64,000 nucleotides of DNA, from assembly GCA_947489665.1 (NCBI GenBank), contig CANLEH010000002.1:186001-250000 (forward strand), written 5' to 3'. Below the pieces are notes generated by a model. The model ran no database searches. It had not been told where the DNA came from and saw only the letters and a program-made list of their open reading frames with translations. Positions within the stretch are counted from its first letter, which is position 1. The number at the start of each line of letters is the position of its first letter. Source of the stretch: an uncultured Roseicyclus sp. Its GTDB lineage: Bacteria > Pseudomonadota > Alphaproteobacteria > Rhodobacterales > Rhodobacteraceae. The position numbers and the translations under genes were made by a program. This document shows positions 1 through 64,000 of the stretch, piece by piece.

Positions 1-530
1 TTCATGTAGTCAATCACGCGCCCCGGCTCGATCCCGCAAGAGGCCGAGATCACGGCCTTGGCCCCCGCATCGTCGATGCGGGTCGCCAGTTCCGGCGCGG
101 CGAACCCTCCGAACACAACCGAATGCACCGCCCCGATCCGCGCACAGGCGAGCATCGCCATCACCGCTTCCGCGACCATGGGCATGTAGATGATGACGCG
201 ATCCCCCTGCCCCACGCCCATATCTTGCAACACGGCCCCGAGGGTTGCGACTTCATCCTGCAGCTCGGCATAGGTGATCTTGCGCTTGGTCTCCGTCACG
301 GGGCTGTCGTAGATCAACGCAAGCCGGTCGCCATGGCCGGCCTCCACGTGGCGATCCACAGCGTTCCAGCAGGTGTTGCAACTCGCATCGGGGAACCAGC
401 GGCCATAGACATCGGCGCTGCCATCAAAGATCACCTCAGGCGCCTTGATCCAGTCGACCCCTTTGGCGGCCTCCGCCCAGAAATCCTCCGGCGCAGCCGC
501 CCAGGCCGCGTAGGTGTCCTTGTAGCTCAT
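1..530 (-). CDS. prpE: propionyl-CoA synthetase, N-terminal part (cut by left edge)
   Basis: Reading leftward from an ATG at 530, the protein begins MSYKDTYAAW and runs off the window, leaving about 176 residues. Its order of motifs (NTCWNAVDRHVEAG, LIYDSPVT, VVFGGFAAPEL, SASCGIEPGRVI) is that of the propionyl-CoA synthetase branch of the ANL adenylate-forming enzymes. Acetyl-CoA synthetase carries different residues at the SASCGIEPG site. The enzyme activates propionate to propionyl-CoA through an acyl-adenylate. The AMP-binding P-loop and the catalytic lysine lie outside the window. The assignment to PrpE rather than Acs rests on my memory of the family. Confidence 0.85.
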   Translation of the reverse strand, partial: MSYKDTYAAWAAAPEDFWAEAAKGVDWIKAPEVIFDGSADVYGRWFPDASCNTCWNAVDRHVEAGHGDRLALIYDSPVTETKRKITYAELQDEVATLGAVLQDMGVGQGDRVIIYMPMVAEAVMAMLACARIGAVHSVVFGGFAAPELATRIDDAGAKAVISASCGIEPGRVIDYM

Positions 531-638
531 CTCGGTGTCCCTCCCGCTGCGCCGTTGCGCGTGTTCGTCAGGCATGTTGCAACCGAGGCGCGAGGGGGTC
601 AATCTGCGTTACCGCCAACTGTGACGAAAGGGACAGGC

Positions 639-1037
639 ATGACGCTTACGATGACTGCCGCAGAGATGGTCGCCGCCGCCCGCGCCCGCATTGACGAGAT
701 CGAAACAAAGGACCTGATCGCACAGTTGGATGATCCCGATCTGGTGGTGGTCGACATCCGCGACATCCGCGAACGTCAGCGCAGCGGGTTCATCCCGGGC
801 GCAGTCCATGCGCCACGTGGTATGATCGAATTCTGGGTCGACCCAGACAGCCCCTACCACAAGCCCGTCTTTGCGCAGGACGGCAAACGCTATGTCTTCC
901 ATTGCGCGTCCGGATGGCGCTCTGCCCTCACCGTGGCGACCTTGCAAGACATGGGCTTTGCGGCCGCGCATCTGCGCGAGGGTTTTTCCACCTGGGCCGA
1001 TCACGGCGGGCCTGTTGAACAGTCGGACAAGGGTTAA
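639..1037 (+). CDS. rhodanese-like sulfurtransferase
   Basis: A 132-residue single-domain rhodanese. The start at 639 is preceded by GAAAGGGA at good spacing; the frame stays open further upstream but overlaps the divergent prpE coding region. VVVDIRD near residue 45 is the usual domain entry. The active-site loop HCASGWRS supplies the catalytic cysteine (C-x-x-G-x-R pattern). These proteins move sulfane sulfur between a donor and a thiol acceptor in the cytoplasm, but nothing here shows the physiological donor. It is divergent from prpE and ends about 60 bases before aroQ. Confidence 0.85.
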   Translation: MTLTMTAAEMVAAARARIDEIETKDLIAQLDDPDLVVVDIRDIRERQRSGFIPGAVHAPRGMIEFWVDPDSPYHKPVFAQDGKRYVFHCASGWRSALTVATLQDMGFAAAHLREGFSTWADHGGPVEQSDKG

Positions 1038-1044
1038 CGACGCT

Positions 1045-1072
1045 TTGACGTGGCCCGGCACTTGATTATAGA
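1045..1072 (+). promoter_or_regulatory. candidate sigma-70 promoter for aroQ
   Basis: TTGACG at 1045-1050 is followed after 16 bases by TATAGA at 1067-1072. The pair lies 26 bases before the aroQ start and right after the rhodanese stop, so aroQ can be transcribed on its own. Confidence 0.55.
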
Positions 1073-1097
1073 GTGCGGCCAAAGGGATAGGACGAAA

Positions 1098-1529
1098 ATG
1101 AAGTTTCTGGTGCTCAATGGCCCAAACCTCAACCTTCTGGGAGAGAGGGAGCCTGAAATTTACGGCGCCAAGACGCTTGCCGATATCGAGGCCGAGTGCA
1201 CTGCCCTCGCCCGCGATTTGGGCTGTGAGATCGAGTTTCGCCAATCCAACCACGAGGGCGGCCTTGTCGATGCCCTCCACGACATTCGCCATACCCACCA
1301 GGGCGTGGTGATCAATGCGGGTGCTTACACCCATACGTCGATCGCGTTGCGGGACGCGATCAGTGGGATCGCCCTTCCCACAATAGAGCTTCATATTTCC
1401 AATACACATGCCCGCGAAGACTTCCGCCATGCCTCCATGCTTGGCGGGGTTTGCCTTGGCATTATCCAAGGTTTCGGAACCGCGGGTTACGGCCTCGCGC
1501 TTCGCGCCCTTCACACTCACCTTTCATAA
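1098..1529 (+). CDS. aroQ: type II 3-dehydroquinate dehydratase
   Basis: A 143-residue protein with the signature of small dodecameric type II dehydroquinases: LNGPNLNLLG at the N-terminus (with the flexible-loop Arg in GERE), NHEGGLVD, NAGAYTHTSIAL and HISNTHARE. It catalyses the trans-dehydration of 3-dehydroquinate to 3-dehydroshikimate in the shikimate pathway. The start at 1098 is the one that begins at the family N-terminus (MKFLVLNGPN). A longer in-frame start at 1050 would place its leader across the promoter. The luxR-family gene follows 18 bases later and may be co-transcribed. Confidence 0.95.
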   Translation: MKFLVLNGPNLNLLGEREPEIYGAKTLADIEAECTALARDLGCEIEFRQSNHEGGLVDALHDIRHTHQGVVINAGAYTHTSIALRDAISGIALPTIELHISNTHAREDFRHASMLGGVCLGIIQGFGTAGYGLALRALHTHLS

Positions 1530-1547
1530 GCGTTTAGGATCCCCTTC

Positions 1548-2351
1548 ATGAAACGCCTTCGCCCCTATTTGCAGATGACCAGCGTCGAAGACCTCTGGTC
1601 GCACCACACCAAGGTTCTTGCCTCATATGGCTTTGACCGGGTTTTCTACGGCTTCAACGCCTTCCGCGGCGCGGGTCTTTACGACAATCCCGAAGACGCA
1701 CTGCTGCTGACCAACATGCCCACCGACTACGTAGAGGCCTATGTGGATGGCGGCATGTTCCGCAACGGCGTGATGATGCGGTGGGCGATCTCGAATACCG
1801 GTGCCGCGTCGTGGCGCGATGTCTACATGTCCATGGCCCACGAAGAGCCGTCGCAAGGCGAACTGGCCATGCGTGCCCTCAATGAGCGGCATGGACTGAC
1901 GGCTGGCTACACAATCAGCTTTCCCATGGCGATCAAGAACGCCAATGCGGGCATCGGCATGGCCGTCAAAAAAGGCATGGGCCAGGACGAAGCGGATGCC
2001 ATCTGGGAAGAACATGGCGCAGATATCGAAACGATCTGCCATGTCGCCCATCTGTGCATCCTGCAACTGCCCGCAACCGGTCAGCGCAAGCTGCTGACGC
2101 CGCGCCAATCCGAGGTTCTGGAGCTTGTGGCGGACGGCAAAACCATGGCCGACATCGCGCTTCTGCTGGAACGCAACGTAGCAACAGTCGAAAAACACCT
2201 GCGCGGTGCCCGCGACGCATTGGGGGTCGAAACGACGGCCCAAGCGGTCCGCAAAGCATCGATTCTCAACCAGATTTTCCGACTCGACGACAAGGAAGAT
2301 CAGACCGCGCGCCTACCACATTTGACCGGTTCTGTCGGAGATCGACGCTAA
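1548..2351 (+). CDS. LuxR-family transcriptional regulator with autoinducer-binding-like domain (solo)
   Basis: A 267-residue protein with an N-terminal autoinducer-binding-like domain (about residues 15-170) and a C-terminal LuxR helix-turn-helix (about 183-243: LLTPRQSEVLELVADGKT, then VEKHLRGARDAL). No luxI-type synthase is in the window, so it is a solo. The pocket is unusual. The Trp/Tyr/Asp-Pro pattern of AHL-binding proteins reads Tyr61, Tyr65 and Asn73-Gly74, so the acidic residue that contacts the AHL amide is missing. It may bind a different ligand or none. It lies 18 bases after aroQ and is followed by an intrinsic terminator. Confidence 0.85.
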   Translation: MKRLRPYLQMTSVEDLWSHHTKVLASYGFDRVFYGFNAFRGAGLYDNPEDALLLTNMPTDYVEAYVDGGMFRNGVMMRWAISNTGAASWRDVYMSMAHEEPSQGELAMRALNERHGLTAGYTISFPMAIKNANAGIGMAVKKGMGQDEADAIWEEHGADIETICHVAHLCILQLPATGQRKLLTPRQSEVLELVADGKTMADIALLLERNVATVEKHLRGARDALGVETTAQAVRKASILNQIFRLDDKEDQTARLPHLTGSVGDRR

Positions 2352-2375
2352 ACCTGTCCTTTTCGACAGGTTTTT
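2351..2375 (+). terminator. intrinsic terminator after the luxR-family gene
   Basis: AACCTGTC (2351-2358) pairs perfectly with GACAGGTT (2365-2372) around a 6-base loop, and the 3' arm runs into TTTTT (2371-2375). The stem begins at the last base of the luxR-family stop codon. Confidence 0.75.
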
Positions 2376-2479
2376 GACCGAATGGTAAGGGAATCCCCAT
2401 CTATCCCGAAGGGTTCTCTTTTGGCATTCTGATGCTGTTCCGTGAGTGATGGCAATTACGGCCAGGAACATCGGGCCCG

Positions 2480-2713
2480 CGTGGCGGCATTCTCCCGCCA
2501 CCGGGTCCACCCAAAGGTCGCACCTCGTGGCCTGAGGGGCTCGAAGCGGGCGGCGTTTATTTTTCGACGCCCGATATCCGCTTCGGGGAAACGGACTGCC
2601 TTTTGTCCCTTGGGCAGCCCGATTTGACGAACCGGCGCACTATCCCTTGTCCCTCGCGCCGGGTGTTCACTGAAGAAGCGGCGTTGCCTATGTCCCTGGG
2701 CAACGCCGTTTTT
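2480..2713 (+). ncRNA. candidate small RNA with three evenly spaced TGTCCCT-loop hairpins
   Basis: The 455 bases between the luxR-family gene and the ECF operon hold no convincing gene but a chain of stem-loops ending in a strong terminator. Two 5' hairpins have stems 2481-2487/2495-2501 and 2543-2549/2578-2584. Then come three hairpins whose loops all contain TGTCCCT: stem 2596-2600/2613-2617 (motif 2604-2610), stem 2632-2638/2656-2662 (motif 2648-2654) and stem 2679-2688/2699-2708 (motif 2691-2697). The motifs are 44 and 43 bases apart. The last stem is followed by a T-run, so the transcript is on the plus strand. I see no clear promoter, and the 5' end is a guess. The pyrimidine-rich loops could pair with AGGGA-type ribosome binding sites. 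I do not recognise the family. Confidence 0.55.
2679..2713 (+). terminator. strong intrinsic terminator (third hairpin of the small-RNA candidate)
   Basis: A 10-bp perfect stem (2679-2688 with 2699-2708), a 10-base loop, then TTTTT at 2709-2713. It lies 300 bases past the previous gene's own terminator and 94 bases before the next gene, so it must serve a separate transcript. Confidence 0.85.
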
Positions 2714-2806
2714 CTTTGTCTGTGCACATCCTGTCCCGAAAAAGCGCAGCCTTGAAGTAAACCGATCCGTGCTTCCGTGACATGTATGGTCATGAAAGGG
2801 CTGACC

Positions 2807-3181
2807 ATGACCGAGACGGACAAAGACATTGAAACGCTGAACCGGCTGTTTGGGGAAGCGCGGGCAGATTACCAGGCGCTGCGCCATCATGCAGTGCCGC
2901 CGCCCCTTACAGTGGTGCCGCAAGCCAAGCCCCGCCCCGTGCACCGGGTGCTAGCCATTGCGGCAGGCGTCGCCGCACTTGGTGTGACCGGCCTTGTGCT
3001 GTTGAGCCTCAATCAACCCGACACACCGCCGGGCCACCGTCTGATCGCCGCGCCGCAAGCCATGCCCGACGCCCCGTCGGGCCGCCCGCAATTCACCGGC
3101 AGCCCCCGCCCGACGCTGTCCTTTTCTCGCATGACGTTCGATTTCACGCTGCCGCAACGCCCCGACGGATCGAGCGGATGA
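2807..3181 (+). CDS. small single-pass membrane protein upstream of an ECF sigma gene (possible anti-sigma)
   Basis: A 124-residue protein starting MTETDKDIETLNRLFGEARAD. The start at 2807 has GAAAGGG seven bases upstream; earlier in-frame ATGs at 2777-2792 lack this. A charged, helical N-terminal half of about 45 residues is followed by one membrane segment (AIAAGVAALGVTGLVLLSL, about residues 52-70) and a proline-rich tail. No zinc-binding His-x3-Cys-x2-Cys motif is visible. Its stop overlaps the sigma-factor start by 4 bases. Position and topology suggest it may hold the sigma factor at the membrane. That is inference from context, not from a recognised domain. Confidence 0.6.
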   Translation: MTETDKDIETLNRLFGEARADYQALRHHAVPPPLTVVPQAKPRPVHRVLAIAAGVAALGVTGLVLLSLNQPDTPPGHRLIAAPQAMPDAPSGRPQFTGSPRPTLSFSRMTFDFTLPQRPDGSSG

Positions 3182-3753
3182 ACGCGGCCCCGCCCTCAGA
3201 TGCGGATTGGGGCCTGATGGCGCGCGCCGCACAGGACCAATTGGCCCTGTCGCAGCTCTACGACCGACACCGTCACTACGTGTTCCGGCTCGCCTGGGGC
3301 ATCTTGGGCGAAGACGCCGCCGCAGATGATGTGGTGCAAGAGGTTTTCCTGCGCCTTCACGATGGGCGTTTAAAGGCGCAGCCGCGCGCGAAATTCACCA
3401 CATGGCTTTACGGCGTCGTAATCAACGTTGCCCGCGAACAGGCCCGTAAACGCCGCCGCTTCTGGGGCGCGGCTCAGGCGGATGAAGTGCTCAGCACCCA
3501 CGCTGATGAACAGGCGGACCCCGCCCGCCTTGACCGGCTGCGCGATCTGGGGCGCGCGCTCGCCACACTACCGATCCGGCAACGCGAAGTCGTCCTTCTG
3601 CGTTTTCTCGAAGGCTTCGACACCGCAGAGACCGCCGAAATTCTCGGATGTCGCCAAGGCACCGTGAAGGCCCATCTCCACCGGGCCACCCGCAAACTGC
3701 AAACCGAATTCCAATCCCCGCCCGCACTCACCCATAAGGAGACTACCCAGTGA
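3178..3753 (+). CDS. ECF-type RNA polymerase sigma factor
   Basis: A 191-residue sigma-70 family protein with only regions 2 and 4. Region 2 (about residues 20-92) contains LYDRHRHYVFRLAWGILG, DDVVQEVFLRLH and FTTWLYGVVINVARE. Region 4 (about 118-172) contains LATLPIRQREVVLLRFLEGF and GCRQGTVKAHLHRATRKL. It would direct polymerase to a small regulon. The ATG overlaps the upstream membrane-protein stop, and the gene's own stop overlaps the next start, so the three genes are translationally coupled. Its subgroup is not clear, because the partner is not a classical zinc anti-sigma factor. Confidence 0.9.
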   Translation: MNAAPPSDADWGLMARAAQDQLALSQLYDRHRHYVFRLAWGILGEDAAADDVVQEVFLRLHDGRLKAQPRAKFTTWLYGVVINVAREQARKRRRFWGAAQADEVLSTHADEQADPARLDRLRDLGRALATLPIRQREVVLLRFLEGFDTAETAEILGCRQGTVKAHLHRATRKLQTEFQSPPALTHKETTQ

Positions 3754-4130
3754 AACACATGTTTATCGCAAGCGTCCTCAGCGTGACGGCTCTATTTGCC
3801 CCGGTGCATAACGCACAGGCGCAAGAGGCCGAGTATGAGATGATCGGCCTCTTCCAATCCTATCTCGACCTGGCCGAGCAATTTGTGGACTTCACTACCG
3901 AGCAGGAGGCGACGGTTTTCCTCGCTATCGAAGGTGTTGCTGAAATCTACGAAGAACGTGGCGAGCTGGCTGCAGCCATCCCGGTCCTGCAAGAGGCGCT
4001 GGCCCAATACCCCGATGATCTGGCCGTGCGCAACATCATCCGCTTCAAACTGCGCGACCTCTATCGCGACACCGGTCAGGCGGATCTGGCGCTGGCGGAA
4101 CTGCAAGCCATTATCGAGGAAAACAGCTAG
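3750..4130 (+). CDS. exported tetratricopeptide-type protein
   Basis: A 126-residue protein read from GTG at 3750, with AAGGAG eight bases upstream and a 4-base overlap with the sigma gene. An N-terminal signal peptide (MKHMFIASVLSVTALFAPV, then NAQAQ) precedes a short helical repeat region: AEIYEERGELAAAIPVLQEAL followed by LRDLYRDTGQADLALAELQ, the alternating pattern of two TPR units. It should be periplasmic and bind another protein. As third gene of the ECF operon it may be a sensor partner or an output of the system. Confidence 0.65.
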   Translation: MKHMFIASVLSVTALFAPVHNAQAQEAEYEMIGLFQSYLDLAEQFVDFTTEQEATVFLAIEGVAEIYEERGELAAAIPVLQEALAQYPDDLAVRNIIRFKLRDLYRDTGQADLALAELQAIIEENS

Positions 4131-4143
4131 TCCCGATGCAATG

Positions 4144-4177
4144 AAAACGGGGCAGAGGATCCATCCCCTGCCCCGTT
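4144..4177 (-). terminator. intrinsic terminator between the ECF operon and tsf
   Basis: AACGGGGCAG (4146-4155) pairs with CTGCCCCGTT (4168-4177). On the minus strand the stem runs into TTTT (complement of 4144-4147), so it terminates rpsB-tsf. The symmetric stem could also slow the converging ECF operon transcript. Confidence 0.75.
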
Positions 4178-4202
4178 ACTGTCCCACGCTCGTGGTTCGA
4201 AA

Positions 4203-5078
4203 TTAGCCCTTGGCCGCTTTCGCCACTTCTTCCGCGAAGTTCTCTTCTTTCTTCTCGATGCCTTCACCGACTTCGAGGCGAACAAAACCGGTGATCTCAG
4301 CGCCGGCTTCTTTTGCAGCATCACCAACCGTCAAGTCAGGGTTCACCACGAACGACTGGTTCACCAGCGTGACCTCGGCCATATACTTCTTCATACGGCC
4401 CACGATCATCTTTTCGATCACCTGCTCGGGCTTGCCGCTTTCGCGAGCAATGTCCATCTGGACCTGCTTTTCCTTCTCGACCACGGCAGGGTCCAGATCG
4501 TCCTCAGACAGCGAGGCAGGGTTCACGGCGGCGACGTGCATCGCAACCTGCTTGGCAAAGCCCGCATCACCACCCTTGGTGGCCACCAGAACGCCAATCT
4601 TGCCCATGCCATCAGCGGCCGCATTGTGGACGTATGCCACAACCTGATCGCCTTCCAGCTTGGCCATCCGGCGCACGGACATGTTCTCACCGATCACGGC
4701 AACGGCGTCTGTGACGGTCTGCTCGACCGATTTGCCGCCCATATCCGCCGCTTTCAGCGCGTCCACATCGTCCACGCCCATGGCCACACCGGCAATGCCG
4801 GACACCATCTTTTGGAAGTCGGCGTTCTTGCCCACGAAGTCGGTCTCGGAGTTCACCTCAACCGCAACGCCCGTGCCACCATCAACGGCGACGGCAACAA
4901 GGCCCTCAGCCGCGGTGCGACCCGACTTCTTGGCGGCCTTTGCAAGGCCCTTGGTGCGCAGCCAGTCAACGGCAGCTTCCATGTCGCCATCGGTTTCGGT
5001 CAGCGCCTTCTTGGCGTCCATCATGCCTGCGCCTGTTGTGTCGCGCAGCTCTTTCACCATGCTTGCGGTGATTGCCAT
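4203..5078 (-). CDS. tsf: elongation factor Ts
   Basis: A 291-residue EF-Ts. The N-terminal UBA-like region ([19 protein letters not shown], then [16 protein letters not shown]) and the core TDFVGKN motif are intact. It recharges EF-Tu by displacing GDP. It follows rpsB on the minus strand after an 86-base spacer that contains a long hairpin, the usual rpsB-tsf arrangement. A plus-strand convergent terminator follows it. Confidence 0.97.
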
Positions 5079-5105
5079 GTCATGTCTCCTGAAATGGGGA
5101 ATGTC

Positions 5106-5139
5106 GGGTCGGGGCCCGTTTCAAACGGCGCCCCGACCC
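5106..5139 (-). promoter_or_regulatory. long intercistronic stem-loop between rpsB and tsf
   Basis: GGGTCGGGGC (5106-5115) pairs perfectly with GCCCCGACCC (5130-5139), and an inner CCGTT/AACGG stem (5116-5120/5124-5128) extends it, leaving almost no loop. There is no T-run on either strand, so it is more likely an mRNA processing or stability element setting the S2:EF-Ts ratio than a full terminator. Confidence 0.55.
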
Positions 5140-5164
5140 TCATGTCAGTCCTGTCGCGAAAGGC

Positions 5165-5983
5165 TTAGCCTTCTGCGGGCGTCTCTTCAGCGGCGGGCGC
5201 TTCTTCGGCTGCGGCCTCGGCGGGCGCTTCTTCGCTCAGCGCTTCTTCTACAGTGCCTTCTTCCAACGCACCCAGATCGACACCGGCGGTCTCCATCTGC
5301 GTGGTCATGCCGTCAAGCGCCGCACGGGAAACGAGGTCGCAGTAAAGCGCAATTGCGCGGGCCGCGTCGTCGTTGCCGGGGATGATGTAATCCACGCCGT
5401 CGGGCGAGCAGTTGGTATCGACCACGGCCACAACCGGGATACCCAGCTTCTTGGCTTCGGCAATCGCCAGGTCTTCCTTGTTGACGTCGATCACGAAGAT
5501 CAGGTCCGGCAGACCGCCCATTTCGCGGATCCCACCAAGCGAGGCCTGCAGCTTCGCCTGATCCCGTTCCATGCCCAGACGCTCTTTTTTCGTCAGGCCC
5601 TCAACGCCGTCTTCCATCTTGGCGTCGATGTCCTTCAGACGCTGGATCGAGTTGGAAACTGTCTTCCAGTTCGTCAGCGTGCCACCCAGCCAGCGGTGGT
5701 TCATGTAATACTGCGCGCAACGCTCTGCGGCGTCGGCGATCGGCTTTTGCGCCTGACGCTTGGTGCCCACGAACAGGATGCGGCCACCTTTGGCGACGGT
5801 TTCGCGCACGGCGATCAACGCCTGCTCCAGCATCGGATGCGTTTGCGTCAGGTCGAGAATGTGAATGCCGTTGCGGTCACCATAGATGAACTCGCCCATA
5901 CGGGGGTTCCAGCGTTGGGTCTGGTGGCCGAAGTGAACGCCAGCTTCAAGAAGCTGCCGCATGGAGAAATCAGGAAGCGCCAT
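5165..5983 (-). CDS. rpsB: 30S ribosomal protein S2
   Basis: A 272-residue S2 starting [20 protein letters not shown] at 5983, with GGAAAAGGA upstream. The family motifs [40 protein letters not shown] and [19 protein letters not shown] are all present. The last 40 or so residues are an alanine/glutamate-rich acidic tail, longer than in E. coli S2 but common in alphaproteobacteria. An in-frame extension upstream to 6208 is open, but it covers the promoter and leader and has no family similarity. Confidence 0.97.
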
Positions 5984-6102
5984 GCTTGTTTTCCTTTTCC
6001 GGTTTGAACCTGAGCGAGGGATCAGAGGCGGATGCCTCAACCGGTGGACCGTACGGGGATGTCTCCCGCCGCATGGCCCGCCCTCGCCTGTGAAGTGCGC
6101 GC

Positions 6103-6131
6103 GACTTAGGGGGTTTTCAGTGCGCGTGCAA
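6103..6131 (-). promoter_or_regulatory. candidate rpsB promoter and long leader
   Basis: On the minus strand TTGCAC (complement of 6126-6131) is followed after 17 bases by TAAGTC (complement of 6103-6108). Transcription starting just downstream would give a 5' leader of about 110 bases before the rpsB ATG, enough for autogenous control by S2. The rest of the gene-free stretch 5984-6343 holds nothing else I can name. Confidence 0.5.
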
Positions 6132-6343
6132 GAGAAAATACCGATCGCGCCCTGCATGTTCTGCGCGAAACTTCGGATTTGCCCAGTGAGCTTCCAAAGT
6201 AAGTTCACGGGGCATTGGGCGCTCCTGAATTTTCGAGCAAATTCGGTGATTTGAAGACCGCAAACCGTATGTTTCTATCCAAAGTCGCCGCGTTGCCGGA
6301 CCGGCTCCTAGATCACTACAAGAAAGTGGCAGACGTTCGCCCG

Positions 6344-7402
6344 TCATCCAACTTGGGTTTTGCTGCTGATCCGATTGGGGTCAAACGCAACCAGATGTGC
6401 ACCAGCCGCCACTGCGCGTTGACCAGATGATCCGCCCAGGCATGGGCGCGCGGCCTGCATCCTATGCTCGGTTTGCCCATTGTTCGTGCTCGCTACAACA
6501 CGTTCGACCTCCACCAACTCTCGGGCTGAAAGCCAACGGTATCCCTGTGGTCCGGGAAGAAAGCTTTCAACCGCAAGGCCGGAGGCGTCGATGACCTCAT
6601 GCTGTGCAAATAGAAGGGTGTTGTACTCGACCTCGCGTCGACCGCGCATGTAGCGGATGCCGTTTGATCCGACAAAGGCCTTGGCCGGCGCCAATATCTC
6701 CTGTCCGTGAGGAGTACGCAAAAGCAATCGATGCTGCGGGGACACGATGACCTGCCTTCGCATAATCCCGTTTTGCAGGATGGTCGGCGGAACGAGGATC
6801 GGCAACGTGTTGCGCGATTTCTGATCGACCCGGACGATGCGCCGCCCAATCCAGAGGACGGGACGAAGCCCATGATCCATGGTCAGAACAAGGTCGCCCA
6901 CGCGCACTTGCCCGATTGGGATTTCGCCCTTCGCAGTTGTGATGACAGTGTCCGATGAAAGGCACACATATGCGTGTTGATATTCCGTTTCGGCGCTTTG
7001 GTCCGAGGTGTAGAATTGGGGCGAATTGCCTTGGTTGAAATTGTCGAAATACCAGGTCTCAAGATCGAAGCCCGGGGTCCAGACGATCTGTTCCAGATCG
7101 CCGTCTTGATTGACCCCCTCAAAGACAACCGCATGCCCGCCCCCGGGCAAGGCGTCCGATCGGATCACGACCGCATCTTCGAACGTGCCGCCCTTCCCAC
7201 CCCCACCATTGCCATAGACCAGGTCGTACGTGTCTCCGACACTGAACGTTCCCGGCGACGGATCCCCGTCGTTGGCCGTGATGATCAGACCAGTCGACGA
7301 GGTTGGCGGATAGTCGAACGTGCTCGTGCCCGGACCACTATTGACGTTTGATCCAGTTGCGACGGCGAATTCATTGTCACTCGCATTAATGGTGAAGGTC
7401 AT
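6344..7402 (-). CDS. Hint (intein/hedgehog-type) domain protein
   Basis: A 352-residue protein. The start at 7402 has GGAGA six bases upstream; a longer open frame to 7480 lacks family-like sequence. Residues 1-145 are a glycine-, asparagine- and aspartate-rich region without a signal peptide. A Hint_2-type module follows: CLSSDTVITTAKGEIPIGQV with the first Cys as candidate nucleophile, VGDLVLTMDHGLRPVLWIG, and the SPQHRLLL block with its conserved His. Such proteins are common in Rhodobacterales and thought to self-process, and some are secreted without a Sec signal. I see no downstream domain that would be spliced, so cleavage rather than splicing is the likelier outcome. Confidence 0.75.
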   Translation of the reverse strand: MTFTINASDNEFAVATGSNVNSGPGTSTFDYPPTSSTGLIITANDGDPSPGTFSVGDTYDLVYGNGGGGKGGTFEDAVVIRSDALPGGGHAVVFEGVNQDGDLEQIVWTPGFDLETWYFDNFNQGNSPQFYTSDQSAETEYQHAYVCLSSDTVITTAKGEIPIGQVRVGDLVLTMDHGLRPVLWIGRRIVRVDQKSRNTLPILVPPTILQNGIMRRQVIVSPQHRLLLRTPHGQEILAPAKAFVGSNGIRYMRGRREVEYNTLLFAQHEVIDASGLAVESFLPGPQGYRWLSARELVEVERVVASTNNGQTEHRMQAARPCLGGSSGQRAVAAGAHLVAFDPNRISSKTQVG

Positions 7403-7538
7403 GGCTTGTCTCCAACGTGGCACGCACGCTGCGCGAAAAACCCTAAAAAATGCCAAAGCGGCTGCGTTTGAACCCTGCAAACAAGCGCGAAACTCTATTC
7501 GAATTGTGCTTTCACCCGTTTTGAGAAGCGCAACCCGC

Positions 7539-7552
7539 CTTGACCCAAATCA
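7539..7552. promoter_or_regulatory. FnrL/Crp-Fnr-type box upstream of ppk2
   Basis: TTGAC-CCAA-ATCAA matches the alphaproteobacterial FnrL consensus TTGAT-N4-ATCAA at nine of ten arm positions. It is centred about 60 bases before the ppk2 start and suggests control by oxygen. Confidence 0.6.
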
Positions 7553-7606
7553 ACGACAGAAAACCACAGGCGCCTTAAGGCGATGCCAACGGAACAGGAG
7601 GGCCCG

Positions 7607-8500
7607 ATGGCAAAAGATACTGATTTGAAGGAATTTGATCCGCAGAGCGACGCAGCCACGCGGATTTCAGGCTTTGACAAAGGCGAATACCCCTACCCCA
7701 CCAAACTCCCTACGAAGGAATACGAGGCCCAAAAGGCTGCGCTGCAGGTTGAGCTGCTCAAAGTGCAGCATTGGGTGGAAGAGACCGGCCAAAAGATCGT
7801 GATGCTGTTTGAGGGCCGCGATGCTGCTGGCAAGGGGGGCACGATCAAGCGCTTTACCGAGCATCTGAACCCACGCGGCGCGCGGGTCGTGGCGCTGAAC
7901 AAACCGTCCGATGAAGAACGCGGGCAATGGTTCTTTCAACGCTACATCAAGCACCTGCCAACGGCGGGTGAGATCGTCCTTTACGACCGCTCCTGGTACA
8001 ACCGCGCAGGCGTCGAGCGGGTGATGGAGTTCTGCGAACCCAACGAATACCTCGAATTCATGCGCCAGACGCCTGATCTGGAGCGGATGCTGACCCGCTC
8101 CGGCATCCGGCTTTTCAAATATTGGTTCTCGGTCACGCAGGAAGAGCAACGCCGCCGATTCAAGTCCCGCGAAACCGATCCGCTGAAACAGTGGAAGCTG
8201 TCGCCCATCGACCGGGCAAGCCTCAACAAATGGGACGATTATACCGAGGCCAAGGAAGCGATGTTCTTCTACACCGACACCGCCGATGCGCCTTGGACGT
8301 TGATCCGTTCAAACGACAAGAAACGCGCTCGCCTTGGCTGTATGCGTCACTTCCTTGCCAGCTTGGATTATCCGGGCAAGGACCATGAGGTTGTGAGCCA
8401 ACCGGATCCAAAAATAGTGCTACAGGCAGAAACCGTGGTGCATGAGGCCGACCATATCCTTGCCAGCTCTCTCCACCCGAAAGCGCGGAAAAGCGGCTGA
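7607..8500 (+). CDS. ppk2: polyphosphate kinase 2
   Basis: A 297-residue PPK2-family enzyme that transfers phosphate between polyphosphate and nucleotides. The start MAKDTDLKEF at 7607 has AGGAGGG five bases upstream. The Walker A motif GRDAAGKGG is at residues 70-78, the Walker B/lid region YDRSWYNR at 126-133, and the lid continues with RRFKSRETDPLKQWKLSP. The length and a single domain indicate the class I type. Direction (nucleotide synthesis or polyphosphate formation) cannot be read from the sequence. An FnrL-like box lies upstream. Confidence 0.9.
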   Translation: MAKDTDLKEFDPQSDAATRISGFDKGEYPYPTKLPTKEYEAQKAALQVELLKVQHWVEETGQKIVMLFEGRDAAGKGGTIKRFTEHLNPRGARVVALNKPSDEERGQWFFQRYIKHLPTAGEIVLYDRSWYNRAGVERVMEFCEPNEYLEFMRQTPDLERMLTRSGIRLFKYWFSVTQEEQRRRFKSRETDPLKQWKLSPIDRASLNKWDDYTEAKEAMFFYTDTADAPWTLIRSNDKKRARLGCMRHFLASLDYPGKDHEVVSQPDPKIVLQAETVVHEADHILASSLHPKARKSG

Positions 8501-8540
8501 AGGTTTTGGCGGGCCAATGCAATCGGCCCGCCGCTTGAGG

Positions 8541-9116
8541 CTATTCCAAAACCAGAAGCACCCATTCGGTACGATCCGTGTCCCAACCGCCTTTCACCAG
8601 CGGGCGGCGGGCGACTTCGCGGAACCCAAGGCTGTGGTAGAGCGCTTCAGCCGGGGCGTTGCCCGCTGCCAGAATGATGCTCGCCCCCTGCCCTTCGGAT
8701 CGCGCGGCGAGCGCTTCCTCCAGCAAAAATCGTCCAAGGCCCTGTCCGCGTGCGTCTGGCAGCGCCGCCAGAACGTTTATATAAAGCGTGCCCGGCGCCA
8801 TATTTTCCAACTCGATCAGTGGAACGAACAGATCAGGCGTGTCTGGTGTGATATCTTCGGGCTCTGGGTAGACGTCATAGGTGATGATCATCCCCTTGGG
8901 CGCGCCATCCACGGTGCCCACCACCGCGTTGCGCCAGGAAAATGCGCCTTCCTCACGCGACGCACGCGCCATGCCCACATCCATCGGGGTTTCATCCCCC
9001 TGAACCATCGCGGCCCATAGGGTCATTGGAAGACCCTCGCCCGCCATATCCACCAACCGTACCATCAATGGCACGTCCGCCAACGTGGCCGGGCGGGAGG
9101 CCAGATCACGCGACAT
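8541..9116 (-). CDS. GNAT-family N-acetyltransferase
   Basis: A 191-residue protein starting MSRDLASRPATLADVPLM at 9116, behind GGGAGGG. The acetyl-CoA binding motif A is visible as LYINVLAALPDARGQGLGRFLLEEAL (about residues 112-138), followed by NAPAEALYHSLGFREVARR of motif B. The substrate is unknown. Its start lies inside the end of the homocysteine methyltransferase gene (11-base overlap), so the two are co-expressed. Confidence 0.85.
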   Translation of the reverse strand: MSRDLASRPATLADVPLMVRLVDMAGEGLPMTLWAAMVQGDETPMDVGMARASREEGAFSWRNAVVGTVDGAPKGMIITYDVYPEPEDITPDTPDLFVPLIELENMAPGTLYINVLAALPDARGQGLGRFLLEEALAARSEGQGASIILAAGNAPAEALYHSLGFREVARRPLVKGGWDTDRTEWVLLVLE

Positions 9117-10071
9117 GGTTGTGCCCTCCCAAACAGGCATGTCCAACCGCCGCGATATGGCGATGGTCAGTGCCGCAGCAGCCGCCAAGAACCTTCATTC
9201 CGGGTAGATGCGAAAGCATGGCTGCATGAAGCGCGCCGAATTCCTGCGGGTCGCCATCATCAAGCTCCACCGCCTCATCCAGTTCCGCATGGCTCATCCG
9301 ACTGGCATTGGAGCGCAAGCCACCTAGCCGATGCGTCCACGCTTCACCGTGCAGGATCGCCGTGTAGTGGTCGGGATGGGCGCAGTTGATCATGTAGAAC
9401 AGCGGCGTACTTCCAGTGGCCGCATCCACTTCTGCCACCGCATCCGCCACATTCTGGCCCGAGGGCATCACGCCATTCGTTTCAACAGTGAAGGAAACAA
9501 CAACAGGCAACCCGGCCAATGCAGCCGCCCGCGCGATCCCGATTGCTTCTTCCACATGGGTCATCGTGACCGCGCTCACCATATCGACCTGTGTTTTGGC
9601 AAAAGCCGCGATCTGGTGCGCGTGATAACCTTCATAGGCAGCAACCGACTTCATCTCGCCCGGCGCGTATCCGTCCCCCTCGGGTCCGATCACGCCATTC
9701 AGCACAACGTCCATGCCCGTCTCACGCCAGGGCTTGGCCAGCTCTGCCGCAAAGGCGGCCGCATCAACGTTAGCCCCTGCGACCGTTTCAGGCGCCAAGC
9801 CCAACTTTTCGCCCCAGCCCTGGCTCGCCCGCCATGTCGGTGTGTCGAGCACGAAACCCGTGCCCGCCTTAGATGCCAGCTTCAGATAGCCGTTGTAGTA
9901 CCGCGCGATGGTGGCGCGGCCCGCTTCCGTGTTCAGAAGCGGAAACGCCGCGAATTCCGGCAGATCCAAACCGTCGTGAAAAATCAAAGTCGTCTCCAAC
10001 CCGCCATCCGTCAAATACGGGCGGGACGTCGTCAGCAACGCCGAATGGCGTGGGTGGTCCAATTGGTCCAT
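9106..10071 (-). CDS. homocysteine S-methyltransferase family protein
   Basis: A 321-residue protein of the MmuM/BHMT fold. LTDGGLETTLIF at the N-terminus, then VVLNGVIGPEGDGY, and the zinc-thiol signature NCAHP plus the terminal GGCCGTDHRHI give the three cysteines that hold zinc and activate homocysteine. It probably transfers a methyl group from S-methylmethionine or a betaine-type donor to homocysteine. The donor cannot be told from sequence. The ATG at 10071 follows AGGAT. It is the first gene of a two-gene operon with a GNAT acetyltransferase. Confidence 0.85.
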   Translation of the reverse strand: MDQLDHPRHSALLTTSRPYLTDGGLETTLIFHDGLDLPEFAAFPLLNTEAGRATIARYYNGYLKLASKAGTGFVLDTPTWRASQGWGEKLGLAPETVAGANVDAAAFAAELAKPWRETGMDVVLNGVIGPEGDGYAPGEMKSVAAYEGYHAHQIAAFAKTQVDMVSAVTMTHVEEAIGIARAAALAGLPVVVSFTVETNGVMPSGQNVADAVAEVDAATGSTPLFYMINCAHPDHYTAILHGEAWTHRLGGLRSNASRMSHAELDEAVELDDGDPQEFGALHAAMLSHLPGMKVLGGCCGTDHRHIAAVGHACLGGHNHVA

Positions 10072-10098
10072 GGTGTTGATCCTGATAAAATGTGAGGC

Positions 10099-10128
10099 CC
10101 GGTGGCGTGGAAATCGCGCCAACACCGG
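10099..10128 (-). promoter_or_regulatory. stem-loop in the leader of the homocysteine methyltransferase mRNA
   Basis: CCGG-TGGCG (10099-10107) pairs with CGCCA (10117-10121) and CCGG (10125-10128), with a 3-base bulge. It lies 28 bases before the ATG on the minus strand. It does not match a SAM or SAH riboswitch I know. Confidence 0.3.
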
Positions 10129-10237
10129 ACCCGCAGGAAAAATCACAACGCGCCTTGGCGACCAAGGTAAGGGATTCCACCGCTTTGGCCCAAGCATGAT
10201 CTTGCAATGCAAGCGCCCCCACGCCATTGAACGCCCC

Positions 10238-11128
10238 ATGACACGCAGCCCAGACATCCTATGCATTGGCGCCGTCCTGTGGGACATCATCGGTCGCACG
10301 CAACTGCCGATGGTTCAGGGCAACGACAAGCCTGGCCAAATCACCCGCATTCCTGGTGGCGTAGCGCTGAATATCGCCATGGCACTGCAACGCTTGGGGC
10401 TGCAGACCGAGCTGCTGTCGGTGGTTGGAGATGACGGTGCGGGCAAGGAGTTGCGCGAAGCGTGCAGGCAAATGGGTCTTGGGACCGATGCAATGCTTGT
10501 CGATCCTGATCTGCCCACCGACGTCTATATGGCGATTGAGGCGCAAGGCGCGCTGGTTGCTGCCATCGCAGACGCGCATTCGCTGGAACGGGCCGGTGCA
10601 CGCATCCTTGATCCGCTGGCCGATGGACGGCTCGGCTCGGTCACGGCCCCGTGGAATGGTCCGGTCGCGCTGGATGGCAATCTAACCGAGGCGCTCCTGG
10701 CTGATATTGCGAAAAGCCCGCTTTTTTCGCAGGCCGACCTGCGCATTGCCCCAGCCTCCCCCGGCAAAGCGGAACGTTTGCGCCCGTTTCTAACCCATCC
10801 CCGCGCCACACTGTACGTCAACCGGGAGGAGGCGGGCCTGCTGACAGGCACAAACCCAGCCAATGCCATCGCCGCGGCAGAGGCGTTGTTGCGCGCAGGC
10901 GCGGGCCGGGTATTGGTCACGGAGGGCGCACAGATGGCCGTTGATGCCACGCCCGACAGCACCCTGACCCAGACGCCGCCCCCCGTTGAAGCCATCCGCA
11001 TCACCGGCGCAGGCGACACTTTCATGGCCGCGCATATCGCCGCCGAGATCGCGGGGGCGACCCGAGCGGACGCACTGCACACGGCCACCACAACCGCTGC
11101 CGCCTATGTCGCCGGAGATGCGTTATGA
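10238..11128 (+). CDS. psuK: PfkB-family carbohydrate kinase, probable pseudouridine kinase
   Basis: A 296-residue ribokinase-fold protein: an N-terminal ILCIGAVLWDIIGR, PGGVALNIAMALQRLG, and the C-terminal PfkB signature ITGAGDTFMAAHIA, whose Asp is the catalytic base. It should phosphorylate pseudouridine to pseudouridine 5'-phosphate. The specificity is inferred from its 4-base overlap with psuG. The start at 10238 fits the family N-terminus, but no strong ribosome binding site precedes it; an ATG at 10197 is an alternative. Confidence 0.8.
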   Translation: MTRSPDILCIGAVLWDIIGRTQLPMVQGNDKPGQITRIPGGVALNIAMALQRLGLQTELLSVVGDDGAGKELREACRQMGLGTDAMLVDPDLPTDVYMAIEAQGALVAAIADAHSLERAGARILDPLADGRLGSVTAPWNGPVALDGNLTEALLADIAKSPLFSQADLRIAPASPGKAERLRPFLTHPRATLYVNREEAGLLTGTNPANAIAAAEALLRAGAGRVLVTEGAQMAVDATPDSTLTQTPPPVEAIRITGAGDTFMAAHIAAEIAGATRADALHTATTTAAAYVAGDAL

Positions 11129-12033
11129 CCCTGCCCCTCACATTCTCGCCCGGGGTCGCCTCGGCCAAGGCCGAAGGCGCCGCCATTGTGGCCCTTGAAA
11201 GCACCATCATCACCCACGGCATGCCCTACCCGCAGAACGTTGAAACGGCGCAGCGGGTAGAGGCTGAGATACGAAACGCCGGTGCGGTTCCCGCCACAAT
11301 CGCAATCATGGACGGCACCATTCACATCGGCCTGACAGAGGAGCGCCTCGAAACGCTCGCACAGGCACGCGATGTCGCAAAACTCAGCCGCGCGGATCTG
11401 GCCGCTTGCCTCGCCTCTGGCGGGATCGGTGCCACGACGGTCGCCGCCACTATGATCTGCGCCCATCTCGCAGGTATCCACGTCTTTGCGACAGGCGGCA
11501 TTGGCGGGGTCCATAAAGGCGCCGAAGAAAGCTTTGATATTTCCGCAGATCTCCACGAACTCGGCCAAACCCCCGTCACGGTCGTTGCGGCCGGTGCCAA
11601 GGCCATCCTCGACCTGCCCAAAACTCTTGAGGTGCTTGAGACCTTGGGCGTGCCCGTTATCGCGCTCGGCCAAACTGCCTTCCCTGCTTTCTGGAGCCGC
11701 GACAGCGGGTTGCCCGCCCCCTTACGCATGGATGATCCAGCAGACATCGCTGCCGCCCACCGGATGCGCAAAACCCTGGGCCTGCCCGGTGGGCAACTCA
11801 TCGCCAACCCGATCCCGCTGGACGCTGAAATCGCGGCAGAGACCCTGGCCCCCTTGATCGCGCAGGCGCAATCCGAGGCAGAGGCACAAGGTGTGTCCGG
11901 CAAAGGCGTCACGCCCTTCTTGCTGCAACGGCTCTTTGAATTGACCGAAGGCAAAAGCCTGACCGCAAATATCGCGCTTGTGCTCAACAATGCCCGGGTT
12001 GCCGCCCAAATTGCCCAACATTTGCGCGACTGA
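11125..12033 (+). CDS. psuG: pseudouridine-5'-phosphate glycosidase
   Basis: A 302-residue PsuG. The family motifs ALESTIITHGMPYPQN, TIAIMDGTIHIGL, FATGGIGGVHKGAE, VVAAGAKAILDLPKTLE and GVTPFLLQRLFELT are all visible. The Lys in GGVHKGAE is part of the active site. It cleaves the C-glycosidic bond of pseudouridine 5'-phosphate to uracil and ribose 5-phosphate. It overlaps the kinase gene by 4 bases. No nucleoside transporter is nearby, so internal RNA turnover is a likely source of substrate. Confidence 0.95.
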   Translation: MTLPLTFSPGVASAKAEGAAIVALESTIITHGMPYPQNVETAQRVEAEIRNAGAVPATIAIMDGTIHIGLTEERLETLAQARDVAKLSRADLAACLASGGIGATTVAATMICAHLAGIHVFATGGIGGVHKGAEESFDISADLHELGQTPVTVVAAGAKAILDLPKTLEVLETLGVPVIALGQTAFPAFWSRDSGLPAPLRMDDPADIAAAHRMRKTLGLPGGQLIANPIPLDAEIAAETLAPLIAQAQSEAEAQGVSGKGVTPFLLQRLFELTEGKSLTANIALVLNNARVAAQIAQHLRD

Positions 12034-12115
12034 CGCCGGCCGGGCACCTGTGCGCTTGTGCGCCCGCCCCGGCGCGCCTAGATAAACCCTAATTCGATCA
12101 GCAGCTGACGGCCCC

Positions 12116-12826
12116 ATGAAACTGCCTCAACCCGAAAAACCGCCCCGCCGCGGAATGTTCGCCTCGCTCAGGTCGAACTTTCTGACGGGTCTGATCGTGA
12201 TCGCCCCGATCGGCATCACGATCTGGTTGATCTGGACGTTGACAGGTTGGATCGACAGCTGGGTGCTGCCCTTTATCCCGGACCGCTACAATCCATCCCT
12301 GTTGATCGCCGAATGGACCGGCATCAATATCAACATTCGCGGCATCGGCGTGGTGACGTTCTTCGTCTTCACGATGCTTGTGGGCTGGATCGCCAAGGGT
12401 CTGATCGGGCGTTCGATGATCCGATGGGCAGAATCGCTGGTGCTGTCGATCCCGGTCGTGCGCACGGTCTATTCCGGCCTGAAGCAGATCGCCGAAACGG
12501 TCCTTCAGCAAGGCCAGCAGAACTTCGACAAGGCCTGTCTTGTGCAATACCCGCGTGAGGGGATCTGGGCGATTGCCTTCATCTCGACCTCCGCCAAGGG
12601 CGAGATCGCGGAGAAGGTGCCGCAGGATATGGTGTCTGTTTTCCTGCCCACCACGCCCAACCCGACCTCGGGTTTTCTGCTGTTTGTGCCGCGTAAGGAT
12701 GTCATCATCCTCGACATGACCGTCGAAGACAGCGCCAAGCTGATCATCTCCGCCGGTCTGGTCTACCCCAACGGCGAAGACGCGAAAAAAGCGGTTGAAA
12801 CGCAGGTGGCCGAAGCCGCCGAATGA
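12116..12826 (+). CDS. DUF502-family membrane protein
   Basis: A 236-residue protein with two strong hydrophobic helices (FLTGLIVIAPIGITIWLIW, about residues 23-41, and IGVVTFFVFTMLVGWIA, about 77-94) and a soluble C-terminal part. The central segment with IPVVRTVYSGLKQIAE is characteristic of DUF502 proteins, which are widespread and of unclear function. It lies 82 bases after psuG, and its stop overlaps the start of the ATPase gene by 4 bases. Confidence 0.85.
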   Translation: MKLPQPEKPPRRGMFASLRSNFLTGLIVIAPIGITIWLIWTLTGWIDSWVLPFIPDRYNPSLLIAEWTGININIRGIGVVTFFVFTMLVGWIAKGLIGRSMIRWAESLVLSIPVVRTVYSGLKQIAETVLQQGQQNFDKACLVQYPREGIWAIAFISTSAKGEIAEKVPQDMVSVFLPTTPNPTSGFLLFVPRKDVIILDMTVEDSAKLIISAGLVYPNGEDAKKAVETQVAEAAE

Positions 12827-13338
12827 GCGATCGATTCTACGTCATCACCGGCTGTTCCGGCGGCGGCAAATCCACATTGATCGAAGCTTTGGCCAAGGCC
12901 GGCCATAATGTCGTACGCGAACCCGGCCGCCGCATCATTGCACGGGGCGGCCCCCTTCCCTGGGACGATCCTCGAGGCTTCGCACAGGCCGCGATTGCCA
13001 TGGCCGAGGCCGACTATGACGCCGCCCTTGCCGTAAATGGCCCGGTTTTCTTCGACCGTGGCCTGATCGACGCGGTCGTCGCCTTGGCCGACGCCACCGG
13101 CCAAGACCCTGACCTGGACCGCATCGCGCGACGTCCTCATGCAAAGCCCGTCTTCTTCGCCCCACCATGGCCAGAACTCTTCGCCAACGATGAAAATAGA
13201 CGACACGGATTTCCAGAAGCCTTGGCCGAACATGACAGGCTAGCGGACGTCTACCCCTCTCTGGGCCACACGCTCACCTCGCTTCCCAAAACGTCAGTCG
13301 CGGGGCGCGTGGCGCATGTCTTAGCGCTGTCGCAGTGA
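12823..13338 (+). CDS. P-loop ATPase/kinase of the AAA_28 type
   Basis: A 171-residue single-domain protein. Walker A is GCSGGGKST at about residues 9-17, and the DRGLIDAV segment near residue 78 is a plausible Walker B region. Size and layout resemble small nucleoside/nucleotide-kinase-like AAA_28 proteins. The substrate is not known. It overlaps the DUF502 gene by 4 bases and is followed 41 bases later by the HEAT-like protein. Confidence 0.75.
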   Translation: MSDRFYVITGCSGGGKSTLIEALAKAGHNVVREPGRRIIARGGPLPWDDPRGFAQAAIAMAEADYDAALAVNGPVFFDRGLIDAVVALADATGQDPDLDRIARRPHAKPVFFAPPWPELFANDENRRHGFPEALAEHDRLADVYPSLGHTLTSLPKTSVAGRVAHVLALSQ

Positions 13339-13379
13339 TGCTTTGGGCGCCGGTTGCAAATCAGGCTATAGGTGATCGA

Positions 13380-14582
13380 ATGCTAGATGGCCTCGACGAT
13401 ATCGAATGGGACTCCCTCATCCACGCCTATGGGCCAGCGACGGACATCCCGGATGATCTGCGCGCCCTGCTCAGCCCGGATGAGAAAACCGCGAAAGACG
13501 CGCTTTGGCGTCTGTTTGGAAACATCCATCATCAGGGCACGGTTTATATGGCCACGCCTCCGGCAATTCCCTTCCTGACAGAGATTGCCCTGGCACTTCC
13601 GCCGGAGCGTGCGGCCGGAGTGGTCGATCTGTTGTCTGCGATGTTGGAATATGCAGCGGACCTTATGATCGGGGACCGGCTCACCGTCGCAGCCTTCCGG
13701 GAAAGGATGCAGGCCGAGGAAGCAGTCCTTGGCCCCAAGGCCATGGCGGAATGTATCGAATTTGGGTGCCCGCCCACTGTGATAGTTGAGACCTATGATG
13801 CCGTCATGGCGCAGATCCCGGTTTTGATGGAGGGTTTGGACACTGGCCATCCCGCCATCCAGGTCGCCCTGTTCGGCCTGTTGGCTGACGCCCCCGAACA
13901 ACGTGAAACCGCGAAGTCCCTGGCCGAGCGCGTTCTGTTCACCGGCACGTCCGATGAAGTGGCTCAGGTCAGTGCCATTGAATGCCTGCGGTCCTTGGGC
14001 CGCTTTGTCGAAGTAGAGGATTTCGGATCGACGTTTGAGAAACTCTCGGTGCACGAAGCTTCTCCGTTTCTGACCGCCTATGTTGTTCTGACTCAGAGCA
14101 AGACCGGCCATGCTGACCCGGAAGACCTGCTGCACGTGTTGGAGGGTGCGGACCGCTTGTACGAGATCGACCGCAAGACCGCGCGCGGAAAGGGATGGAC
14201 GGCTTTTCGCATCGCAGGCGCGTTGGTGCCGTGGGCGGATACGGACAAAGAGCGGATTTGTAACGCAGTCATGGGCGCGATTTCCGCCGCGCGAACGGTC
14301 AAGGCGAGCCCGGATGATGTGATCGACGTGTTGGTGCGGGTTCTGGCCAGCCCGCAGCCCGCGAAGGACTATTTCACCGGCAAGCGCACACCCGACCTCA
14401 CGCCGCTTGAAAAGCGGGCGCTGTCCCACATCGCCGAGTTCGGCACATGGAAGATCGGCAATAAATGGTTCGGGAGTTTTGCGCAGCAGATGCGCTCTTA
14501 CGGCCTACCCGACAAGCCGGATGCGCTGCTCGATTTTGCGGGTAACAGGCCCGGCCTCTTCGCGCGGTGGTTCGGGCGATGA
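13380..14582 (+). CDS. HEAT-repeat-like protein of unknown function
   Basis: A 400-residue alpha-helical protein. The chosen start (MLDGLDDIEWDSL at 13380, AGGTGAT upstream) matches the usual family N-terminus; a GTG at 13335 would add 15 residues. The segment ALWRLFGNIHHQGTVYMATP is the most recognisable block of a widespread HEAT-like family (HQGTVYPAT in others). The rest is repeated helix pairs. Such folds bind other proteins. No enzymatic motif is seen. The 120 bases after it contain a GGGCCGC/GCGGCCC inverted repeat without a T-run. Confidence 0.7.
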   Translation: MLDGLDDIEWDSLIHAYGPATDIPDDLRALLSPDEKTAKDALWRLFGNIHHQGTVYMATPPAIPFLTEIALALPPERAAGVVDLLSAMLEYAADLMIGDRLTVAAFRERMQAEEAVLGPKAMAECIEFGCPPTVIVETYDAVMAQIPVLMEGLDTGHPAIQVALFGLLADAPEQRETAKSLAERVLFTGTSDEVAQVSAIECLRSLGRFVEVEDFGSTFEKLSVHEASPFLTAYVVLTQSKTGHADPEDLLHVLEGADRLYEIDRKTARGKGWTAFRIAGALVPWADTDKERICNAVMGAISAARTVKASPDDVIDVLVRVLASPQPAKDYFTGKRTPDLTPLEKRALSHIAEFGTWKIGNKWFGSFAQQMRSYGLPDKPDALLDFAGNRPGLFARWFGR

Positions 14583-14702
14583 AACAGGGCCGCCCCATCA
14601 CGGAAGCGGCCCAATCATGGTTAGCCAAAGGTTAACGAAAGATCGTTTCCCATTTGATCTCCGAGGGTTAACCTCCGGTTTCAACCTTGCAACCGTCGGC
14701 AC

Positions 14703-16511
14703 TCATTCCTCTTCAACCCACCAGACATCCGGCTGCCAGCCAATCCAATCGCCATAGATTGGGATGTAATCCGGGTAGTTCAGTTCAGAATTGAAGGCCA
14801 ACCGGCTGATCGGATTGTGGTGGAACGGCACGACATACCGCTGCGAGATCAACACCCGGTCCAGCGCCCGAACCGCCGCAAGGTAGTCATCCTGACTTGG
14901 CGCGCTCAACATCTCGTCAACCAATGCCTCGATCGCCGGATGACAGGCCCCCATTAGGTTGCGCGAGCCTTCGACCTCCGCCATTTCGCAGCCCCAGTAA
15001 AGCCGCTGTTCATTGCCGGGGCTTAGGGACAGGCCGCGGCGGTAATAGGTCATATCGAAGTCGTAGACATCCGTACGCTCGCGGTACTGCGCACTGTCCA
15101 CACGCGTGACGTTCACCTCGATCCCCACACGCGCCAGCGCTTCCACATAGATATTGGCAATCGAGTCATTCTCCGACGACCCGGTTTGAAGCAGGATCTC
15201 AAACGTCACTGGCCCGTCAGGTCCGGTCATCACACCTTCTTCGACGATGTAGCCAGCCTCCTCCATCAACGCGATCGCCGTGCGAATGCCGTCGCGGTTG
15301 CGCTCGGACCCGTCCGAGACAGGAAGCTCGTACCCTTCCATCGCACCCGGCAACAACTCGTCTGCAAAGGGCGCCAGATACTCAGCCACACGTCCCTGAG
15401 CAGCCCCCGGCTCCATAGAAAGCGGAGAATTCGCAAAGTACGATGTGATACGCGGGTCCACACCGCCATTGATGGTCTGGTTGATGAACTCAAAGTTGAA
15501 CGCTTGGATCATCGCCTCACGCACGCGCCAATCGTCAAATAGCGGGCGACGGGTGTTCATCACAAAGCCAGTGATACCCGAAGGCCGCTGATGGGCGACC
15601 TCAGCCAGCTCTACTTCGCCATTCTGAACGCGCGGGAAATCGTAGTTGTCGGCCCAAGCCTGCGCCGAGGTTTCGCGCATTGTTGTCACCAATCCACTGG
15701 TAAACGCCTCACGCATTGCATTGCCGTCACCGAAAAACTCCATCCGGACTTCATCGATCACGTTGGTGCCACGCCGGAACGGCACATCTGCACCCCAATA
15801 GTCCGGATTGCGCCGCAGGCTGACAAAGCGCCCTGCTTCGAAATCATCGATGATATACGGGGCTGTCGTGATCGGAATATTCGTCAGACCGCTTTCGGTA
15901 AACTCGACGTCCTCCCATTGAGCGGCCTGAAGGATGGGTCGGAGACCCATGATCATCGCAAGCTCTCGGTCCGCTTCCCCCAAGGTGATCCGCACAGTGC
16001 GCTCACCCACCGCTTCGATCCCCTCGACGCGGCTCCACGAGCCGAGATAGCGGGGATGACCGTCAGTTCCGAGCGTTTCAAACGACCAGATCACGTCCTC
16101 GACCGTGACCGGGCTGCCATCGGAAAACGCGGCCTCTTCCCGCAAGGTGAACTCGACCCAGGTATGGTCGTCCCCGATCTCCACCGTTTCGGCCAGCAAG
16201 CCGTAAAGCGTGAAGGGTTCATCATAAGATCGGCCCAACAGCGATTCGTAGGCGAGGAATCGCAACTGCCATGGAACCGAGCCTTCCCGAATATGCGGGT
16301 TCAGCGAATCGAACGAGCCAACTTCGCCGGTGACGATTCGCCCGCCCGTGGGGGCATCCGGATTGGCGTAAGGCAGATGTTCGAAATCCGCGCCGAGCGC
16401 GGGTTCGCCGTACATGGCGACGCCATGCGAAGGCTCAGCAATGGCAGGGCTGGCGAGCGCCAGACCCAAGGCCACAATACCTGCCCCTTTGATGAAACAA
16501 TGCGTGTGCAT
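14703..16511 (-). CDS. ABC transporter substrate-binding protein, family 5 (YejA-like)
   Basis: A 602-residue periplasmic binding protein. The signal peptide has a hydrophobic core GIVALGLALASPAIA and is cleaved near SPAIA-EPSHG. The N-terminal HGVAMYGEPAL and the PDAPTGGRIVTGEVGSFDSLNPH block are typical of the YejA/SBP_bac_5 branch that binds oligopeptides or microcin C-type compounds. GCAGGAGGA precedes the ATG. No permease or ATPase genes (yejB/E/F) accompany it, so it must share a transporter encoded elsewhere. Confidence 0.88.
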   Translation of the reverse strand: MHTHCFIKGAGIVALGLALASPAIAEPSHGVAMYGEPALGADFEHLPYANPDAPTGGRIVTGEVGSFDSLNPHIREGSVPWQLRFLAYESLLGRSYDEPFTLYGLLAETVEIGDDHTWVEFTLREEAAFSDGSPVTVEDVIWSFETLGTDGHPRYLGSWSRVEGIEAVGERTVRITLGEADRELAMIMGLRPILQAAQWEDVEFTESGLTNIPITTAPYIIDDFEAGRFVSLRRNPDYWGADVPFRRGTNVIDEVRMEFFGDGNAMREAFTSGLVTTMRETSAQAWADNYDFPRVQNGEVELAEVAHQRPSGITGFVMNTRRPLFDDWRVREAMIQAFNFEFINQTINGGVDPRITSYFANSPLSMEPGAAQGRVAEYLAPFADELLPGAMEGYELPVSDGSERNRDGIRTAIALMEEAGYIVEEGVMTGPDGPVTFEILLQTGSSENDSIANIYVEALARVGIEVNVTRVDSAQYRERTDVYDFDMTYYRRGLSLSPGNEQRLYWGCEMAEVEGSRNLMGACHPAIEALVDEMLSAPSQDDYLAAVRALDRVLISQRYVVPFHHNPISRLAFNSELNYPDYIPIYGDWIGWQPDVWWVEEE

Positions 16512-16590
16512 TTGTGAACAATCCTCCTGCGGCCCGATTTTGTTGTAGTCTCACGCTATCCGGGCCGGATTGGGAGGGCAAACTTTTCGG

Positions 16591-16619
16591 TTGGACACGG
16601 GCCAAGTCATTGCTTATAA
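16591..16619 (+). promoter_or_regulatory. near-consensus sigma-70 promoter for a small RNA
   Basis: TTGGAC (16591-16596), a 17-base spacer and TTATAA (16614-16619). It drives a transcript that starts near 16626 and meets a strong terminator about 75 bases later. It is the best promoter match in the window. Confidence 0.7.
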
Positions 16620-16625
16620 AGGGGT

Positions 16626-16702
16626 CACTGCTCGATAGGTTTCTTGCCTGTATGAAACCTGCCTCAATGACTTAACCCTGGCTTCGTGCCAGGGTTTTTT
16701 TT
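16626..16702 (+). ncRNA. candidate small RNA of about 77 nt
   Basis: Between the divergent binding-protein gene and bdhA lies a self-contained unit: the promoter, a 5' hairpin (AGGTTTC 16637-16643 with GAAACCT 16654-16660), a short unpaired linker (16661-16673), and a terminator hairpin with eight T's. No open reading frame of note fits inside. The unpaired linker and the hairpin loop TTGCCTGTAT are the likely pairing sites. It could alternatively be an attenuated leader for bdhA. I do not recognise it as a named family. Confidence 0.65.
16674..16702 (+). terminator. strong intrinsic terminator of the small RNA
   Basis: AACCCTGGC (16674-16682) pairs perfectly with GCCAGGGTT (16688-16696) around a TTCGT loop, and a run of eight T's ends at 16702. 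No plus-strand protein gene precedes it for more than 2 kb. Confidence 0.9.
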
Positions 16703-16806
16703 GTGCAGCCCTCAAATCACACGGAACCTTGTTTGGCTTCCTCTGTTCTTTTCGCACCTGCAGCATTAGCGTGCGGGCAAATACGATCAGCGCGGAGACA
16801 TTTCCC

Positions 16807-17592
16807 ATGGCCATCACCACCGACCTTTCCGGCAAAACCGCCGTTATCACCGGCTCAAATTCTGGCATCGGGCTGGGCGTTGCGCGGGAATTGGCGCGGG
16901 CAGGCGCAAATGTGGTTCTCAACTCCTACACAGACCGTAAGGAGGACCATGCTCTGGCCGAGGAGATTGCTGAAAACTTCAGCGTCGAGGCGCGCTATAT
17001 CAAGGCGGACCTTTCCAAGGGCGAAGAGGCCCGCGCACTGATCGAGCAGGCGGGCACGTGTGATATTCTGATCAACAATGCAGGCATCCAGCATGTAGCG
17101 CCCATCGACGAGTTTCCGGTCGAAAAGTGGGATGCGATCATCGCCATCATGCTGTCCTCGACCTTCCACACCACCGCAGCGGCCCTGCCGATGATGCGCA
17201 GGGCCGGTTGGGGCCGGGTCATCAACATCTCGTCCGCGCACGGGCTGACAGCCTCCCCCTACAAGTCGGCCTATGTCTCGGCCAAGCACGGTGTTGTGGG
17301 CATGACGAAGGTCGTGGCGCTGGAAACCGCGCAGGAACCGATAACGGCCAACGCCATTTGCCCCGGCTACGTCCTGACACCGCTGGTCCAGGCGCAGATC
17401 CCCGACACGGCGAAAAAATACGATATGTCCGAGGAAGAAGTGACGCAGAAGGTCATTCTGGAGCGCCAGCCGTCCAAGGAATTCGCCACAACCGAGCAAT
17501 TGGGCGGCACTGTCGCGTTTCTGTGCTCGCCGGCCGCGGACCAGATCACCGGCACGACGATCAGCGTCGACGGAGGTTGGACCGCGCTTTGA
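16807..17592 (+). CDS. bdhA: 3-hydroxybutyrate dehydrogenase
   Basis: A 261-residue short-chain dehydrogenase. The start at 16807 begins at the family N-terminus (MAITTDLSGKTAVITG). The nucleotide-binding TGSNSGIG is at residues 16-23, NNAG at 90-93, and the catalytic triad Ser143, Tyr156 and Lys160 is intact. The VALETAQEPITANAICPGYV and SVDGGWTA endings are typical of NAD-dependent D-3-hydroxybutyrate dehydrogenase, which interconverts 3-hydroxybutyrate and acetoacetate during polyhydroxybutyrate use. It is followed by a pentapeptide protein and a patatin gene. Confidence 0.92.
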   Translation: MAITTDLSGKTAVITGSNSGIGLGVARELARAGANVVLNSYTDRKEDHALAEEIAENFSVEARYIKADLSKGEEARALIEQAGTCDILINNAGIQHVAPIDEFPVEKWDAIIAIMLSSTFHTTAAALPMMRRAGWGRVINISSAHGLTASPYKSAYVSAKHGVVGMTKVVALETAQEPITANAICPGYVLTPLVQAQIPDTAKKYDMSEEEVTQKVILERQPSKEFATTEQLGGTVAFLCSPAADQITGTTISVDGGWTAL

Positions 17593-17640
17593 CACGTCGC
17601 TAGGCTGATCCACATCGCCATTTGAACCGGAGGGAATGCC

Positions 17641-18012
17641 ATGACTGACGAACCAGAAGCCGGGCGCGACAGACTTGAGATCGACAACATGTATCTGTGC
17701 GGCTCACGCTTTACGCGGGTCAGTCTGAAAGACGCGTTTTTCGGTGACACGCACTTGATCGGCGCCGAAGTCAACGATGTGAATGCGTCCGAGATGACGT
17801 TCGAGAACGTCAACCTATCCGAAACCCGGTTTCACAATGTGAACATGTCCGAGGTAAAAATCGAGAACGCGAACCTCGCGGAGATGACGTTGACCAACGT
17901 GAACCTCGCCGGTGCCAGAATCGACAACGCGAATATCGATGGGTTCACAATCTACGGCGTTCCGGTCAGTGACATGCTGGCGCTGTGGAAGGAGCATCAT
18001 GGCACCGCCTAA
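17641..18012 (+). CDS. pentapeptide-repeat protein
   Basis: A 123-residue protein behind a GGAGGG site. From about residue 18 to 105 it shows the five-residue A/N-(L/F/M)-x-x-x periodicity (FENVNLSETRFHNVNMSE, IENANLAEMTL, VNLAGARIDNANIDG) that builds a right-handed beta-helix. The repeat uses Asn-Val-Asn and Asn-Ala-Asn more than Ala-Asp-Leu. No signal peptide or membrane segment is seen. Its last 14 bases overlap the patatin start. The role is unknown. Confidence 0.8.
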   Translation: MTDEPEAGRDRLEIDNMYLCGSRFTRVSLKDAFFGDTHLIGAEVNDVNASEMTFENVNLSETRFHNVNMSEVKIENANLAEMTLTNVNLAGARIDNANIDGFTIYGVPVSDMLALWKEHHGTA

Positions 18013-19033
18013 GCGGATCAATCTGGCCCTTCAGGGCGGTGGCGCGCACGGCGCTTATACCTGGGGTGTGCTAGAGGCGATCCTTGCATGCGAGGATTTG
18101 GAGATTGCCGGAATATCCGGCACGTCTGCCGGTGCATTGAATGGCGCAGCCGTGAAGTCCGGTCTCAGCCGCGGCTCCCGGACGCTTGCATCCGAGCTGC
18201 TGGCAGGCGTGTGGGAACAGGTCGGCGCGATCACAGATGATGCGTTTGCGCCATGGCTCAACATGATCTCACCCCAGGCAGTGAGCTTTGCGATCGAAAC
18301 CTCCCTGCCCTTTGCGGTTGGCGACAGCGTCAGCCGCATGGTTAGCCCCTATTCGACCGGTCCGTTTTACCGCAACCCGCTGGCCCCGATCGTCTCGAAA
18401 TTCGAATATGATCATATCTGCTGTGCCGAAGGACCGGCATTTTACATCTGCGCCACCAACGTGCGCTCGGGGAAGATCCGCATCTTCTCGGACGATGAGA
18501 TCACGCCGAAAGCCATCATGGCCTCGGCCTGCCTGCCGACACTGTTCCGTGCCATCGAGATCGACGATCCCAAAACGGGCGAGACTGAGGCTTATTGGGA
18601 CGGTGGCTATACCGGCAACCCCGCGCTTTTTCCGCTGTTTAGCCCGGATCTTCCCCGCGACATATTGATTGTGAACATCAATCCGCTTCATCGCGACGAG
18701 CTGCCAACGTCCGCTCGGGCGATCCAGAACCGGATCAACGAGATCAGTTTTAATACTTCGCTGCTGCGCGAGCTGCGCGCCATCGAGTTTGTCCAGCGCC
18801 TTCTCCATAAGGGCGCGGTGCAGGACAACGCCATGAAGGATATGCTGATCCACATGGTTTCGGACGACGATCTGATGCAGCAATTGTCGGTGGCCACGAA
18901 ATTGGTTGCCACACCGCAAGTGTTGCACCAGTTGCGCGAATCCGGTCGAACCTCGGCCGAGGCGTTCATTTCGGACCACTTCGACAAAATCGGTGAGGAT
19001 AGCACCATCGATCTGCGCGCGATGTTCGAATAG
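17999..19033 (+). CDS. patatin-like phospholipase/hydrolase
   Basis: A 344-residue patatin-fold enzyme. The ATG at 17999 lies inside the end of the pentapeptide gene and is preceded by AAGGAG. The oxyanion glycine loop GGGAHGAY is at residues 13-20, the nucleophile Ser43 is in GTSAG, and the catalytic Asp201 is in DGGY. The Ser-Asp dyad is complete. Patatins hydrolyse acyl esters. Next to bdhA a role in polyhydroxybutyrate or lipid turnover is plausible but not shown. Confidence 0.88.
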   Translation: MAPPKRINLALQGGGAHGAYTWGVLEAILACEDLEIAGISGTSAGALNGAAVKSGLSRGSRTLASELLAGVWEQVGAITDDAFAPWLNMISPQAVSFAIETSLPFAVGDSVSRMVSPYSTGPFYRNPLAPIVSKFEYDHICCAEGPAFYICATNVRSGKIRIFSDDEITPKAIMASACLPTLFRAIEIDDPKTGETEAYWDGGYTGNPALFPLFSPDLPRDILIVNINPLHRDELPTSARAIQNRINEISFNTSLLRELRAIEFVQRLLHKGAVQDNAMKDMLIHMVSDDDLMQQLSVATKLVATPQVLHQLRESGRTSAEAFISDHFDKIGEDSTIDLRAMFE

Positions 19034-19092
19034 CCGGGAACCATCTTCCCTTCGGCGCGTTCCAGTTGGACGCAACAGGAAAGGGAACTCTC

Positions 19093-19440
19093 ATGAAATG
19101 GTCCGAAGTCACATCCAATTGGCCTTCCGTCTTTGCATCGCTCAAGGCGCGCTTCCCCTATCTGACAGATGACATCCTGCTTGCCGCCGACGGTCAGCGC
19201 CGGGCGCTTGAGCTGGCAATCGCAAACGAGCACGACCTCTCAAAAGCCGAGGCGCGCGAAGCCGTGGATGAATGGCTGGAGGGGCCCATGCCCTCCGATG
19301 CGCGCACACATCCGGCGCAAAACAACGTGGCGATGCTGAACAGCCGCAAGTATGTCCCTGCACAAGAAGACGTCTATTCTGACGATGCGCGGTTTGGCGA
19401 TGACGATCAGGTCGAACAGCCCCAGCGACGTTTTGGCTAG
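19093..19440 (+). CDS. hypothetical protein (possibly CsbD-like)
   Basis: A 115-residue soluble protein with AAGGGA upstream of the ATG. The N-terminus (W at residue 3, NWPSVFASLKARFPYLTDDIL) faintly resembles the CsbD fold pattern of a short three-helix protein. The middle is helical (HDLSKAEAREAVDEWLEG), and the last 45 residues are acidic and disordered-looking. I do not recognise a family with certainty. It lies between the patatin and aquaporin genes. Confidence 0.55.
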   Translation: MKWSEVTSNWPSVFASLKARFPYLTDDILLAADGQRRALELAIANEHDLSKAEAREAVDEWLEGPMPSDARTHPAQNNVAMLNSRKYVPAQEDVYSDDARFGDDDQVEQPQRRFG

Positions 19441-19516
19441 GCCGCCACATCCGTCACAAAACCTTCACATGGCCGCATCTTGATTGCTGAACCCAAGTTG
19501 GGCATGGATCGCCGCC

Positions 19517-20176
19517 ATGATCTTGTCGCACCGTCTCCTCGCTGAAGCTCTGGGTACCGCTTTTCTTCTGATTGCGGTGGTGGGCTCCGGCATTATGGCT
19601 GCCAATCTGAGCGACGGAAACGTTGCCCTGGCGCTTTTGGCCAACGCGATTGCCACAGGTGTTGCGCTTTACGTCTTGATCACCATCTTCGGTCCGATCT
19701 CGGGCGCGCATTTCAACCCCGCGGTCACGATGGTCTTTGCGCTGAAGCGCGAAATCCCCCTGCCCCATGCTGCAGCCTATATCCTTGTGCAGATCACCGC
19801 TGGCATTTTGGGCGTTTGGCTGGCCCATGTCATGTTTGAACTGCCGATCCTGCAAGCCTCCACCACCACACGAACAGGGCTCTCACAGTGGGTGGCTGAG
19901 GTCGTTGCAACATTCGGCCTGGTGATCACGATCCTTGCCGGCATCCGCCACGCCCCCTCTCAGGTGGCGGCACTCGTCGCGGCTTACATCACCGGTGCAT
20001 ATTGGTTCACGGCGTCCACCAGCTTTGCCAATCCGGCGGTCACCATCGCGCGGGCCTTCTCAGACACGTTCGCGGGCATTGCACCCGTGGACGTCCTGCC
20101 GTTTATCGCAGCACAGATCGTTGGCGCGTTGCTGGCCCTGGGCGCAACGCGCATCCTCTACGCGGAAGAACGCTAG
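19517..20176 (+). CDS. aquaporin / MIP-family channel
   Basis: A 219-residue membrane protein with six helices. The two half-pore NPA motifs are intact: GAHFNPAVT in the first half and FANPAVTIARAF in the second. It passes water or small neutral solutes. The Arg after the second NPA (NPAVTIAR) is the selectivity-filter Arg. I read it from ATG at 19517 (MILSHRLLAEALGTAFLL); a TTG at 19484 would add 11 residues. It ends inside the convergent regulator gene (4-base overlap). Confidence 0.88.
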   Translation: MILSHRLLAEALGTAFLLIAVVGSGIMAANLSDGNVALALLANAIATGVALYVLITIFGPISGAHFNPAVTMVFALKREIPLPHAAAYILVQITAGILGVWLAHVMFELPILQASTTTRTGLSQWVAEVVATFGLVITILAGIRHAPSQVAALVAAYITGAYWFTASTSFANPAVTIARAFSDTFAGIAPVDVLPFIAAQIVGALLALGATRILYAEER

Positions 20177-20799
20177 CCCATAGACGTGACCCACAGGATA
20201 GTGGCGTCATCATCCGAGATCGAGATCACGTTATGCCCCATTGTGGCGTCGTAATAGGCGCTGTCGCCGCGCACCATGTCGATGGGTTGGTAGAACTCTG
20301 TGAAAAGACGCACGGCACCGGTCAAAACGTAGAGAAATTCTTCGCCCTCATGGCGCACCCAGCCGTCGAATTCCTCAAACGCGCGGGCGCGAATGCGCGC
20401 CCTGTACGGCAGCATTGATTTCTGCACCATCTGATCGGCCAACAGCTCATGCTCATACGTCGTCGTCGCATGGGCCGCGCCCTCGCCCCGCTTGGTCGAA
20501 ACCATTCGTCCGCCACCCTGCGGCGAGGATTTTGGCGTGAAGAGCTGCGGCACCGAAATCCCGAGCCCAACGGCCAGCTTCTTGAGCGCATCGTAGGTGG
20601 GCGACATCTGCCCATTCTCGATCTTTGACAGGGTCGAGCGTGCCAGCCCCGCCTGTTGGGCGGCTTGCTCTAATGTCCATTGGCGCGCTTTGCGCAATTC
20701 GCGGACGCGGACAGCAAGATCGACGGGGGCAGCCGTCACATCCTCACCGGACGCGCGGGCAAGTTGGATCAGGCTGGGTTCCGGTGTCTGGTCGGTCAT
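20173..20799 (-). CDS. XRE-family regulator with C-terminal cupin domain
   Basis: A 208-residue protein starting MTDQTPEPS at 20799. The helix-turn-helix (about residues 25-80) contains LRKARQWTLEQAAQQAGLARSTLSKIENG. A cupin barrel (about 125-205) contains EEFDGWVRHEGEEFLYVLTG, the ligand- or metal-binding region. Such regulators usually control small-molecule catabolism or detoxification and respond to a ligand in the cupin. The gene is divergent from the acyl-CoA ligase operon, 67 bases away, and is its likely regulator. Confidence 0.85.
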   Translation of the reverse strand: MTDQTPEPSLIQLARASGEDVTAAPVDLAVRVRELRKARQWTLEQAAQQAGLARSTLSKIENGQMSPTYDALKKLAVGLGISVPQLFTPKSSPQGGGRMVSTKRGEGAAHATTTYEHELLADQMVQKSMLPYRARIRARAFEEFDGWVRHEGEEFLYVLTGAVRLFTEFYQPIDMVRGDSAYYDATMGHNVISISDDDATILWVTSMG

Positions 20800-20866
20800 G
20801 ATCTGTGCAGTAGCGCAGGCCGTGCTGCGCTTGCAACCGGACGCGGGCGCGCATAGGCCCCGTGTC

Positions 20867-22336
20867 ATGCAGCCGCCCCCTGATTTCAACATCGTCAAAC
20901 ACGTGCTTGCCCATGCCCATGTGGACCCCGACAAGATCGCGCTCGCCGTGCTGGGGCCGGCCCGGGCCGAACGCTGGTCGTACGGCCGCCTGGCCGATGC
21001 CGTGGCCTGCGCCGCGGGTGGATTGCAGGCCACCGGCCTGCCCACGGGCAGTCGCATCATGCTCCGCCTGGCAAATTCTGCCACGTTCCCCTTGGCCTTT
21101 CTGGGTGCAATTGCAGCAGGTTACGTGCCGCTTGTGACGTCCGCTGCATTGACCGTGCCCGAGGTGACGAAACTGGCCACGGTGGCTACTCCGGACGCCA
21201 TCATTGCGGGCAACGGCATCGCTTTACCCGATGGTCCATGGCCGATCCACGGGCCGGACATCTTGAATGGCGCACCTGACAAGATCCACAGAACCACCGC
21301 GGAAGACCTCGCCTACATCGTTTTTACGTCTGGCACCTCCGGCCAACCCAAGGCGGTGCACCATGCCCATCGTGCGATCTGGGCGCGTGGTATGATGGTG
21401 GATGGCTGGTACGGCTTAAAACCCTCCGACCGCGTCTTGCACGCAGGCGCGCTGAATTGGACCTATACGCTCGGCACAGGGCTGCTCGATCCTTGGGCGA
21501 TGGGCGCAACGGCGCTTGTCCCTGCCGACGGCACCGACCTCGCGACCCTCGGTCTTCTCGCAAAGCGCCACGATGCGACGATCCTTGCAGGCTCTCCCGG
21601 TCTGTTCCGCAAGCTCCTGGCCCGCGATCTGCCAGCGCTTCCAAAGCTGCGCCATGCCTTGTCCGCTGGCGAAGCCCTGCCTCCAAGCCTGCGGACGCGC
21701 TGGCAACAGGCGACCGGTACGGACATCCACGAAGCATTGGGCATGTCCGAATGTTCGACCTTCCTGTCTGGCGCGCCCGACCGACCCGCGCCTGAGGGCT
21801 GCATCGGCTATGCACAGGCCGGACGCAGGCTCGCCGTATTGGACGAAGATGGCACAGCGGTTCCGGACGGCACCACGGGCCAGCTTGCCATCCACCACAC
21901 GGACCAAGGCCTGACCTGTGGCATCTCCGGTCCCGAGGGCGGCGTCAGCCTACCGCTAACCGGCGCGTGGTTCGTCACCGGTGATCTGGTTACGCGCCGC
22001 CCGGATGGCGCCTACACCTACCATGGCCGTAGCGACGACATCCTGACCGCAGGTGGCTTTCGGGTTGCCCCGGCCGAGATTGAAGCCGCGTTCGACGGAT
22101 TTCCGGGCCTCACCGAATGTGCCGCCCTCACCCTTCAACTGACGCCTGAAACCAATATCCTCGCCCTTGCCTATTCCGGCACAGCCAGCGAGGATGCGCT
22201 AGCACAGCACGCTGAACCCATTCTTGCAAAACACAAACGCCCCCGCGCCTATCTGCGCCTCGACGCCTTGCCGCGTGGCGGGAACGGCAAACTGAACCGC
22301 CGCGCGCTGGCTGACGCGGCCAAGGACCTGATATGA
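20867..22336 (+). CDS. acyl-CoA synthetase / AMP-dependent ligase
   Basis: A 489-residue ANL-family enzyme. The P-loop YIVFTSGTSGQPKAVHHAH is at about residues 150-168, the GDLVTRRPDGAYTYHGRSDD hinge at about 370-390, and the catalytic Lys is in the C-terminal GGNGKLNRR. All three core parts are present, so it should form an acyl-adenylate and then an acyl-CoA. The substrate is unknown; benzoate-type or short/medium acyl acids are possible. TTGCAA at the end of the 67-base divergent gap may be its -35 element. The ATG lies 68 bases from the regulator's. Confidence 0.88.
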   Translation: MQPPPDFNIVKHVLAHAHVDPDKIALAVLGPARAERWSYGRLADAVACAAGGLQATGLPTGSRIMLRLANSATFPLAFLGAIAAGYVPLVTSAALTVPEVTKLATVATPDAIIAGNGIALPDGPWPIHGPDILNGAPDKIHRTTAEDLAYIVFTSGTSGQPKAVHHAHRAIWARGMMVDGWYGLKPSDRVLHAGALNWTYTLGTGLLDPWAMGATALVPADGTDLATLGLLAKRHDATILAGSPGLFRKLLARDLPALPKLRHALSAGEALPPSLRTRWQQATGTDIHEALGMSECSTFLSGAPDRPAPEGCIGYAQAGRRLAVLDEDGTAVPDGTTGQLAIHHTDQGLTCGISGPEGGVSLPLTGAWFVTGDLVTRRPDGAYTYHGRSDDILTAGGFRVAPAEIEAAFDGFPGLTECAALTLQLTPETNILALAYSGTASEDALAQHAEPILAKHKRPRAYLRLDALPRGGNGKLNRRALADAAKDLI

Positions 22337-22995
22337 TCAAGCTCGACATCCTTTCCGACCCCATTTGCCCGTGGTGCTATATCGGCTGGTCCAACCTCGC
22401 CCGCGCAATGGAGGCCAAGCCAGATCACCCTTTCACGATCGAATGGCATCCGTTCCAGCTGAACCCCGACATGCCGCCCGAAGGCATGGACCGTCGGGCC
22501 TATCTGGAAGGCAAGTTCGGCGGAAAGGAAGCGGCGGTCCGCGCCTACGCGCCCGTGGCTGAAAAGGCCGAAGAAGCGGGATTGAAACTGAACCTCGAAG
22601 GTATCCGCCGCACGCCCAATACGTTGAACGCGCATCGCCTGATCCATTGGGCAGGAATTGAAGGGCGGCAAACCCCTGCCGTCTTGGCACTGTTCCGGGC
22701 CTATTTCGTGGACGGACGCGACATCGGGGATGTCGAAACGCTCGTAGATATTGCCGAAAGTGTAGGCCTCGACCGTGAGATGATTGCAAAGCTTTACGAA
22801 GGCACATCTGACGCACAAAGCATCCGCGACCGCGACGCCCATGCAAGGTCACGCGGTGTGCAGGCTGTGCCCACCTTCATTGTGGCCTCGCAACACGCCG
22901 TGCCCGGCGCGCAGCCCCCCCAGCAGTGGGAAGCGATCATTGACGACCTCAACGAACAGCTCGCGAAGCTGCAATCAGACGAGGCGCAGGGGTGA
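22333..22995 (+). CDS. FrnE-like DsbA-family thioredoxin-fold protein
   Basis: A 220-residue DsbA-fold protein with no signal peptide, so cytoplasmic. CPWC is at residues 12-15, followed by an inserted helical domain and the VQAVPTFIVASQHAV cis-proline loop near residues 178-192. It resembles FrnE, which acts as a thiol oxidoreductase or isomerase, for example in polyketide or aromatic metabolism and oxidative stress. It overlaps the ligase stop and the next start by 4 bases each. Confidence 0.85.
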   Translation: MIKLDILSDPICPWCYIGWSNLARAMEAKPDHPFTIEWHPFQLNPDMPPEGMDRRAYLEGKFGGKEAAVRAYAPVAEKAEEAGLKLNLEGIRRTPNTLNAHRLIHWAGIEGRQTPAVLALFRAYFVDGRDIGDVETLVDIAESVGLDREMIAKLYEGTSDAQSIRDRDAHARSRGVQAVPTFIVASQHAVPGAQPPQQWEAIIDDLNEQLAKLQSDEAQG

Positions 22996-23537
22996 TTTTC
23001 GGCCTCGTCCTGGGCCTTGGTGCCTGCGCGGCATGGGGCCTGCTTTTGTGGTGGTCCGAACGTGACGCGATGACCGGCCCATGGCCGCCTGAACAGGGCA
23101 ATTGGGGCACCGCGGCCTGGGCCTGGGGCCTGACGATCCTGATCTATGTTGGCCTTTTCCAGACTTGGGTGGTGCCGACTGGCCCCTGGTCCTGGCTTGT
23201 CTGGACGATTGGGCTGGGGATTGGTTTCGCGGGCAGCGCGTTGCAGACTTGGGGCACGGCCAACCTCGGCTTCAAGGGCACAAGCGGCTGGGATGTTGGC
23301 GTCGAGACCCGTGGTGCCTATGCCCTGTCTCGTCACCCGCAATATGTGGGCCAAGCCGCAGGCTTTCTGGGCTTTGCGATCATCTTGGGCCACTGGCCCG
23401 GCTGGATCATTTCACTGACCGCGATCGCAACCCTTTACGCTGCCGCACGTGTGGAAGAGGCGGCGCTGAAGGCGCGGCACGCGAACTATGCTGCCTACCG
23501 AACGCGCGTGCCGTTCCTGTTGGGACGCAGCGCATGA
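22992..23537 (+). CDS. isoprenylcysteine carboxyl methyltransferase-like membrane protein
   Basis: A 181-residue protein starting at GTG 22992 in a 4-base overlap. It has about four to five hydrophobic helices. The motif SRHPQYVGQAAGF near residue 117 and the C-terminal EEAALKARHANYAAYRTRVPF follow the ICMT/phospholipid-methyltransferase (PEMT) signature R-H-P-x-Y and E-x(2)-L. It would use S-adenosylmethionine to methylate a hydrophobic carboxylate, thiol or amine. The substrate is unknown. Confidence 0.8.
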   Translation: MIFGLVLGLGACAAWGLLLWWSERDAMTGPWPPEQGNWGTAAWAWGLTILIYVGLFQTWVVPTGPWSWLVWTIGLGIGFAGSALQTWGTANLGFKGTSGWDVGVETRGAYALSRHPQYVGQAAGFLGFAIILGHWPGWIISLTAIATLYAAARVEEAALKARHANYAAYRTRVPFLLGRSA

Positions 23538-24760
23538 GCAGTACAGACGCCCCCGCACAACCCATCCCCCGCCTGTCGACGACCGAGTTCATCGCCCTGA
23601 TGGGCATGATGTTCGCCACCATCGCCTTTTCCATCGACGCGATGCTGCCTGCCCTGCCCGACATCGCAGCACAGCTTTCGCCCGACACACCGAATTATGC
23701 ACAGCTGGTCATCACCAGCTTTGTCATGGGGATGGGCGTCGGAACGCTTGTCACAGGGCCGCTGTCGGACGCATTCGGGCGCAAGACGATCATCATCATC
23801 TTTGCCGCGCTCTACATGGTCGGCGCCGCGCTCGCTTGGGCGGCGTCCAGTATGGAATTGCTGATTGCCGCCCGCATCATCCAGGGCCTTGGTGCGGCGG
23901 GTCCTCGCGTGGCCTCCATGGCCTTGATCCGGGACCTCTACACAGGGCGCGAGATGGCGCGGATCATTTCGTTCGCGATGCTGGTCTTCACAGTCTTCCC
24001 TGCGGTCGCGCCGCTGATTGGCCATGGCATTATCGAGCTGTTCGGCTGGCGCGCGATCTTCATCAGCTTCCTGCTGTTTTCGCTTGTTTCCGTGGGCTGG
24101 CTGACCCTCAGACAGGCCGAAACTCATCCGCCCGCAAACCGCCGCAAGCTGAACGCGGCAGAGCTGTGGGCCGGCACGCGCGAGGCGCTCTCGCTGCGCC
24201 AGATGCAATTGTCGATCCTTGTGCAATCGATGATCTACGGGCTCCTTTTCGGGAAGATCACCTCGATCCAACCGATCTTTGACCGCACCTATGGCTGGGG
24301 CGAATATTTCCATTGGTTCTTCTTCGCGATTGCCGTTCTGTCGGCCCCCGCAGCCCCCCTGAATGGGCGCCTCGTTGTGCGGCTGGGGATGCGCCCGCTG
24401 ATCCGCCGGGCCCTCTGGGCGCAGACGGCCTTCTCAACACTGTTCGTGGCGCTTCTGCTCAGCGGAGCCGTAGGAACAACCGAAATATGGTTCTACTTCG
24501 GCTGGTCAGTCACTGTCTTCGCCTTGATGGGTTTCACCATCGGCAACCTCAACGCCCTGGCCCTGGAACCCTTAGGACATATTGCAGGGCTTGCGGCGTC
24601 GCTGATGGGGGCGTTGGCGACCGTTGCAGGAGCTGTCCTGGGCACGAGCATCGGCCAACTTTACAACGGAACCGCAATGCCGCTTGCCGCGTCGGTTCTG
24701 ATCCTCTCTCTCCTAGGTGCAATGGTGATGCGCTACATGCCGCGCGAAGGGCGCGACTGA
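23534..24760 (+). CDS. Bcr/CflA-type MFS drug exporter
   Basis: A 408-residue transporter with 12 predicted helices. The MFS motif after helix 2, GPLSDAFGRKTIIII, and the helix 4-5 signature GLGAAGPRVASMALIRDLY are typical of the Bcr/CflA multidrug efflux branch. It exports a small molecule by proton antiport. As last gene of the ligase operon it may remove the pathway product or a toxic substrate. The ATG at 23534 overlaps the previous stop by 4 bases. Confidence 0.88.
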   Translation: MSSTDAPAQPIPRLSTTEFIALMGMMFATIAFSIDAMLPALPDIAAQLSPDTPNYAQLVITSFVMGMGVGTLVTGPLSDAFGRKTIIIIFAALYMVGAALAWAASSMELLIAARIIQGLGAAGPRVASMALIRDLYTGREMARIISFAMLVFTVFPAVAPLIGHGIIELFGWRAIFISFLLFSLVSVGWLTLRQAETHPPANRRKLNAAELWAGTREALSLRQMQLSILVQSMIYGLLFGKITSIQPIFDRTYGWGEYFHWFFFAIAVLSAPAAPLNGRLVVRLGMRPLIRRALWAQTAFSTLFVALLLSGAVGTTEIWFYFGWSVTVFALMGFTIGNLNALALEPLGHIAGLAASLMGALATVAGAVLGTSIGQLYNGTAMPLAASVLILSLLGAMVMRYMPREGRD

Positions 24761-24862
24761 AGAAAGCATTTTGCGCTTTATCTGCGGCACTCTTATCGGG
24801 TTCCGCGTTCGCGCCATCGGCGCGAGGCAGCGCATTGCTTTTCAAATCAAATGCAAAGCGCT

Positions 24863-25594
24863 CTATTCCGCTGGCTGCGCAACTGCTCCCTGCCGACGCG
24901 CCGTGCGCCACCACCAGATCGCCACGACAAGCACATTAGGCACCCAGCAGGTCCAGCCGAGATAGGGGAAGACCACGTCCATATCCCAGAACAAGCGCAA
25001 GATCGGCAGTTGCAGGCGGAATGAGACAGCTCCAAAGCTGAGTGCTGCCATCATCACCATCCAGCGCTTGTGCATCTCGAAGTTCTTGCGACGGATGTGC
25101 CAGATGCCCATCACCAGCGCACCGAACCATGCGACCGAACCCATGGCGAAGCCAAGCTCGGACCAGAGCGGGTATGACATGTTGAAGCTGATCGGCGGCG
25201 TGGTGAGCGATGCGATGACGACAATCGGCACCAGCGCCCATCCCAGATACACATGTTTGCGCCGGTCACCCCGCCGCCACATCCGGCTTACCTGCAAAGG
25301 TGTCAGCAAAACCGCCAGACCGCCTGCCACCATATGCACGGCCAATATCGATCCCACATTTTCGATATGATGGGCAACATGATCTGCGCCGCGCGAAATC
25401 CCCTCGACCACAAAACCCATCCATGTGGCGGAGAACCCTTGGCCCCAATGGGCAAAGACACCATGGATCAGTCCGGGCGGGACGAATTTGAACGCGGACG
25501 CCGCCGAGAGTGCTGAAAACAGCAGGAACGCGTACCACCCCCAACGGGGCATTTCTCGCTTTGCGATGGGGCGGGATCTTGGCGTGTCTGACAT
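24863..25594 (-). CDS. DUF2306-family membrane protein
   Basis: A 243-residue protein with about five to six hydrophobic helices. HVAHHIENVGSILAVHMVAGGLAVLLTP and the GWALVPIVVIASLTTPP and KNFEMHKRWMVMM segments are the DUF2306 pattern (cytochrome b561/ferric reductase-like fold). The conserved His residues on these helices could bind haem, but I cannot show that. It is separated from the MFS gene by about 100 bases and lies 69 bases beyond the mfd stop, on the mfd strand. Confidence 0.75.
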   Translation of the reverse strand: MSDTPRSRPIAKREMPRWGWYAFLLFSALSAASAFKFVPPGLIHGVFAHWGQGFSATWMGFVVEGISRGADHVAHHIENVGSILAVHMVAGGLAVLLTPLQVSRMWRRGDRRKHVYLGWALVPIVVIASLTTPPISFNMSYPLWSELGFAMGSVAWFGALVMGIWHIRRKNFEMHKRWMVMMAALSFGAVSFRLQLPILRLFWDMDVVFPYLGWTCWVPNVLVVAIWWWRTARRQGAVAQPAE

Positions 25595-25663
25595 CTGCTC
25601 GGGGCCTTTTGCGTGTATGACCTTCGCGCTTTGCGCTCGTTTACCCCGAAACTGGCTCGCGCA

Positions 25664-28600
25664 TCAATGCGACGCCTTTGCAGGCGCTTTGCCCTCAGCG
25701 TGCATCGCCAGATCCCGGGCAATTGCAAAGGCACCTTTGATCTTGTCGCTGTCTTTTTTCCAATCGCGCCGCACAACGATCTTGTTGTCTTTGACCTTCG
25801 CGAGACCCTTCTGATCTTGCACGAAATCAACCAGCCCGCCGGGGTTCGGAAACTTGTCGTTGTGAAACTGGATCGTCGCGCCCTTTGGCCCGGCATCCAG
25901 CTTGGCAATATGGGCCCGCTTGCACATCGCCTTGATGCGAACCACCAGAAGCAGCGTATTGACCTCTTTGGGCAGCGTCCCAAACCGGTCGATCAATTCG
26001 GCGGCGAAGCCTTCCAGATCCACCTTGGTCTCCAGTTGGCTCAGCCTGCGGTATAGCCCCAGGCGCACGTCCAGATCAGGCACATAAGCTTCCGGGATCA
26101 AGACCGGCACACCCAGATTGATCTGCGGCGACCATTGCCCATCGTCGGTCAGAACGCCCTCCGCCTCGCCCGAGCGGATCTTGGCAATCGCCTCCTCCAG
26201 CATCGATTGGTACAGCTCGAAGCCTACCTCTTTCACATGCCCCGATTGCTCTTCACCCACGATATTGCCCGCCCCGCGAATATCGAGGTCCTGGCTCGCA
26301 ATCGTGAAGCCCGCGCCCAAGCTGTCGAGGCTCCCCAAAACACGCAGACGCTTCTCCGCCGTTGGGGTCAACTTGCCGCGCGGCTTCGTTGTCAGATAGG
26401 CGTATGCCCTTGTCTTCGCGCGCCCGACCCGGCCCCGGATCTGATAAAGCTGCGCCAACCCGAACATGTCCGCGCGGTGAATGACCATCGTGTTGGCTGT
26501 CGGAATATCAATGCCGGACTCCACAATCGTGGTCGCAAGAAGCACATCATATTTGCCGTCGTAGAAGGCGACCATCCGGTCGTCCAACTCACCCGCCGCC
26601 ATCTGGCCATGGGCCGTGATGAACGTCACCTCCGGCACGTGGTCGCGGAGGAACTCTTCAATCTCAGGCAGATCCTGAATACGAGGAACCACGTAGAAGC
26701 TCTGCCCACCCCTGTAATGCTCCCGCAACAGCGCCTCGCGGATCGTGACCGCATCGAATTCGCTAACATAGGTCCGGATCGCAAGCCGGTCGACCGGAGG
26801 CGTCCCGATCAGGCTCAGGTCGCGCACGCCTGACAACGACATTTGCAAGGTCCGCGGGATCGGCGTCGCCGAAAGCGTCAGCACATGCACGTCCGAGCGC
26901 ATTTCTTTCAGCCGCTCTTTGTGGGTCACACCAAAGCGCTGTTCCTCGTCAATAATCAGCAAGCCAAGGTTCTTGATCTTCACCTGTTTGGCCAGCACCG
27001 CATGGGTGCCGATCACGATATCAACCGACCCATCGGCCAGGCCCTTGCGGGTATCGGCAGCGTCCTTGGTCGACACAAATCGGCTAAGCTGCCGCACAGT
27101 TACAGGAAAGCCCCGGAACCGCTCGCCAAAGGTCTTGGCGTGCTGACGCGCCAGAAGCGTTGTGGGCGCGATCACGGCCACCTGCATGCCGCTGGCCGCT
27201 GCCACAAAGGCCGCCCGCATCGCCACCTCTGTCTTGCCGAAGCCCACATCGCCCACCACCAGCCGGTCCATGGGCCGCCCCAGCGTCAGATCATCCAACA
27301 CATCGGCAATCGCGGTCAGCTGATCGTCCGTCTCCTCATACGGAAAGCGTGCATTGAACGCCTCCCACATATCGCCGGGCGGCTCGTAGACAGGGGCACT
27401 GCGCAATTCGCGTTCGGCAGCGATCCGGATCAGCTTGTCGGCGATCTGGCGGATGCGTTCCTTGAGTTTTGCTTTCTTGGCCTGCCATGCCCCACCACCG
27501 AGCTTATCAAGCAGGCCTTCATCATGGCCGTAACGGCTGAGCAGTTCGATATTCTCGACCGGCAGGAACAACCGATCCCCACCGGCATATTCCAGTGCCA
27601 CGCATTCATGCGGCGCGCCCACGGCTGTGACTGTCTGAAGCCCGGTATAGCGGCCCACACCATGATCCACATGCACCACCAGATCGCCGGGGCTGAGGCT
27701 TTGGGCTTCGGTCAGATAGTTCTCGGCCCGCTTGACCTTGCGCTTGGGCCGGATCAACCGGTCGCCCAGAACATCCTGTTCTGAGATCACCGCCACGCCG
27801 CCGGACGAAAACGGGCCGGTAAACCCTTCCTCCAACGGCCAGACCGTGAGGTTCAAGCTTCCCGGCTCACCAATATCGCGGGCGTCCGCAACACGCCGGA
27901 TATCCGTCAGCCCCTCATCTTGCAGCAATCCCTCCAGGCGTTCGCGGGCACCGTCGGACCAGCTGGCAATGACAACGGCACGACCTTCACGCATTGCGCG
28001 AACATGATCGGCCAAAGCACCAAAAAGGCTCAGGTTTTCCTGCTGCCGTTCCGGCGCAAAACTGCGCCCGATCCGCCCGCCGGCATCGATGACCCCGGGA
28101 CCAGACGCCGCCGAATGGACCGAGAATTGCAGAACCCGCTTTCCATCGATTGCCCGCTCCCACGCGTCATCATCCAGATAGAGCAATTCTGGCGGTGCGG
28201 GCTTGTAGACCGTGTCGAGCCGCCCCTTCTGCGTCAGTGCTGTCTTACGTGTATCATACTGGTCCGTGATGCTGTCCCACCGGGCAACACGTTGCGGCGT
28301 GCTTTGATCATCCAGCGTGATGGTTGCATCTGGCAGGTAGTCGAAGAGCGTCTCCAACCGTTCATGAAAGAAGGGGAGCCAATGCTCCATCCCTTGCGCC
28401 TTTCGCCCCGCCGTGACGGCCTCATAGAGCGGGTCCTCTGATCCGCCTGCCCCGAACTCCACCCGATAATTCTGTCGAAACCGGGCAATGGCAGCGTCAT
28501 CCAGGATGACCTCGGAAACGGGGGCCAATTCGATACGCTCAAGTTTTTCTGATGTGCGCTGACTGACTGGATCGAACCGCCGCGCCCCGTCTAGAACGTC

Positions 28601-29131
28601 GCCAAACAGATCAAGCCGAACGGGCTGTGCCTCACCCGGCGGCCAAACATCGATGATGCCGCCACGCACAGCATAGTCGCCGGGTTCTGTGACCGTGGGG
28701 GCCTGCACATAGCCCATGCGCACAAGGAACGCGCGCAGTGCGTCTTCATCAATCCTGCCATCGACCTGCGCCACGAATGCTGATGAGGCCAGCAATTCAC
28801 GCTGTGGCACATATTGCGTCGCCGCATTCAGCGTCGTCAGCAAGATAAAAGGCCCTTTCAGCCCGCCGGCCAGAGTTGCCAATGTGGCCATCCGCGCAGC
28901 AGATATTTCAGCCTGCGGACTGACGCGGTCATAAGGCAGGCAATCCCATCCGGGGAATTCCAATACCGGCACCGTCGGGTCAAAAAAGCGCAACGCGTCC
29001 GCCATGGCGCGCAGACGCTTGTCGTCGCGCGCGACGTGCACCACCGGGCCTGACGCGGCTTCGCGCAGGACCAAGGTTGCATCGAACCCCTCAGGGGCAC
29101 CACCGCAAAGGATATGCTTGGGATCAGCCAT
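25664..29131 (-). CDS. mfd: transcription-repair coupling factor
   Basis: A 1155-residue SF2 translocase. The N-terminal UvrB-like region has GWDCLPYDRVSPQ and IDVWPPGEAQPVRLDLFGD. The CarD-like RNA-polymerase interaction domain begins near VVHVDHGVGRYTGL. The RecG-like motor has Walker A GDVGFGKTEVAMRAAF, DEEQRFGVTHKE and LSATPIPRTLQMSL. A C-terminal TRCF domain ends the protein. It removes stalled polymerase at lesions and recruits UvrA. The length is normal. Confidence 0.97.
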   Translation of the reverse strand: MADPKHILCGGAPEGFDATLVLREAASGPVVHVARDDKRLRAMADALRFFDPTVPVLEFPGWDCLPYDRVSPQAEISAARMATLATLAGGLKGPFILLTTLNAATQYVPQRELLASSAFVAQVDGRIDEDALRAFLVRMGYVQAPTVTEPGDYAVRGGIIDVWPPGEAQPVRLDLFGDVLDGARRFDPVSQRTSEKLERIELAPVSEVILDDAAIARFRQNYRVEFGAGGSEDPLYEAVTAGRKAQGMEHWLPFFHERLETLFDYLPDATITLDDQSTPQRVARWDSITDQYDTRKTALTQKGRLDTVYKPAPPELLYLDDDAWERAIDGKRVLQFSVHSAASGPGVIDAGGRIGRSFAPERQQENLSLFGALADHVRAMREGRAVVIASWSDGARERLEGLLQDEGLTDIRRVADARDIGEPGSLNLTVWPLEEGFTGPFSSGGVAVISEQDVLGDRLIRPKRKVKRAENYLTEAQSLSPGDLVVHVDHGVGRYTGLQTVTAVGAPHECVALEYAGGDRLFLPVENIELLSRYGHDEGLLDKLGGGAWQAKKAKLKERIRQIADKLIRIAAERELRSAPVYEPPGDMWEAFNARFPYEETDDQLTAIADVLDDLTLGRPMDRLVVGDVGFGKTEVAMRAAFVAAASGMQVAVIAPTTLLARQHAKTFGERFRGFPVTVRQLSRFVSTKDAADTRKGLADGSVDIVIGTHAVLAKQVKIKNLGLLIIDEEQRFGVTHKERLKEMRSDVHVLTLSATPIPRTLQMSLSGVRDLSLIGTPPVDRLAIRTYVSEFDAVTIREALLREHYRGGQSFYVVPRIQDLPEIEEFLRDHVPEVTFITAHGQMAAGELDDRMVAFYDGKYDVLLATTIVESGIDIPTANTMVIHRADMFGLAQLYQIRGRVGRAKTRAYAYLTTKPRGKLTPTAEKRLRVLGSLDSLGAGFTIASQDLDIRGAGNIVGEEQSGHVKEVGFELYQSMLEEAIAKIRSGEAEGVLTDDGQWSPQINLGVPVLIPEAYVPDLDVRLGLYRRLSQLETKVDLEGFAAELIDRFGTLPKEVNTLLLVVRIKAMCKRAHIAKLDAGPKGATIQFHNDKFPNPGGLVDFVQDQKGLAKVKDNKIVVRRDWKKDSDKIKGAFAIARDLAMHAEGKAPAKASH

Positions 29132-29172
29132 GAAGCGCCTGACCTACGCCGCCGCGCGCGCGTGTCAAGGTG

Positions 29173-29691
29173 TCAGCCGAACGGACCGACATTCACATTC
29201 TGATACATGCCCCAGAATGCAGTGATGAAGATGAACACCACACCCATCATCTGCACGATCAACCGATGTTGCCGCAAAATGGCCGGAACCTTGGCATAGC
29301 CGCTGTCGTGCAACCGTCGCGAGGTCCAGACGCCAAGCGCGAGGACCAACATCGAAGGACACAGGAGCAAGAAGATCGCCTGGCTGAATTCGACTCCATA
29401 GGCCCATCCCGTGATGGCGAGACCCGTCAACAGGAAGGTGGCGAATGCGACGGCGGCCACGCCCGACGTTTCCGCATATTGCAGCATCCGCTCGGCGTTC
29501 ATACGCGTCAGCACCATCATGTCGGCCTCAGCCCTCTCATCCCCGCGCTTGGCACGGCTGACAAGGTGGAAGGGCACACCGATGGTCCAATGGCTCAGCG
29601 AGGACCAGAGGATCGCCAGAACGATCCAGTACCACATGTTCGAAAATGACCTGAGGTTGATCACTTCGGTGACGAGATCGAGGAAATCCAA
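29173..29691 (-). CDS. conserved membrane protein, often labelled 'component of SufBCD complex'
   Basis: A 172-residue protein with four hydrophobic helices (IVLAILWSSLSHWTIG; AVAFATFLLTGLAITGW; FLLLCPSMLVLALGVW; QMMGVVFIFITAFWG). It matches Rhodobacterales proteins carrying that label, but I know of no biochemical support for it. I placed the start at TTG 29691 because the family N-terminus is about M-D-L..., without a good ribosome binding site. A GTG at 29769 is an alternative. Confidence 0.65.
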   Translation of the reverse strand: MDFLDLVTEVINLRSFSNMWYWIVLAILWSSLSHWTIGVPFHLVSRAKRGDERAEADMMVLTRMNAERMLQYAETSGVAAVAFATFLLTGLAITGWAYGVEFSQAIFLLLCPSMLVLALGVWTSRRLHDSGYAKVPAILRQHRLIVQMMGVVFIFITAFWGMYQNVNVGPFG

Positions 29692-29835
29692 GGGGAGCTC
29701 TTGCTGAGTGCCGACAATTCGCGCGCACCATATGCGCGGGATTTGTCGGATGCCACCCCCCGGCAGCACGCTTGCACCAAAAGCGTTGCCATGGCACCTC
29801 TGTCAATGAAACGTGACGACCGAAAGACCTTACAG

Positions 29836-30834
29836 ATGAGTGTGAACCAAGCCCCTTTCCCCCTGGCCCGTTTCCGCCGGACACGCGCCGCGGCCCCCAT
29901 CCGCAATCTGGTGCGGGAAAGCAGCTTGAGCGTGCACGATCTGATCTGGCCTGTCTTCGTCTGTGCCGGGCAGAACGAACGCCAAAAAGTGGCCTCCATG
30001 CCGGGTGTTGAGCGTTTGTCGGTTGACCTGCTGGTGGACGCCGCACGTGAGGCTGCGTCGCTTGGCATCCCCGCGATCTGCATCTTTCCCTACACGGATC
30101 CGTCCCTGAAGACCGAGCTCTGCGAAGAGGCGTGGAACCCCGACAACCTGTCCAACTGCGCGATCCGCGCGATCCGCAATGCAGGCATCGAGATTGCGAT
30201 CATGACCGACATCGCGCTCGACCCCTACAACGCCAACGGCCATGACGGGATCGTGCGCGACGGCATCATCGTGAATGACGAAACGGTCGAAGCGCTCGTC
30301 AAAATGGGTTTGGCGCAGGCCGAGGCCGGGGCTGACATCCTGGGCCCCTCCGACATGATGGACGGGCGCATCGGGGCGATCCGCGCAGCCCTTGAGGCCG
30401 AAAACCACACCAACGTCACCATCATGTCCTACGCCGCCAAGTTCGCGAGCGCCTATTACGGCCCATTCCGGGATGCGGTCGGTGCATCCGGCGCCCTCAA
30501 AGGTGACAAGAAAACCTACCAGATTGACCCGCTGAACGGGCGCGAAGCGTTGCGCTGCGTCGAACGCGACCTGCGTGAAGGGGCCGATATGGTCATGGTC
30601 AAACCCGGCCTGCCGTACCTAGACATGTGCCGCCAGGTGAAAGACCGCTTCGGCGCACCGACCTACGCTTACCAAGTCAGTGGCGAATACGCGATGGTGG
30701 AGGCCGCGGCCGCCAATGGCTGGATCGACGGCGAAAAGGTCATGCTGGAAAGCCTGATGGCCTTTCGGCGCGCGGGCTGTGACGGAGTGTTGACCTATTT
30801 CGCACCTCGCGTGGCCCGCATCCTCAACGGATAG
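29836..30834 (+). CDS. hemB: delta-aminolevulinic acid dehydratase (porphobilinogen synthase)
   Basis: A 332-residue HemB that joins two 5-aminolevulinates to porphobilinogen. The Schiff-base lysines are Lys202 (SYAAKFAS) and Lys256 (MVKPG). The zinc cysteine cluster is absent: the segment reads DIALDPYNANGHDG with Asp in place of the first Cys, so it is the magnesium-type or metal-independent form seen in Rhodobacter. The start at 29836 gives the family N-terminus; an ATG at 29806 is possible. Confidence 0.95.
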   Translation: MSVNQAPFPLARFRRTRAAAPIRNLVRESSLSVHDLIWPVFVCAGQNERQKVASMPGVERLSVDLLVDAAREAASLGIPAICIFPYTDPSLKTELCEEAWNPDNLSNCAIRAIRNAGIEIAIMTDIALDPYNANGHDGIVRDGIIVNDETVEALVKMGLAQAEAGADILGPSDMMDGRIGAIRAALEAENHTNVTIMSYAAKFASAYYGPFRDAVGASGALKGDKKTYQIDPLNGREALRCVERDLREGADMVMVKPGLPYLDMCRQVKDRFGAPTYAYQVSGEYAMVEAAAANGWIDGEKVMLESLMAFRRAGCDGVLTYFAPRVARILNG

Positions 30835-30964
30835 CCCCCCAATCGGCAAAAACCCGCAGATATTGCGTCTTGGCGGATGACAGCCCCGCCGTTTCGGCGT
30901 ATTCTTGCCACCAAGGATCGGGGCACAAAGCCCCGGCACGAGGCAATTAGGCAAGGTATTTCCC

Positions 30965-31525
30965 ATGGCAGATGGTCTTTCCAGACGTTCCCTTCTTCTC
31001 GGCGCAGGCGCCGCCCCGCTTTTGGCGGCCTGTGGCAACCCGCTTGGCAATTCAAACGCGCCGCGCATCGACAGCCGCGTTGATGCTGCAATTGATTTCA
31101 TGGTGGCCGAGGTTCCGGGCACGCAGGATCTGGTGAACAACGCGTCAGGCATGCTTGTCATGCCGCTGATCACCGAAGCAGGCTTTGGCTTTGGCGGCGC
31201 CTATGGGCGTGGCGCGCTGCGTGTGGGCGGGGCCACTGTCGATTACTACTCTGCTGTTTCTGGCAGCTTCGGGCTTCAGATCGGGGCGCAGCAATATGCC
31301 CATACCCTGTTTTTCATGAACCCCGACGCGCTGGCTGAATTCCGCAATTCCGTGGGCTGGTCCGTGGGCGCCGATGTCCGCTATGCAGTCAACACCAATG
31401 CGGGCTCCCTTGGCTTTGACACGGCGACCCTGTCCGAGCCTGTCATCGCCGTGATCTATGGGCAGGCCGGGCTGATCATCGGCGCCACACTCGACGGCAC
31501 GCGCTACACGCGCATCATTCCCTGA
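30965..31525 (+). CDS. YSC84/SYLF-domain lipoprotein
   Basis: A 186-residue protein. The N-terminus SRRSLLLGAGAAPLLAAC combines a twin-arginine motif with a lipobox (LAAC), so it is probably exported folded and lipidated at Cys23. The rest is a SYLF-like domain: VNNASGMLVMPLITEAGFGFGG and a C-terminal GQAGLIIGATLDG. SYLF domains bind lipids. The 76 bases after it hold a GC-rich hairpin (31552-31567) with no T-run. Confidence 0.8.
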   Translation: MADGLSRRSLLLGAGAAPLLAACGNPLGNSNAPRIDSRVDAAIDFMVAEVPGTQDLVNNASGMLVMPLITEAGFGFGGAYGRGALRVGGATVDYYSAVSGSFGLQIGAQQYAHTLFFMNPDALAEFRNSVGWSVGADVRYAVNTNAGSLGFDTATLSEPVIAVIYGQAGLIIGATLDGTRYTRIIP

Positions 31526-31601
31526 CTTACCTCGCGCAAGCGTGACTGGATGCGGCCCTCGGGCCGCGCCATCTTTCGGCAGCACCTGACCGGAGGTTTC
31601 C

Positions 31602-32069
31602 ATGCTGCGCTATTTCCTTGCCCTCATCCTGCTCTCCCTGCCTGCCACCGCGCAGGACGATGCAATCGCTGACCTCTCTACCCTGCCCGGCTGGGAAATG
31701 CATGTAACCTCTTACGACTTCGAAACGCTCGTCGCGCGGACCCGCGACGCCGTGGGTGCAAATGGATTGGCGGTGGTCACGCAAGCCGGACCAACCGGGG
31801 CTGCTGCCCGGCGCGGCATAGAGATACCCGGCAATCGCGTGATCGGTGCCTTCAACAACGACTTTGCCGTGCGCCTCTTGCGCCTGTCGACCGAGGCGAT
31901 GATCCACGCCCCGATCCGGCTTTATGTCACCGAGAACGCGGATGGCACCGCGACCCTGTCCTACATCGCCCCGTCTTCCATATTGGCCCCCTACGCCGCC
32001 GCATCAGACGTCGCGTCGGAACTTGATGATGTGTTTGCTGCCATTGCTCAGGACGCCATCGCGCGCTAG
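31602..32069 (+). CDS. DUF302-domain secreted protein
   Basis: A 155-residue protein with a signal peptide (MLRYFLALILLSLPATAQ). The DUF302 part shows SYDFETLVARTRDAVGANGLAVVTQ, IEIPGNRVIGAFNNDFAVRLL and PIRLYVTENADGTATLSYIAPSSIL. DUF302 proteins are small periplasmic proteins of unclear role. It is one of three exported or membrane-bound products in a row (SYLF lipoprotein, DUF302, acylase). Confidence 0.8.
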   Translation: MLRYFLALILLSLPATAQDDAIADLSTLPGWEMHVTSYDFETLVARTRDAVGANGLAVVTQAGPTGAAARRGIEIPGNRVIGAFNNDFAVRLLRLSTEAMIHAPIRLYVTENADGTATLSYIAPSSILAPYAAASDVASELDDVFAAIAQDAIAR

Positions 32070-32111
32070 ACGCGGGCGATGCAGTGATCCCTAGCGAAGG
32101 ACCGCCCTCGA

Positions 32112-34592
32112 ATGATGACTCTGTTACGATGGCTGACGCGGCTTGTGGCCGCCGGTATCGTCTTGGTCGTCCTCGTTGCCATGCTGGCCTATTGGATCGC
32201 CGGGCGCTCGATCCCCGATTATGAAGCCGACTGGTCCGTCCCCGGCCTCGACGGTGAGGTGGAAATCGTCCGAAATACCGCTGCCGTCCCGCATATCTTC
32301 GGGCTGACGGACCACGATGTGCACTACGGCCTTGGGTTCGTTCATGCGCAGGACAGGCTGTGGCAGATGCTGATGCTGCGCCGCACATCGCAAGGGCGGC
32401 TGTCGGAACTGTTCGGGTCCCGCACGCTGGAAGTTGATGACCTCATGCGGCGGCTTGATCTGGATGGTCATGCCACCCGGTCGCTTGATGCCTTCTCGGA
32501 CGAAAGCCTCGGTGCACTGCAGGCCTACGCGGACGGCGTAAACGCCTGGCTGCGCCTTGTCGGGTCGGAGGCGCTGGGACGCGGCGCGCCCGAATTGTTC
32601 CTGTTCGAGCCTGAGATCGCGCCGTGGCGCCCCAACGATTCCGTTGCGATTTCGCTGCTGGTCGCGCTCGAATCCGCAACGCATCACGAATACGAAATCC
32701 TGCGCGCCCGTACGTCGCTGGCCTTGCCGGAACCGGGCCGCATCGTCGACATCATGCCAGATGCGCCGGGCACCGGCGCGGCGGAATTGGGTGATATCGC
32801 GGCGATCCTCGACATCCCGCGCACGCTCTTCGCGGATGCTGGAGAAGTCGCTGGCCCGCGTGACGCGCTGCATCCCAATGCGCAGGGTGTGAACCGGGGC
32901 GGAGCATCGAACATCTGGGCTGCGGCCCCCTCACGCTCGGCGGCGAGTGGCGCGCTGATGGCGTCTGATCCGCATGTCACGCTGACCGCTCCGTCATCGT
33001 GGTATCTCGCTCGACTGGAACTTGCGACTGGCGGCGTGATTGGCGCGACCATCCCCGGCATGCCAAGCATCCTCAATGGCCGGTCGGAGCAGATAAGCTG
33101 GGGCATCACCGCAGCATATCTCGATGACATCGACCTCTATGTTGAAGAGCTCAACCCAGACAATCCGCAGCAATACCGCACGCCGGATGGGTGGGCCGAG
33201 TTTGAGACGCGGCGCGAGATCATCCAGATCGCAGGCGAAGCGCCCGTCACCATAACCCTTCGCGAGACTGAGAATGGGCCCGTTATCCCCGGTGCGCATT
33301 GGGGGCTGAGCAATGTGACCCCAGCGGGCCATGTCATGTCGATGCGATGGACGGGTTTAAGCGACGAATTCACCTCGATCCAGACCGGCCTGCGCCTGAT
33401 GCGCGCGCGCACCGTAGAAGAGGCGTTGGCCACGGGTGAGGATTTCGTCGCACCCTCGGCAAACCTGATGGTCGCGGCTGCTGACGGGCAAATCGGCATG
33501 CAGGTCATTGGCCATATGCCTTGGCGCTTGATCGAGCATGAGACCGAGGCGCGCATGCCGTCGCGCGGCTGGATCGAAGGCAATCGCTGGCAGGGCATAA
33601 CCCAGTATTTCGCCAACCCCACCTTTGTGGATCCCGAGAGCGGCGTTTTGGGCAACACCAACAACAAGATGGTCGACCGCGATTTCCCGCTTCATGTCTC
33701 CTACCATTGGGGCGACACGCAGCGCATCGACCGCCTCAGCCGGTTGATGGAGGCGCGCGCGGTCCACACCCGCGACAGTTTCATCGAAGCGCAGCTTGAT
33801 ACCGTCTCCCCCGCCGCGCGGAACCTTTTGCCGCTGGTCGCTCGTGATCTGTGGTTCACGGGGGAACCCGCCGCCCCCGGCACGCCGGAACGTCGCCGAC
33901 AGCGCGCCTTGGAATTGCTGGCGGACTGGAACGGTGAGATGAACGAACATCTGCCTGAACCACTCATTTTCGCGTCCTGGATGCGGCATCTGCAACAGCG
34001 CCTGATCCGCGACGATATTGGCCCCCTTGCCGAGGAATTCTGGCAGGTCGAGCCGGTCTTTTTGGAGCGCGTCTTTCGCGATGTCGACGGGGCCTCGACT
34101 TGGTGCGATGTGCGCCCGTCTACGGCGACCGAGACCTGCACCGACATCGCGCGTGTGGCCCTTGATGAAGCTCTGCAAGAGCTGTCTGAGGCTTACGGCG
34201 ATGATATCGAAAGCTGGCGCTGGGGGGCGGCGCACGAAGCGCTGCACGAACATCCCGTGCTGGGTCAGACGCGGCTATTCTCCTGGATCGTGAACATTCG
34301 TCAGGCCACGTCCGGCGGGGATTTCACCCTAAACCGCGCCGCAACGCCCGGAACCGGACCGGAGCCGTACCTGAACACCCATGCCGCCGGTTATCGTGGT
34401 GTCTACGATTTTGCCGATCCTGACAGTTCGGTCTTCATCATTGCAACCGGGCAGTCTGGCCACCCGCTCAGCCGTCACTACGACGATTTGGGCGATCTAT
34501 GGCGACGGGGCGAATATGTTCCCATGACCCTCGACCCCGAACTGGCGCGCGCGGGCAATCTGGGGATCACGCGGCTGAGCCCATCCCAATAG
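32112..34592 (+). CDS. penicillin acylase-family N-terminal nucleophile hydrolase
   Basis: An 826-residue Ntn hydrolase with an N-terminal membrane anchor (about residues 10-30). VPHIFGLTDHDVHYGLGFVHAQDRLWQM starts the alpha chain. The self-cleavage site is in NRGGASNIW, making Ser266 the catalytic nucleophile of the beta chain. It cleaves amide side chains. This family includes penicillin and AHL acylases; the substrate is not known. Its 3' end overlaps the convergent GAF-EAL gene by 26 bases. Confidence 0.88.
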   Translation: MMTLLRWLTRLVAAGIVLVVLVAMLAYWIAGRSIPDYEADWSVPGLDGEVEIVRNTAAVPHIFGLTDHDVHYGLGFVHAQDRLWQMLMLRRTSQGRLSELFGSRTLEVDDLMRRLDLDGHATRSLDAFSDESLGALQAYADGVNAWLRLVGSEALGRGAPELFLFEPEIAPWRPNDSVAISLLVALESATHHEYEILRARTSLALPEPGRIVDIMPDAPGTGAAELGDIAAILDIPRTLFADAGEVAGPRDALHPNAQGVNRGGASNIWAAAPSRSAASGALMASDPHVTLTAPSSWYLARLELATGGVIGATIPGMPSILNGRSEQISWGITAAYLDDIDLYVEELNPDNPQQYRTPDGWAEFETRREIIQIAGEAPVTITLRETENGPVIPGAHWGLSNVTPAGHVMSMRWTGLSDEFTSIQTGLRLMRARTVEEALATGEDFVAPSANLMVAAADGQIGMQVIGHMPWRLIEHETEARMPSRGWIEGNRWQGITQYFANPTFVDPESGVLGNTNNKMVDRDFPLHVSYHWGDTQRIDRLSRLMEARAVHTRDSFIEAQLDTVSPAARNLLPLVARDLWFTGEPAAPGTPERRRQRALELLADWNGEMNEHLPEPLIFASWMRHLQQRLIRDDIGPLAEEFWQVEPVFLERVFRDVDGASTWCDVRPSTATETCTDIARVALDEALQELSEAYGDDIESWRWGAAHEALHEHPVLGQTRLFSWIVNIRQATSGGDFTLNRAATPGTGPEPYLNTHAAGYRGVYDFADPDSSVFIIATGQSGHPLSRHYDDLGDLWRRGEYVPMTLDPELARAGNLGITRLSPSQ

Positions 34593-35829
34593 GTGCCGGC
34601 GTCTTCGCAGCTGCCAAAGCCTCGGCCAACGGCAAGGGCTTGCCAAGCAGCCAACCTTGCCCGCGATGCACGCCGAGCTTGCGCAGCGTGTCCGCCTCTG
34701 CCTGCGTCTCGATCCCTTCTGCCACCAAAAGCGCACCGGTCTCAGCCGTGTAGTGCATCAAGGCCGCACACAACGCGCGCAAGGCCTGATCGCCATCGAT
34801 CCCGGACACCAGCGAACGATCCAGTTTGATCATTTCAGGCTGAAGGCGCGCGATCTGTTGCAAGCCGGAATAGCCCGCCCCCGCATCATCAACCGCAATC
34901 CGCACCCCAAGACTGCGCAGATCTGCCAAGGCGCGCGCCAATGCTGCCGGATCGCGCACAGCGGAATGCTCGGTCACCTCCAGCACAACCCGCTCAGGCG
35001 CATGGGCCGAGAACAGGTCCTTCAACCGACCCGTTGCAACCAGATCAGGGCCGGCATTGACGGACAGATACATGTGTTCGGGAATAATGGGCAGGACGCC
35101 CATCGTAGCCTCCAGAACGCACAGCTCCAACTCCACGCCAAGGCCGATATTCGCAGCCTCATCAAACCAAAGGTCGGGGCTGCGCACCGGGTCCGCCTCG
35201 AACCGGCAGAGCGCCTCAAACCCGGACACCGAATTCGTCGCGAGATCGCAAATCGGCTGGAACACCATACGAAAGTGCTCATTCGAGATCACGGTCCGAA
35301 CGCGCGCTTCTGCCTCTTCCACAAGGCGGCGTGCTTCCATCCCGTCCTGCACTTCGGCCTGGGCGAGACGCGCAAACATTTTCATGATGTTCAGATCGCG
35401 CGCATTCAGACCTGGGTTCGGCTTGGGCGACAGGCAACAGAACATACCGTAGACCGACCCATCCTTGCGCAGGATCGGCACGCTGACATGCGCCCCAATC
35501 GGCACCGCTGCCGTGATTGGCAGGTCCAGGGCAATCGGGTGCGCCGAGGTGTCGGGGATCAACTCGGGCAAGCGGCCATCCAGAATGTGTTTGCAATACA
35601 CCTCCGACAATGGCCGCGCATCACCCGGCTTGATCATTTCCTCAAGGCCGGGCGCATCGACGGCGCGAAATACCGTCTGATCATCCACAAATTCAGACAG
35701 ATAGGCGATTTCCATGCCCAGATGCGTGCGCACATCGCGCAAAGCGTCTTGCACAACGTCCGTCGACTCGCGCGCCAGCCTTTGTTGCGCTTGGGCACCG
35801 AAAAGTTCGGGAAGGTGCAAATCAACCAT
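34567..35829 (-). CDS. GAF-EAL cyclic-di-GMP phosphodiesterase
   Basis: A 420-residue protein. The start MVDLHLPELF at 35829 follows AAAGGATG. The GAF domain (about residues 20-160) ends near FARLAQAEVQDG. The EAL domain (about 180-410) has FEALCRF (E-A-L intact), YLSVNAG, VVLEVTEHS, AVDDAGAGYSGL and AEGIET. The usual DDFGTG reads DDAGAG, but both metal-binding Asp residues remain, so hydrolysis of c-di-GMP is expected. No GGDEF is present. Confidence 0.85.
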   Translation of the reverse strand: MVDLHLPELFGAQAQQRLARESTDVVQDALRDVRTHLGMEIAYLSEFVDDQTVFRAVDAPGLEEMIKPGDARPLSEVYCKHILDGRLPELIPDTSAHPIALDLPITAAVPIGAHVSVPILRKDGSVYGMFCCLSPKPNPGLNARDLNIMKMFARLAQAEVQDGMEARRLVEEAEARVRTVISNEHFRMVFQPICDLATNSVSGFEALCRFEADPVRSPDLWFDEAANIGLGVELELCVLEATMGVLPIIPEHMYLSVNAGPDLVATGRLKDLFSAHAPERVVLEVTEHSAVRDPAALARALADLRSLGVRIAVDDAGAGYSGLQQIARLQPEMIKLDRSLVSGIDGDQALRALCAALMHYTAETGALLVAEGIETQAEADTLRKLGVHRGQGWLLGKPLPLAEALAAAKTPAPIGMGSAA

Positions 35830-35918
35830 GACACATCCTTTGGAAAGCCTTCTGCCGATACGCATGGCACGATGCGCGTTAAGGCAAGGTTTCCAAATGA
35901 TAGATCTTGCGCGGAGTC

Positions 35919-37226
35919 CTATAGGGCGCGGAAGGCCTTTTCCTGACGCGCGGTCCAGCGCACGCTCAGCACCGTTTCTTCTTCGCCCGAAGCTTCCGCT
36001 TCGACCACGCCGCGCTCAAACAACCAGGCGCGTTTGCGGCCCTCCGTATGGGCCAGCGTCAGGGTCGCTTCGTGGCGGGGTGGCGAAAGCGCCTCGGCCA
36101 CGGCCGCCAGCATCGGATCCATCCCTTCGCCGGTCAATGCGGATGTCGCGAACACATCTGACCGCCGATCGGCTTCTGTCTGGCGCGCCTCACGCGCTGC
36201 CGCGTCCAGACGATCCAACTTATTCCAGACTTCGATTTGCGGCGCCGTTTCACTGACCCCCAGATCGCCTAGGATGGCCGAGACATCTTGCGCCTGCTCA
36301 GCACTTTCGGGGTGCGAGATATCGCGCACATGCACGATCAAATCGGCGTCGAGCACCTCTTCCAACGTGGCGCGGAAGGCCGCAACAAGTTGGGTGGGCA
36401 AATCACTGATGAAACCCACTGTGTCAGACAGAATGATCTCGGTCCCATCGGGCAATGTCACCGCCCGCATGGTCGGATCGAGCGTTGCAAACAGCATGTC
36501 CTTCGCCATGACCTCCGCCCCCGTCAGTCGGTTGAAAAGGGTCGACTTGCCCGCGTTTGTATAGCCCACGAGCGCGACAATCGGATACGGCACTTTCTTT
36601 CGTGCGGCCCGGTGCAAGGATCGCGTTTTGACGACTTTCTTCAATTGCCGGCGGATCCGGGTGACGGCTTCGTCAATCGCGCGCCGGTCGGCCTCGATCT
36701 GGGTTTCACCGGGGCCACCCACAAATCCCAATCCGCCGCGCTGACGTTCCAGGTGGGTCCAGGCACGCACCAGCCGTGTGCGTTGGTAGCTGAGCGCTGC
36801 CAGCTCAACCTGCAGCACCCCTTCCCGCGTCGCAGCACGGTCGGCGAAAATCTCAAGGATAAGCCCCGTCCGGTCGAGCAGTTTGCAGCCCCACTCTTTC
36901 TCAAGGTTGCGCTGCTGGACGGGCGTGACGGGCCCGTCGATCAGAACAAGGCCGATATCCATCGCCTCGATCAGATCATGCAATTCCTCGATTTTGCCGG
37001 ACCCGAACAGCAAGCCGGGCTGTGCACGTGGCAGTCGTACGACTTGCGCATCCACGACCTCCAGATCCGGCAATGCAGCGGCCAGTGCGACCGCCTCTTC
37101 CAACGCAGGGCCAGCCTCACGCCGGGTCCGATCAGATTGAATGTCCGGGTGCAACACCAATGCCCGCATGGGGCCCTTGCCCAATGCGGTTCCGTTCTCG
37201 TCAGTGGCGCCGTTGGCTGCGCTCAC
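35919..37226 (-). CDS. hflX: GTPase HflX
   Basis: A 435-residue ribosome-associated GTPase. The N-terminal HflX domain includes [11 protein letters not shown] and [21 protein letters not shown], plus the [15 protein letters not shown] glycine-rich linker. The G domain carries [12 protein letters not shown] (G1), DTVGFI (G3) and NKLD (G4). HflX splits stalled ribosomes. The start overlaps the hfq stop by 4 bases, the usual hfq-hflX order. Confidence 0.95.
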
Positions 37227-37456
37227 TCTTCCCCGTCGTAGAGGTTGATGGGCTGTGCCGGCATCACGGTCGAAATCGCGTGCTTATAGACCAACTGGCT
37301 TTGTCCGTCGCGTCTGAGCAACACACAGAAGTTGTCAAACCACGTGATGACGCCTTGAAGCTTCACACCGTTGATCAGGAAAATGGTTACAGGAACCTTC
37401 GTCTTGCGGACGTGATTCAGAAATGCGTCCTGCAAGTTTTGCTTATTTTCGGCCAT
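37223..37456 (-). CDS. hfq: RNA chaperone Hfq
   Basis: A 77-residue Hfq. Sm1 has [28 protein letters not shown] and Sm2 has [16 protein letters not shown] is the alphaproteobacterial form of the YKHAI motif on the proximal face. It binds small RNAs and mRNAs as a hexamer and is relevant to the two small-RNA candidates here. hflX overlaps its end. Confidence 0.97.
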
Positions 37457-37581
37457 TAACTATCACGCCCCGTTGGTTTTTTCGGGCCAGGTTGATCCCG
37501 GCCGCACTCCCGCGTCCGGACACTATGTCGCCCTTCGCAGGGAATTTCCACCCCCGTTCAATAGGTTGAGCGAGACAGGGC

Positions 37582-39099
37582 CTAATCGCGCCAGAACGAC
37601 GGGTTGAATAGGGCGATGAGAACCAGCGTTTCGATCCGCCCCACAATCATGGCGGCGGCACAAATCAGCTTGGCGGCATCGGACAAGGCGAAGAAGGAAA
37701 CCGGGGCTTCTCCGGCCACGCTGGCCAGCGGCCCGGTTGTGGTTAGCGACGCAATCGACAAGATCATCGCATCTTCAAACGACAGGCCAGTTAGGGCCAG
37801 CGCCACCATCACCGCGGCCATCGACAGGACAAACAGCATGAAGACCACCCAGGCGATATAGGCACCCTCGCGGCGAATACGGCGCCCCAAACGTCCGGCA
37901 CCTGCGACCGAGTGTGGGTAGACCAGCTTTCCGATCTCACGCACCCCGTGTTTGTACAGGGCATAGACCCGCAACAGCTTTACGCCGCCCGCAGTGGTCG
38001 CCACCCCGCCCCCCATCAGCACAAGGCCCACCAGCAACAAGCCCGGTGACTGCAACCCGGACCAATCCCGCGCTGCCCCCCAATTGTCCGAGACAAATCC
38101 CGTCGTCGTCAGGAACGAGACAACTGTGAAGACAGACCCCCACAACGCCTCCAGCGCCGCACGGCCATCGGCAAGCTCATCCACCTCCAACGCCCCCAGC
38201 CAATGCCGGGCAAAGAGCAGCGTCGGCAGCACGATCCCGGCAAAGATTGCCAATCGGATCTCGCGATCCTTGGTCAGGCGCTCGCGCAATTCGCGCCCGA
38301 TGCCGCTGGCATAGGTTCGGCGCGACAGGGCGAAGACGAAGAAGATCAGGATCAGCGCTTCTCCCATCACACCCGTCGGGCGCCCGTCGATGCCGCCCAC
38401 GGGGCTGATGCCCGACGTGGCCAGCGTTGACATGGCATGGATTGCGGCCACCAGCGGCTCTTCCCCCACGGCGATCATCGCAAGGGCAAGCACGACCGTG
38501 AGACCAAGGTAGATCGGCGTCAGCCGTAATGCGTGCTTGCGCAACCGCTCTGACGCATCGGCCGCGCGCATCTGTCCGCGCGCCTTCACCACCTGGCCCT
38601 GGATATTGGCCTCTGAGGTCACCTCATATCCGCCAAGGTTCAGCGGCGCCAAGACCGCGAACGCCGTGATCCAGATCAGCAAGCCACCCATCCAGCCCAC
38701 CAGCCCCCGCCACAGATGCACCACCGGGTCCAGCCGCGTGGGCTCGAACACCTCCGCGCCCGTTGTTGTCAGGGCCGAGGCCATATCCAGGTAGACGTTG
38801 ATAAAGCGCGTATTGCCCACCGCCTGATCCATCGGCCAGGCCAGAACGACAGGCATCCACAGATAGGCCAGAAAAACCGTCGCCAAATGGCTGCGTTCCG
38901 ACGGCTTGCGGCGCGGGGTCTGGCTCGCAAACCCAATCAGGCAAGCTGCCATAATCACCATCGCGCCGACATAGAAGAAATCCCGCGCCGTGGCGTAGTA
39001 GCCAAGATAGGTGCCCACCACAGCAGGCAAAAGCATCGCCACACCAGATGCGAACAACAGCACGGTGAAGAAGGGCAAATTGCGGAAATAAGCGGCCAT
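37582..39099 (-). CDS. trkH: potassium uptake protein TrkH
   Basis: A 505-residue potassium channel-like subunit with 10-12 helices. The four selectivity-filter segments can be seen as SALTTTGAE, STLATSGIS, SFLTTTGFV and ASLTTTGPL. It imports K+ with TrkA. The stop of trkA is 6 bases before its start, and hfq lies 125 bases after it. Confidence 0.95.
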   Translation of the reverse strand: MAAYFRNLPFFTVLLFASGVAMLLPAVVGTYLGYYATARDFFYVGAMVIMAACLIGFASQTPRRKPSERSHLATVFLAYLWMPVVLAWPMDQAVGNTRFINVYLDMASALTTTGAEVFEPTRLDPVVHLWRGLVGWMGGLLIWITAFAVLAPLNLGGYEVTSEANIQGQVVKARGQMRAADASERLRKHALRLTPIYLGLTVVLALAMIAVGEEPLVAAIHAMSTLATSGISPVGGIDGRPTGVMGEALILIFFVFALSRRTYASGIGRELRERLTKDREIRLAIFAGIVLPTLLFARHWLGALEVDELADGRAALEALWGSVFTVVSFLTTTGFVSDNWGAARDWSGLQSPGLLLVGLVLMGGGVATTAGGVKLLRVYALYKHGVREIGKLVYPHSVAGAGRLGRRIRREGAYIAWVVFMLFVLSMAAVMVALALTGLSFEDAMILSIASLTTTGPLASVAGEAPVSFFALSDAAKLICAAAMIVGRIETLVLIALFNPSFWRD

Positions 39100-39105
39100 G
39101 CCGGC

Positions 39106-40482
39106 TCAGAAGAAATCGATGGAGACTTGCAGCAAAGCCTCGACCGCAGGCACATCCGCCGTCAGCGCAAAAATCACGATGGCATCGCCATCCTCGATCC
39201 GTGTGGCGCCTGAGGGGCGGAACACCTTCTTGCCCCGCTGCACTGCCCCCACAAGCGCGCCTTCCGGGAAATCGATATCGCGGATCGCCTTGCCCGAAAT
39301 GGGCGAGGTCGACAAAACCTGCGCCTCGATGATCTCGGCCTCTGCATCACCGATGGAGTAAACTCCGCGCACGCGTCCGTGCCGGATATGGCGCAGGATG
39401 GAGCTTACGGTTGTCGCGCGCGGGCTCACATAGGCGTCGATCCCCAATGGGTCCATCAACGGCACCAGCGTGGGATCGTTCACCAGAGAAATCGCCATCC
39501 CCGCGCCCGCCGATTTGGCCCGGACAGAGGCCAGCATGTTCGTCTTGTCATCATCGGTCAGGCACAACATCACATCGGCCCGCTCAACCCCCGCTTCGCG
39601 CAACAGGTCCATGTCGAGCCCGTCACCATGCAGCACAATCGTCCGCTCCAGCGCATCGGCGGCCACTTCGGCCCGCGCCCGGTTCGCCTCGATCACACGG
39701 GTCCGCATCCGGGTCTCTGACAATTCCAGCTTCTTGGCCACGGTCAGGCCAACATTGCCACCGCCCACAATCAGCACGCGTTCGGCACGTGTGCGAGTCT
39801 TGCCGAAAATATCAAGCGTTCGGGCCACGTCCTCGGCATGGGTGAAGATGTATATCTGATCATTCGCAAACAGCTGATCACCGGGCTCGGGCGCAAACAG
39901 CACACCGTCGCGCCGCACACCGACAACAATTGCCCGCAAGGTCGAAAACAGTTCCGAGAGCTGCCGCAAAGGTGTGTCGAGCACCGGACAATCCTCATCC
40001 AGTGCGATCCCCAACAACTTGGCATCGCCGCCCAGGAAACTTTCCGTATCAAATGTCGTGGGCGAGGCGATCCGGTTCAGAACCGCTTCGGCCACCTCCA
40101 TCTCGGGCGAGATCACAACGTCGATCGGCAAGTGATCGCGCCGGTAAAGGTCCGAATAGCTCGCCTGAAGGTAGCTTTGTGACCGCAAACGCGCGATCTT
40201 GCGCGGCACGGCAAAGACGGAATGCGCCACCTGGCAGGTGACCATGTTCACCTCGTCCGAGAACGTGGCCGCAATCACCATATCCGCATCCCGCGCGCCC
40301 GCACGGTCCAGCACATCCGGATGGCTCGCAAAGCCCGTCAGGCCTTGCACGTCAAGCGTATCGGTCGCACGCCGCACCAGATCGGGGTTGTTATCAACCA
40401 CCGTCACATCGTTGTTTTCCGAGGAAAGATGCCGCGCAATCTGCCAGCCAACCTGACCTGCGCCACAGATGATGACCTTCAT
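39106..40482 (-). CDS. trkA: TrkA potassium-uptake regulatory subunit
   Basis: A 458-residue peripheral protein with two RCK modules. Each has an N-terminal Rossmann domain (MKVIICGAGQVGWQIA at 1-16; RVLIVGGGNVGLTVAKKLE in the second half) and a C-terminal TrkA_C part. NAD(H) or ATP binding gates TrkH. It is immediately upstream of trkH. In relatives trkA normally follows ntrX directly; here an amidase gene and a lipoprotein gene lie between. Confidence 0.95.
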   Translation of the reverse strand: MKVIICGAGQVGWQIARHLSSENNDVTVVDNNPDLVRRATDTLDVQGLTGFASHPDVLDRAGARDADMVIAATFSDEVNMVTCQVAHSVFAVPRKIARLRSQSYLQASYSDLYRRDHLPIDVVISPEMEVAEAVLNRIASPTTFDTESFLGGDAKLLGIALDEDCPVLDTPLRQLSELFSTLRAIVVGVRRDGVLFAPEPGDQLFANDQIYIFTHAEDVARTLDIFGKTRTRAERVLIVGGGNVGLTVAKKLELSETRMRTRVIEANRARAEVAADALERTIVLHGDGLDMDLLREAGVERADVMLCLTDDDKTNMLASVRAKSAGAGMAISLVNDPTLVPLMDPLGIDAYVSPRATTVSSILRHIRHGRVRGVYSIGDAEAEIIEAQVLSTSPISGKAIRDIDFPEGALVGAVQRGKKVFRPSGATRIEDGDAIVIFALTADVPAVEALLQVSIDFF

Positions 40483-40672
40483 GGGTGAGGCCCGCCTTTA
40501 CGCTCCAAAAGGTTGCGCAGGATTGGCAGGTTGGGGGCCGGGCGTCAACGGGTGGCTGGAATGGCGTTCGAAGCTGGAAGTACAATCCCTACGTGACAAA
40601 GCCTCCACTGGCGTACGGGCGACATCGAACAAGTTGGGCAATCCACGAAAACGCTTCGGAAGCAAAAGGTGT

Positions 40673-41446
40673 CTACGGGTCCACTGGCTTTAAAAAGCCA
40701 GAATGAACATACCCTACATATCCCAAACGTGTACGTACTCGCCACCACTCTCCATCAATTCCAAGTCGTTCGACAACAGTCCTCTCTGGCAACGCCCCGA
40801 CTTTTTCTCCACCAGGGGACCGGCGAAAATTCAATTCAGAGGGCGCTACGCCGCTAACCCGAAACCTTGGCGGCTTCACATCTTCCGGCATATCGTCGTC
40901 TGAATAAGGGGCAACCCGGTCAGTAAGAGCCGCCACCTTAGAGCGCATCTCGGTTCCTACATCCCTATGCCCCTTAATTGTCGCATCGAATGAGAGGCGC
41001 GTTATATCCCATTTCCCGTCTTGCGCGACGTTCAAATTTGGCTCAACCTCCGCATGGGTTAGTACGGTTGTCGGAGTAATTAAGATGCCATACTTTTCGA
41101 CCAAATCAGCAATAACTTGCAACCCGACTTCCCACTGTGTTTGCGTCATTGGAGCTGAAGTATTTTTGTATTCACTTTCAAGCCGTACACCGGCCATACA
41201 ACAAAGTGATACACCAATTGCACCCGAGTTCGCTCCCTTGGTATGCCGCGCGTAGCGATCTGTGATTGGGCGTGCATTTTCTCTGATTGATCTGTCACCC
41301 AATATTAGCGAACCATCACCTTCAACGAGAATATGATACGCGTTCTTATCGGTTGAGTTGGCCTTATTCCCGCCTGCAGTCCAATGCAAATGGATGCGTT
41401 CCATCGAAACATCTGGCATCCAAGTTTGGGGTACGATACGTGTCAT
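40673..41446 (-). CDS. N-acetylmuramoyl-L-alanine amidase with C-terminal SH3 domain
   Basis: A 257-residue cell-wall amidase. The start MTRIVPQTWMPD at 41446 has GGAGAGG eight bases upstream; a second in-frame ATG at 41491 lacks one. The amidase_2 fold has His21 in LHWTAGG, THAEVE and KWDITRL as likely zinc ligands. A bacterial SH3 domain ends it (LNFRRSPGGEKVGALPERT, then WWRVRTRLGYVGYVHSGFL). There is no signal peptide. The gene is visibly A+T-richer than its neighbours (41281-41340 contains only 25 G+C in 60 bases), which suggests a horizontally acquired, endolysin-like gene. Confidence 0.85.
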   Translation of the reverse strand: MTRIVPQTWMPDVSMERIHLHWTAGGNKANSTDKNAYHILVEGDGSLILGDRSIRENARPITDRYARHTKGANSGAIGVSLCCMAGVRLESEYKNTSAPMTQTQWEVGLQVIADLVEKYGILITPTTVLTHAEVEPNLNVAQDGKWDITRLSFDATIKGHRDVGTEMRSKVAALTDRVAPYSDDDMPEDVKPPRFRVSGVAPSELNFRRSPGGEKVGALPERTVVERLGIDGEWWRVRTRLGYVGYVHSGFLKPVDP

Positions 41447-41770
41447 AAAATTAGCCTCTCCGAAAAAATAATGAAGAGTATCTAAATCCATTCAAAGGAA
41501 TTTCTCAAGAGAGTTAGTAATCGTTCAAAAATGATGCTGGAGTCCTTCAAATAATGAACTGCCTCCATTCTCAAACTGTGTTTGCGCTCCTTAAGTCATG
41601 GCAAACCCAAAAGGCTTGTGGCTAATGCTTCGTGAAAATTCACGCTGAACGACCGTGCTGTATTTAACGCCAAAAGTACCTTACTGCGGCCTTGAGCAAA
41701 TTGCTCTTCGTAGAGCTCACTTGTCATCGATTGGCGCACCAACATAAATTCACCCTTAGAACATCAAATC
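41447..41770. other. A+T-rich gene-free stretch
   Basis: 324 bases between the amidase start and the lipoprotein gene. Base composition matches the amidase gene, not the cluster. I see no open reading frame, tRNA, terminator or direct repeat that would mark an insertion boundary. Confidence 0.6.
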
Positions 41771-42247
41771 GTGGGCTGTGCCGTTTTGTTTAGGTTTCTC
41801 TTTTCTATTGTCACGGCAGTGAGCATGTCCGCGTGTGTCGCTGACACGGTGTACCACGCGCCCGGCGTCTCCGTTGCGACCCGCGATGCCACCTTTGCGC
41901 AATGCGAGGCGCAATCGCTGCGCCAATACCCTGTGCTGAACGAGACCCGCTTCCGCGCGCCGACGTTCGTGCCTGCAACCGAGACCTGTAATGCGAACGG
42001 CGTCTGCACGCGCACAGAAGGCTATTGGGAGCCAGGCGAGGCCTACACAGTCGACATCAACCGCGACATCCGGCGCACGGCCACACAAGGCTGCATGGGC
42101 GCGGCAGGTTTCTCGCGCATCGAGTTGCCGTTTTGTGAGGAAGGCACCGCCGTCACCCAATCCACCACGATCCCGACGCTCACCGGTGGTACCTGCCTGA
42201 TCCGTCAGCGTGGCACCGAGCCTTTGATCGTGAACCCGGCTGGTTGA
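41771..42247 (+). CDS. putative lipoprotein
   Basis: A 158-residue protein read from GTG 41771. The hydrophobic start FRFLFSIVTAVSMSAC has a lipobox-like SMSAC, so the mature protein would begin at Cys22. Four later cysteines (NETRFRAPTF region CNANGVC, GCMGAAGF and LPFCEEG) suggest disulfides. I do not recognise the family. Base use is back to that of the surrounding cluster. It points toward ntrX on the opposite strand. Confidence 0.65.
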   Translation: MGCAVLFRFLFSIVTAVSMSACVADTVYHAPGVSVATRDATFAQCEAQSLRQYPVLNETRFRAPTFVPATETCNANGVCTRTEGYWEPGEAYTVDINRDIRRTATQGCMGAAGFSRIELPFCEEGTAVTQSTTIPTLTGGTCLIRQRGTEPLIVNPAG

Positions 42248-42263
42248 GGGTCCGCAGATCGCA

Positions 42264-42291
42264 AAACATTTCTACAATCATAGAAATGTTT
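42264..42291 (+). terminator. A+T-rich perfect hairpin after the lipoprotein gene
   Basis: AAACATTTCTA (42264-42274) pairs with TAGAAATGTTT (42281-42291) around a 6-base loop. It lies 17 bases after the stop. The T-run is only three long, so it is probably a weak or rho-assisted terminator. Confidence 0.5.
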
Positions 42292-42340
42292 CTCAGCGTC
42301 GTTGGTGGTTTTTCAATGACTTAGGCAGCGATCCTAATCC

Positions 42341-42356
42341 TGATCACGCGTGATCA
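42341..42356. promoter_or_regulatory. perfect 16-bp palindrome downstream of ntrX
   Basis: TGATCACGCGTGATCA is a perfect palindrome lying 13 bases beyond the ntrX stop. It has no T-run and looks like a protein-binding site, possibly for an unknown dimeric regulator. Confidence 0.35.
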
Positions 42357-42369
42357 ACCTTGATACCGT

Positions 42370-43767
42370 CTATCCTTCGCTCACCTGCGCCACCCGCGTC
42401 CCGGCCTTCGACGTGGTCACAACACCAAGCGATTTCAGCTTCCTGTGCAGCGCAGACCGCTCCATCCCCACAAAGCTCGCGGTCCGCGAAATATTGCCCC
42501 CGAACCGGTTGATCTGCGCCATCAGATATTGCCGCTCAAACAGCTCCCGCGCCTCGCGCAACGGCAGCGTCGTCAGCGAGGCCGACAGTGCGATATCCTC
42601 CTCCGACGTCGGCGCCTCCGTCTGCCCCGGCAGGTCACGCGCCTCGATCGGGCCTGACCCTTCGCCAAGGATCAGCACCCGCTCAATCATGTTTTTGAGC
42701 TGCCGCACATTGCCCGGCCAGGCCATGGTCTGCAGCATCGCCGCCGCATCTTCGCCAAGGTCCCGCGCCGTCAGACCCTGCTCGCGGTTGAATAACTCGA
42801 TGAAGTATCGCGCCAGTTCCGGAATATCCTCGCGCCGATCTTCCAGGCTCGGCACCTCCACAGGCACCACGTTCATGCGGTGGTAAAGCTCTTCCCGGAA
42901 CCGGCCCGCGTCGATCTCGGCCTGTAGATTGCGCGTCGTTGACGAAACAACGCGCAGGTCTACCCGCACCTTCGTTGTTCCGCCCACACGCGTGAAACTC
43001 TGGTCTACCAGAACACGCAGGATCTTCGCCTGCGTCTCCAGCGGCATATCGGCGACTTCGTCGAAGTAGATCACCCCGCCATGGGCCTGTTCCAGCAAGC
43101 CCTGCTCCACCCCGCGCTGCTGGCTTTCGCGGCCAAACAGAACCTCTTCCATATGGTCCGGCTGGATCGACGCGCTGGAGACGGTCACAAACGGCGCGTC
43201 GGCTCGGTTCGATTCCGCATGGATATACCGCGCCGCGACTTCCTTGCCCGCACCCGGCCCGCCCGTCAGCATCACGCGGCCATTTGATTTGGTGACCTTG
43301 TCGAGCTGGCTCTTGAGTGTCCGAAACGCAGAGGACGACCCAACCATATCCATCGACCGGCTGTCCTGCCGCCGCAGCGCCGAATTCTCCCGCCGCAGAC
43401 GCGAGGTTTCCATTGCGCGTTTGATGACCACCATCAACTGATCAATGTTGAACGGCTTCTCGATGAAGTCATAGGCGCCCTGCTTGATCGCCGCGACGGC
43501 GATTTCCACATTGCCGTGGCCCGAAATGATCACCACCGGAACTTCCGGATTGTCGCGCTTCACGTGGCCCAGGATATCGATCCCGTCCATCGAGCTGTCT
43601 TTGAGCCAGATATCAAGGATCATCAGCCCCGGCTGGCTTTTGTTCAGCTCTGCCATGCACTCGTCGGATGAGCCTGCCATTCGGGTTGTGAAACCCTCAT
43701 CCTCGAGGATGTCACAGATCAGTTCGCGAATGTCGCGCTCGTCGTCGACGACCAGAATGTCACTCAT
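42370..43767 (-). CDS. ntrX: nitrogen response regulator NtrX
   Basis: A 465-residue response regulator. The receiver has DD at 8-9 and phosphoacceptor Asp52. The AAA+ domain has Walker A GGPGAGKE at 169-176 and IYFDEVADMPLETQAKILRVL as the Walker B region. The Fis-type helix-turn-helix ends the protein. The GAFTGA loop that would lie near residues 211-225 is replaced by GRESQQRGVEQG, so it should not activate sigma-54. NtrY phosphorylates it. Confidence 0.93.
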   Translation of the reverse strand: MSDILVVDDERDIRELICDILEDEGFTTRMAGSSDECMAELNKSQPGLMILDIWLKDSSMDGIDILGHVKRDNPEVPVVIISGHGNVEIAVAAIKQGAYDFIEKPFNIDQLMVVIKRAMETSRLRRENSALRRQDSRSMDMVGSSSAFRTLKSQLDKVTKSNGRVMLTGGPGAGKEVAARYIHAESNRADAPFVTVSSASIQPDHMEEVLFGRESQQRGVEQGLLEQAHGGVIYFDEVADMPLETQAKILRVLVDQSFTRVGGTTKVRVDLRVVSSTTRNLQAEIDAGRFREELYHRMNVVPVEVPSLEDRREDIPELARYFIELFNREQGLTARDLGEDAAAMLQTMAWPGNVRQLKNMIERVLILGEGSGPIEARDLPGQTEAPTSEEDIALSASLTTLPLREARELFERQYLMAQINRFGGNISRTASFVGMERSALHRKLKSLGVVTTSKAGTRVAQVSEG

Positions 43768-43770
43768 GTC

Positions 43771-46029
43771 TCAATCTCCATGCCTGTCGGGCAAACGCGG
43801 CAATGTGATCCGCGCCAGCGCTCCGGGATGCGCGCCATCCGAAAACGGCGGGGCATCCAGAAGCTCCAGCGTGCCGCCATGCTCCTCGATGATTTTCTTG
43901 ACGATGGGCAGGCCAAGGCCGGTGCCCTTGTCGCGGGTGGTTACGTAAGGTTCGAACAGTTTCGCGCGGTCCGGCGGCAGGCCGATGCCGTTATCCGCGA
44001 TGTCGATCTGGACGGTGTCGGTGGCAATTTCCATGGCCACGCGAAGTTCGGGCACATGGTCATCCGGTGCGCCTTTTTCTTGCAGACTTTCAATGGCTTC
44101 CCCGCCGTTCTTCAACAGGTTAGTCAGGGCTTGTCCGATCATGGTGGCGTCAACCTCACCCACGGCCGGCACGTCCGGAATGTCCGTCACAAAGCGCACA
44201 TCAGGCTGACCTGCACGCTGCAGCATCACCGCATTGTTCAACAGTTGAACAATATCCTCGACGCGCGTTTCAGGCTCGGGCATGCGCGCGAATTTTGAGA
44301 ATTCGTCGACGATCCGGCGCAGGTCGTTGGTTTGGCGCACGATAACTTCGGTCATCTGCTCCAGTGACGCCTTATCCTCATCTTCCAATCGTTTGGAGAA
44401 TTTTCGGTTGATCCGCTCAGCGCTCAGCTGGATCGGCGTCAGCGGGTTCTTGATCTCATGGGCAATCCGGCGCGCAACGTCGCCCCACGCCGCCATGCGC
44501 TGCGCGCTGACCAATTGGGTCACATCGTCAAAGGCAACCACATACCCTTCCAGCGCTCCATCCAGGTTTCGCCGGGTCGCCATGCGCACCAACAGGCTTT
44601 CCTGCTTGCTACCGCGGGTCAGCTTGATCTCTTCCTGCACGGCTTCGGCAGTGGTGCCTTTAAGCTTCTCGAACAGCTCAGCGAATTCGGGAACGGCGGC
44701 TTCGAGCGTCAATCCGCTATCGCGTTGCTCCACCAGCGACAGCAGGCGAATGGCGGAGCGGTTCATGAAATCCACCCGGCCCGACTCCTCAAGGCCAATG
44801 ACTCCGGCGGTGACGGAAGACAGCACGGAATCGAACAACCTGCGCCGCTCCTCGGTCGAGGCATTCTGCTCTATCAACGTGTCCCGCTGTCCTTTGAGTT
44901 GAAGCGTCATTTGATTGAACAGCCGCCCCAACATGGCGATTTCATCATCCGACGTCTCTTCGGGCACGCGGACATCAAGATCGCCCTGCCCGACCCGCTG
45001 CGCGGCGCCCGCCAATCGACCGACCGGGCGCGACAAACGCTCACCAAAACTGAGGCCAGCCCAGATGGCCGCGAGGATCATCAAGGTCGCGAACCCCAGA
45101 TAAAGCAGGGCAAAATCGAAAAGCAGGCGTCCCCGATCAGACTCGACCTGGCGATAGAGCAAAACCGTTTGCTCGGTCTCATCCAGCAGCGAAATGATCT
45201 GACCATCCACCTCGCGACTGATGTAGAGGTACCGATCCGGAAAGGCGTCCAAACGCAGGAGAGCACGGAATTCGTTCTGCTCGCGATCCTCCGTCAGAAC
45301 GACGGAGCCATCCATAGCATTCATCAGATCTTCTGCGCTGGGTTCATCATAGTCGAACAGATAAGACCGCTCGCCACGCGCGCGGATCTGGCCAGCGCCG
45401 TCGATCACAAATGCCTCCCGCAGGCCGCGTTGGATCTGTTGCTGGCCTTGGCTGAGAACCTGACGAAGATCCCCGTCACTGAGGAAGGGCACCGCGCGGC
45501 GGTTGAGGTTGATAAACGCACCAAGCGCGCGGGCATCCTGTTCAAGGTCATCGCGATGCTCTTGCTGATAGGCCACAGCCGCATCCACGGAGTTTCCGAG
45601 CGCGGTTGAGACGCGGTCCGAAAACCAGCCTTCAAGGCCCATATTCACGCTCAATACAGCAAGCACGGCGACGACAACGGTGGGTACAAGGGCAACGGCA
45701 CCGAAGATCGTCGTCAGGCGCAAATGCAGACGAGAGCCCGCCGATTCCGCCCGACGGGATGCCGCGATGCGCGCAAGCTCTCGCAGAACAAGTGTTGCAA
45801 TAACAAGGATATAGACAAAATCCGCCAGCAGGATGAACGTCCGCGCCGTTTGACCCGTGACATCGCCAAGCGGGCGGAATGCAAGGTAGGTCGCCAGTGC
45901 AAGCGCCGGGGCAAGAACGATCAGGCCTATGGTTCCGAAGGAGCGCACGCGCTTGTTGCGCCGCATACCTGCGACACGCGCGAGAAAAGGCTGATGTTCG
46001 CCCATATCGCGGGCGCGCTCGTCGACCAC
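43771..46029 (-). CDS. ntrY: nitrogen sensor histidine kinase NtrY
   Basis: A 752-residue membrane kinase with several N-terminal helices (about residues 35-130), a periplasmic loop, a further helix near 305-325, a HAMP region (GDLDVRVPEETSDDE), a PAS-like part and a kinase core. The phosphorylated His524 is in [17 protein letters not shown]1 and G2 boxes (LLKNGGEA, DNGIGLPP, GTGLGLPIVKK) are intact. GTG at 46029 is preceded by GGGGGA. It pairs with ntrX, 3 bases downstream. Confidence 0.93.
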   Translation of the reverse strand: MVDERARDMGEHQPFLARVAGMRRNKRVRSFGTIGLIVLAPALALATYLAFRPLGDVTGQTARTFILLADFVYILVIATLVLRELARIAASRRAESAGSRLHLRLTTIFGAVALVPTVVVAVLAVLSVNMGLEGWFSDRVSTALGNSVDAAVAYQQEHRDDLEQDARALGAFINLNRRAVPFLSDGDLRQVLSQGQQQIQRGLREAFVIDGAGQIRARGERSYLFDYDEPSAEDLMNAMDGSVVLTEDREQNEFRALLRLDAFPDRYLYISREVDGQIISLLDETEQTVLLYRQVESDRGRLLFDFALLYLGFATLMILAAIWAGLSFGERLSRPVGRLAGAAQRVGQGDLDVRVPEETSDDEIAMLGRLFNQMTLQLKGQRDTLIEQNASTEERRRLFDSVLSSVTAGVIGLEESGRVDFMNRSAIRLLSLVEQRDSGLTLEAAVPEFAELFEKLKGTTAEAVQEEIKLTRGSKQESLLVRMATRRNLDGALEGYVVAFDDVTQLVSAQRMAAWGDVARRIAHEIKNPLTPIQLSAERINRKFSKRLEDEDKASLEQMTEVIVRQTNDLRRIVDEFSKFARMPEPETRVEDIVQLLNNAVMLQRAGQPDVRFVTDIPDVPAVGEVDATMIGQALTNLLKNGGEAIESLQEKGAPDDHVPELRVAMEIATDTVQIDIADNGIGLPPDRAKLFEPYVTTRDKGTGLGLPIVKKIIEEHGGTLELLDAPPFSDGAHPGALARITLPRLPDRHGD

Positions 46030-46120
46030 TCAGATCCCCCAATTCCGTCGCTTGGTCGGGCTGACAGGCCCGGCGGCTTTGGGGTGCCTGTTCCCCTTAT
46101 GCCACGCGACTGTTGCGAGA

Positions 46121-47500
46121 TTACATCAATTTGCGCCGCCGTGTAACCCGAATATCGAGGTCCGTAATCTTTTTTCTCAAGGTATTGCGGTTGATGCCAA
46201 GAAGATCGGCACATTTGGCCTGATTGCCGCCAGTTGCATCAAGGGCAATCTCAATCAACGGCAGCTCCACCTCGCGCAGGATGCGGGTGTAGAGCCCTGG
46301 CGCGGGAAGCACCCCGCCATGTAGATCAAAATAGCGCCGTAAGTGCTTGGCAACGCTGGCAGAAAGCTTGTCGCCCTCACTGTTGCCGGAGATCAGCGGC
46401 TCGATCGCGGGCTGGCTTCCAAGGACGGCTTCAACCTCGGCCAATGTGATTTCTTCGCTTGCGGCGGTTACGGTCAAGCGGCGGATAGAGTTTTCCAACT
46501 GACGCGCATTTCCGGGCCAGGAATAGGCCCGGATCAGGTCCATCGCCGCATCGGAGAAGCGGCGGGTAACAGCCCCATCGCGTTCAGCGCGGGCCAGAAA
46601 ATGGTTTGCAAGCAATGGGATATCGTCAACACGCTCCCGCAGACTGGGCACGGCGATGCCCACGCCGCCCAACCGGTAGAAAAGGTCTTGGCGGAAGGCG
46701 CCGGCCTCCATTTTCTCCATCAGGTCTTTCTGAGACGTGGCCATGATCCTCGGGCCGCCGTCGGACATGGCGTCGAGCATACGCACGATCTTGGCCTGTG
46801 CCTCTTCTGCGAGGTCGCCGACTTCATCGAACAGGATCGACCCTCCCTTGGCGCGCGCCAGGATCGAGGACGGGCCATCAACCCCTTCCAGATCGGGCGC
46901 GGAGGCCACGACAAAAGGCAGCGTTCGCCGATCCGAAAAGTCGTGAATAGCGCGTGCAATCAATGACTTACCGGTCCCAGACTCGCCCGTTACAAGGACC
47001 GTCAGATCGGTGTTCATCACCCGCGCCACCAGCCGATAGAGCAACTGCATAATTGGTGTTCGACCGACCAAAGGGAGGTCTTCGCCGGTGGCGGGGATGG
47101 GGTCGGAGGCGGGTTTGGCGGTGGTTTGCAGGCGGCGCTTCTGTTCCAGCGCGCGGGCTGCGCGTTTCATCAGATCCGGCAGGTCGAACGGCTTGGGCAG
47201 ATAATCGTAGGCGTCCTTCTCGGTCGCCTGAATTGCCGTCATGATCGTGTTCTGGGCCGAAATGATGATCACCGGCATGCCCGGACGCTCAGCCGTAATT
47301 TTTGGCAATGTTTCCAAGCCGTTGCCATCTGGCATGACAACGTCGGAGATCACCAGATCGCCTTTCCCTTCCTCCACCCAACGCATCAGGGTCATCAACG
47401 AAGAGGTTGCATGCACCTTGCACCCTGCCCGGGTGAGCGCCTGGGTCAGAACGGTGCGAATTGTGCGGTCGTCATCAGCGACAAGAACGGTACCGTCCAT
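46121..47500 (-). CDS. ntrC: nitrogen regulator NtrC without a GAFTGA loop
   Basis: A 459-residue response regulator with phosphoacceptor Asp53 and Walker A GESGTGKS at 172-179. The region where sigma-54 activators carry GAFTGA (about residues 204-220) reads [17 protein letters not shown]. Rhodobacter NtrC is known to lack this loop and to act with sigma-70 polymerase, and this gene fits that type. A Fis-type helix-turn-helix ([22 protein letters not shown]) ends the protein. An operator array lies between it and ntrB. Confidence 0.95.
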
Positions 47501-47523
47501 GGGTCACGTGCCTTTCAAGATGT

Positions 47524-47587
47524 GACCAGCTGGTCGCAATTGCGTCCAGTTGGTCGGATTATTCTGCAAAAATGCGTCCAAATGGTC
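47524..47587. promoter_or_regulatory. three in-phase copies of a GWCCANNTGGTC dyad
   Basis: GACCAGCTGGTC (47524-47535), GTCCAGTTGGTC (47544-47555) and GTCCAAATGGTC (47576-47587) lie in the 107 bases between ntrB and ntrC. Starts are 20 and 32 bases apart, about two and three helical turns, so all three face the same side of the helix. The second and third copies are each preceded by TGC. It looks like an operator array for an unidentified dimeric regulator. Confidence 0.6.
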
Positions 47588-47607
47588 AGAGTTTGGCCAA
47601 GCCGCGG

Positions 47608-48678
47608 TCATGCCACGCCCTCCCGTGGGGCGACGGGCAGCGACACGCGGAACATCGTGCGGCCCGGCACGCTGTCGACGCTGATCAATCCGTCATGGTC
47701 GGACACGATCTTGGAGATCAGCGCGAGCCCGAGACCGGTACCATTTTCGCGCCCGGACACAAACGGCTCGAATATATCCTGCGCGAGGTCTGCGGGAATT
47801 CCGGGGCCGTCGTCGACCACCTCAATCTGAAGCGGCACGGCCGCGCCTGAGCCGTCGTTGCGACGCACTTTCAGGCCGAGCTCATAGAAGGTGCGCAGGC
47901 GGATCGTTCCGCCCTCAGACCCGGCTTCGGCGGCGTTCTTCAAGAGGTTGAGGACAACTTGCAAAAGCTGATCGGGATCGGCCCATGTGGCAGGCAAGGA
48001 GGGGTCGTAATCATCCTCGATCGTCATATGGGCCGCAAAGCCAAGGGCGGCGGATTTGCGGGCGCGGTCGAGCACATCGTGAATGTTCACGGGTCTCCGG
48101 TCCGGCGGGCGGACGTTGCCGAAATCCTCGACCTGTTCGAGCAGTTTCAGGATGCGCCGCGTCTCGGCCACGATCAGATCGGTCAATTCCAGATCTTCCG
48201 GCGGCAGGTTCATCGAGATCAGCTGCGCGGCGCCGGTGATGCCTGCCAGCGGGTTCTTGATTTCGTGGGCCAGCATCTCGGCCATGCCAATCGCGGATTT
48301 CGCTGCCGTCTTGGAGGACATGGCCCGGTCCATGCGGCCCTGCATCTCACGGCTTTCCAGAAGCACCAGCACATGGTCGGGGCGGTCGCTGAGCCCGGTG
48401 ATTTGCACGTCACAGGACACGGGCTTGCGGCTACCGGTGCCGACATCGACGGAGTTCACGAAAAGCGCGGATTGGGCAGACCGGACACGCGCGAAGCTAT
48501 CCTCCAACGGGGCATCGACAAAGATCTTGTCCCATACTGGATAGCTCAGCAGCGAGCGACGCGATGTGTTCAGGAATGCCTCCGCCGCCGGGTTCACATC
48601 GGCGATGCGATCCTCTGCATCGAGGATCAGAGCGGGGATTGGCAGCGAGGCCCAGAGCGCATCGGTGACAGATGTCAT
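47608..48678 (-). CDS. ntrB: nitrogen regulation sensor kinase NtrB
   Basis: A 356-residue cytoplasmic kinase. A PAS domain (about residues 5-110) precedes the kinase core with His138 in [34 protein letters not shown] and [11 protein letters not shown] are the N, G1 and G2 boxes. It phosphorylates or dephosphorylates NtrC under GlnB/GlnK control. The ATG overlaps the dusB stop by 4 bases. Confidence 0.95.
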
Positions 48679-49685
48679 GCCACCGCCCTCAACCCGGAGG
48701 AAAGCGCCAATGGCAGGCTGGCGATGATATGTGCGGGATCCGTGGCCGTCAGCATCTGCTTGCGCAGATCGCGCGGCGTACCGGCTGCGTCCATGTACCA
48801 GCCCAGATGTTTGCGCGCGACCCTCAGCCCCAGATCAGCGCCGTAGAAGGCGAGCATATCTTCGTAATGGCCCCGGACCATTTCCGCGAGCGCCGCGCCT
48901 TTGGGTATGACTGGAGCGGGTCGCCCATAAAGGCCGGCGCCAATTTCGGCCAATAGCCAGGGCGCGCCCTGGATACCGCGCCCGACCATGACGCCGTCCG
49001 CACCGGAACAGCGCAGCGCCTGCATGGCGGAGGGTGCATCGACAATATCGCCATTGGCGATAACAGGGATTGAAACCGCTTGCTTGACCGCCCGGATGGC
49101 CCGCCAATCCGCACTGCCTTTGTAGAACTGGCACCGCGTGCGGCCATGGATCGTGACCATGCGGATGCCGGCATTTTCGGCGCGCTTGGCGAGCGTTGGG
49201 GCGTTCAGCAGATCATCATCCCATCCAAGGCGGGTCTTGAGCGTGACGGGCACATCCACGGCATCGACAACCGCCTCAATCAGGCGCAGCGCGTGATCGG
49301 GGTCGCGCATCAGAGCAGAGCCGGACATGCCGCCGGTCACCTTCTTGGCGGGACAGCCCATGTTGATGTCGATGATCCTGGCGCCCTGCCCGGCAGCGAT
49401 CCGCGCGGCCTCGGCCATCCAGTGCGCCTCACGCCCCGCGATCTGTACGGCGGTCGCCTGTTCGCCAAAGCCAAGCTCGGCCCGCGCGCGAACGGAGGCC
49501 TTGGCTTCGACCATTTCCTGGCTCGCCACCATCTCGGACACCACGAGGCCCGCGCCGAAGCGCGCCACCAGCCTGCGAAACGGCAGATCGGTGATCCCTG
49601 CCATGGGGGCCAGAAGCACGGGCGGTGTGAGCGTGATATCGTCGAGCAGGATGGTCAGGGCGCTTAATCCTTGTGCGTTGGACAT
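48675..49685 (-). CDS. dusB: tRNA-dihydrouridine synthase B (NifR3)
   Basis: A 336-residue FMN enzyme that reduces uridine in t[39 protein letters not shown] with catalytic Cys111, [14 protein letters not shown] and VIANGDI are all present. Starting at 49685 gives the family N-terminus; an open frame to 50075 overlaps the divergent ispDF gene, and an ATG at 49751 would overlap a promoter-like dyad. It heads the classic nifR3-ntrB-ntrC order. Confidence 0.93.
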
Positions 49686-49734
49686 TTGGATAGGGCTGTG
49701 ATCGGCAGAAGACAAAGTGGTGACCCCGTCTATT

Positions 49735-49750
49735 TGCACGGAAAAGTGCA
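49735..49750. promoter_or_regulatory. NtrC-type TGCAC-N6-GTGCA dyad upstream of dusB-ntrBC
   Basis: TGCAC (49735-49739) and GTGCA (49746-49750) form a perfect dyad in the dusB-ispDF divergent region, 50 bases before the dusB start. A further TTGCAC (49753-49758) follows. The enteric NtrC consensus has seven bases between these arms; here there are six. Confidence 0.45.
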
Positions 49751-49838
49751 TTTGCACAATAATTAGGCATATCGGCGCAATATTGGTCGGAACGATATCG
49801 GATTGTGCGGACAGGTGGCCTCGCCTATCACAAAACCC

Positions 49839-50984
49839 ATGGTTGAAACGCCCCCCTCCCTGACCGCCGTGATCGTGGCTGCCGGACGCGGAACGCGCGC
49901 GGGTGGAGACGTGCCAAAACAGTGGCGCGTGATCGCCGGGCGGAGCGTTGTGGAATGGAGTGTGTCGCGCTTTGCCGCGCATCCCGCGGGCATCGACGTG
50001 GTGCTCGTGATCCACCCCGACGATGCCGAACGAGCGGAGGCCGCATCGCTGCCAAGCACCGTCCGGATTGTTCACGGTGGCGCGGACCGGGCGGCCTCAG
50101 TCAAGGCGGGTCTGGCGGCCTGCGCCGACGGGATCGTCCTGATCCATGATGTCGCGCGGCCCTGTGTGACGCTTGAGGTGATCTCGGCGGTGATTGCGGG
50201 CGTTCGCGCGCAGGGGGCAGCGGCCCCGGCTTTGGCAGTGACTGATGCTTTGTGGCGTGGGGCGGACACGGTTCAAGGCACGCAGGAGCGCGATGGGTTG
50301 TGGCGGGCGCAGACGCCGCAAGGCTTTGAAAAGGCTGCGATTGTCGCAGCACATGCGGCGTTTGAGGGCATGCCCGCCGATGATGTGGAAGTGGCGCGCG
50401 CCGCCGGGCTGGACGTGGCGATTGTGCCGGGGGACGAGGCCAATCTGAAGATCACCGGCCCGGACGATTTCGCGCGGGCCGAGGCGCTATTGAAAGGCGG
50501 GCAAATGGATATTCGTGTGGGCAACGGGTTTGACGTGCACCGGTTCGGGCCGGGCGATCAGGTCTGGCTGTGTGGCATCTCCGTTCCCCATGGGCGGGGC
50601 TTGCAGGGGCATTCGGATGCGGATGTGGGCCTGCACACGGTGACGGACGCGATCTACGGGGCGCTGGCGGAGGGCGATATCGGCACGCATTTCCCGCCAA
50701 GCGATCCGCGATGGAAAGGCGCCGAAAGCCACATTTTCCTGACCCATGCGGTGGAATTGGCCGCGGCGCGCGGGTTCGAGATTGCCAATGCCGATCTGAC
50801 GCTGATGTGTGAGCGGCCCAAGATCGGGCCGGTGGCCGGTGCGATGCGGGCGCGATTGGCGGAGTTGCTGCGGATCGAGGTTGGGCGTGTGTCTGTGAAG
50901 GCCACGACGACGGAGCGGTTGGGCTTTACGGGTCGCGAGGAAGGCATCGCGGCGATGGCCACGGTCACGCTGGTGGCGCGATGA
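49839..50984 (+). CDS. ispDF: bifunctional IspD/IspF of the MEP isoprenoid pathway
   Basis: A 381-residue fusion. IspD (about residues 8-222) has [41 protein letters not shown] and TPQGF, and makes CDP-methylerythritol. IspF (about 223-381) starts [14 protein letters not shown] with metal ligands Asp232 and His234, then [10 protein letters not shown] and [11 protein letters not shown], and closes the cyclodiphosphate. IspE is not fused. The ATG at 49839 is preceded by no clear ribosome binding site. pgpA overlaps its end. Confidence 0.95.
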
Positions 50985-51466
50985 CGCGCCTGATTGCGAC
51001 CGTGGGCGGCGTGGGCCTGTTGCGCCCGGCGCCAGGCACCTGGGGTAGCCTTGTGGGGCTGGGTCTGGGCGTGTTGGTGCACATGCTTGGCGGCGCGCTG
51101 CTGCTGGTGCTGGCGACACTGGCGGTCACGGCATTGGGCTATTGGGCCGTGCAGGTCGAGGTCGGCACCTCGGACGAGGACCCGAGTGAGATCGTGATCG
51201 ACGAGGTCGCAGGGCAATGGGTGGCGCTTTGGCCGGTCTCGGTCGGCGCGCAACTGACGGGGTCTGACATCTGGTCGCTTTACCCTGGGCTGGTCGTGGC
51301 GTTCATCGCCTTTCGCCTGTTCGACATTCTCAAGCCCGGCCCGGTGGGATGGGCGGATCGGCAGCACGGGGCGTTCGGGATCATGGCGGATGACGTGATT
51401 GCGGGCTGGTTGGCCGCGATGATCGTGGCTTTGGCCGCCGTGCTGGCGCATCTGGTGTTCGTATGA
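50981..51466 (+). CDS. pgpA: phosphatidylglycerophosphatase A
   Basis: A 161-residue membrane enzyme of phosphatidylglycerol synthesis. The active-site blocks [30 protein letters not shown] and [16 protein letters not shown], with [14 protein letters not shown] at the end, are all intact. Its ATG overlaps the ispDF stop by 4 bases, and its own stop overlaps cinA likewise. Confidence 0.93.
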
Positions 51467-51945
51467 TCGCGGACCCGCAGGCCGTAAACGCGGCGCTGCG
51501 CGCAGCGGGCATGGTTCTGGCCACGGCAGAAAGCTGCACGGGCGGATTGATTGCCGGGGCGATCACGGACGTGCCGGGCAGTTCGGACGTGTTTGACCGG
51601 GGCTTTGTCACCTATTCCAACGCCGCAAAAACCGAGATGTTGGGCGTGGACCCCACCCTGATCGAGGCGCATGGCGCGGTGTCGGAGCCCGTGGCGCGGG
51701 CCATGGCGGTTGGCGCGCTGACTTATTCGACGGCTGATATTGCCGTGTCCGTCACGGGGGTCGCTGGACCGGGCGGGACCGAGGCGAAGCCGGAAGGCAT
51801 GGTGTGTTTTGGTCTGGCTATGACAGGCCGCGAGACGCAAGTGGAGACGGTCCAGTTCGGCGCGCTGGGGCGGCCAGTGGTCCGGATGCGGACGGCTGAA
51901 CATGCGCTGGCCATGATCCACACCGCGCTCAAATCCGAGGCGTAG
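51463..51945 (+). CDS. pncC: CinA C-terminal domain protein (nicotinamide-nucleotide amidase, PncC)
   Basis: A 160-residue single-domain CinA_C protein. LATAESCTGGLIAGAITDVPGSSDVFDRG is the signature around the catalytic Ser/Thr, and TGVAGPGGTEAKPEGMVCFGL follows. It deamidates nicotinamide mononucleotide to recycle NAD breakdown products. The N-terminal CinA domain is absent. It is third gene of a 4-base-overlapping operon with ispDF and pgpA. A short ACCGCA/TGCGGT hairpin follows without a T-run. Confidence 0.88.
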   Translation: MIADPQAVNAALRAAGMVLATAESCTGGLIAGAITDVPGSSDVFDRGFVTYSNAAKTEMLGVDPTLIEAHGAVSEPVARAMAVGALTYSTADIAVSVTGVAGPGGTEAKPEGMVCFGLAMTGRETQVETVQFGALGRPVVRMRTAEHALAMIHTALKSEA

Positions 51946-52142
51946 AGCGGCAAAAACGCCCAAAATTCGTGCAGAGTTAAAACCGCATAGCTTTTGTGCG
52001 GTGAATCCGCCCCCTGCCTCTTTTTCCCGCACGACCTTCGCGGTTTGTCCGCCCTCGGAGGGGCGGTTCGGGACGACGCATAGAAATAATGCGCATTCCG
52101 CAATCGCTTTGGAGAGAGACATCTGGGAAGGGAGCATCCGCT

Positions 52143-53324
52143 ATGGTCGGAGCCGATACCGCCTGGATCATCGTCGCAACGGCGTTGGTCCTTTTCATGA
52201 CATTGCCGGGACTTGCGCTGTTTTACGGGGGCCTCGTGCGATCCCGGAACGTGCTGAGCGTGTTCATGCAGTGCTTTTCGATCGCCTGCCTGATGAGCGT
52301 TCTGTGGCTGGCTGTGGGTTATTCCATCGCGTTCGGGGATGGCAACGCCTATTGGGGTGGGCTTGGAAAAGCGTTCCTGAACGGCGTGGACGCCGACACG
52401 GTGTCAGGCACGATCCCGGAAGTCCTGTTCTTCGCCTTCCAGATGACCTTCGCGATCATCACCCCGGCCCTTATCGTGGGCGCCTATGTGGAGCGGATCA
52501 GCTATGGCTTCGTGATGGCCTTCTCGGCCCTTTGGATGCTGATCTGTTACGCGCCGGTGGCACACTGGATCTGGGGCGGCGGGTTGCTGGCAGGTGAGGA
52601 TTGGTCGCTGTTCGAGAATGGCGTCAATGACTTCGCAGGCGGCATCGTGGTGCACCAGACCGCAGGCTTGGCCGCGTTGATCCTGGCGTTCTTCCTTGGC
52701 CAGCGCTCTGACAAATCGAAGCCGCCGCATAACCCCGGCATGGTGATGATCGGGGCCGCGATGCTGTGGGTTGGCTGGTTCGGCTTTAACGGCGGCTCCC
52801 AACTGGCTGCTGATGGCGGGGCTGCGATGGCCCTTACTGTCACACACATTTCGGCCGCGACGGCATCGCTGACCTGGGCGCTGTGGGAACGCATCCGTTA
52901 CGGCAAGGCGTCCCTTGTGGGCATGGTCACGGGCACGATTGCGGGCCTGGCCTCCATCACGCCGGCCTCAGGCTCCGTTGGGCCGGTCGAGGCGCTGATC
53001 ATCGGCGGTGTTGCTGGCGTGTTGTGCCAGGTGCTGTGCGGTGTGGTGAAAGACCTGATGAAGATCGACGACACCCTGGACGTCTTTGCCGTGCACGGCG
53101 TGGGCGGCATGTTCGGGATCATCATGCTGGTGGTCTTCGGCCATGCCGGTGCAACCGAGCAGCTTGGCGGATTGGCCGTTGTGGGTGCCTGGACGATTGT
53201 GACCACCACGGTGATCATCCTTGTGGTGAAAGCGATCTTCCCGCTGCGGGTGACGCAAGAGGACGAGAATACCGGGCTGGACCTGTCGTCGCATGGCGAA
53301 CGGGCCTACGACATCACGTCGTAA
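52143..53324 (+). CDS. amt: ammonium transporter
   Basis: A 393-residue Amt/MEP channel with 11 predicted helices. The twin pore histidines are in GGIVVHQTAGLAAL and FAVHGVGGMFG. PGLALFYGGLVRSRNVLS near the N-terminus is family-typical. The start at 52143 follows AAGGGAG. No glnK gene is next to it. The gene ends at a strong terminator. Confidence 0.93.
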   Translation: MVGADTAWIIVATALVLFMTLPGLALFYGGLVRSRNVLSVFMQCFSIACLMSVLWLAVGYSIAFGDGNAYWGGLGKAFLNGVDADTVSGTIPEVLFFAFQMTFAIITPALIVGAYVERISYGFVMAFSALWMLICYAPVAHWIWGGGLLAGEDWSLFENGVNDFAGGIVVHQTAGLAALILAFFLGQRSDKSKPPHNPGMVMIGAAMLWVGWFGFNGGSQLAADGGAAMALTVTHISAATASLTWALWERIRYGKASLVGMVTGTIAGLASITPASGSVGPVEALIIGGVAGVLCQVLCGVVKDLMKIDDTLDVFAVHGVGGMFGIIMLVVFGHAGATEQLGGLAVVGAWTIVTTTVIILVVKAIFPLRVTQEDENTGLDLSSHGERAYDITS

Positions 53325-53348
53325 CACAGCTTACGAGAGTTAGGAGAG

Positions 53349-53374
53349 CGCCCGGCCATTGGTCGGGCGTTTTT
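53349..53374 (+). terminator. intrinsic terminator after amt
   Basis: CGCCCGGCC (53349-53357) pairs with GGTCGGGCG (53361-53369, one G-T pair), followed by TTTTT at 53370-53374. Confidence 0.85.
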
Positions 53375-53406
53375 GCTTTTGATTTTGGGATCGGTGGATT
53401 TCCGGC

Positions 53407-53871
53407 TTACGCCGTCTCGGCTGCCCCTGCCCCGTAAAGCTCATGCGCGCGCGCCTCAAACGCGCGGACGATGCGCTGCATCGCGTCCATGAAGAACAGG
53501 CCAGCGGCGCCTTGCAGCAGACGGTTCTTGAACTCGAACTCGACGGCGAAATTCACATCGCATCCCGTGGCCGTGTCGACGAATTCCCAATTCGAGTTGA
53601 GGTATTTGAACGGACCATCGACATAGGCTGTGTCGATCTTGTGCGCGGCCGCATAGAGCTCAACCCGGCTGAGGAACTTTTCGCGGAACATTTTGAAGCC
53701 CACGACCATATCGGCGTGCATCAGGGCGTGGTCGCCCTTGTCCTCGACGGACTTCACGCGGGTGGCAACCGTCCACGGAATGAAATCCGGATAGCGCGCC
53801 ACGTCAGCGACAAGGTCGTACATCTGCTGCGCCGAGTAGGGCAGCTTGCGGGTCTCGGAATGGCTTGGCAT
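53407..53871 (-). CDS. Coq10/RatA-type START-domain protein
   Basis: A 154-residue SRPBCC-fold protein. The start [20 protein letters not shown] follows [54 protein letters not shown] and [21 protein letters not shown] are the coenzyme Q-binding family pattern. In relatives it binds ubiquinone or assists respiration. The RatA toxin label of some homologues is not supported here. It is convergent with amt. Confidence 0.88.
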
Positions 53872-53955
53872 GGGCCCCTTTCGCCTTTTCGTCTTGCGGG
53901 TCATGTCATAAACCTGACCGGCGATTGCAAGGTTCCGGGGGGAATTGGGGGCGAA

Positions 53956-54492
53956 ATGGCGCAGCAAAGCTACACTGTCGACAAGATGATCTCGGCCAAG
54001 GCGATTGCGGCCCGGATCGAGGAATTGTCGCGCGAGATCGAAGCGGAATTCGGCGGGACCGACAAATTGGTCGTCGTGGGCCTGTTGCGCGGAAGTTTCG
54101 TCTTCATCGCCGATCTGGTGCGCGAGATTGACCTGCCGGTGGAGGTCGATTTTCTGGAAGCCTCCAGCTACGGCAATGCCATGGAAAGCTCCCGCGAGGT
54201 GCGCATCCTGAAGGATTTGCGCGGCGAAATTCAGGGCCGCGATGTGCTGGTGGTCGAGGATATCGTGGATACCGGCCACACGTTGAAGCATGTGGTGGGC
54301 CTATTGGCACAGCGTGAACCGGCCCGGATGAAGACAATTGCCCTGTTGGACAAACCCACGCGCCGTGAAGTCGACATTCGCGCCGATTGGACCGGTTTCG
54401 AGATCCCCGACGAGTTTGTGGTGGGCTACGGCATTGATTATGCGCAAAGAAACCGGAACCTCCCGTATATTGGCAAAGTGTCAATGAAATAA
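53956..54492 (+). CDS. hpt: hypoxanthine phosphoribosyltransferase
   Basis: A 178-residue type I PRTase. [19 protein letters not shown] is the N-terminal part, and the PRPP loop [14 protein letters not shown] is at residues 97-110. LLDKPTRRE and [22 protein letters not shown] end it. It salvages hypoxanthine to IMP. It is divergent from the Coq10-like gene, 84 bases away. Confidence 0.93.
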
Positions 54493-54519
54493 GGGGCTGT
54501 GGCGCTGCTGCAACGTGGT

Positions 54520-54593
54520 TGACCTAAGGTCAGCGGCGTTTCCCAAGATGCATTGCGCGGCCCGATTGGTGGGTTGCACAATATTGCAATGCA
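54520..54593. promoter_or_regulatory. operator-like dyads upstream of the porin-like gene
   Basis: A perfect 13-base palindrome TGACCTAAGGTCA (54520-54532) is followed by an 8-base inverted repeat, TGCATTGC (54549-54556) and GCAATGCA (54586-54593), just before the ATG at 54612. The first looks like a dimeric regulator site. The second could form a hairpin in the mRNA leader. Confidence 0.4.
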
Positions 54594-54611
54594 CCATTTG
54601 GGGGAATTTCA

Positions 54612-55589
54612 ATGAAGCCTCTTTTCATTCTTTCACTGTCTGCCGCCACTGCCATCACCTCTGCCGCCCATGCGGGGCCGATTGACCCGACGATCGGCTT
54701 TTCGGGCGAGGCCAGAATTGGCATCTTTGATCCCAGCACCGGCGACCAGCTTGATTATTTCGATCTGGATATGACGGCGCGCATCCTGTTAACGCCGTTC
54801 TTCGGCATTGATCTGGGCTATGACGGGTTCTCTGAATTTGGCGGCACGCTGCGAGACCGCTACACCGCCTACTTTTTCTACGAATACACTGAGGGCCAAT
54901 CGATCGGCGTGGGGTACATCCCTTCCCCGATTGATGCGCTGACACTTGATGATCGGATCGGGTATGGCGCCGTCATTGAGCGGGATCTTGGCGGGTTTCT
55001 GACAGAGCCTTTCCCGCATCTTATCGGGTTTCTGGAAGATGAGCCGCCCTATGGCCTGTTGTACGACGCCGATTATGGTGCGGTCTGGGCCGGGGCGAGT
55101 GTGCACATCAACCCCGATGGCGATGGCGAGGTCTATTCCGTGGCCGCGACCTATTCCGGCAGCCTCGCAAGCGGGCTGGATTACACCGTAGGCGGTGGCG
55201 TCGAGCATACCGACAGTGAGACCGCGGACGAGCTGACGCGCTTTTTCGGGCTGGGCAGTTTTGAGGTGGATGATTTCTTTGGGGCGATTTCGATTGCCGG
55301 GGGGGACTCGCCCATAGGCAGCGATCGACTGACCGTGGTGGATGCCAGCGTCGGCTACACGCCCGATTTCAGGCCGCTCGCGGGCAGCGTTTCAAGCGAG
55401 CTGACAATCGGGGCGGATTATACCCATGCGCAGCGGTCAAACGGCGGATCCACCCTGACGGTTTTCGGGCTAGGTGCAGAAGTGACCGTTGAGGATCAGT
55501 TCGGACTGGGTTTGAGCGCGGGGCGCCGGGATACTGGCGGGTCAAGCACCACGAATTGGGTGTCATTCGAGGCGTTCATCACGTTCTAG
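54612..55589 (+). CDS. outer-membrane porin-like beta-barrel protein
   Basis: A 325-residue protein with signal peptide MKPLFILSLSAATAITSAAHA. The mature part alternates polar and aromatic residues in short strands with glycine- and aspartate-rich turns (GLASGLDYTVGGGVEHTD, ADYTHAQRSNGG, FGLGAEVTVEDQFG) and ends in a C-terminal phenylalanine (FEAFITF), the BAM-recognised signature. Substrate specificity is unknown. It is a likely outer-membrane porin without close resemblance to the named family. Confidence 0.75.
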   Translation: MKPLFILSLSAATAITSAAHAGPIDPTIGFSGEARIGIFDPSTGDQLDYFDLDMTARILLTPFFGIDLGYDGFSEFGGTLRDRYTAYFFYEYTEGQSIGVGYIPSPIDALTLDDRIGYGAVIERDLGGFLTEPFPHLIGFLEDEPPYGLLYDADYGAVWAGASVHINPDGDGEVYSVAATYSGSLASGLDYTVGGGVEHTDSETADELTRFFGLGSFEVDDFFGAISIAGGDSPIGSDRLTVVDASVGYTPDFRPLAGSVSSELTIGADYTHAQRSNGGSTLTVFGLGAEVTVEDQFGLGLSAGRRDTGGSSTTNWVSFEAFITF

Positions 55590-55660
55590 GGCGTTGTCCA
55601 AAGCGCCATTATTTGAGCGGTCAGGCACAGGGGCGGTGCGTCATCGCACGGACTTGTGGG

Positions 55661-55688
55661 TTGACGGAATGTCGCACCTGTCTACGCT
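55661..55688 (+). promoter_or_regulatory. candidate promoter for the cytochrome c' gene
   Basis: TTGACG (55661-55666), 16 bases, then TACGCT (55683-55688), 46 bases before the ATG. The -10 is weak. Confidence 0.35.
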
Positions 55689-55733
55689 TCGTGACACCGC
55701 GACATGTCAGCCACACAGCATTGGAGCTTCGCC

Positions 55734-56195
55734 ATGACCCTTACCCGAATTCTCATCGCATCAGCCCTGACGGGCGCCCTTGCCCTCGCCGCCACGGCGC
55801 AGGAGAGCAATCCGGCGGTGGATGCACGCCAGGGGCAGTTCCAGGTTATGGCGCTGAACATCGGTGTGCTGGGCAATATGGCGCGCGGCAATACGGACTA
55901 TGACGCCGAGACCGCGCAGGCGGCTGCGAACAACCTGCTGGCCGTCAGCCAGATCGACCAGCGCTTCCATTGGCCGGTTGGCACAGACAATGCCAGCATC
56001 GAGGGTACCCGCGCCCTGCCCGCAATTTGGGAAGAGGGCAGCCGGGTCATTGAAATCTGGGGCGAGTTTGGCGCCGGGGCCGAAGGACTGGCTGCCGTTG
56101 CCGGTGATGGCCTGGACGCCATGCGCGCCGCCCTTGGCCCGGTGGGGGCAGCTTGTGGGTCTTGCCACGACGATTATCGCGCGCCTGCGAACTGA
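55734..56195 (+). CDS. cytochrome c' (class II)
   Basis: A 153-residue exported protein with signal peptide MTLTRILIASALTGALALAATAQ. The single haem motif CGSCH lies at residues 141-145 near the C-terminus, the class II arrangement with a four-helix bundle. Cytochromes c' bind NO or CO and can protect against nitrosative stress. It is 3 bases before the diheme cytochrome gene. Confidence 0.9.
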   Translation: MTLTRILIASALTGALALAATAQESNPAVDARQGQFQVMALNIGVLGNMARGNTDYDAETAQAAANNLLAVSQIDQRFHWPVGTDNASIEGTRALPAIWEEGSRVIEIWGEFGAGAEGLAAVAGDGLDAMRAALGPVGAACGSCHDDYRAPAN

Positions 56196-56198
56196 GCG

Positions 56199-57089
56199 AT
56201 GCGCGGCTTTGTCCGCTTTGTGGTGATCCTGGGCCTTGTCGCTGGTGCGGCAGGGCTTTGGCTGACCCGACCGGTTCACATCACTGACACGGATATTGCC
56301 GGGCTTACTGGTGATCCGGCCGCAGGTGAGGCTGTGTTTTGGGCGGCGGGCTGTGCATCATGCCATTCCGCCGATGATGCCGAGGGCGCGGATCGGCTGA
56401 TCCTGTCGGGCGGTCAGGCTTTTCCAAGCGAGTTTGGCACGTTCCGGGCGCCCAATATCTCGTCCGATGCAACCCATGGCATCGGGGACTGGACGCTCGC
56501 GCAGTTTCTGACCGCCTTGCAGAACGGGATCAGCCCGGAGGGGCAGCACTATTACCCCGCATTCCCGTACACGGCTTATCGCCTCGCAGAGCGGCAGGAC
56601 CTCGCCGATCTTTACGCATTCATGCAGACCCTGCCCGCCTCGGACACACCATCAGAGCCGCATGATGTGGGCTTTCCCTTTTCGATCCGACGCGCGGTTG
56701 GGGCGTGGAACGCGCTGCACTTGCGCGACGATTTCGCGGTCGAGGACGATCTGAGTGCGGAGGCCGAACGCGGGCGATACCTGGCAGAGGCGCTTGCCCA
56801 TTGTGGCGAGTGCCATACGCCGCGCAATGCCTTGGGCGGGCTTGATCTGGCAAACTGGCTTGGCGGTGCGCCCGACCCGTCGGGGCGCGGCACAATCCCG
56901 AACGTCACGCCGGGCGCCATTGGTTGGTCCGAGGGTGAAATTGCGGCCTATCTGAATGACGGGTTCACGCCGGACTTTGATGTAGCAGGCGGACATATGC
57001 GGTCCGTTATCCTGAATATGGCGGAACTGACCGAGGCGGATCGCGCCGCGATTGCCGCCTACCTGCTGAGTGTGCCGGACATGCCTTAA
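56199..57089 (+). CDS. diheme cytochrome c
   Basis: A 296-residue protein with an N-terminal membrane anchor or signal (FVVILGLVAGAAGLWLT). Haem motifs CASCH (52-56) and CGECH (202-206) mark two c-type domains, the second with DLANWLGGAPDPSGRGTIPNVTPG. The layout resembles cytochrome c subunits of membrane alcohol or sugar dehydrogenases, but no dehydrogenase gene is nearby. The gap to the cytochrome c' gene is 3 bases, so they are co-transcribed. Confidence 0.88.
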   Translation: MRGFVRFVVILGLVAGAAGLWLTRPVHITDTDIAGLTGDPAAGEAVFWAAGCASCHSADDAEGADRLILSGGQAFPSEFGTFRAPNISSDATHGIGDWTLAQFLTALQNGISPEGQHYYPAFPYTAYRLAERQDLADLYAFMQTLPASDTPSEPHDVGFPFSIRRAVGAWNALHLRDDFAVEDDLSAEAERGRYLAEALAHCGECHTPRNALGGLDLANWLGGAPDPSGRGTIPNVTPGAIGWSEGEIAAYLNDGFTPDFDVAGGHMRSVILNMAELTEADRAAIAAYLLSVPDMP

Positions 57090-57164
57090 GGGGGCATCTT
57101 AACGGAACCGAAAGCCAAGGCAGGCTATGGCCGGATCAAAGGTTTGCACGCTTTCAGGATCCCC

Positions 57165-58610
57165 ATGCACTCGACGCCACTATCCTCGCCTCATATGGCC
57201 ACAGACACAGATGCGGCGGACCTGGCCGACAGCCGGCAATCCGGCCTTCAGCAACTGGGCGCACTAGCCGGGCAAACCGGACAGAACATTGTCGAACTGG
57301 CCGGCGCGCTTGAGGAGATCGACCGGCAAGCCTCGGCCCAACTGAGCGTGGTTGAAGATGTCTCCCATCAGGCGGAAGAGCTTGCGCGTGTGTCGACCGA
57401 GATGACAGACGGCTTGGCTGCGGTGGCGCATGTCAACTCTCGCGCGCTCGACACCGTGGACGGGTCGGTTGCGGCCTTGCGCCAATCGACCGAGCAATCG
57501 AAGGACGTGGCGGAATGGGTTGGTACGTTGGACGGCACCCTTGCCGCTGTCGAAGAAACGCTGAAATCGGTCCAGAAGGCCAATAGACGGATCGCGGAAA
57601 TTGCAAAGCAGGTGAATATCCTCGCGGTCAACGCCCGGATTGAGGCCGCGCGGGCCGGTGACGCCGGGCGTGGCTTTGCCGTGGTGGCCGAAGCCATCAA
57701 TACCTTGTCGAAAGAGACGGCGGGCGCGGCGCAGGATGTCACAAACTCCACAGGAACGCTTGGCGCGGCGTTGGTGGATTTGCGTGCAGATGCGGTCAAC
57801 GTCACCCAAAGTGCTGACGCCGTTCTGGAGGGGTCGTCGAAAGCAGACAGCGCCCTGTCGCAGATCAGTGCGGACGTGAAGGCCGCGACCGACGACGCGT
57901 TGCAGGTTAGCCGCGCGGCGCAGGATGCGCGCACCGTCATCAACCGATTCAGGCCGGCCTTCGCTGGGTTGAGCGCGACGCTCGCTGAAACCGCTGACGA
58001 GGTGCACAAGGCGACCCAACGGGCGGAAACCATTGTCGACATCTCGGAATATGCTGTGCAGGTTTCGGTGCAGATGGGGGCCTCCACCGCCGATGGTGCC
58101 TTGATCGAGCTGGTGCAGGATCGGGCGGCGATGATCGGGGCGAAGTTCGAGGCCGCGATTGAGGCGGGCCATATCAGTGAAGCGGAGCTTTTTGACAGAA
58201 CCTACGTGCCAATTCACGGCACGGACCCTGAACAGGTCATGGCCCCCTTCACCGCGCTGACCGACGCGCTGTTGCCGCCGATCCAGGAGGCGATCCTAAA
58301 AGAAAATGCGCGCATCATCTTTTGCAGCGCCGTTGATCTGAACGGGTATTTGCCGACCCATAATCGCAAATTCTCGCACCCACAGGGGCCAGATCCGGTT
58401 TGGAATGCTGCGAATTGTCGGAACCGGCGTTTGTTTGACGACCGGGTTGGATTGAAGGCCGGGCGCAATACCGCGCCGTTCCTGATGCAAACCTATCGGC
58501 GTGATATGGGTGGTGGTGCGTTTGTGCTGATGAAAGACCTGTCCGCGCCGATCCATGTCTGTGGCCGCCATTGGGGCGGATTGCGCATGGGGGTGACGCC
58601 GCAGGACTGA
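57165..58610 (+). CDS. soluble methyl-accepting chemotaxis protein with C-terminal sensor domain
   Basis: A 481-residue protein with no membrane segment. The MCP signalling domain (about residues 40-310) has the conserved hairpin tip IAKQVNILAVNARIEAARAGDAGRGFAVVAEAI, so it should interact with CheW and CheA. The C-terminal 150 residues (LNGYLPTHNRKFSHPQ, RNRRLFDD, FLMQTYRRDMGGG, VCGRHWGGLRMGV) form a cytoplasmic Cache-like sensor found in several soluble chemoreceptors. AGGAT precedes the ATG at 57165. It follows the cytochrome genes and might sense a redox signal. Confidence 0.85.
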   Translation: MHSTPLSSPHMATDTDAADLADSRQSGLQQLGALAGQTGQNIVELAGALEEIDRQASAQLSVVEDVSHQAEELARVSTEMTDGLAAVAHVNSRALDTVDGSVAALRQSTEQSKDVAEWVGTLDGTLAAVEETLKSVQKANRRIAEIAKQVNILAVNARIEAARAGDAGRGFAVVAEAINTLSKETAGAAQDVTNSTGTLGAALVDLRADAVNVTQSADAVLEGSSKADSALSQISADVKAATDDALQVSRAAQDARTVINRFRPAFAGLSATLAETADEVHKATQRAETIVDISEYAVQVSVQMGASTADGALIELVQDRAAMIGAKFEAAIEAGHISEAELFDRTYVPIHGTDPEQVMAPFTALTDALLPPIQEAILKENARIIFCSAVDLNGYLPTHNRKFSHPQGPDPVWNAANCRNRRLFDDRVGLKAGRNTAPFLMQTYRRDMGGGAFVLMKDLSAPIHVCGRHWGGLRMGVTPQD

Positions 58611-58629
58611 TCCCGCGGCGCTCCTTGGA

Positions 58630-60000
58630 TCAATAGGTGTTGAGCAGTTCGGCGGAGCGCGCGATTGCAGCGCTCTGTTCAGCCTGGCTCAGGTTCTGGG
58701 CGAGATCGGCGCAATTCAGGCGGTATTCGTCGCGCGTATCGGGGTTATCCTCACGCTCGGCACTGAAATGGCACCAGGCCACGCCTTCGACCGGATCAAC
58801 GGGTGATTTCGTTGTATCGGTAAGGATATAGGCAAGGTTCTGGGCGCCTAGGGTATGCCCGCCCTGCGCCGCACGTTGATAGAGATGGGCCGCCCCGGAC
58901 ACATCCACCGGTCCGCCAAGGCCCTGTTGCAGCATCACGCCCAGATCGTTCATGGCGCCGTAATCGTTCTGTTCGGCGGCGTGGGTCAGCAGGCGACGCG
59001 CCTCATCATAATCCACCGGTCCGCCGACGCCGTCCCAATGCAGGTAGCTGAGCGCAACACTGGCATCGAGATTGCCCATATCGTGCCCAATCTCATAAAG
59101 GCGGCGCGCGCGCACTGGATCATCGGGAACCGCCGGGTCGCCGTCGGCCAGCAGGTCGGCCAGGTTGACATGGGACCATTCATCGCCGGCGGCGATCCCG
59201 CGTTCATACCATTCGACGGCCTGGTCGAAATCGACCGGCACGCCCGTGGCGCCGTAGTTGAACAAAAGCGCCATATCGTTGGCCGCGGCGGCATCACCCA
59301 GATCCCAGGCCTGGCGATAAAGGGCCTCGGCTCGCGGGATATCTTCCGGGCCGCCAATGGAAAATTCGAGCATATAGCCAAGCATCCGCATGCCCCGCGC
59401 CGATCCGACCGAAACCGAGCTTTCGGCCCATTGCCGGGCGAGCGACGGGTTTTCGGGCACGCCATCGCGGCCGTTGAGGAAGACATTGGCGAGGTTCGCG
59501 GCCGCACTTGGTTCCTGCAGGTTGGCAGCGCGAGCGTAGAGGTCGATGATGGAGGCCCAATCGGGGGCGCCCAACAGCCCCTCTTCCTGCATGAGGGCGA
59601 AGTTGTTCATAGCGAATTCACTGCCGCCCTCAATCGCGCGTTCGTAAAGCGCCTGCGCGCGGGCGACATCGACCTCCTCCCCCAACAGGCCGTAATGGTA
59701 GACGCGGGCGAGGTTGTTCATTGCGCCCGTGAAACCGGCATCAGCGGACCGCGTATAAAGGTCGAGCGCGCGCACCGGATCGACCGAAAGCCCACCGAGC
59801 CCGTCATCGTACATCAGACCCAGCATGTTCATGGCCGCCGCGTCACCTGCATTTGCCAAGGGCATGACAAGCTCGGCCGCGCGCGCGAAATCGCCCGCAT
59901 CATAAGCGGCGCGCGCGTCGTCATAGGTTTGCGCCGAGAGCGGTGCAGACAGGGTCAGCGCAAGGGCCGTGGCCAGGGCGAGGTTCGAAAATCGGGACAT
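58630..60000 (-). CDS. exported Sel1-repeat protein
   Basis: A 456-residue protein with signal peptide MSRFSNLALATALALTLSAPLSAQ. About ten Sel1-like units follow from residue 40 to 420, each in the form A-x(2)-L-Y-x-x-A-A-x(3)-G-x(2)-A-x-x-N-L-A (AQALYERAIEGGSEFAMNNFAL, AEALYRQAWDLGDAAAANDMAL, AAHLYQRAAQGGHTLGAQNLAY). Sel1 repeats bind proteins in the periplasm. The partner is unknown. Confidence 0.85.
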   Translation of the reverse strand: MSRFSNLALATALALTLSAPLSAQTYDDARAAYDAGDFARAAELVMPLANAGDAAAMNMLGLMYDDGLGGLSVDPVRALDLYTRSADAGFTGAMNNLARVYHYGLLGEEVDVARAQALYERAIEGGSEFAMNNFALMQEEGLLGAPDWASIIDLYARAANLQEPSAAANLANVFLNGRDGVPENPSLARQWAESSVSVGSARGMRMLGYMLEFSIGGPEDIPRAEALYRQAWDLGDAAAANDMALLFNYGATGVPVDFDQAVEWYERGIAAGDEWSHVNLADLLADGDPAVPDDPVRARRLYEIGHDMGNLDASVALSYLHWDGVGGPVDYDEARRLLTHAAEQNDYGAMNDLGVMLQQGLGGPVDVSGAAHLYQRAAQGGHTLGAQNLAYILTDTTKSPVDPVEGVAWCHFSAEREDNPDTRDEYRLNCADLAQNLSQAEQSAAIARSAELLNTY

Positions 60001-60083
60001 GAACGGACATCCAGCTGTGAAGGGTGCGCCCAATATAGGCACACCCAACGCAGACTGCGAAGGCGGGAAATCCGGTAAAGTGC

Positions 60084-61037
60084 TTAGCTTTGGCCCAGTT
60101 TTGCCAAGCGGTTCTCGCGCAAACGGGCAAAGTCATCGCCCGCATGGTACGACGACCGGGTCAGCGGGGTGGCAGAGACCATGAGGAACCCTTTGCCCCA
60201 AGCCGCTTTCTCATACCCCGCAAACTCCTCAGGCGTGACAAAACGGTCCACCTTGTGGTGCTTGGGCGTGGGTTGCAGATACTGGCCAATGGTCAGGAAA
60301 TCGATGTCTGCGGCGCGCATGTCGTCCATCACCTGATGCACGGCCTGCTTGTCTTCGCCAAGACCCACCATGATGCCGGATTTGGTGAAAATGGTCGGGT
60401 CCATTTCCTTCACCCGTTGCAGAAGGCGGAGCGAGTGGAAATAGCGCGCGCCGGGGCGCACTTCGGGGTAGAGGCCGGGGACGGTTTCGAGGTTGTGATT
60501 GAACACATCCGGTTTGGCATCCACCACCACTTGCAGCGCGTCGGGTGTGGATTTGATGAAGTCGGGCGTGAGGATCTCGATCGTGGTTCCGGGCGCGCGG
60601 TGACGAATGGCGCGGATGGTCTGGGCAAAATGTTCGGCCCCGCCATCGGAGACATCGTCGCGGTCTACGGAGGTAATAACGACGTGGTTCAGGCCGAGTT
60701 TCTGGACGGCATCGGCCACCCTGCCAGGTTCAAACACATCAAGCGGTTCCGGCGGTTTGCCGGTGGCAATGTTGCAGAAGGTGCAGGCGCGTGTGCAGAC
60801 CTCGCCCATGATCATCATGGTGGCGTGGCCCTGCGACCAGCATTCGCCCACATTCGGGCAGCCCGCCTCTTGGCAGACGGTCGTCAGCTTATTGTCCCGC
60901 ATGATTTTGGCGGTGGATTCGTATCCCTCCCCCACCGGGGCCTTTACGCGGATCCAGCTGGGCTTTTTCGGCTGCGGGTTGTCAGGCCGACGCGCCTTTT
61001 CCGGGTGGCGCTGTTCGGGGATCTTTAGATCGCGCAT
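60084..61037 (-). CDS. lipA: lipoyl synthase
   Basis: A 317-residue radical-SAM enzyme. The auxiliary cluster cysteines are 55, 60 and 66 ([12 protein letters not shown]) and the SAM cluster is CTRACTFC (81, 85, 88). It inserts two sulfur atoms into protein-bound octanoate. The start [10 protein letters not shown] at 61037 follows GAGGAA. A GTGGCAC/GTGCCA inverted repeat lies upstream (61104-61124). lipB is not in the window. Confidence 0.97.
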
Positions 61038-61238
61038 GGCTTCCTCGTTCGGTGCGATAGAGATCATTTAACGTTAAACGATCCCTACGTCACCCGGGCG
61101 AGATGGCACAGCCGCTATGTGCCACGCGCAAGCCGTTTCGCGCCTGGAGCACTTTTTCTTTTGATTTCAGTCGCAACCCGCTGCCGCGCGCCGATGCGCG
61201 AACGCGGTAAGAGTGTCTCTGATAGAACGCAAAGCGCT

Positions 61239-61481
61239 TTAGCCGCCGGTGCCCGACGTGGACAGCGTTACCGTTGTGCCCGCCACTGGGGTGGCGAACG
61301 TTCCCGGCGCCGCGGCATTGGTCGCCAGCGTCTGGAAATAGGGCATGCAAGCCGCCATCACGGCGGGGTCTGCCTGTTGCGGACCGATCATCAATGCCTG
61401 TTCGCATTGCGCCGCACTTTGTGCTGCAGCAGGCACGGCAAAGAGGGCGAAGGCGGCGGGAAGGGCGAGTTTTCTAAGCAT
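61239..61481 (-). CDS. small secreted protein with two cysteines
   Basis: An 80-residue protein with signal peptide MLRKLALPAAFALFAVPAAAQ. The short mature part (about 59 residues) has CEQALMIGPQQADPAVMAACMPYFQ, whose two cysteines could form one disulfide. The family is unknown. GAGGTT precedes the ATG. It is on the same strand as lipA, 200 bases upstream. Confidence 0.6.
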   Translation of the reverse strand: MLRKLALPAAFALFAVPAAAQSAAQCEQALMIGPQQADPAVMAACMPYFQTLATNAAAPGTFATPVAGTTVTLSTSGTGG

Positions 61482-61650
61482 GGTTGAACCTCGGATGTCA
61501 GACGCGTGTAGCCTGTCATCAACATGATCTTCATCCCGCCCGGAACCCCGCAAACCCGGTGAATTTTCTGCAGTTTCGTAAAGCCTTGGTCTGGCTGAGA
61601 TAGTTTTCGCAGAGAATTCTATGCATCTCTCTCCCGCTGCAAGTCCCGCC

Positions 61651-62796
61651 TTAGTCCCGTGTGGCCGGCACGAAGCCGTGCGCCGCCTCATAATGCTGCA
61701 AGAGGCGTTGCAGGCCAATCTTGAGCACAACTTTGCCCGACCGCGCCGACCATCCAAGCCGCTTTTCGGCGGATTCGAGCCCTTCCAGAAAACAGCAGAC
61801 CCGCATCACGACATCCGCCAATCCGGGTCCGAGATCGTCGAGCGCATCGGATACGCGCTTGCGGGCATCCATCGGGCCTTCGCCAATGCCGCCATCGGAC
61901 AGAAAACCGCCCCGATCGCCCCCGGTCAGGAACCGGTCCCAGTTCTGGCCGACGCGCGGTCCCATTTGGGCGCACTCGAAGTCCTCACGCAGTCGCTCTC
62001 CCGCCTGCACCAGCTCGGGTCCGAGGAACGGCTTGCCATCAGGGCCCTTGCGGCGGGCCAGACCTGCGAGCGGCGATTCAGAGAGGTTCACGCGCAGATG
62101 CACGGGCTTTCCGTCTTCGCCCGAGACCTTCCGTTTGCCCCAGTTCGCATGTTGGCCCTGAAACGCCGTAGGGCCTTCGGCGAACCCGGCATTGCCGACG
62201 CGGCGCTTGCGGTCTTCTTCGATCAGGCGCTTGAGGGCGGATTTTCCGCCATTGGTGATTCCGTAGCGCGCAATACGCCCGCCCTTCTTGACGCATTCGA
62301 TCCAATCCTTGACGGCGAAGGCCTGTGCGACACGGCGATCCACGACGGCGGTGCGGGTCTGGTCCCCATCGACGCCCTGGCGCAGCACCACGGCCTTGTC
62401 CATATCCTGAGCCACGGCCAGAACGGCCCCCGTTTCGCACAACCGGCGCAAAATCCGGCGCGCTTCGCGTGTAATCAGCGTCTCGTCTTCAATCGGCGTC
62501 CGTATCGGGGCAGTCATTCGCCGCGTCTCCTTGTTTTGAGTGGTGGAATCGGTCCGTTCGCAGGGTCGTGGGCTGGACAAGGTGTCCAGCGCTTCGTTCA
62601 GCAATGGGTCGTCCCGCCGGTCTTCGAGGTCGCGCACTTGCCGACAGATCGTCGACGGCGATTTCCCAAACGTGCCAGCGATATTGCGGAAGCTTTGCCC
62701 CGAAGCCGTGTGGGCAAGGTATTGCTGCGCCTGTTGCGGAACCCACGCTGGTAAGTCCGATGCAGCGGTCGTGTTTGCAGAGTCAGAATGGTTCAT
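61651..62796 (-). CDS. DUF6456 helix-turn-helix protein
   Basis: A 381-residue protein. An N-terminal helix-turn-helix region (residues about 18-60) has QSFRNIAGTFGKSPSTICRQVRDLE. A long linker follows, then the DUF6456 domain (about residues 250-381) with NLSESPLAGLARRKGPDGKPFLGPELVQAGERLREDFE. It is conserved in Rhodobacterales and of unknown function. I chose the ATG at 62796; a TTG at 62817 is possible. It is divergent from the DUF6477 gene across an A+T-rich gap. Confidence 0.75.
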   Translation of the reverse strand: MNHSDSANTTAASDLPAWVPQQAQQYLAHTASGQSFRNIAGTFGKSPSTICRQVRDLEDRRDDPLLNEALDTLSSPRPCERTDSTTQNKETRRMTAPIRTPIEDETLITREARRILRRLCETGAVLAVAQDMDKAVVLRQGVDGDQTRTAVVDRRVAQAFAVKDWIECVKKGGRIARYGITNGGKSALKRLIEEDRKRRVGNAGFAEGPTAFQGQHANWGKRKVSGEDGKPVHLRVNLSESPLAGLARRKGPDGKPFLGPELVQAGERLREDFECAQMGPRVGQNWDRFLTGGDRGGFLSDGGIGEGPMDARKRVSDALDDLGPGLADVVMRVCCFLEGLESAEKRLGWSARSGKVVLKIGLQRLLQHYEAAHGFVPATRD

Positions 62797-62869
62797 GGCC
62801 AGAGGCCTCGCGATCAAAAGGTTAATGTCCGCAAAATTCCGCCGTATTGATTACTGAATGGTTAAATTC

Positions 62870-62878
62870 TGTGGATAA
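62870..62878. promoter_or_regulatory. exact DnaA box in the DUF6456/DUF6477 gap
   Basis: TGTGGATAA is the exact complement of the DnaA box TTATCCACA. It lies in an A+T-rich divergent region (62797-63004). A second exact copy is at 63268-63276. Confidence 0.5.
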
Positions 62879-63004
62879 CTGGAAAATTGTTTCCGAAACG
62901 TAAACTTTTTCAGGGGGTCCGCGCGCACGTTCCCGGATTCATGCAACGCCCCTTTTTCCGGTGGCAGCCTTAGGCCGTGATTGTTCATGCTTGGGGATAC
63001 CAAA

Positions 63005-63247
63005 ATGACCGAATTGACCACACATCTGCGCGCCTTACGCCGCCCGGGGCTATTGGTGCGGGCCGCCACACTGGCCTGTGAAACAGGGGACGCGCACCGT
63101 CGGGCCAAGCGCCGCCCGGTGACAAAGCTGATTGCTGAGGAAGAGATGTTGAACGCCGCGCGCATGGGCGGTGGCATGGGCTATTCGCCCACGCGCCACG
63201 TGCAGGTGATGAGCGCGCTTCTGGCCGCGGCCCGCGCGGTCAACTGA
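63005..63247 (+). CDS. DUF6477-family protein
   Basis: An 80-residue basic protein starting MTELTTHLRALRRPGLLVRAA. The mixed helical, arginine-rich sequence and the neighbouring DUF6456 gene fit the small DUF6477 proteins of Rhodobacterales, which have no known function. Starts at 62981 and 63005 are both possible. I prefer 63005. Confidence 0.65.
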   Translation: MTELTTHLRALRRPGLLVRAATLACETGDAHRRAKRRPVTKLIAEEEMLNAARMGGGMGYSPTRHVQVMSALLAAARAVN

Positions 63248-63267
63248 GCCGCGCGTTTACTTTTTGA

Positions 63268-63276
63268 TGTGGATAA
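63268..63276. promoter_or_regulatory. second exact DnaA box
   Basis: TGTGGATAA again, between the DUF6477 and methyltransferase stops, about 400 bases from the first copy. No dnaA gene is nearby. Confidence 0.4.
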
Positions 63277-63288
63277 CCTGCTGCCGGT

Positions 63289-64000
63289 TCAGATGAACGC
63301 GTCGGGCATCGAGGCCTTCTTCTGGCTGATATAGGCGCGCAATTCCTCGTTGATGGCGGGGTCCAGCGCGGGCTGTTGGTAGTCCGACAGCATCTTTTCG
63401 ACCTTAAGCGCCGCAAGCTCGTAGCTGGAGCGGCTGCCATCCTCGGCCCAGGTCTCATAGGGTTTGTAGTCGAGCACATTGGTGCGCCAGAACGCGGTCT
63501 GATAGTTCGCCTGCGTGTGCTCGCAGCCCAGAAAGTGCCCGCTTGGGCCAACTTCGCGCAGCGCGCCCATGGCTTGCGCATTCTCATCCACGCTGACGCC
63601 TTCGGCCATCTTGTGCAGAATGCCAAGCTGGTCGGCGTCCAACACGAATTTCTCTGGACTGGAGGACAGGCCGCCTTCCAGCCAGCCGCACGAATGCAGC
63701 ATGAAATTCACACCTGACAAGAGGCCCATGTTTAGCGAATTCGCGGTCTCGTACCCGGCCTGCGCATCGGGGATCTTGGAGCCGGTGAACGAGCCGGAGG
63801 AGCGATACGGCAGCCCCAGTCGCCGGGTCAGCTGGCCCATGCCATAGGTGATCTGCGAGGTCTCAGGCGTGCCAAAGGTCGGCGCGCCGGAGTTCATGTC
63901 GATCGACGTCACCATCGCTCCCATGATCGCCGGTGAGCCTGCCTTGACCAGCTGGCTATAGGCCACGCCCGCCAGCCCTTCGGCCAGGCATTGCGTAAGG
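63289..64000 (-). CDS. trimethylamine methyltransferase (MttB) family protein, C-terminal part
   Basis: The last roughly 237 residues of a minus-strand gene that continues past the right edge. PAIMGAMVTSIDMNSGAPTFGTPETSQIT, SGVNFMLHSCGWLEGGL and GHFLGCEHTQANYQTAFW are typical of the MttB superfamily. No in-frame amber codon is seen in this part, so it may be a non-pyrrolysine member, but the critical region may lie outside. These enzymes pass methyl groups from quaternary amines to a corrinoid protein. Confidence 0.88.
   Translation of the reverse strand, partial: LTQCLAEGLAGVAYSQLVKAGSPAIMGAMVTSIDMNSGAPTFGTPETSQITYGMGQLTRRLGLPYRSSGSFTGSKIPDAQAGYETANSLNMGLLSGVNFMLHSCGWLEGGLSSSPEKFVLDADQLGILHKMAEGVSVDENAQAMGALREVGPSGHFLGCEHTQANYQTAFWRTNVLDYKPYETWAEDGSRSSYELAALKVEKMLSDYQQPALDPAINEELRAYISQKKASMPDAFI

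Follow-up and report, generated by a model that had tools for sequence, protein, structure and literature searches.

In Listeria, the small RNA LhrC carries three redundant UCCC sites, one of them in the terminator loop, that bind the Shine-Dalgarno (SD) region of the lapB mRNA. The Firmicutes small RNAs RNAIII, RsaE, SprD and FsrA also pair with their mRNA targets at the SD sequence through an accessible UCCC (both as described in the available part of PMC4132741). The RNA predicted here lies in a 64,000-nucleotide stretch of DNA, referred to as the window, from an uncultured Roseicyclus sp. of the Rhodobacteraceae (GCA_947489665.1, contig CANLEH010000002.1, positions 186,001 to 250,000). It resembles LhrC of Listeria monocytogenes in its loop core and in the use made of the terminator loop, and shares the UCCC motif with the other Firmicutes RNAs. 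It belongs however to an alphaproteobacterial family, and neither homology nor any sequence relation to the RNAs of these unrelated organisms is claimed. LhrC has five gene copies in Listeria against one match here, it is controlled by LisRK whereas the window RNA would be controlled by the adjacent LuxR-type regulator, and its targets are known.

The Rhodobacterales possess small RNAs with C-rich loops, the CcsR1-4 or cuckoo RNAs of Rhodobacter. CcsR1 (RF02791) showed a weak similarity to positions 2663-2714, at 20.8 bits and an E-value of 0.009 when 441 bases were searched, its gathering score being 65.3. The loops of CcsR1 read CCUCCUCCC, whereas those of the window RNA read UUUGUCCCUU, ACUAUCCCUUGUCCCUC and UAUGUCCCU, the type in the family being AUCCCC or UGUCCC. 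Membership in the CcsR/cuckoo group was rejected on the score, far below the gathering threshold, and on the differing loop sequence. No Rfam 15 family matched at its gathering threshold anywhere in the window. In the open-access literature, supplementary tables apart, no description of this RNA was found; it may figure somewhere as an unnamed RNA-seq entry.

The regulator encoded next to the RNA can be compared with described LuxR proteins. We take Y61, G74, V75 and Q187 of the window protein to be the equivalents of W57, D70, P71 and E178 of LasR. In the alignment of both proteins, W57 is replaced by Y, D70 by G, P71 by V and E178 by Q, and LasR Y61 is kept (pocket residues as listed in the available part of PMC11655674). 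Group 1 of the unknown LuxR solos is characterized by the changes W57Y, Y61F, D70I/G/A, P71V and E178Q and by the context aroQ - luxR solo - tsf, found in 25 genera (Subramoni et al. 2015; PMC4338825, available in part). The window LuxR appears to fit this group by context and residues: the gene order is the same and W57Y, D70G, P71V and E178Q are shared, although the listed Y61F is absent, so that four of the five changes are present, and the window has an ECF operon before tsf. The word 'sRNA' does not occur in the full text of that paper (PMC4338825). LuxI-family matches were obtained in 13/13 genomes of the source genus (the top match of each genome scoring 31-41 bits at a cut-off of 24), always elsewhere, with no match at the sRNA/luxR locus in these 13 genomes.

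The hairpin locus is intergenic. The luxR-type gene lies upstream, and a 134-aa ORF, an ECF sigma factor gene and a TPR protein gene lie downstream; beyond the TPR gene are the convergent tsf and rpsB (these two named from their sequences). The features of the locus are as follows.

1548..2351, + strand: luxR-type gene of 267 codons' product length (267 aa; Pfam Autoind_bind and GerE), which presumably activates the small RNA.
2352..2375, + strand: 20-bp palindrome ACCTGTCCTTTTCGACAGGT (palindrome 2352-2371) and T-run, possible luxR terminator (sequence, fold).
2385..2400, no strand assigned: operator-like dyad GTAAGGGAATCCCCAT, family consensus GTAAGG-N4-CCTTAC.
2425..2430, + strand: -10-like element CATTCT, conserved at -11 (A) and -7 (T).
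2437..2713, + strand: small RNA, from a predicted +1 near 2437 to the U-run (fold, conservation, covariation).
2437..2469, + strand: hairpin 1, GUUCC(GUGAGUGA)UGGC...GCCAGGAAC, the most conserved part.
2470..2594, + strand: middle hairpins, ending in GGGGAAACGG (fold; covariation of presumed counterparts in distant members).
2596..2617, + strand: hairpin A, loop UUUGUCCCUU, UGUCCCU at 2604, stem 2596-2601/2612-2617 of 6 bp.
2632..2662, + strand: hairpin B, loop ACUAUCCCUUGUCCCUC, UGUCCCU at 2648, stem 2632-2638/2656-2662 of 7 bp.
2680..2713, + strand: terminator hairpin, loop UAUGUCCCU with UGUCCCU at 2691, followed by T5 (fold, terminator scan).

The preliminary description of this DNA had proposed a small RNA at 2592-2713 with the same 7-base loop on three unrelated stems. 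Sequence and folding confirm this repetition: TGTCCCT is read on the + strand at 2604-2610, 2648-2654 and 2691-2697, and all three copies fall in hairpin loops. The last hairpin is indeed a terminator, with a stem at 2680-2688/2699-2707 followed by T5, found on the + strand in the terminator scan. The proposed span had to be revised, as it covers only the 3' half of a predicted RNA of about 277 nt that begins near 2437. The even spacing of 43-44 nt holds in the window but is no general feature, the arrays of the genus varying from 118 to 205 nt. The fold z-score was -3.9 for 2580-2720 and -7.6 for 2352-2720. Three copies within 100 nt were found in 0/200 shuffled windows, both strands counted, a single-window statistic much weakened by the post hoc choice of the motif. 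Fifteen 7-mers reach three copies within 100 nt somewhere in the actual sequence of the window, while ten shuffled versions contain 1-9 such 7-mers, and because other 7-mers cluster there too the cluster alone is not overwhelming. This abundance of clustered 7-mers is also what could be invoked for chance GC-rich palindromes combined with a chance repeated 7-mer, an explanation that conservation and covariation refute and to which we give practically no credence. It is conservation, not single-window statistics, that settles the reality of the loop repeat.

The DNA of 2380-2780 matched 13/13 genomes of the source genus and 1/28 other genomes searched. All 13 genus loci follow the same luxR (89-96% protein identity to that of the window), itself preceded by aroQ, which was found in two pieces in locus L007. 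The genes for the 134-aa protein, the ECF sigma factor and the TPR protein (2777-4130) stand between the sRNA and tsf; among 14 loci checked, they occupy this place only in L002, L003 and L006. From GGGAAACGG to the terminator, the 13 genus RNAs hold 41 copies of TGTCCC (2-4 per RNA), against a shuffle mean of 1.3 and a maximum of 6, and in several species of the genus two tandem copies are found inside one loop. An apical loop closed by a stem of at least 4 bp accommodates 32/37 copies, compared with 108/390 random 6-mers of the genus arrays; the 37 copies are those of 12 genomes, the four of L007, whose array the terminator pattern truncated, being included in the total of 41 and omitted here. 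The stems closing the UGUCCC loops have 15 different sequences in the genus. The expectation that the loops are kept while the stems change is thus borne out within the genus; in other genera a related loop, AUCCCC, mostly takes the place of UGUCCC.

Sponge RNAs typically display one loop sequence several times over on stems that are unrelated. The window RNA could accordingly sequester an RNA-binding protein, as CsrB and RsmY do with CsrA, and a copy number varying from 2 to 4 within the genus would suit such a role. Most distant members however have a single C-rich loop. The loops of the transcribed strand read UGUCCC and not the GGA of a CsrA sponge, the terminators being found on the + strand, and CsrA (PF02599) was detected in 0/21 genomes searched while 3/14 control genomes matched. 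A sponge of the CsrB/RsmY type acting on CsrA was rejected, CsrA having been found in none of these 21 genomes, and sequestration of a protein in general appears unlikely.

Beyond the genus, an alignment of 26 loci (13 of the genus and 13 others) revealed a conserved stretch from the box GGTAAGG.. through the hairpin GUUCC(GUGAGUGA)UGGC...GCCAGGAAC, with 99.6% of cells paired and 3/9 pairs changed on both sides. The covariance model R1 was built from the conserved 5'-end stretch of the RNA locus, operator to hairpin 1. It matched 268/394 Rhodobacteraceae genomes (267/393 genera), mostly once per genome, and found no match in 126/394 family genomes under strict filters. On 289 genomes sampled over the class it gave four matches, all in Rhodobacteraceae and none outside the family. 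This covariance search recovers the RNA in the majority of the family's genera that were sampled, its matches being selected for the spacing and the hairpin that R1 spans. A luxR-type gene is found upstream in 93/93 loci examined (39-100% identity to the LuxR of the window) and tsf downstream in 81/93, the stretch examined possibly ending too early in the remaining 12. These 93 loci comprise 26 from the searches that built R1 and 67 from the R1 search; the latter are the better-scoring among the matches listed, thus a non-random choice, and at least two of them (L055, L058) seem to repeat loci obtained earlier through luxR. Of the weak R1 matches, two were checked (E-values 2e-6 and 1e-4), and luxR and tsf were present at both. 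In a divergent family member (L143, genome G083), hairpin 1 is without GUGAGUG, the operator-like box, luxR and tsf are kept, and CTCCTCCCCGAG follows.

Structure was scored on distant loci, from which L055, L057 and L058 were excluded as duplicates or near kin of included loci. The 66 distant loci, minus ten without ATCCC and seven with an ATCCC judged misplaced, gave a 49-row alignment. In the 21 pairs of hairpins 1-4, drawn from these same 49 sequences, 89.1% of cells are paired. Changes on both sides affect 16/21 pairs and 96 cells, against 25.7 cells in shuffles, and slid versions of the structure attained at most 57.9% of paired cells and 27 both-sided cells. RNAalifold run on the alignment returned hairpins 1 and 2 only, hairpins 3 and 4 having been added by eye before counting. 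On the evidence of these alignments, the helices of the RNA covary across the family.

The 8-nt bulge of hairpin 1 (GUGAGUGA, 2442-2449; GUGAGUG[AG] in the family) is among the most conserved stretches. By eye, its GUGAG could pair with the CUCAU of the distant-type loop. The same letters can be read as GUG AGU GAU/GGU, i.e. the start of a short-peptide gene (ORF 2442-2627) that in the window runs for 61 aa without a stop and whose first codons are conserved. Single-base length changes in hairpin 1 nevertheless shift the frame (L066 compared with L076), on which ground a coding ORF in hairpin 1 was rejected, and the base-pair covariation also speaks for an RNA; we regard a peptide gene as very improbable.

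Most distant members have a single hairpin with a CUCAUCCCCAA-like loop, the core of which was placed by eye in 49/66 loci. By position only, 52/66 distant loci have an AUCCC core at a distance of 75-150 nt from hairpin 1 on its 3' side, a few of the seven judged misplaced among them, and 14/66 lack it there. In the 49 rows, which were chosen for having AUCCC, the AUCCC columns are invariant or nearly so and the stem letters beside them vary. Minimum-energy folds leave the core fully unpaired in an apical loop in 24/52 distant loci, compared with 138/660 random 4-mers; a 7-nt version of the count (at least five unpaired) gives 25/52 against 61/1040. UCCC, the core common to both loop types, is found in accessible loops in the genus and more weakly so in distant members (32/37 versus 24/52). 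Matched by eye, hairpin B is presumed to be the counterpart of the single CUCAUCCCCAA hairpin of the other genera. Five near outgroups (L025, L027, L028, L030, L031) read TATCCCCATGTCCC, by eye in one loop, and in the window the reading ACUAUCCCUUGUCCCUC persists in hairpin B. Drawn from the outgroups rather than from a tree, the simplest history would be that this loop gained the UGUCCC version, which then multiplied in the genus.

The region before the RNA has the appearance of a promoter. The box forms an inverted repeat, though an imperfect one, of the type GTAAGG-N4-CCTTAC, with 329/396 symmetric cells in the 66 distant sequences, slid versions reaching at most 157, and its two outer pairs are symmetric in 66/66. 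Its symmetry adds little covariation beyond column make-up, as the 329 cells compare with a mean of 320 and a maximum of 331 in shuffles, and the 3' half-site is degenerate in the source genus. From the centre of the dyad to hairpin 1 the distance is 43-44 bp in 88/89 sequences and 42 in one, in a set that omits L030 and whose R1-found members were pre-selected for about such spacing. With hairpin 1 as +1, an A at -11 and a T at -7 stand out between box and hairpin, at the two positions that matter most in a -10 element. Class II activation by LuxR uses a dyad near -42 together with a -10 element, and a layout of this type holds here if hairpin 1 is the +1, itself a prediction. The initial reading as a small RNA is supported by covariation, by an intrinsic terminator and by a conserved promoter-like layout, the RNA being predicted. 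The hairpins first described would be the 3' end of what is probably a small regulatory RNA, encoded beside an orphan regulator of the quorum-sensing type, and its CCC-containing loops may catch mRNAs.

The gene context also admits a structural element or a luxR 3' UTR that would act without pairing, for instance in mRNA stability or termination between the convergent luxR and tsf: the element comes after luxR in all 93 loci and before convergent tsf in 81 of them. The fold shows luxR ending in a hairpin and a short T-run, unlisted by the terminator scan and not kept in all relatives; since this hairpin is weak and unlisted, read-through from luxR is possible. The constant operator/-10/hairpin layout, even with the caveat of R1 selection, and a loop sequence more conserved than the stems argue against a mere 3' UTR, which we consider improbable. 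The 20-bp palindrome ACCTGTCCTTTTCGACAGGT (2352-2371) resembles the classical lux box in form. Placed directly after luxR, it may be a terminator, an operator or both.

As for other sites of the regulator, the perfect dyad was found at 11 places in 10/100 family genomes, the backwards pattern occurring in 19/100 genomes. By coordinates, 6/11 of these places are the sRNA promoter; the place in genome G119 is without a listed sRNA position. Given this rarity and the share of sRNA promoters, nothing points to a large regulon when a perfect dyad is required. With one mismatch allowed, GGTAAGGNNTYCC showed no excess in its own genome (47+32 sites against 76+75 for the backwards pattern), and a large LuxR regulon was rejected on this result, although LuxR may control further genes through degenerate sites.

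The best explanation, which we hold with moderate confidence, is a trans-acting sRNA under LuxR control that would use its UCCC loops to pair with G-rich ribosome-binding sites. Through most of the Rhodobacteraceae, the sRNA would have a promoter of its own and lie immediately after the LuxR-type gene. Geometry and co-occurrence suggest that LuxR binds the dyad, centred some 43 bp ahead of the RNA, and thereby activates the sRNA. As covariation and folding indicate, the RNA would fold into a 5' domain, which is conserved, and a 3' portion displaying C-rich loops, either AUCCCC in most distant members or UGUCCC in 2-4 copies in the genus. These loops would pair with mRNAs at G-rich ribosome-binding sites, and the pairing, probably with Hfq, would repress translation in the manner of UCCC-loop sRNAs; hfq is found at 37223-37456 (- strand) on the same contig, about 34.5 kb from the sRNA. 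The identical loops may provide redundancy or enable one RNA to hold more than one target.

The loop motif had been noted as complementary to AGGGACA, an SD-like sequence, which raises the possibility of pairing with SD sequences. AGGGACA behaves as a weak SD: in a 464-kb sample, an ATG comes 2-10 nt after 6/30 copies of AGGGACA and 1/30 copies of TGTCCCT, but AGGGACA is not enriched before ATG beyond its sister AGGGANN words in that sample, and the pairing is best called plausible. AGGGACA stands upstream of 2/367 predicted starts against 0.1 expected, numbers too small to judge. An enrichment of AGGGACA-ATG over the backwards pattern was discarded, the backwards control being unsuitable.

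An individual candidate is the divergent gene for a prpE-like propionate--CoA ligase (3-530, - strand), whose ribosome-binding site AGGGACA is the exact complement of UGUCCCU. GGGACA precedes prpE in 7/13 genus genomes and is lacking in 6, and GGGAC precedes it in 0/27 usable loci of other genera, where by eye a GAGGAG-type site is common; the 27 loci are the 30 obtained from 61 genomes minus the misplaced L172 and L179 and the window's own L157. The complementarity was noticed post hoc and the genus genomes compared are related, and prpE may be taken as a lead to a target of the sRNA. Another gene, judged by eye to be rhodanese-like, begins at 629-653 with AGGGACAGGCATG; its GGGACA is present only in G000, G001 and G003 of the 13 genomes. 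A further proposal, put forward only tentatively, is that the orphan LuxR could be a one-output regulator with the sRNA as its main target, and that in the genus the seed could have passed from AUCCCC to UGUCCC and multiplied, ribosome-binding sites such as that of prpE changing along with it.

Overall, this appears to be an undescribed structured LuxR-linked sRNA that occurs in the majority of the Rhodobacteraceae genera sampled. It gives a concrete candidate function to a group of LuxR solos known from 25 genera (PMC4338825, available in part). The family also offers a natural series in which the presumed pairing loop changes and multiplies while the rest of the RNA stays, well suited to the study of seed/target co-evolution. 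If the proposed mechanism is true, an orphan LuxR would convert a signal into post-transcriptional control through the adjacent sRNA.
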